Below, piece by piece: positions 1 to 22,981 of a stretch of 22,981 nucleotides of DNA. The position numbers were made by a program, and so were the translations under genes. Source of the DNA: Saccoglossus kowalevskii (lineage: Eukaryota; Hemichordata; Enteropneusta; Harrimaniidae); contig NW_003138331.1 in the NCBI RefSeq assembly GCF_000003605.2, forward strand, positions 142,389-165,369. Direction: 5' to 3'. The first letter of the stretch is position 1. Each line of letters opens with the position of its first letter. The notes beneath the pieces were generated by a model. That model had not been told where the DNA came from, made no database searches, and saw only the letters and a list, made by a program, of their open reading frames with translations.

Positions 1-247
1 AATTGTATAATTGACATTGCATTATGTGGGCATTGCAAATAGTAGTTAGAATTTCTTATTATTAGAGAAGTTCATCACAGTAAAATATGGCAAACACACC
101 TAATTCAATACGAAATAGAATACGAAATAAATTCGTCTCATTAAAAATAAATCTGCATCTTAGGTACAAGGCATCACACAAGTTTCATACCACAAACAAT
201 GCAAGTATTACGAAACATGTTTATTAACACATATACTATATTAAAAG
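1..247 (+). other. Intron 1 of copy A (3' part)
   Basis: This stretch precedes the stem exon of copy A. It aligns in part to intron 1 of copy C: the segment containing caaatagtagttagag-like sequence near 36-50 matches 12937-12953. In copy C this point lies about 115 nt after exon 1, so exon 1 of copy A should sit just outside the left edge. No other feature is seen here. Confidence 0.6.
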
Positions 248-1682
248 AAAACTAGGACACAATTCGCTTCCGTATGTTACCAGTATCATGAAAAAACTAA
301 CAATGGAGATCTCAAGTACCACAATAAATGTTATTCAAAAGCAAGACATCAACACAAATACCGATGATAATGTAATAAATGAAAGGTACGGTTTTTGTAG
401 CTCACACTCAAACACGATTGATAACATTGTGCCTTCGCTTCGTAATCTGTCTTTATTATAAGGTGTTCAATCAATACGTTTACTTTAGTATATATCAGTA
501 TATTTATCTGTAATCTTGCTATATTGCTGTTACAGGAAACGATTGGGACTGAGGTCAAGTTCATTCATCGTCAAAAAAGAAGACGGTTCAACCCATCCTA
601 TTTCTCAGCAGAATACGTGTGCAGTTGTTGGTAACAGTGGAATTCTTCTCAATAGCCGTTGTGGAAACGAGATCGACTCCAACGATTACGCCATCCACTG
701 TAATATTCCGGAAATTGAGAAGTACAGCCGAGATGTCGGAACCAATACAAACATTACTAACATGAATGCACCTAGGGTTTACGACATATTTGACCATGCG
801 AACAGAGATAAAGACTCCCTTAACCTATACGAGGAGTTTCGTTTTTTGAATAATTCGATATTATAGAGTCGTGGATCTACTGACACTGTTCGAACGAGTC
901 GTTTAGACTATTCCATTAAGTATCTAAAGTCAAAGTTCAACCTAAACTTTTCGTTAGTATACACGAAAGAGAAACTACAGTGTCCTGTGATAAAAAAGTA
1001 AGTTGTGCTAATTAACAATGGTCAACATGTAAAATTTACATTATTGAGTGACACAAACGCTGGTTTAATAATAAATACCATTATGTTCATGCTAATAAAA
1101 ATGTTACTGAAGAATCATTCATGATATATGATATATTTCATGATCGACGATCATTTCGGCTTTCAATATTTTGCTATATGTGAATTGCGTATGCTGAGTG
1201 TTACAAGGAGTATTGTATTTCGTGGATTTATAACAACTCGTTTCTCATTCGAATTACTGTGACGTACGGTAATATAGCAATACAGCATATTACAGGATGG
1301 TATGCACAAATACTACATAATAAACATTAAATACTACAAAATAAATTTGACAGAAAAACTAAAATAAAATGTAGCTCACAAAATTATTGACATTTGCTTT
1401 TATTTTAATTGCAGATTTATGAATGAAATTAAAGCCCCAACAGCAGGTATGATCGCAATTGCTGGAGCATTTTGTTTCTGTGAGAAAATCAGTGTATATG
1501 AATTGTATCCTTTCAGTACAGGGCAAGACGGCAGGAAGATACTTTATCACTATTTCGGAGAGATGAAAACCGAAATTTTAGATGACTTTGACACAGGCCT
1601 TAATTTTACACAGGAGTACTCGATACTACAATCATTGGACAGAGATGGAATTTTAAAAATAGTCTCTGCCAAATGTAAATAA
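248..1682 (+). pseudogene. Copy A: ST8Sia-like sialyltransferase, damaged, exon 1 outside window
   Basis: Exons by alignment to copy C: 248-385 (stem), 536-997 (sialylmotif L), 1415-1682 (motifs S, III, VS, stop). Lengths of 138, 462 and 268 nt match copy C exactly and all junctions are phase 2. The family (GT29, ST8Sia) moves sialic acid from CMP-sialic acid in the Golgi. Motif L is clear (CAVVGNSGILLNSRCG), as are S (PTAGM...VYELYPF) and III (YHYF). Three lesions argue against function. TAG at 864-866 replaces the Trp of the SILW segment. The motif L Arg before Cys-Asn is His (IHCN). The motif VS His, thought catalytic in this family, is Leu (LNFTQE). The reading frame stays open after the stop. 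The exon 2 acceptor (ttaaaag) is weak. Exon 1 should lie about 80 nt left of the window. A recent pseudogene is most likely; one TAG alone could be a sequencing error, but not all three changes. Confidence 0.85.
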
Positions 1683-2455
1683 AAACTGCAGTATCCAGTT
1701 ACAATCACGTTGACTGTGTATTTATTGGACTGTGATTGAATGATTAATGTATATCAAATATACATTTAGACAAGGTATTCTACCAGTACCAGATGATTAT
1801 GTTCTAAACAGCATTCAATGTTGCAGACTGAGCTACGTTACCGTTTTATGAAATTTCGTTCAATTCTGCATTATGGAAACTCAAGGTAGATTTGCAGGTT
1901 CATGGTTACTTGGAAGTAATTTATTTTTTTTTTGCTTTTTATTATCCAAATAGACTTGGCTATAGACTGTTAAAATGTTGTAGAATTGTGAATAGTGGAA
2001 CAAACTCAAAAATCGATTTCAAAATATAGATAACAGGTTCAAACATTCTCTCGTTTGAATTCTTAACAAGATTTAGCAAGGCTGTACATAAATAATAAAA
2101 AAGAAACATGGTGAAAAAAAGAAATGACGGGATCTCCATATTATGCACTATATTTAACTTTTAACAAAACGATAATACATTTAAATTATCTCAGCTTCTT
2201 TTTAGTGCACATCCCAGAACTTTATATAATAGCTTCTAGACGCTTTGACCTTTTGTTTTGAAATTTTCACAAATGATTGACAATGTGTTTCTCTTCAAAA
2301 CGCCGTCGGGGCATTGTTTTTGGTTGAACAGTGTTACAACAATCGTGCAGACAACAAGCCAGGGTGTAAATTTATGCATAAATTTGAAGTAGTGAAATTT
2401 AAGCTGCTGCCCTGCAAAATTGACAACTGGTAGACAGTTTTCAAGACGACACTTT
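1683..2455. other. 3' flank of copy A, shared with copy B, then unassigned DNA
   Basis: From 1683 to about 1860 the sequence matches the flank after copy B (5802-5985), starting with the shared aaaaactgcagtatccagtt and including tctaccagtaccagatgatt. This is probably the 3' UTR and downstream DNA carried along in the duplication. The AATAAA present after copy B at 5865 reads AATGTA here, so copy A may have lost its poly(A) signal. From about 1870 to 2455 there is AT-rich DNA whose right part may belong to the decayed Tc1-like element. No gene is seen. Confidence 0.6.
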
Positions 2456-3023
2456 CTACATAGTAAATAGATGTACCCATAAACCAGGCAATTTCTCAGG
2501 ACTATCGGTGTCGACTCGGTCATTTTGACTGTTGGGCTTCGGAAACAAATACAAGGGACACTGGTCGGAGAAAGTCCAGTTCTCCCAGTCCTCTAGGGTC
2601 AAGTTGGCATCCTTCCTGGTGAAAGACAGCCTCTTCCCTTTCTGGATATCTGTCATACGTTGTATTTTGGGCCAATTTTCTAGGTCAATAGCGATGAACA
2701 GTGCTCTTAGCACCTTTCTCGTCAATGTTGTTTAGTCTGCGACTCAACCGCCTGTATGATTGTCGCCTTCTACCATTGGCCTTCCTGATGATGTCCATGG
2801 CTCTGGCAATGAGCAAACGAGGACGTCCAGTTCGGGGTTTATCGTCAAGGCCTGCACCTTGCTTGTGACGTTTGGTCCACTTCCAAACCCATCGTACAGT
2901 CCTCCCCAAGGATGTGGAAACCTGCTCACAAGTTTTGCCCAGCTGGCTGAGCAGATGGTGTCGGAAGTGAGAATAATGGGTGTAAATGCCTGAACAAACA
3001 AGGCGAACAAACTTTTGTAACAC
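2456..3023 (-). mobile_element. Tc1/mariner-like transposase relic, frameshifted and truncated
   Basis: Read on the minus strand, 3023-2685 encodes a helix-turn-helix-like N-terminus with a basic linker typical of Tc1-type transposases (KPRTGRPR, then REAL-like paired helices ending STVHRY). A frameshift near 2700 moves the product into another frame, 2725-2456, which carries QKGKRLSFTRK, LTLEDWENWTFSDQ and LYLFPKPNSQNDRV. The segment LEDW...W-SD is the usual entry to the DDE catalytic domain and includes the first Asp. The rest of the catalytic domain and the other acidic residues are not recognisable. I could not find convincing terminal inverted repeats. It lies between copies A and B and cannot be active. 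The superfamily is clear; the subfamily is not. Confidence 0.75.
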
Positions 3024-3485
3024 GGTGTAAGACTGTTAAACTAAAAACGTTCATAGGAATACAAATATTCACTACAAATGGCATCATTTCTCCGGGTCGT
3101 TAATACTACATGCATCTTGTTTGCGTTCACTGACGCTGTAATGTATTCGATATCAAACTAAAACATTGCAACCATGTTTCTTTAATCCATTAAACGACAA
3201 TGCTTAATAGTACCAAATTAAAAAAAAATGAAGCCCATTTTTCTCACTTAATGTGTTTTATTTCCTCGATCGTTGCATTACAATCGTAGAATTACGAAAC
3301 AAACACTAGAGTAACTAAATATTTGATATATTTAGGGGGAAAACGACCCACTGAATCTGGTTATAATGGCGGAGACGTAGAATTAATGTGCATGAAGTAA
3401 GCCGAAATATTACATTTGTATACTTCTCTTTATGCATACGTGTTTTCAACGTGTAGAGAACATGCGGACGTTATGTCTTCTCTAG
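3024..3485. other. Unassigned DNA upstream of copy B
   Basis: AT-rich DNA with no supported ORF. The first part may be the end of the Tc1-like element. The last part should hold the 5' intron of copy B, because an acceptor-like site (tgtcttctctag, ending at 3485) aligns with one upstream of copy C. Confidence 0.4.
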
Positions 3486-5801
3486 AACTTTGGTTGCGAT
3501 TCAGTGCAGTAGAGTTCAGTGTAATCCAGTCGGTTCACACTTGCGTTATGAAGTTCCTAATTAGAAGATTCTCGTATCGCTTATTGTAGAATTAATAGTT
3601 CTGTTTATTGTTATGCATTCATACTTCCATGTTGAGCCCAGACAAACAAGACGAATCAGCATACAGTTCCCATCGAGGTAATGATATTTGTGTCATGTGT
3701 ATATTCATGTATCATAGAATGTAGAAACCTTATATACGTCGAATAGAATACATGGCTTAGTATGGTGTATGATTTCATTGTGTGATTTATATTATGAACA
3801 ATTCATTGCGTAAAATATCATTAGAGTACCGCCTCTGCACACTGGTGAAATGCAAGGACATGCAGTACAATCGAAACGCGTCGCTAGACAAAACGCGGCG
3901 ATACTCATAGCGAGGGTTCATAAAAGGATTGATGCATATATGTTTGCAAGTGTACTAATCAGTTATCACTGTTTAATTTTTTAAGAACTATATAGCATCT
4001 CTATTTTATACATGATTTATTTGTTACAGTAACAGGCAACAAGAAAACGAGTCAGTGCAGTTTTATATTACCGGTATCAGGGAACAAACATCTATAACCC
4101 ATAACCCATGAACTACTATTCATGTTATTGAAGCGCAAGGCGTCAACAATATGGCGAACGAAAATGTATGTCGCATGGTTATTAAATTGCAGTTTTTATC
4201 GCCTTATCGGGTGGGTCTCATTTCCTTGATGTTTAGTTCTGTTTCTCTCCTCAATAGATGATATCATAAATTTTGGGATTCCAGCGGTGAGCAACATCTT
4301 TACTATTGCCATATTCTTGTTCTACAGCAAACGATTAGGACACTTTTCTCAGAGGTCGAGTTTATTTTTCATCAAACAAGAGGATGGTTCAACTCATCCT
4401 ATGTCTCAGCAGAACACATGTGCCGTTTTTGGTAACAGTAGGATTCTTCTCGATAGCAGTTGTGGTGAAGAGATTGACTCCAACGACTTTGTCATCCGCT
4501 GTAACATCCCTGAAATTAAGAAGTACAGCCGTGATGTTGGAACCAAAACAAATATTACTCACATGAATCCACCTAGGGTTTACAATCTATTTGAACATGT
4601 CAGAAAATATAAGGATTACCTTAATCTTTATGAGGATTTTCGATTTTTAAATAATTCGATACTTTGGAGTAGCGGTTCTGCTGAAAGTGCTGGAACACAG
4701 AATCTGCTCAATTCAACCAATTACCTAATGTCAAAGTTTAATCTTAATTTCCGGATAGCGTATACGAAAGGCAAACTGCGGTGTACTATAATACATAGGT
4801 GAGTTATGTTAATTAATATTATACAAACATTTCAAGTAAACATATTTGACATTAATGCTGTCTGGAAAAATTACAATGTGGGAAATATGCATACTTTTTA
4901 TGTTACTTAAAGTTGCAACCTAGGGTAGTTAATGGATTGTTATTGAACTATTTTGTGATGTATCTGGTGTCCAGATTATGTGCGAATCGTAGAATATATA
5001 TGTATTGACTGTCGATTATGTTCATCGTGTTTGTCTTTCCATTTTGAATTCGCATTTACTTATACTTTTGAACAGTTCAACGTTGGTTCACAATCATTCG
5101 CCACAGCTCCAAATTAATGAGACTTATATTGATATTGAACAATGGCAACTCTGGACAAATACATAAACATTTACCGTGATTCGCGCATTTTTGTAAGTTC
5201 AAATGTTACATAATAGTAAGAAAACCCAAACAATTATGATGTACTTTTAGACTTAAAGATCATTTTATTTAGGACGGATATGATCAGCCGTTTATGTTTA
5301 TCGTGTCCTTGCAAACACATTAACCCGTTTGTAATTTACTTTGATGGCATTATATAGAGCATTACAATATGACAAGAAATTCATCGTGTATAATATAAAG
5401 CGATTGATATTACATAGCATTTCAACCACGTAATACTCTTTATGTAGCATGCTATAATTGTTTTAGATACACGGACCAAACAGGAAGTAGCTCACCAAAA
5501 TCCTGTCACATCTTTTGTCTTTTTTAATTCCAGATATATGAATGAAATAAACGTTGCCACAGCAGGTATGCTCGCAATTGCTGAAGCCTTTTGTCTCTGT
5601 GATAAAATCAGCGTATATGGATTTTATCCTTTTCTTACGGGACCAGACGACAAGACGGTACCTTATCATTATTTTGGAGAGATGGCAACCAAAACATTAG
5701 ATAACTTTGACACAGGACATAACTTTAGACAGGAATACTCGGTATTACAATTATTGGACAGAGATAGAATTTTAGAATTAGTCTCTGTCATATGTAAATA
5801 A
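3486..5801 (+). pseudogene. Copy B: ST8Sia-like sialyltransferase with broken exons 1 and 2
   Basis: Exons by alignment to copy C: 3486-3677 (ATG at 3548), about 4036-4150 (stem), 4328-4798 (motif L), 5534-5801 (motifs S, III, VS, stop). Exon 1 is 1 nt shorter than in copy C after the ATG, near 3569, so the signal anchor shifts frame and soon stops (TAG 3587). The stem exon has an in-frame TGA at 4109-4111 and has lost its donor; the nearest one (gtatgt) is in the wrong phase. Exons 3 and 4 are fully open and in phase. Motif L reads CAVFGNSRILLDSSCG, with Arg for the second Gly of GNSG. S (VATAGM...VYGFYPF), III (YHYF) and VS (HNFRQE) are kept. A candidate AATAAA is at 5865-5870. Either a pseudogene, or a gene now using another 5' end; the first is more likely. 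Confidence 0.8.
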
Positions 5802-6480
5802 AAACTGCAGTATCCAGTTACAATCACATTGACTCTGTAATTATTAGACTGTGATTGAATAATTAATAAATATCAAATATACATTTAGACAAGGTATTCT
5901 ACCAGTACCAGATGATTATGTTCTAAGCGAATTGTAATGTTACAGACTGAGCTATGTTTCCGTTTTATGTAAGTTCTTCATTATGGAATTATAAGTTTGA
6001 CAAATTTTATTTTAGATGAATGTATTGCAGTTAAGAATCTAATATTATATTATATGACGGACAAAAAGAGGAGGTGCGAAATATTTATTCACTATGGCAA
6101 ACGTTAATAATGAAAAGAGCAATCAAGAAGTAATTACCTATAGTCACGTGAATTACGTAATTAATATAAATGTAATATATGTATTGTTGTGAGCTAGCAT
6201 CAACAAATGAAAACGTTCAATCAATCGTTAAACAAGACCAAGGTTACATCGTTACAAAGATACATGTAAATGCCTCTACAATTCTGTATTGAGAGATGTT
6301 TGATTTGACATAGAGATTTTACTGTACGCACATTCCATGGATGATCTATTCATATCATTTGATAGCACTTACCGTATATATATAAATTATATACCACATA
6401 CATCAGCACCCGTCACAATCTGTCGTTTGTTACACTGGATAACGTTTGGCAACAAATTGGACAATCATTTATAAAACAAA
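5802..6480. other. 3' flank of copy B and unassigned DNA
   Basis: The first 180 nt or so match the flank after copy A. The rest is AT-rich with no supported ORF or RNA gene. It leads into the flank that copies B and C share. Confidence 0.5.
5865..5870 (+). terminator. Candidate poly(A) signal of copy B
   Basis: AATAAA lies 64 nt after the copy B stop, within the flank shared with copy A. The matching site in copy A is changed. No transcript evidence. Confidence 0.35.
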
Positions 6481-6960
6481 CCAAATATGTAATACTTCCA
6501 CATACATTTCTATCGATACCGCATAATCAGCATATTCACAGTATGACGTTTTTTTGCTAAACAACTGAATTTCATGGAAAAAATGTGAAGGAGAATATGA
6601 CCTATGTTAGTTTAATTTGCACGTAACGACCAGGTGCGTTGTCGTATCATTGTGTGTAATTCTACTCAGCCTGGGGTAAATAAAAGGCGGCCGGTATTTT
6701 TACGATTGTCACTTTGATGCTCACTATGGAGCTGCATGTTCTCGAGTAGCGATTGTTAGAAACTAGAAAAAATAGTAAGCACACACATAATAAAAAAGCG
6801 CATTAAACAACTTCATTGAAAAGTTGACTTTTGTATTTTGCAAACAATTTATTGATATTCGTATCAAAATAATTTATTATACACGGAAATAATATGGCTT
6901 ACAAACGCCACTACTTGGTATTACCTATTAAATTAAACACCATGCCGCGTCTGATACAAT
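6480..6960 (+). repeat. Segmental duplicate of the DNA after copy C (partner 15415-15855)
   Basis: The two blocks align over about 450 nt. Shared anchors include tttctatcgataccgca, gaaggagaatatg, gatgctcact, gctgcatgt, tgtattttgcaaacaattta and ttcgtatcaaaataatt. This shows that the duplicated unit extends well past the gene. In the partner block a TATA box and a splice donor can be proposed. Here the aligned box reads taaataaaagg (6677-6687) and the donor is gtaagc at 6775. If this was the promoter of the D-type gene, its target would be relic E. Confidence 0.75.
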
Positions 6961-7432
6961 GATAATAATAGCGTTTTGTCCTGGATGTTGTTATGAACAA
7001 GTGCTTACACATAAACGCATGATTAACTTTGATGAATATGTTTTCAAAAATCAATCTTATTTAGCCAATTAAACGTTGTTCCGACATGTACAGCAACAGT
7101 CAGTGTGGTACGTAAACACTCGCTATTCAAATAATCGCGTCATTGCACTTTTACAATTAATGCGAAGGTTGTTTACCGCATTCTCTTGTAATAAGGTGTT
7201 GTAGCACAGCATAAATATGTTAAATTAAAATTATTCAAAGTAATTCAGATATTTTAGCATAAAAATATATATGCCTCATTTAGGAATAAACGTAAAGAGA
7301 ATTGTAAAACATGCAAGATAACAGGAAATCTTAGCTGGTTTTTGCCCACGTATTTTGTACAGGTATCTCAAATATGATTATATTCATTGTGCAATGACTG
7401 TATTATTTGAAAATTGAAAAGCTCCCTCTAGG
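6961..7432. other. Unassigned DNA
   Basis: AT-rich DNA between the duplicated flank and the Ty3/gypsy relic. No ORF, RNA gene or clear repeat was recognised. Confidence 0.4.
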
Positions 7433-8147
7433 GACAAAGTCAGAGTAATAGAAATGACAAGCCTCCAAGTGACAAGAACGAACTGCAAACATTTCATTTA
7501 AACCCAAGCTGTCTGGTCACACACTCAGAACGACCAAATAGACACAGAGTCAACACTTGCCTAATATAACCAAAATAAATCAGTCATTCTTGTAGTTGAC
7601 GCTTCAACAATTGGCATAGAAGCAGTGCTAGTACAGGACCACTCGCTTTCGCATTCAAAGCACTGACTGGTACACACATATTGAACGCGAACTACTTGCT
7701 GTAATATATGGATGTGAAAAGTTTCACATCTATCCATACTGACAAACCTTTCGTGTCGAGAGTGATCATCGTACACTTCAACAAATTCACAAAAAGAACT
7801 TAACCAAATCTCTACCACGACTGCAGCAAATGTTACTACGCTTACAACCATATGTTTTTGACATCAGACATACACCTGAAAAACAAATGCTTCTGGCTGA
7901 TGCACTATCGCGTTTGTCACCACAGGAAACAACTGAAATCTCAGATATGAAAGTGATTATACGCCACCTGGTAAGCATTACACCAGTAAAGCTGTCAATG
8001 TTCTGTTAGAATGTTCTTAATGTTTGTCGGACAACAAGTTCATGTCCCATCAATAAGGGTTCTCCAGCAAAGATAATAAGCACAGCAAACACACCAAGGT
8101 CATATGAGATGGAGACAAAGACAGGAAGCCAGCTTTGCAGTTCATAA
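7433..8147 (+). mobile_element. Ty3/gypsy retrotransposon relic (end of RT, RNase H, integrase tail)
   Basis: Pieces of a gypsy-type pol can be read in shifting + frames. At about 7460-7495 is PPSDKNELQTF, the usual end of the reverse transcriptase connection. From 7579 the RNase H domain runs VILVVDAS..G.EAVLVQD, then AFAFKALTGT, RELLAVIYGCEKFHIY, VESDHRTLQQIHKKNL, PRLQQMLLRLQPY, and KQMLLADALSRL, ending near 8009. At 8061-8144 is NTPRSYEMETKTG-like sequence (here TANTPRSYEMETKTGSQL), typical of the C-terminal end of gypsy integrases. The integrase core is missing, and stops and frameshifts occur at several points (for example TGA at 7663-7665). No LTRs were seen. It is dead and lies between copy B and relic E. 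Confidence 0.85.
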
Positions 8148-8616
8148 ACACACACTTCAAATTACCAGCTGACCCACAGGAACAAAATGTCAACACTATT
8201 AGATTGTGAACAAACATTGTTTGCAGGTAAAACCACTCAACATCTAAATCTAAATTAACAAGAACTAGGAGTAATATATAGATGTCATCAAGATTCAAAG
8301 TTTATTGAATTCATTATTATAATCGAGGTATAACGTGATGTTTTACCATATCGTCGTACTCTTCATTATTGCGAATATCATTGACATTAACAAACTTCAG
8401 AGCATCTTCGATATTACAATTTGAAATGATTATTTTGCGATTTTGTATCCAGGCTTTATTATGTATACAGCGCCCTCGACATGCTATTCCACAAATATAC
8501 CTATGACGCATAGCTCTTCTCTTCATGGCTGCCTACATGAGATAAATACAGGTCAGGTTTGTAAATCACAATCCAGCCATTCTGGCTTCTACTCTATATT
8601 GGTGAACATGTAACAA
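8148..8616. other. Unassigned DNA with one unplaced minus-strand ORF
   Basis: May include the end of the gypsy relic. A minus-strand ORF at 8526-8317 would give 69 residues, rich in Arg and Asn, ending VKHHVIPRL. I do not recognise it and see no partner exon, so I do not call it a gene. Confidence 0.35.
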
Positions 8617-9934
8617 TGACGATATCAACGACCCGGCTGTAACATGATGATGCTGGTAACATAACAAATATTACCAGTTTCAATTTACCCAGTGTGAAGA
8701 ATATGTACAGTCTCCGGTATCTGAATAACACAATGTTTAGGAATGTTGGTTCATCACGAACTATAGCAAAAGGAAAATTGAATTCCATCGAACATCATGT
8801 TTAAATCCAATTTTTGTCGGGTGGGCGACCGCCCCCACTGCCCTCCGGTGCCGGCTAATTAAGGTGAGATTCATTTAATTTTTCGGAAAATGTTCAAGGA
8901 TGTTCTAGTGGTGTGGGTGGTGACTGTTCTGTCGAAACCATGGTCGTTTCTTGTCACATCTGGTTATAAACACACACAAAACGTCGACCAAGACAATGGT
9001 CTGACATTTGAAAAGTCATTGGATGGGACTATTTCTCTATCGGGTGCGATTTCAATTAGGACTTTTTAGTAAGTTTTGCATGAGTATGTGTTCGACTGGT
9101 CTGGCAATGGCATCATGACAGAAAGATGGTATCGGACATAGTTTGGTTTGATGCTCAAGGTCATTATCATTCCTTCTTATTATCGTATCGTTGGTAGTCA
9201 TGCATGAGTGCGTATTGCATTAACACGTTATCAGTTTCAATATACAATAATTAGAACCTAACTGAAATTAAATATTGTTCAAAACAGGTAAAAGTTTTAA
9301 CTATATAGTTTGTTTAAACATTGCGTTTTCTTGAATTAAACATAAAAAAGAATGGTAGTACTTCAACGTACGCGCTTTCTGAATTTCAATATTTCGACAA
9401 TCCTGCACTACTTCCAGTGTGAATAACAAACAACAATGTTATAAATATACAGTCAATCAAATATAATTTCAACGCACTATACAAATTATGCCACATGTAT
9501 AAGTATTACGTAGTATATAAAGGAAATAAAAAGGGCAACCTAGATGTATACTGCTATATATAACATTATTTGCATTATCTAAAATATCTGATTCCATGAT
9601 AGAAACATCAATTATACCTCATCACTGATTCTGTATTCAATAGCGTTGTCTTCACGACACAAATTTTTGAATCAATTCCGAACTAGTATATTATTTCAGC
9701 TACAGTTTTAAATTGCTTTATTCCTTTTAATTTCCTTTGTTTTTTTATTGCGGATTATTTGAACAAGATATATATCCATTAATAGGTATATTTACAACAT
9801 TTGCTGCTTATGTTCTGTGCGATAAGATTGGAGTTCATTGATGTTGTTCATTTCCTACACGGCCTCGTGCCAGAATTACAATATTACAATCCTTGAACAC
9901 AAATTTTAAAATAGTCACTGACAAATGCAAGTTA
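8617..9934 (+). pseudogene. Relic E: decayed D-type sialyltransferase (motif L and S exons only)
   Basis: Two exon remnants match copy D. The first, about 8617-8790, keeps the post-motif-L part: TNIT-like start, PSVKNMY, LRYLNNTM and VG.SRTI, with internal deletions that remove motif L itself and a segment before the LRYLNN stretch. The second, about 9752-9934, keeps GIFTTFAAYVLCDKIGVH and ends at a TDKCK-like C-terminus, but lacks the piece with motifs III and VS. Its splice acceptor reads attgcgg where copy D has attgcag, and the stop TAA reads TTA. The intron between the two remnants also aligns to intron 3 of copy D (for example ccagtgtgaataacaa at 9415 and 20219). Exons 1 and 2 were not found. 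Clearly non-functional. Confidence 0.85.
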
Positions 9935-11640
9935 CGAAAACAGGATATAAATGTGAATCTTTGCTGGTAGCTGTTACAGATCATAAATTTGATGAGCTGA
10001 TACTTATGTAAGTTGGGTCAATACAATTTGATAGAGATGCAAAACGTATTTAAATGACTTACTTGCCAGTTTTTTTTTTCGTTTTAATTTCTTATTATTT
10101 TTGAATTCATGTAAGACAGAGCAAAACTGTCTTTAAACGTGGACAAACAGTTCCCAGACAGGTGGACACACAATTTTATTTTGTAGAATAACTAATTATC
10201 ATAAGTATACAGTATTTAACATATTTCACTGTTACTCGTCGGTAACACAAAGGTAATTAGGTAGAAACGTGTAACTATAAAATGGTTAAAACATTTATAC
10301 AATTAGTCAAACAGCTCATTGCCCGTTAGTTACCACAAATAATATTTATACAATTTATTATTTTGTTTTATCATCTCGAGGCCTCTGTCTTATATCAAAT
10401 ATAATATTATTAGTTTTAAATTAAATGATATATTTTTGCTTATCCAAGTATTGAATCCGTGACCAATCGCGCCCGTCAATGAAAGGTCACAAAATATCAA
10501 GATCAAATATAGCATAATACACATTTCACCCCACTGAGCGTACCAGATGGTTACCGCCCTGAACGAACTACACAAATTTGGCGACCGTTGGATATTGCAA
10601 ATAAGCTCTTTTATGTTGGATATTGTTAATACGTTCGTCGTTCACAATAATTAATATTATACATGGCATAATACTCAATTTATTCCTGGTTATGGCGATT
10701 TGGCGATTAACTGCGTCCTCGTCGATGGACTCAAATTGATTGAACAATCTAAACATGATTATGTCCGATCAGATTGTGATTAGTAGAACCCACCGTATGT
10801 ACGCTTTGAATCATACCTTATTGAACAAACACATCTCTGTGTAATCGCCTAGACTTCTGTGACTTTATAAAATTGTCATTAGAAAAACTTGGCCATCAGA
10901 ATCATTTTAAAAAAATCTAACGTAGATATTTGGTGGTTATTATCCTAGAAGGTACATTTTTCATAATTATCAATGACATATTGATACATGTTAAACTGAC
11001 AGAAAAACGGTTTACATGTTTATCTCCAACTAATATATACATCATTCAATCACGTAATTATCAGCAAACAAAACGTACTCCTAAAATCAACTCTGAATAT
11101 ATGCCACGATATTAACATATTAATACTATATCCGGTTCTTCAAGAGCACTATGGGTACTATGATGACGGAACATCGCATTACATCACATCACGTATTAGA
11201 AAATAGACGGACGCCCACCTTTAACCCAGGTAAGTTTAGTAACGTAGCGCTATTCTATTGGAGGTCGTAGTAGTCATTGATGTGATATCAAAATCTGACT
11301 TTTTTCATTCTACTGTTTATATTGAATAATATATACAGTTATAATACAGGTCGAGTACGTGCCAACTAAATTAATAACAGAAAATAAGTGCCATCGATTT
11401 AAAAATATATATATATATATAACAAAATACGTTTTACCAATTGTCATGTGACTGTCATTTCATCCCCTAATTTAAGACTCCAGATTTGTTATGTTGTCAA
11501 TCACTTGCGTATGTTTTACTTTTCCCACAGAAAATATGGCGCGGCTAATACTTTTCGCACGTTGCTTCTTACTATGATGTGCAACATTGATATGCCTGTG
11601 TAGCTGTATGAAATGTTGTTGGATGATCTATATCGACCAA
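9935..11640. other. Unassigned AT-rich DNA
   Basis: No supported gene. Short ORFs here have no recognisable domains or splice context. A short AT run is at about 11403-11420. If copy C has an untranslated first exon and promoter, they lie somewhere between here and 12624, but I could not place them. Confidence 0.4.
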
Positions 11641-11767
11641 GTTTAAAGCGCAATGGTCGTCGCGCACCGCGTGTTCGAATTTCATGTAAATAGACAATGT
11701 ATTTAACATGCGTTGTATACGTCCCTATATCGAACAGGACGCGGGACGACGACTACCGCCCTTTAAT
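11641..11767. repeat. Imperfect inverted repeat, 38-nt arms, GC-richer than surroundings
   Basis: The left arm is 11641-11678 and the right arm 11730-11767, separated by 51 nt. Arms share TTAAAG, GTCGTCG, CGCGT and GTTCGA in opposite orientation (gtcgtcgcgcaccgcgt against acgcgggacgacgac). This could be a small MITE or a long hairpin. No coding sequence lies inside. Confidence 0.6.
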
Positions 11768-12624
11768 TATGTAAATACAAGACGCTGTCCGTTAGACAAC
11801 GCATTATTCTGATAGTAATTTAGAGGCGTTCTCCACAACGAAGATTGATGACACTTGGTTACTCTACAAAATCGTACTTAATACCAAATTACATGCTCCG
11901 CAGTTCATACTATTATAATAAATCTTAGACGACATCGGGAATTTACGCTTACACATTATACTACTATTATGATTGGTTAACTATTTCGGAATCATGTTTT
12001 GTAATGACAGCAACAATTAGTGCCTGGCTCGACAAAACACGTATGTTTGCTGTCCAAACAATTGTTTAATTACACCTTTTCAATGAGTGGGAAATTGATT
12101 ATTTGTTTAAGCATGGTAGTTTTTTAAGCTTAGCGTAATTACCATCTCGATTGTTATCAGTATGCAAAATATTACCAATTTCTGTAATTATACATAAATT
12201 TATCTAAATTTGCATATAATTTGGAACACATACAGCGTACCTAGCTCAATGACCTTCGAGTCGTTCATTGTGATCTGGAAATAGTGACTGAATAAATATT
12301 CATACATTAGCGGCAAACACGCAAATTGTTTTCAGATTATTTTAGGACTAAATATAAATTATAAATATATGTGTGTGTATATTTCCAAAAAAAAAACTAC
12401 TTAATTACTTGGCGCAATTTAAAGAAATAAAGTAAGCAAATGTCCTATAATCAAACAAATTATAAAATCACATGCCTCTTTCAAGTACAATGAGAATTCC
12501 ACGTGTTTAAAATCCTTGATCATTAATGTTGTTGATGTCATATTTCATTGCAAATATGATTGGGAGAATCACTGTGATTATGTGACTGGCTTAGTTAAAA
12601 CAATTCTCTTATATTGTTTTTTAG
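11768..12624. other. Unassigned DNA, likely 5' intron of copy C
   Basis: No ORF or RNA gene recognised. It ends at a good acceptor-like tract (ttatattgttttttag) that aligns with one upstream of copy B, so at least its end is probably a 5' UTR intron. Confidence 0.4.
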
Positions 12625-14721
12625 GGAAGTGATTTTAAATCAGTTCAGCACCATTTACCCTCACTGTATGCAGTAATTGTACACTCGCATTATGAAGTTC
12701 ATAATTAGAAGATTGTTCGTTTCGCTCATTGCAGTGGCATTAGTTCTGTTTACCTTTATGCATTCAAACTTACATGTCGATACCAGACAAACGGAAGAAA
12801 TCCGCTTGCAGTTTATAGAGAGGTAATTATAATTTGTCTATGAATATATACAAATAGTTCGATATTTATAAAGAACACACTGTTTGATTCTTATTAAGTC
12901 GAAGTACGCCACTTATAAAGATGTTTTATGTTCTACAAATAGTAGTTAGAGTGTGTTTTTAATAGAGTAATACGTCACACTACTGGTGGATGACAAATAC
13001 GCTTACGAATCGTTACATTGTAAATAAAACAGGAAATGTATATGTTTCAATCTAATTTTTACTTGGATTTCTGATCAGAATATTCATGAAATAATATGCA
13101 TTTTTGATACAAGGGATCAAACGGGTTGCATGATGGGGTATTACGAAACATGTGAAATCTTGTGTATATTAAATGTAACAGGAAACCGCAAAACGATTCA
13201 GGTCCTTATGTTACCAATATCATGGAAAAACTAACAACTGGCATCTTAAGTACTACAATAAATGTTATCGGAACGCAGGATATAGACAAAAATACTGATG
13301 ATAATGTAATACATGAAAGGTACGTCAATAGGTTTTCCAATCTCATATCCAAACACGATTGATATCACGGTGCGCTTCTTAAGCTATCTTAATTTTATAG
13401 TTGTTTAATCAATATGTTTACTTCAATACATATCAGTATATTTATCTGCATATATTGTTATTACAGCAAACGATCGAGACCGAGGTCAAGTTCATTCATC
13501 GTCAAAGAAGAAGACGGTTCAACCCATCCTATTCTTCAGCAGAATACATGTGCAGTTGTTGGCAACAGTGGGATTCTTCTCAATAGCCGTTGTGGAAATA
13601 TGATCGACTCCAACGATTTTGTCATCCGCTGTAATATTCCGGAAATTGAGAAGTACAGCCGAGATGTCGGAACCAAGACAAACATTACTCACATGAATCA
13701 ATTAAGGATTTACGACTTATTCGATCAGGCGAAAAGAAATAGAACCTCCCTTAACCTATACGATGAGTTTCGTTTTTTGAATAATTCGATATTATGGAGT
13801 CGTGGTTCTACTGAGGATGTCCGAACGAGTCGTTTAGACTATTCCATTAAGTATCTAAAGTCAAAGTTTAACCTACACTTTCCGTTAGCATACACAGGGT
13901 GGAAACTACAATGTCCTGTGATAAAAAAGTGAGTTATGCTAATTAACAATGGTCAACAGAAAAATTACCATTAATTAATATATACCGTTGTATTGATGCT
14001 AATAAAAATTGTACTATGCACGAATTAAGGAATATTGCGTTGGCTGATTCTATCGAATAGTATAGTATTCCGTGAATTAATAACAACTCGGCAATTTCTC
14101 AATCATTATTATCAACGCCACTTAGACTGTAGTTATATAAAGGATTGTTCTCGCATTCATTCATTCTTGCTTTTATTTATTTCGTAGTTTATCAGTAGAT
14201 TATACCACTTCTTTGTAAAAGTTTTGGTTGTGTATGTGTGGGTGGGGATGTAATTGGATTTCGAGGACAAAAATACAGATATATATCAACTTCCGAGGAC
14301 ATATCCACTTTCCAAGGTCCTCGGAAAACATATAAACAACATTTATAATAATATTTAATTCGATTATTAATACGTTTTGCGTAGATTAGGTTTAAAAAAG
14401 GAGGAAGGTATGATACAGTTTTTATTAATATTAATATAATTGTACCATACCTTCCCCCTTTACTTCGCAAACATTTCTATGTTCAGTCTCGGGATATTCA
14501 ACTTTTATTTATTTAAAACGCACTTCTATGTTGAATTACATTGTAATCGAGTTTAATTAAACTCAAATTAAACGCAACTATATTGAGATTTAATGCAAAA
14601 TGCGTCTTTACAACGACGGTAAGACATATGTGTGTGTCTAAAACATAATACAATGTTTGTAGTTTCTTGTAACGACATTATATAATGTAGTACATTACAG
14701 GATGGTATGCACCAATACTAC

Positions 14722-14810
<89 letters not shown>

Positions 14811-15183
14811 TAAATTCTACATGAACTTTGCGAATAAATCAATGGATTTGACACATACAATAAAAAGAATGTAACCCATAAAGATAATTTATATTTGGTT
14901 TTGTTTTAATTGCAGGTATGAGATTGAAGTTAAAGCTCCTACAGCAGGGATGCTCGCAATTGCTGCAGCTTTCTGTCTGTGTGAGAAAATCAGTGTATAT
15001 GGATTTTATCCTTTCCTTACGGCACCAGACGGCAGGACAGTACCTTACCATTATTTTGGAGAGATGGCAAACAAAACATTGAATAACTTTGACACTGGGC
15101 ATAACTTTAGATATGAGTACTCGATATTGCAATCGTTGGATAGAGATGGATTTTTGAAATTAGTCTCTGACAAATGTAATTAA
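12625..15183 (+). CDS. ST8SIA-like: Copy C: intact ST8Sia-like alpha-2,8-sialyltransferase
   Basis: Coding exons: 12692-12822, 13182-13319, 13467-13928, 14916-15183. They join in phase (all introns phase 2, GT-AG) to 332 aa, close to the 350-400 usual for ST8Sia. The ATG at 12692 is chosen because a signal anchor follows at residues 8-23 after a basic start. Residues 45-89 form the stem. Motif L starts at about 117 (CAVVGNSGILLNSRCG, then FVIRCN; Cys118, 132, 145). SILW follows. Motif S is 252-277 (PTAGM...VYGFYPF), III is 288-291 (YHYF), VS is His306 to Glu311 (HNFRYE), and a C-terminal Cys331 is kept as in ST8Sia enzymes. Several N-glycosylation sequons are present. It should be a Golgi type II enzyme moving sialic acid onto sialylated glycans. 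The region before motif S is short and not strongly basic, unlike the polysialyltransferases ST8Sia2/4, so polymer synthesis is not implied. The linkage is inferred from family only. Confidence 0.88.
14291..14326. repeat. Short perfect inverted repeat in intron 3 of copy C
   Basis: TTCCGAGGAC (14291-14300) and GTCCTCGGAA (14317-14326) are perfect reverse complements, 16 nt apart. A related half-site, ttcgaggac, is at about 14259-14267. Confidence 0.6.
14394..14462. repeat. Long near-perfect hairpin in intron 3 of copy C
   Basis: The left arm (about 14394-14415, aaaaggaggaaggtatgata) and the right arm (about 14440-14462, gtaccataccttccccct) are near reverse complements, with an AT-rich spacer of about 25 nt. 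The matching introns of A and B do not show it, so it looks like an insertion, perhaps a tiny MITE, or a palindrome grown in place. Confidence 0.6.
14722..14811. repeat. (AAT)n microsatellite, about 30 units
   Basis: An uninterrupted run of ATA/TAA triplets lies in intron 3 of copy C. Copy A has the same flank (ggatggtatgcacaaatact, 1296-1315) with only cataataa at that site, so the expansion is specific to copy C. Confidence 0.9.
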
Positions 15184-15348
15184 AAAACTGCAACATTAAA
15201 ACAGAAATCATACTAATCATTTACAATATGGCGGCCATATGATCATCATACAGATCACAGGTTGTTGTTTGTGGTAACAATACAGCTATAAAATCAAACA
15301 CACACACAATATAGATCCAGCGTAGTTATTCCAACATTCTTTTTTTTT

Positions 15349-15354
15349 AATAAA
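15349..15354 (+). terminator. Candidate poly(A) signal of copy C
   Basis: AATAAA, 166 nt after the stop of copy C, following a T run. It is the first such hexamer downstream that I noticed. No transcript evidence. Confidence 0.3.
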
Positions 15355-15414
15355 TAACTCGGAGTAAAAACACTAGACACTGCTTGAAAACAAATTAGGA
15401 TATGTAATACATGC

Positions 15415-15855
15415 ATTTCTATCGATACCGCATTTTTCAGTCTTCTTCACATTATAATGTCATGGCTGAAATATGAAGGAGAATATGTCCTATGTACGCA
15501 TCTAATTTATGTAGCTAACACGTGCGTTGTAGTGTCATTGTGTACAATTCTATTCATCTTTTGGTTATAAAGAGAGACTAGTATATTTACAATTGTCGTG
15601 TTACTCTGATGCTCACTGTTGTGCTGCATGTCCTAAAGTACGGCTGGTCGAAGAATAGTGAGCAGACTAATCATAAAAAAGGTTCGTCTGATATTTAGCG
15701 CAGTATATATCATCACTGAAAAGTTTGCTGTTGTATTTTGCAAACAATTTATTATTATTCGTATCAAAATAATTCATTATTACACAGGAATAATATCTAT
15801 TAAAAACTACTTAGTATTACCTGATAAATTACATATCATGCCGCTTCTACTATAA
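15415..15855 (+). repeat. Segmental duplicate of the DNA after copy B (partner 6480-6960)
   Basis: Aligns to 6480-6960 over about 440 nt with small indels. The match ends near a short ATA-rich run (15854-15885). It contains the proposed promoter and first exon of copy D. Confidence 0.75.
15566..15657 (+). promoter_or_regulatory. Proposed TATA promoter and untranslated first exon of copy D
   Basis: TATAAA at 15566-15571 is followed about 30 nt later by a block kept in the duplicate (gatgctcact...gctgcatg) and then by a splice donor, GTGAGC, at 15658. The duplicate at 6677-6775 has an AT-rich box (taaataaaagg) at the matching place and donor GTAAGC. Copy D has a strong acceptor just upstream of its ATG (ttttattcag, ending 17704), so an untranslated exon upstream is needed; this is the best candidate. 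The resulting intron would be about 2.05 kb. Inferred from conservation and splice sites only. Confidence 0.4.
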
Positions 15856-17704
15856 TAATAATAATAATATTAATAATTATAATAATGTGTCAGCAAAGGA
15901 ATTTGACAAACTGTCAAAGTACAAAGACAGAAAATAACACTGCACACCTGCTGAGAAAAGCGTTATCAATTTAGACTTTTTACGTTTTGTTGGTGATGAT
16001 TTGGTACGTTTTGTGTGTATGATTATCGTTTTGAGCCATCCTTACTTTTATCCTCAGGTCTTTGGGTAAGACTCGGCATTTGGACTGTAAAACAGCAGAT
16101 CAAAAGGACATACTAAAAAACATAATAATAATAATACGATACACTTTCGCTGTACGCATCTAGCGGGGTATCTGAAGCCAACAAATACTCTGTTGCTTGT
16201 CCTAGTTCACATATAGATAGCGAAACCATGTTTGTTGGAGAGGTTATTGCACGACAAATCCGTGATATTGCGCTGTTTTAATCGTGATTTAATATTTTGA
16301 CAAATTGATCAAATGCCAAGTATTTAACAAGGTAAATTCCCCGAAATGAATGACAAGAACAATCATATTATATATATATGCACATTTTCGGTCTTACTAT
16401 TCTAATATATTGTTGTTGTTGTTGTTTTTTGGCGAGCAAACAAACTAACTAATATCCTAGATTAATGTATTTCATAATGCAGCGAATTTATTCATTTATT
16501 AGGCAACATCTAGATCCGCTGATCTGTAAAATTCGTGTTTAAATTACTCTATTTTTGTGCTCTCGTACAAACCTTGTTTGTAAAGCCATCTTATTTGGAT
16601 ACATTTGGTGAGTAATTTAAAGTCGGAGCTGTGACATAATTATTTCAAAAAATAGGTAACAGGGTGTTGCAGTGTAATTACAATTATGTGTGTATTACTC
16701 CTAATGGTAGTACTAAAACCATAGTACCCCCCCCCCTGTTGGCATATAAAAAGCAGCTGATCTTGTGATAAAACACTATTGGGCGGGCGCTACAACACAT
16801 GGATAAAATTGAAACCGCAGAAATGTACTTAACTTGCATTTTGGGTAATTATATGACGTGGCTGTTCTACATAACACGCTTCGTGAAGTAAGAGGTCTTT
16901 TAAATCTCACCGAATAGGAGTTGAATATCGACCTGTTCTAACAGCACAGTAAGTTCATAAACATTTCATTTTCATTACACATAAGTAATTACCGCGTTAG
17001 TGCCATATTACTACCACTGCACGTAGCTTTCGAGCATTGAAACAATGCGACGAGGCTGTCACGTGACCTGAACATTGAACAAATTATTTTTACTATTGAG
17101 TTTATTTTGTACTTAAATCAAATCAAACATCACAAAATAATGGTGTATGCGCCAACCACAATTTCAAATATCAAAAATAAACGTGCTAAACATTTAGATA
17201 TATTTAAATAGCCAATGGTGATATGTTGGGGTCTGTTGCGTAATGCTCCACTTTTCAAATCAGGCGCTTGTATGAACGCAACAAAGTAACCGGCTCGCTA
17301 ACGCGATGCATGGTGTTTGCGTACGTTGTAGTGAGTGTTATTTCCTTTAAGTAAGGTGTTCTTCCACTTGATATCCACCCCCCCCCCCGATTCCTCTTTT
17401 GTATTGGGCGAATGTCAATATGTCGAACAAGCATAACATATAAGATATGTGTTGCAGCATAAAAACCATAGAATGTGGTTACACGTTTCGTAATTAACTA
17501 ATTGTATGCAAAAGAATAAATTTGTGGCAATTGTCGGGGTATACTTTTTTTTAAATGTCTGAGAATATGCATGTGACGTTTATACAGTCAAATATGATTC
17601 CCTGTTTCGGTTGCAAGATTCGAAATCTATATTTGATTGTGTTAGTGAAAAGAATAGAAATTAATGAGCATAATTAACATAGACAAATTATTCATTTTAT
17701 TCAG
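15856..17704. other. Unassigned DNA, presumed 5' intron of copy D
   Basis: No supported ORF or RNA gene. It holds low-complexity runs: ATA repeats at about 15854-15885, ATA at 16120-16135, a TTG run at about 16410-16425, and C homopolymers at about 16727-16736 and 17379-17388. Confidence 0.45.
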
Positions 17705-20700
17705 CATGATCCATTGTTTGCGATTGATGGTCTCAGTATGAAAAGCTCAAGCCCAGCGTTGTTCTCATTGCTAGTTGTCGTCGGATCAGTTGTATATGTA
17801 TTACTGTACTTAAATATATCTAAGAAGAACTGGCAAAGCAATTGGAAATATGACGTAATGTGAGCAATTTAATCTATAGATCGTGGTATAATTCTTTAAT
17901 TACACATGGTCTAGTTTTGCAGTTTTATTTTTAACGATGATATTATTATTATTAGTAGTAAGTAACATGACAGTGTTTTATCTTTGTCAGCCTAACTGGA
18001 AATGCGACACATTCACCAGTTGGTTTTATAAACCACTATCAGCCAAAAAGCATCCCAGGAAATGTCAGCGATGTTAATAAACTTCAAGATGACATGAAGG
18101 AGGACAATATTGAAACAATTAGGTACGTCGCAAACACATCATCATTGCATCATTACATCGGAAAGCATTTACAAAAAGTTGGCAATTTGGATCATATTAA
18201 AAATAGAACGTATATGTTTGGTGATTCTCAACCAAAAATGGGTATTTGTACCACTACGATTACATGTCAACATAAATTCGTTTTCCATTATAAACAAATT
18301 ATCGAGCTTTTACGACAATACTTGAAATCAAAGGTACACATGAAAGTTAAGGTATTGTATTTGAGCATTGTCTTTTACCTGAGATTGTGGGATGTTTTCT
18401 AAGGAAGATATTTTCCGTCTTACTTCAATAACTTACCTTGCCACAGTCTGGGTTACATTTTGGGTTCTCTCAGTGTATCTACTCTTGTAAAGTATAAAAT
18501 TCCACAAAGATAAGCTAATTCTTGTTCGCTGACAATTATCGATTAATAATTATTCCTTCGAAGAACTAGAGGTAAACTGTGACACTACTGGTTTTGTGAA
18601 TTACATTATTTAATAAGATCTGTGTTTCGATTTCATATATTTTAGTATATTTTAGTCATCAAAGCCCAAACCTTCAATATTGCTAAAGAGAAAGGTGGGT
18701 TTTTTGGGTTTTTTTTTCGTCATAACTGCATACAATTATGATACAATTTTAATAGCTTGCAAAATGCTTTGATATCCAGACAAAACTCTCGTTCTGCACC
18801 CATTGATACACCTAACATCGTGAGCTTTGAAGAAATTCGACATCGGATATTTTCTGAATAAAATTGCAGGCTATAACAACGTGTATTGATAGCAGATGCC
18901 CTAATAAAATCAAAACTTTTTTAATGTCAGGTTTTATTTCTCGTACCTGGCTGTAGCCACAAATTTGTTCTATTGTATTGTTACGCTTAAAAACCAGGCC
19001 TGAACAGTTACCATATTTTGAGGTAGTCTTTTACATTTCTGTTTTAAATGACCCGTTTATTATATGCTTTATTGATCCAATTGATTAATTGACAGGCAAA
19101 ATAGAAATAAGAAAAAAGGAAAATAATTACAAACGTCAGAACACATAATCAATCTAACAAAAGCCATAACGTATTTAAAAAAGTAAATTATCATGTGATT
19201 ATTAATATATTTTCTTTACAGCATGCATATTTCGGAAATTCGTGCAGCAGACAATCATTTCGCCTTTCTGGGAGAGCACAATTCAGGCAATCAAATTGCG
19301 CGACAGAAGACGTGTGCTGTTGTTGGTAACAGTGGAATTCTTCTGAATAGTAATTGTGGTGACGAGATCAACTCCAACGACTTTGTTATCCGCTGTAACA
19401 TCCCAGAAATTGAAGGCTTCAGGAATGACGTTGGTAAAAAGACAAATATCACAAGTATCAATGTACCCAGTGTGAAGAATATATACATGTACGCAAACAC
19501 TGACATTCAATTGCTGAATATCCCCGATAATCTGCGGTATCTAAATAACACAATGTTGTGGAATGTTGGTACATCGCGTACAATTATAGCGGAACGACTA
19601 ATATATTCTATTAACCAGATCAAGTTTAATTCCAATCTAAATTTCCGGATTGTGCACATAGAAAATGAGAAGATCGTTTGGAATATAATAAGGTGAGATC
19701 TGCTTTTAAACACACACAAAACAATCGACCATGACCTTCCTTGGTCAAGTCTTACACAGACGCAATTGGATTGCCAAAGCATGGGATTATGTCACTAACA
19801 TATGCATGAGATTGTGTTCGACTGAAACTGGCGGATGCTGTGTTATAATATTAAATTCCACAATGATATTATGACATATAGATGGTATTCAGGACCCTGT
19901 GACATAATTTGGTTTAATGCCCACGGTCATGCGCATATCTTTGTTGAAGGGCGGCACCTTTATGCTTGCGAATATCTTGCGAGCGTCACGAATTGCTTGA
20001 ACATAATATCAACTTCAATACACAATGATTTCTAAAATGTAACGGAAATGAAATATATATCAGGTATAAGTTTAACCTTATTTTTTTTAGATTTGCGTTT
20101 TCTTAAATTAAATACTTGCTACACAATAATTTATGATATTTTAACAATTTCATCTAAAGGGATTGTCGCACGTACACACTTTCTCATTTTCAAAACTTCG
20201 ACAACCCGTCATTTCTTCCAGTGTGAATAACAATCAAATACAATGATTTACATATTCAATCAATCAAAAGCAAATATAAACATATTCCAAATAAATAAAT
20301 ATAAGCCGAATCTAAACGACGTGACGTGACGTGAAAAGACATATGTCCATACATACGTACACACGATACAAGCATTCCGCAATGTTCTATTGTTTTCTGT
20401 GACAGTCTCAGCTATTTGACATTCACATTCCCATTTGTCTTGCAAATGAATTTACGAGAATCATACTACAATATGTGTTATATGTTATTTTTTTATTGCA
20501 GATTATTTGACCTTGACAGATCACCATCGACAGGTATGTTTACAACATTCGCTGCCCTTTTCCTGTGCGATAAAGTTGGAGTTTATGGATTTTATCCATT
20601 TCCTACTGGGCCTGATAACAGAATAATTCCCTACCACTACTTTGGAGAAATGGCGAACAAAACAATAATATCACTCAAAACAATGCACAATTTTAAAGAA

Positions 20701-20769
20701 GAATACTCGATATTACAATCCCTGGACAAAACGGGAATTTTAAAATTTGTCACTGGCACGTGCAAGTAA
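17705..20769 (+). CDS. ST8SIA-like: Copy D: intact ST8Sia-like alpha-2,8-sialyltransferase, second type
   Basis: Coding exons: 17738-17859, 17991-18122, 19222-19692, 20502-20769. All introns are GT-AG and phase 2, joining to 330 aa. The ATG at 17738 has A at -3 and opens a signal anchor (residues 8-25, FSLLVVVGSVVYVLLYL); upstream ATGs at 17706 and 17727 are out of frame, the latter a 4-codon uORF. The stem exon has two sequons (NAT, NVS) and no visible similarity to that of copy C. Motif L starts at 115 (CAVVGNSGILLNSNCG, FVIRCN), then TMLW. Motif S is about 250-275 (PSTGM...VYGFYPF), III is YHYF, VS is His304 to Glu309 (HNFKEE), and Cys329 is near the end. All hallmark residues are present, so an active Golgi sialyltransferase is expected. 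Acceptor specificity cannot be read. Divergence from copy C in the stem but not in the catalytic exons suggests an older duplication. Confidence 0.88.
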
Positions 20770-21150
20770 ACAAGACGTGATGTTTACAACAGAAGCAAAT
20801 TGTTTTGTAAGCTATGGAGATTAAGAACTTTCCACTTGGAAATTCAGAGATTCACATATTTATCGTGAGCATTTTCTTTACTTTTCCGGTAGATATTTTC
20901 CATGCAAATGTTGTAGAACTCTCGAATTAAAAAGGATGTTGCTTTTTACATTGAAAATACAAATTGAACTCTAAAAACGAAAGTTTCATTCTCTCTCTAA
21001 AGCTACCCCTAACAAAGCATGCCATTACTTTTGAATAACTGGGGAAAGCAAAATAAGGCATTTTGATATAATCATGAATACAATAACTTCTTTTTCACGA
21101 AATATATTTATTATGTTACTAAGCTTTCCCATTCATTATTCTCGTTTCAT
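20770..21150. other. 3' flank of copy D
   Basis: No gene seen. ATTAAA at 20926-20931 is a possible variant poly(A) signal of copy D, 157 nt after its stop. Confidence 0.35.
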
Positions 21151-21790
21151 AATTTCACAATTTTTACCACTAGCCAGACCGATATTAACCAATTTCATCA
21201 GTTCATCAATACATTTCATGACACTATTAAATTCACCGTAGAATATTCACAATCAGTCATTTCATTTCTTGGTGTTAAATTTCACATAGACCAGGCAGGC
21301 AATATTAATACCGACCTATATAAGAAACCAACGGATACAACCAGGACACACCAGTAGCCATGCACTTTAATAAAACCAACCACGACATAGACGATATTTA
21401 ATTTATTAGCATAATAAAAATTAACAAAACAGACGACCACCTTAGATGAAAACTCGAGTCTATACAGATAGACAAATTGATTACACACACCACTGGGCAT
21501 TAACATACGCCAGTGAGGGCGCATTTATCTAACAGCGCCACCTATTACACCTATAGATTTGTTTCCACCCTCTGTATGGGTTATGCCAATTTACATCTCA
21601 CGGCATCCCAACAGAAGGCTTTGTAGTATTATTAGTTTTGTAAATACATTGTACTTGTAATCACGTTATTTTCACTGGACCATTTTCAATTACAATCATT
21701 CGCACACTGTATCTATTTGTTTTAAAACAGTTTTCCTGAAGAAGCCCTAATTCTAGGGCGAAACGTTGGAATAAATATCACAGAACTGAC
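21151..21790 (+). mobile_element. Penelope-like retroelement relic (RT tail and terminal motif)
   Basis: At 21181-21357 one frame reads DINQFHQFINTFHDTIKF, TVEYSQSVISFLGVKFHID, then INTDLYKKPTDT before TAG at 21355. The pattern of a conserved SFLxVxF strand, a short turn and TDLYxKPTDT is typical of the reverse transcriptase of Penelope-like elements. Nothing recognisable follows of the GIY-YIG endonuclease. At 21736-21764 is CTGAAGA, a perfect 6-bp stem with a 4-nt loop, then CGAAAC, a motif I associate with the ends of such elements. Sequence between the two parts is decayed or deleted. Not active. Confidence 0.65.
21736..21764 (+). ncRNA. Hammerhead-ribozyme-like motif (possible)
   Basis: CTGAAGA fits the CUGANGA half of the hammerhead core and GAAAC (21760-21764) fits the other half. 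Between them GCCCTA/TAGGGC (21744-21749 and 21754-21759) forms a perfect stem II with loop ATTC. One extra A (21743) breaks the consensus, and I could not place stem III or a cleavage site. Penelope-like elements are known to carry hammerhead motifs. Confidence 0.3.
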
Positions 21791-22981
21791 CAGGTGTATT
21801 GTTGTGACAATCTTTGTGTTGTACTAAAAATGTACTTTAACGTGATAGCGAACTAGAGACAAAATAGAGAAAGTGGGATTCAAGCTTACAGCTATTTTCG
21901 TGTCGTCTGTCATTTAACGATGGCAAACAACTGAAGTCATTTCAGATTGGTTTGAGTAGTTAAACCATCTTGTGGGTATAATAATGTGTGGGATTTATTG
22001 CAAGTTACCGTCTTAGTAAGAGAGCAGTAATCACAAAATAAAATAAGTTGATATTAGGCCGATATATGTTCGACGAATGGACTCTTCACAATTGAATTCT
22101 ATCTATTGTTTTAAACTATCAATTAATTTAACAATCTTTGATTCAGCATAATTCAAATAAATATAGTATATTGTACCTTTGAGCATTTTGATTGACTCGT
22201 ACAATATTTATGTGCGCTCATTAGTTAAAAGCATTGGTATTTACTATTAATTATTTTTGTTTTTTTTGAAGCTATCATTAATATCTGTGCACAAATATAT
22301 CATTATAATGGTGAGATATTATTAGTTTATTGTTTATTCATTAAAATCAATGTAAATAAGACGAGAATATTTACATACATCCTTTTTTCGAAATTGTTCA
22401 GCCAGTCAATAGAATGAATAGAATGATACAGGTTTTAAAATAGCCCAATGGAATAATCCGATAACAAGACATAATCTGATCCTAGACATGTCCCCAACAA
22501 GCAATGTAAATATTAGACAGTGCCTAAGGATACATCATGGTTATTTATTAGCCTGACCGACATACACACAATGTATCATTTATTTTCTCTAAACTTAGCT
22601 TGTACGTTACATACAAATACGTTACGAATGTACTCTACGAATGAATACACTTCAAGGTTAAAAATAGACCTCATCGGGGCTAACTCAAAGACCTGGTCGA
22701 AAAAAGGAAAAAAAGATAATTCAAAATCACCAAAGGGCACTATGTTTACTATTATGGCAATGTTATATATATTGTCACAAGGCTTGTTTTCAGTTAATTA
22801 ATAATGGTAGCCAAATGAGGACCATAAGACCTTGCCTTGTGTTGTGGGTTCTTTACCCATTATTGGGGTGACCAGGTTTGGAAATGTACACAAATTCGAC
22901 ACACACGCTTGCAATGACAACACGAAGATATATAAACTTTCAACTCAATATTTAATAACACAACTATAAATAAAGGGGGAA
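21791..22981. other. Unassigned DNA at right end, with a weak motif-S-like stub
   Basis: AT-rich DNA without a supported gene. An ORF at 22520-22801 ends in SPKGTMFTIMAMLYILSQG, which faintly resembles the start of motif S in copy D (SPSTGMFTTFAALFLC). It lacks VYGF, motif III and VS, so I do not call it an exon. Confidence 0.35.

Follow-up and report, generated by a model that had tools for sequence, protein, structure and literature searches.

How did five sialyltransferase gene copies come to stand in a row, all in one orientation and only two of them whole, in 23 kb of hemichordate DNA? The window (the entire stretch of 22,981 nucleotides analysed here) holds five ST8Sia-like copies of the GT29 family, which follow one another on the + strand as A, B, E, C and D. 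We consider it probable that they result from the duplication of a block of genes, the decay of one of its copies (B+E), the formation of A as a chimera and the exchange of exon 4 between copies, acting together.

The five copies and their condition

The genes, as far as each is preserved, are as follows.

248..1682, + strand: copy A, very probably a pseudogene; exon 2 248-385, exon 3 536-997, exon 4 1415-1682
3548..5801, + strand: copy B, pseudogene; exon 1 from 3548, exons 3 (4328-4798) and 4 (5534-5801) open
8647..9946, + strand: copy E, D-type pseudogene fragment; exon 3 remnant 8647-8811, exon 4 remnant ~9750-9946
12692..15183, + strand: copy C, intact; exons 12692-12822, 13182-13319, 13467-13928, 14916-15183; 332 aa; ST8Sia catalytic domain
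17738..20769, + strand: copy D, intact; exons 17738-17859, 17991-18122, 19222-19692, 20502-20769; 330 aa

An earlier note on this DNA had described five GT29 copies in one direction, and this is what we find: Pfam family PF00777 scored above its cut-off in all eight main-exon stretches scanned (two from each of A, B, C and D), and the remnants of E match D. NCBIfam, which covers bacterial and archaeal proteins, matched none of four exon stretches. The five are part of a larger cluster, however, with at least four additional copies downstream on the same contig: F (+), G and G' (-), H (+) and I (-). F resembles G at 91% and I at 86%, in inverted orientation, over exon 3 and adjacent bases. Across the single assembly searched (572 Mb in 4830 contigs) at least 135 GT29 matches were counted exon by exon; the sequences taken from it, 29 regions off this contig and 8 loci overlapping these, are a subset of the GT29 genes of the genome. 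The mitochondrial code of the assembly points to a hemichordate host: at conserved places of COX1 and ND1 its mitochondrial contig uses ATA for Ile, AAA for Lys, AGA for Ser and TGA for Trp, and AGG is absent from these two frames. Table 3 of PMC3121625 lists this combination for Saccoglossus kowalevskii, in contrast to echinoderms (AAA Asn) and chordates (ATA Met).

Whole-gene models built on GT-AG splice borders were taken for C and D, and exon edges elsewhere. Each of these two genes has four open exons with GT-AG borders, all introns being in phase 2, and an N-terminus that, judged by eye, appears to carry a short tail and a hydrophobic anchor. For both, the best solved match is PDB entry 5bo6 (E = 1.8e-30 for C and 9.9e-28 for D), aligned over the catalytic domain through the C-terminal Cys; the entry is titled as a human alpha 2,8-sialyltransferase, the gene for which we take to be ST8SIA3. 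In that alignment sialylmotifs L, S, III and VS are retained in C and D, including the His and Glu of motif VS, at what we presume to be the motif positions in these copies. With an alpha-2,8-sialyltransferase as top solved match and the C-terminal Cys in place, C and D are ST8Sia-like, an assignment that comes from the best solved match. Their identity to the human protein is low, and linkage and acceptor are not readable from sequence. Family membership suggests that both encode working, if putative, Golgi type II sialyltransferases, which would add sialic acid to glycans.

The gene anatomy also supports directly the view that C and D are the sole whole copies among the five, A being judged without its exon 1. 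That exon is expected to the left of window position 1, where all 30 of the 30 kb fetched read as N, and the intactness of A is for this reason only partly judgeable. What is present of A carries an in-frame TAG (864-866) and a His to Leu change in motif VS. The lesions of the other two copies are equally direct. B has a 1-nt frameshift near 3571 in exon 1, followed shortly by a stop, an in-frame TGA at 4109-4111 in exon 2, and FGNSR in place of VGNSG in motif L. The exon 3 remnant of E lacks motif L and its exon 4 remnant is internally deleted over motifs III and VS; E remnants match D exon 3 at 84% and 75% identity. Two of the copies, B and E, are dead; the same very probably holds for A. 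In exon 3 the dN/dS ratio is 0.71 for A-C but only 0.26 for A-B and 0.24 for B-C, which fits relaxed constraint in A; in exon 4 this signal is absent from A-C (0.27) and present to some degree in A-B (0.48). Tandem copies of the same type standing beside disabled ones are the hallmark of a birth-and-death cluster.

The copies are of two types, as the earlier note had proposed. Our exon trees each comprised 16 hand-picked rows, not a random sample; the one for exon 3 held A, B, C, D, F, G, H, I and K together with seven other genes of this genome. It omits J, whose exon 3 breaks off, and G', which is partial, and further hits were also left aside. A, B and C group together in exon 3 (aLRT/UFboot 79.4/73 for DNA, 97/98 for protein) and in exon 4 (99.7/98 and 99/99), where their internal order is weak. 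A pairs with C in exon 3 (99.3/87 for DNA, 94.8/98 for protein). D groups with H and K in exon 3 (91.6/88 and 87.5/80), and is not joined to them in the exon 4 tree. E is the sister of D in both exons (99.8/100 in exon 3, 97.6/98 in exon 4), nowhere nearer to A, B and C. These sister relations, seen directly in the trees, are those that had been predicted: B nearest to A or C, E nearest to D.

Shared flanks and the order of the copies

What would place these copies in blocks is the DNA between them.

6423..6970, + strand: intergenic stretch after B; matches 15338-15866 at 68.6%
15338..15866, + strand: intergenic stretch after C; shared with 6423-6970
10879..10979, + strand: decayed D-intron-2-like piece; resembles 18169-18265; out of block order, after E

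The match between the DNA downstream of B and that downstream of C, which had been pointed out before, is a direct observation. When 6423-6970 was used to search the 572-Mb genome, by a DNA search that skips very common words, it was found in two places, itself and the stretch after C (72%, over query positions 146-548). With just these two places listed, it is unlikely to be a mobile or dispersed repeat.

It is likely that B+E and C+D arose when a C-type and a D-type gene were duplicated together in one block. The ancestral pair would have stood in the order C-type then D-type, and the copies in B+E would have decayed after the duplication. From B to E, the pieces matched in C-D are, in order, 3516-4887, 5456-5809, 6423-6970, 8647-8811, 8953-8994, 9105-9876 and 9879-9946, which as summed rows amount to ~3.3 of the 6.4 kb of the B-E block. 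The continuous collinearity of 3.4-9.9 kb with 12.6-20.8 kb that the earlier note expected is thus patchy, about half of B-E being covered; the opposite outcome, collinearity absent outside the genes, did not occur in full either.

Could the C-type and D-type genes instead have been copied separately, leaving the B-E and C-D orders a coincidence? We regard this as doubtful, though with some evidence on its side. A sensitive scan found no match at E 0.5 between 6970-8650 and 15860-19430. D exons 1-2 have no detected counterpart near E. The D-like piece at 10879-10979 lies after E, not before it. The E/D intron divergence (JC 0.54, 0.46-0.64) also exceeds that of the B/C flank (0.37, 0.31-0.44), the intervals not overlapping, and a single shared duplication date is therefore plausible, not demonstrated. 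Against separate copying, the stretch common to the B and C flanks faces E and D and was found in no third place, and all strong matched pieces keep the same order and strand. Of the earlier claim of two copies of one block, then, the pairing of E with D and of B with A and C, and the flank in two places, stand; the match is patchy and its divergences differ.

The piece at 10879-10979 scores 34.5 against D intron 2, compared with a best of 23.5 among 200 shuffles, and is not placed by a simple block model. An open stretch of D, 18124-18400, was considered as a possible transposon piece and set aside: a genome search with it returned itself alone, and it matched no Pfam family above cut-off. 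That search missed the weak piece at 10879 too, so short diverged copies escape it.

Copy A and the history of exon 4

Why does A resemble C over most of its length and B at its end? The second resemblance is clearest beyond the gene.

1683..1874, + strand: A 3' flank, B-like; 87.4% to 5802-5992, not alignable to C
5802..5992, + strand: B 3' flank shared with A; alignment to 1683-1874

The earlier note had seen that the 3' flank of A matches that of B, as this alignment bears out, and had taken A for an extra C-type copy. A is indeed C-like through intron 3: its identity to C is 89.0% in exon 3, 78.7% in exon 2, 79-83% in intron pieces and 69% in one upstream piece, and the end of its intron before exon 4 is 73% identical to C against 60% to B (one 60-base window). 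Exon 4, however, is nearer to B (82.5%) than to C (79.5%), so that A is a mosaic; exon 4 and the 3' flank contradict A as a simple twin of C.

The mosaic is directly visible in the distances. In exon 3 the synonymous distances are 0.16 for A-C, 0.87 for A-B and 1.07 for B-C; in exon 4 they are 0.62, 0.35 and 0.46. The A-C synonymous counts differ between exons (15/102 in exon 3, 23/54 in exon 4, p = 0.0002), and A-B (p = 0.006) and B-C (p = 0.011) differ in the opposite direction. Among the six pairs tested, which were not a random choice, A-C, A-B, B-C and H-K show such a difference; F-I (p = 0.44) and D-H (p = 0.18) do not, though D-H, being near saturation, is a weak control. Informative sites shift likewise, from AC|B 100, AB|C 29 and BC|A 15 in exon 3 to 15, 23 and 27 in exon 4 (chi-square p = 4e-10). 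A single-breakpoint permutation test over exons 2-4 gave p = 0.0005, the lowest value that 2000 permutations can yield, with the inferred break at A 1435/1436, ~20 bases inside exon 4. Inter-copy distances that shift along a gene beyond chance, as these do, are the mark of gene conversion or unequal crossing-over. Many exon 4 sites single out A (the 27 sites of BC|A), as expected of a decaying copy.

Exon 4 topology is less decisive. Its pairing of A with B is weak (18.9/61 for DNA, 62/73 for protein), and a separate 12-row tree pairs B with C. In AU tests exon 4 retains each of the three ways of grouping A, B and C (p 0.25, 0.55, 0.58); exon 3 rejects the exon 4 tree (p 0.0001), and exon 4 retains the exon 3 tree (p 0.07). 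As exon 4 alone gives no significant clash of topology, the mosaic rests on the distances and the 3' flank.

Plain birth and death without exchange, in which the 3' flank of A and B is ancestral and was lost in C, and the likeness in exon 4 reflects differences in rate, seems to us improbable. It can draw on the failure of exon 4 alone to reject the exon 3 topology, and on the rearranged 3' side of C, where the flank match to B starts only at 15338. Yet the A-C synonymous distance is ~4x larger in exon 4 while those of A-B and B-C are smaller, and a change of rate alone should shift all three pairs one way; the third-position triplet test, at p = 3.5e-6, also disfavours it. The birth-and-death pattern claimed earlier leaves these distances unexplained when taken alone, A being a C/B mosaic with exon 4 apparently exchanged. 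An assembly artefact, whether uncollapsed haplotypes or misjoined contigs, is hardly credible: N does flank the window on both sides, but noncoding identity among the copies is 61-87%, low for alleles, and their lesions differ.

On the exchange reading that we prefer, A would be a chimera to which a C-like gene contributed the 5' part up to and including intron 3, and a B-like gene the 3' end. Gene conversion or unequal crossing-over would have joined the two, with the break close to where intron 3 meets exon 4. The B and C lineages would also have exchanged exon 4, the exon that holds sialylmotifs S, III and VS. We infer the direction of these exchanges, as we do the order of events at the locus. 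Mismatches between A and B number 47 in the 269 bases of exon 4 and 15 in the first 153 bases of flank (p = 0.03); a single B-like tract over both is possible, and the flank could be a younger tract. More generally, tandem duplication would make copies, which would swap parts with their neighbours and often decay afterwards.

A second case lies outside the window. H, on the same contig, and K, on contig C4225, are 68% identical over the exon 1-3 region and 88% over a tract of ~410 bp centred on exon 4; their synonymous distance is 0.32 in exon 3 against 0.04 in exon 4 (p = 0.0002). J shares this exon 4, with synonymous distances of 0.09 (H-J) and 0.05 (J-K). We suggest tentatively that exon 4 may have been copied repeatedly among paralogues while exon 3 diverged, in A, B and C and, separately, in H and K. 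If so, a shared catalytic exon would be shuffled among enzymes with differing motif L exons.

Relation to known glycosyltransferase clusters

This 23-kb case brings together block duplication, decay and exon-sized exchange, and illustrates how invertebrate deuterostomes may diversify their sialic-acid enzymes. It also carries a caution: a tree built from whole genes of such a cluster can blend histories. Among titles and the opening parts of abstracts, we found no report of gene conversion among sialyltransferases and no publication on a hemichordate sialyltransferase cluster.

The closest parallel is with the ST8Sia EX genes, which are tandemly duplicated in amphioxus and have relatives in sea urchin, as described by Harduin-Lepers et al. 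(2008, PMC2564942), where the sialylmotif names are also given. The likeness lies in tandem ST8Sia-type GT29 genes of invertebrate deuterostomes with the sialylmotifs and C-terminal motif. Here the host is a hemichordate, and the broken copies and the chimeric one are resolved. The main text of that report uses none of the words "exon", "intron" and "pseudogene". Tandem ST8Sia arrays were already known from amphioxus; the present analysis adds a test of the block, the lesions of the copies, the mosaic structure of A and the second exon 4 case.

Exchange between copies has its own precedent in another glycosyltransferase group. Among the Sec1-type fucosyltransferases, one paralogue is reportedly a pseudogene in some species. 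Gene conversion between copies is described for Sec1 and related alpha1,2-fucosyltransferase paralogues (PMC4398370). Unlike that group, the family here is that of the sialyltransferases, and the exchange is centred on one exon.

GT29 copies downstream of the window

Outside the window, the contig that holds it (C2960) carries at least four additional GT29 copies, located in three stretches (L014-L016):

F, L014:582-1548
G and G', L014:5600-4283
H, L015:7251 to L016:476
I, L016:4948-4086

Around exon 3, F is 91% alike to G and 86% alike to I, in inverted orientation.

Contig end and contig C4225

The end of C2960 is occupied by a repeat:

71269-73752 on the scale of the window (stretches L016-L017), tandem satellite with steps of ∼66 bp

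C2960 stops inside the cluster, and this satellite may be the reason. A second contig, C4225, may continue the cluster. Two GT29 copies, J and K, both close to H, lie near its start (L033, L034).

Possible mobile-element traces and an open frame in the window

A fragment in the window gives a Pfam match above the cut-off:

2688-3035, minus strand, transposase-like HTH fragment (HTH_23)

Nearby, the segment 2149-2486 has an inverted copy (79%) between exons 3 and 4 of H. Within the block formed by B, E and their intergenic DNA, 7743-8009 gives a weak RT_RNaseH match below the cut-off (E 0.008) and is perhaps a retrotransposon remnant. An open frame of 92 codons (18124-18400), continuous with exon 2 of D, matched only itself among the matches listed in the genome search; it could represent a longer exon 2 or have arisen by chance.

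GT29 across the genome

The genome search lists at least 135 GT29 matches, 13 of those listed being on contig C2071 and 12 on C2109, and some of those listed genome-wide contain internal stops.
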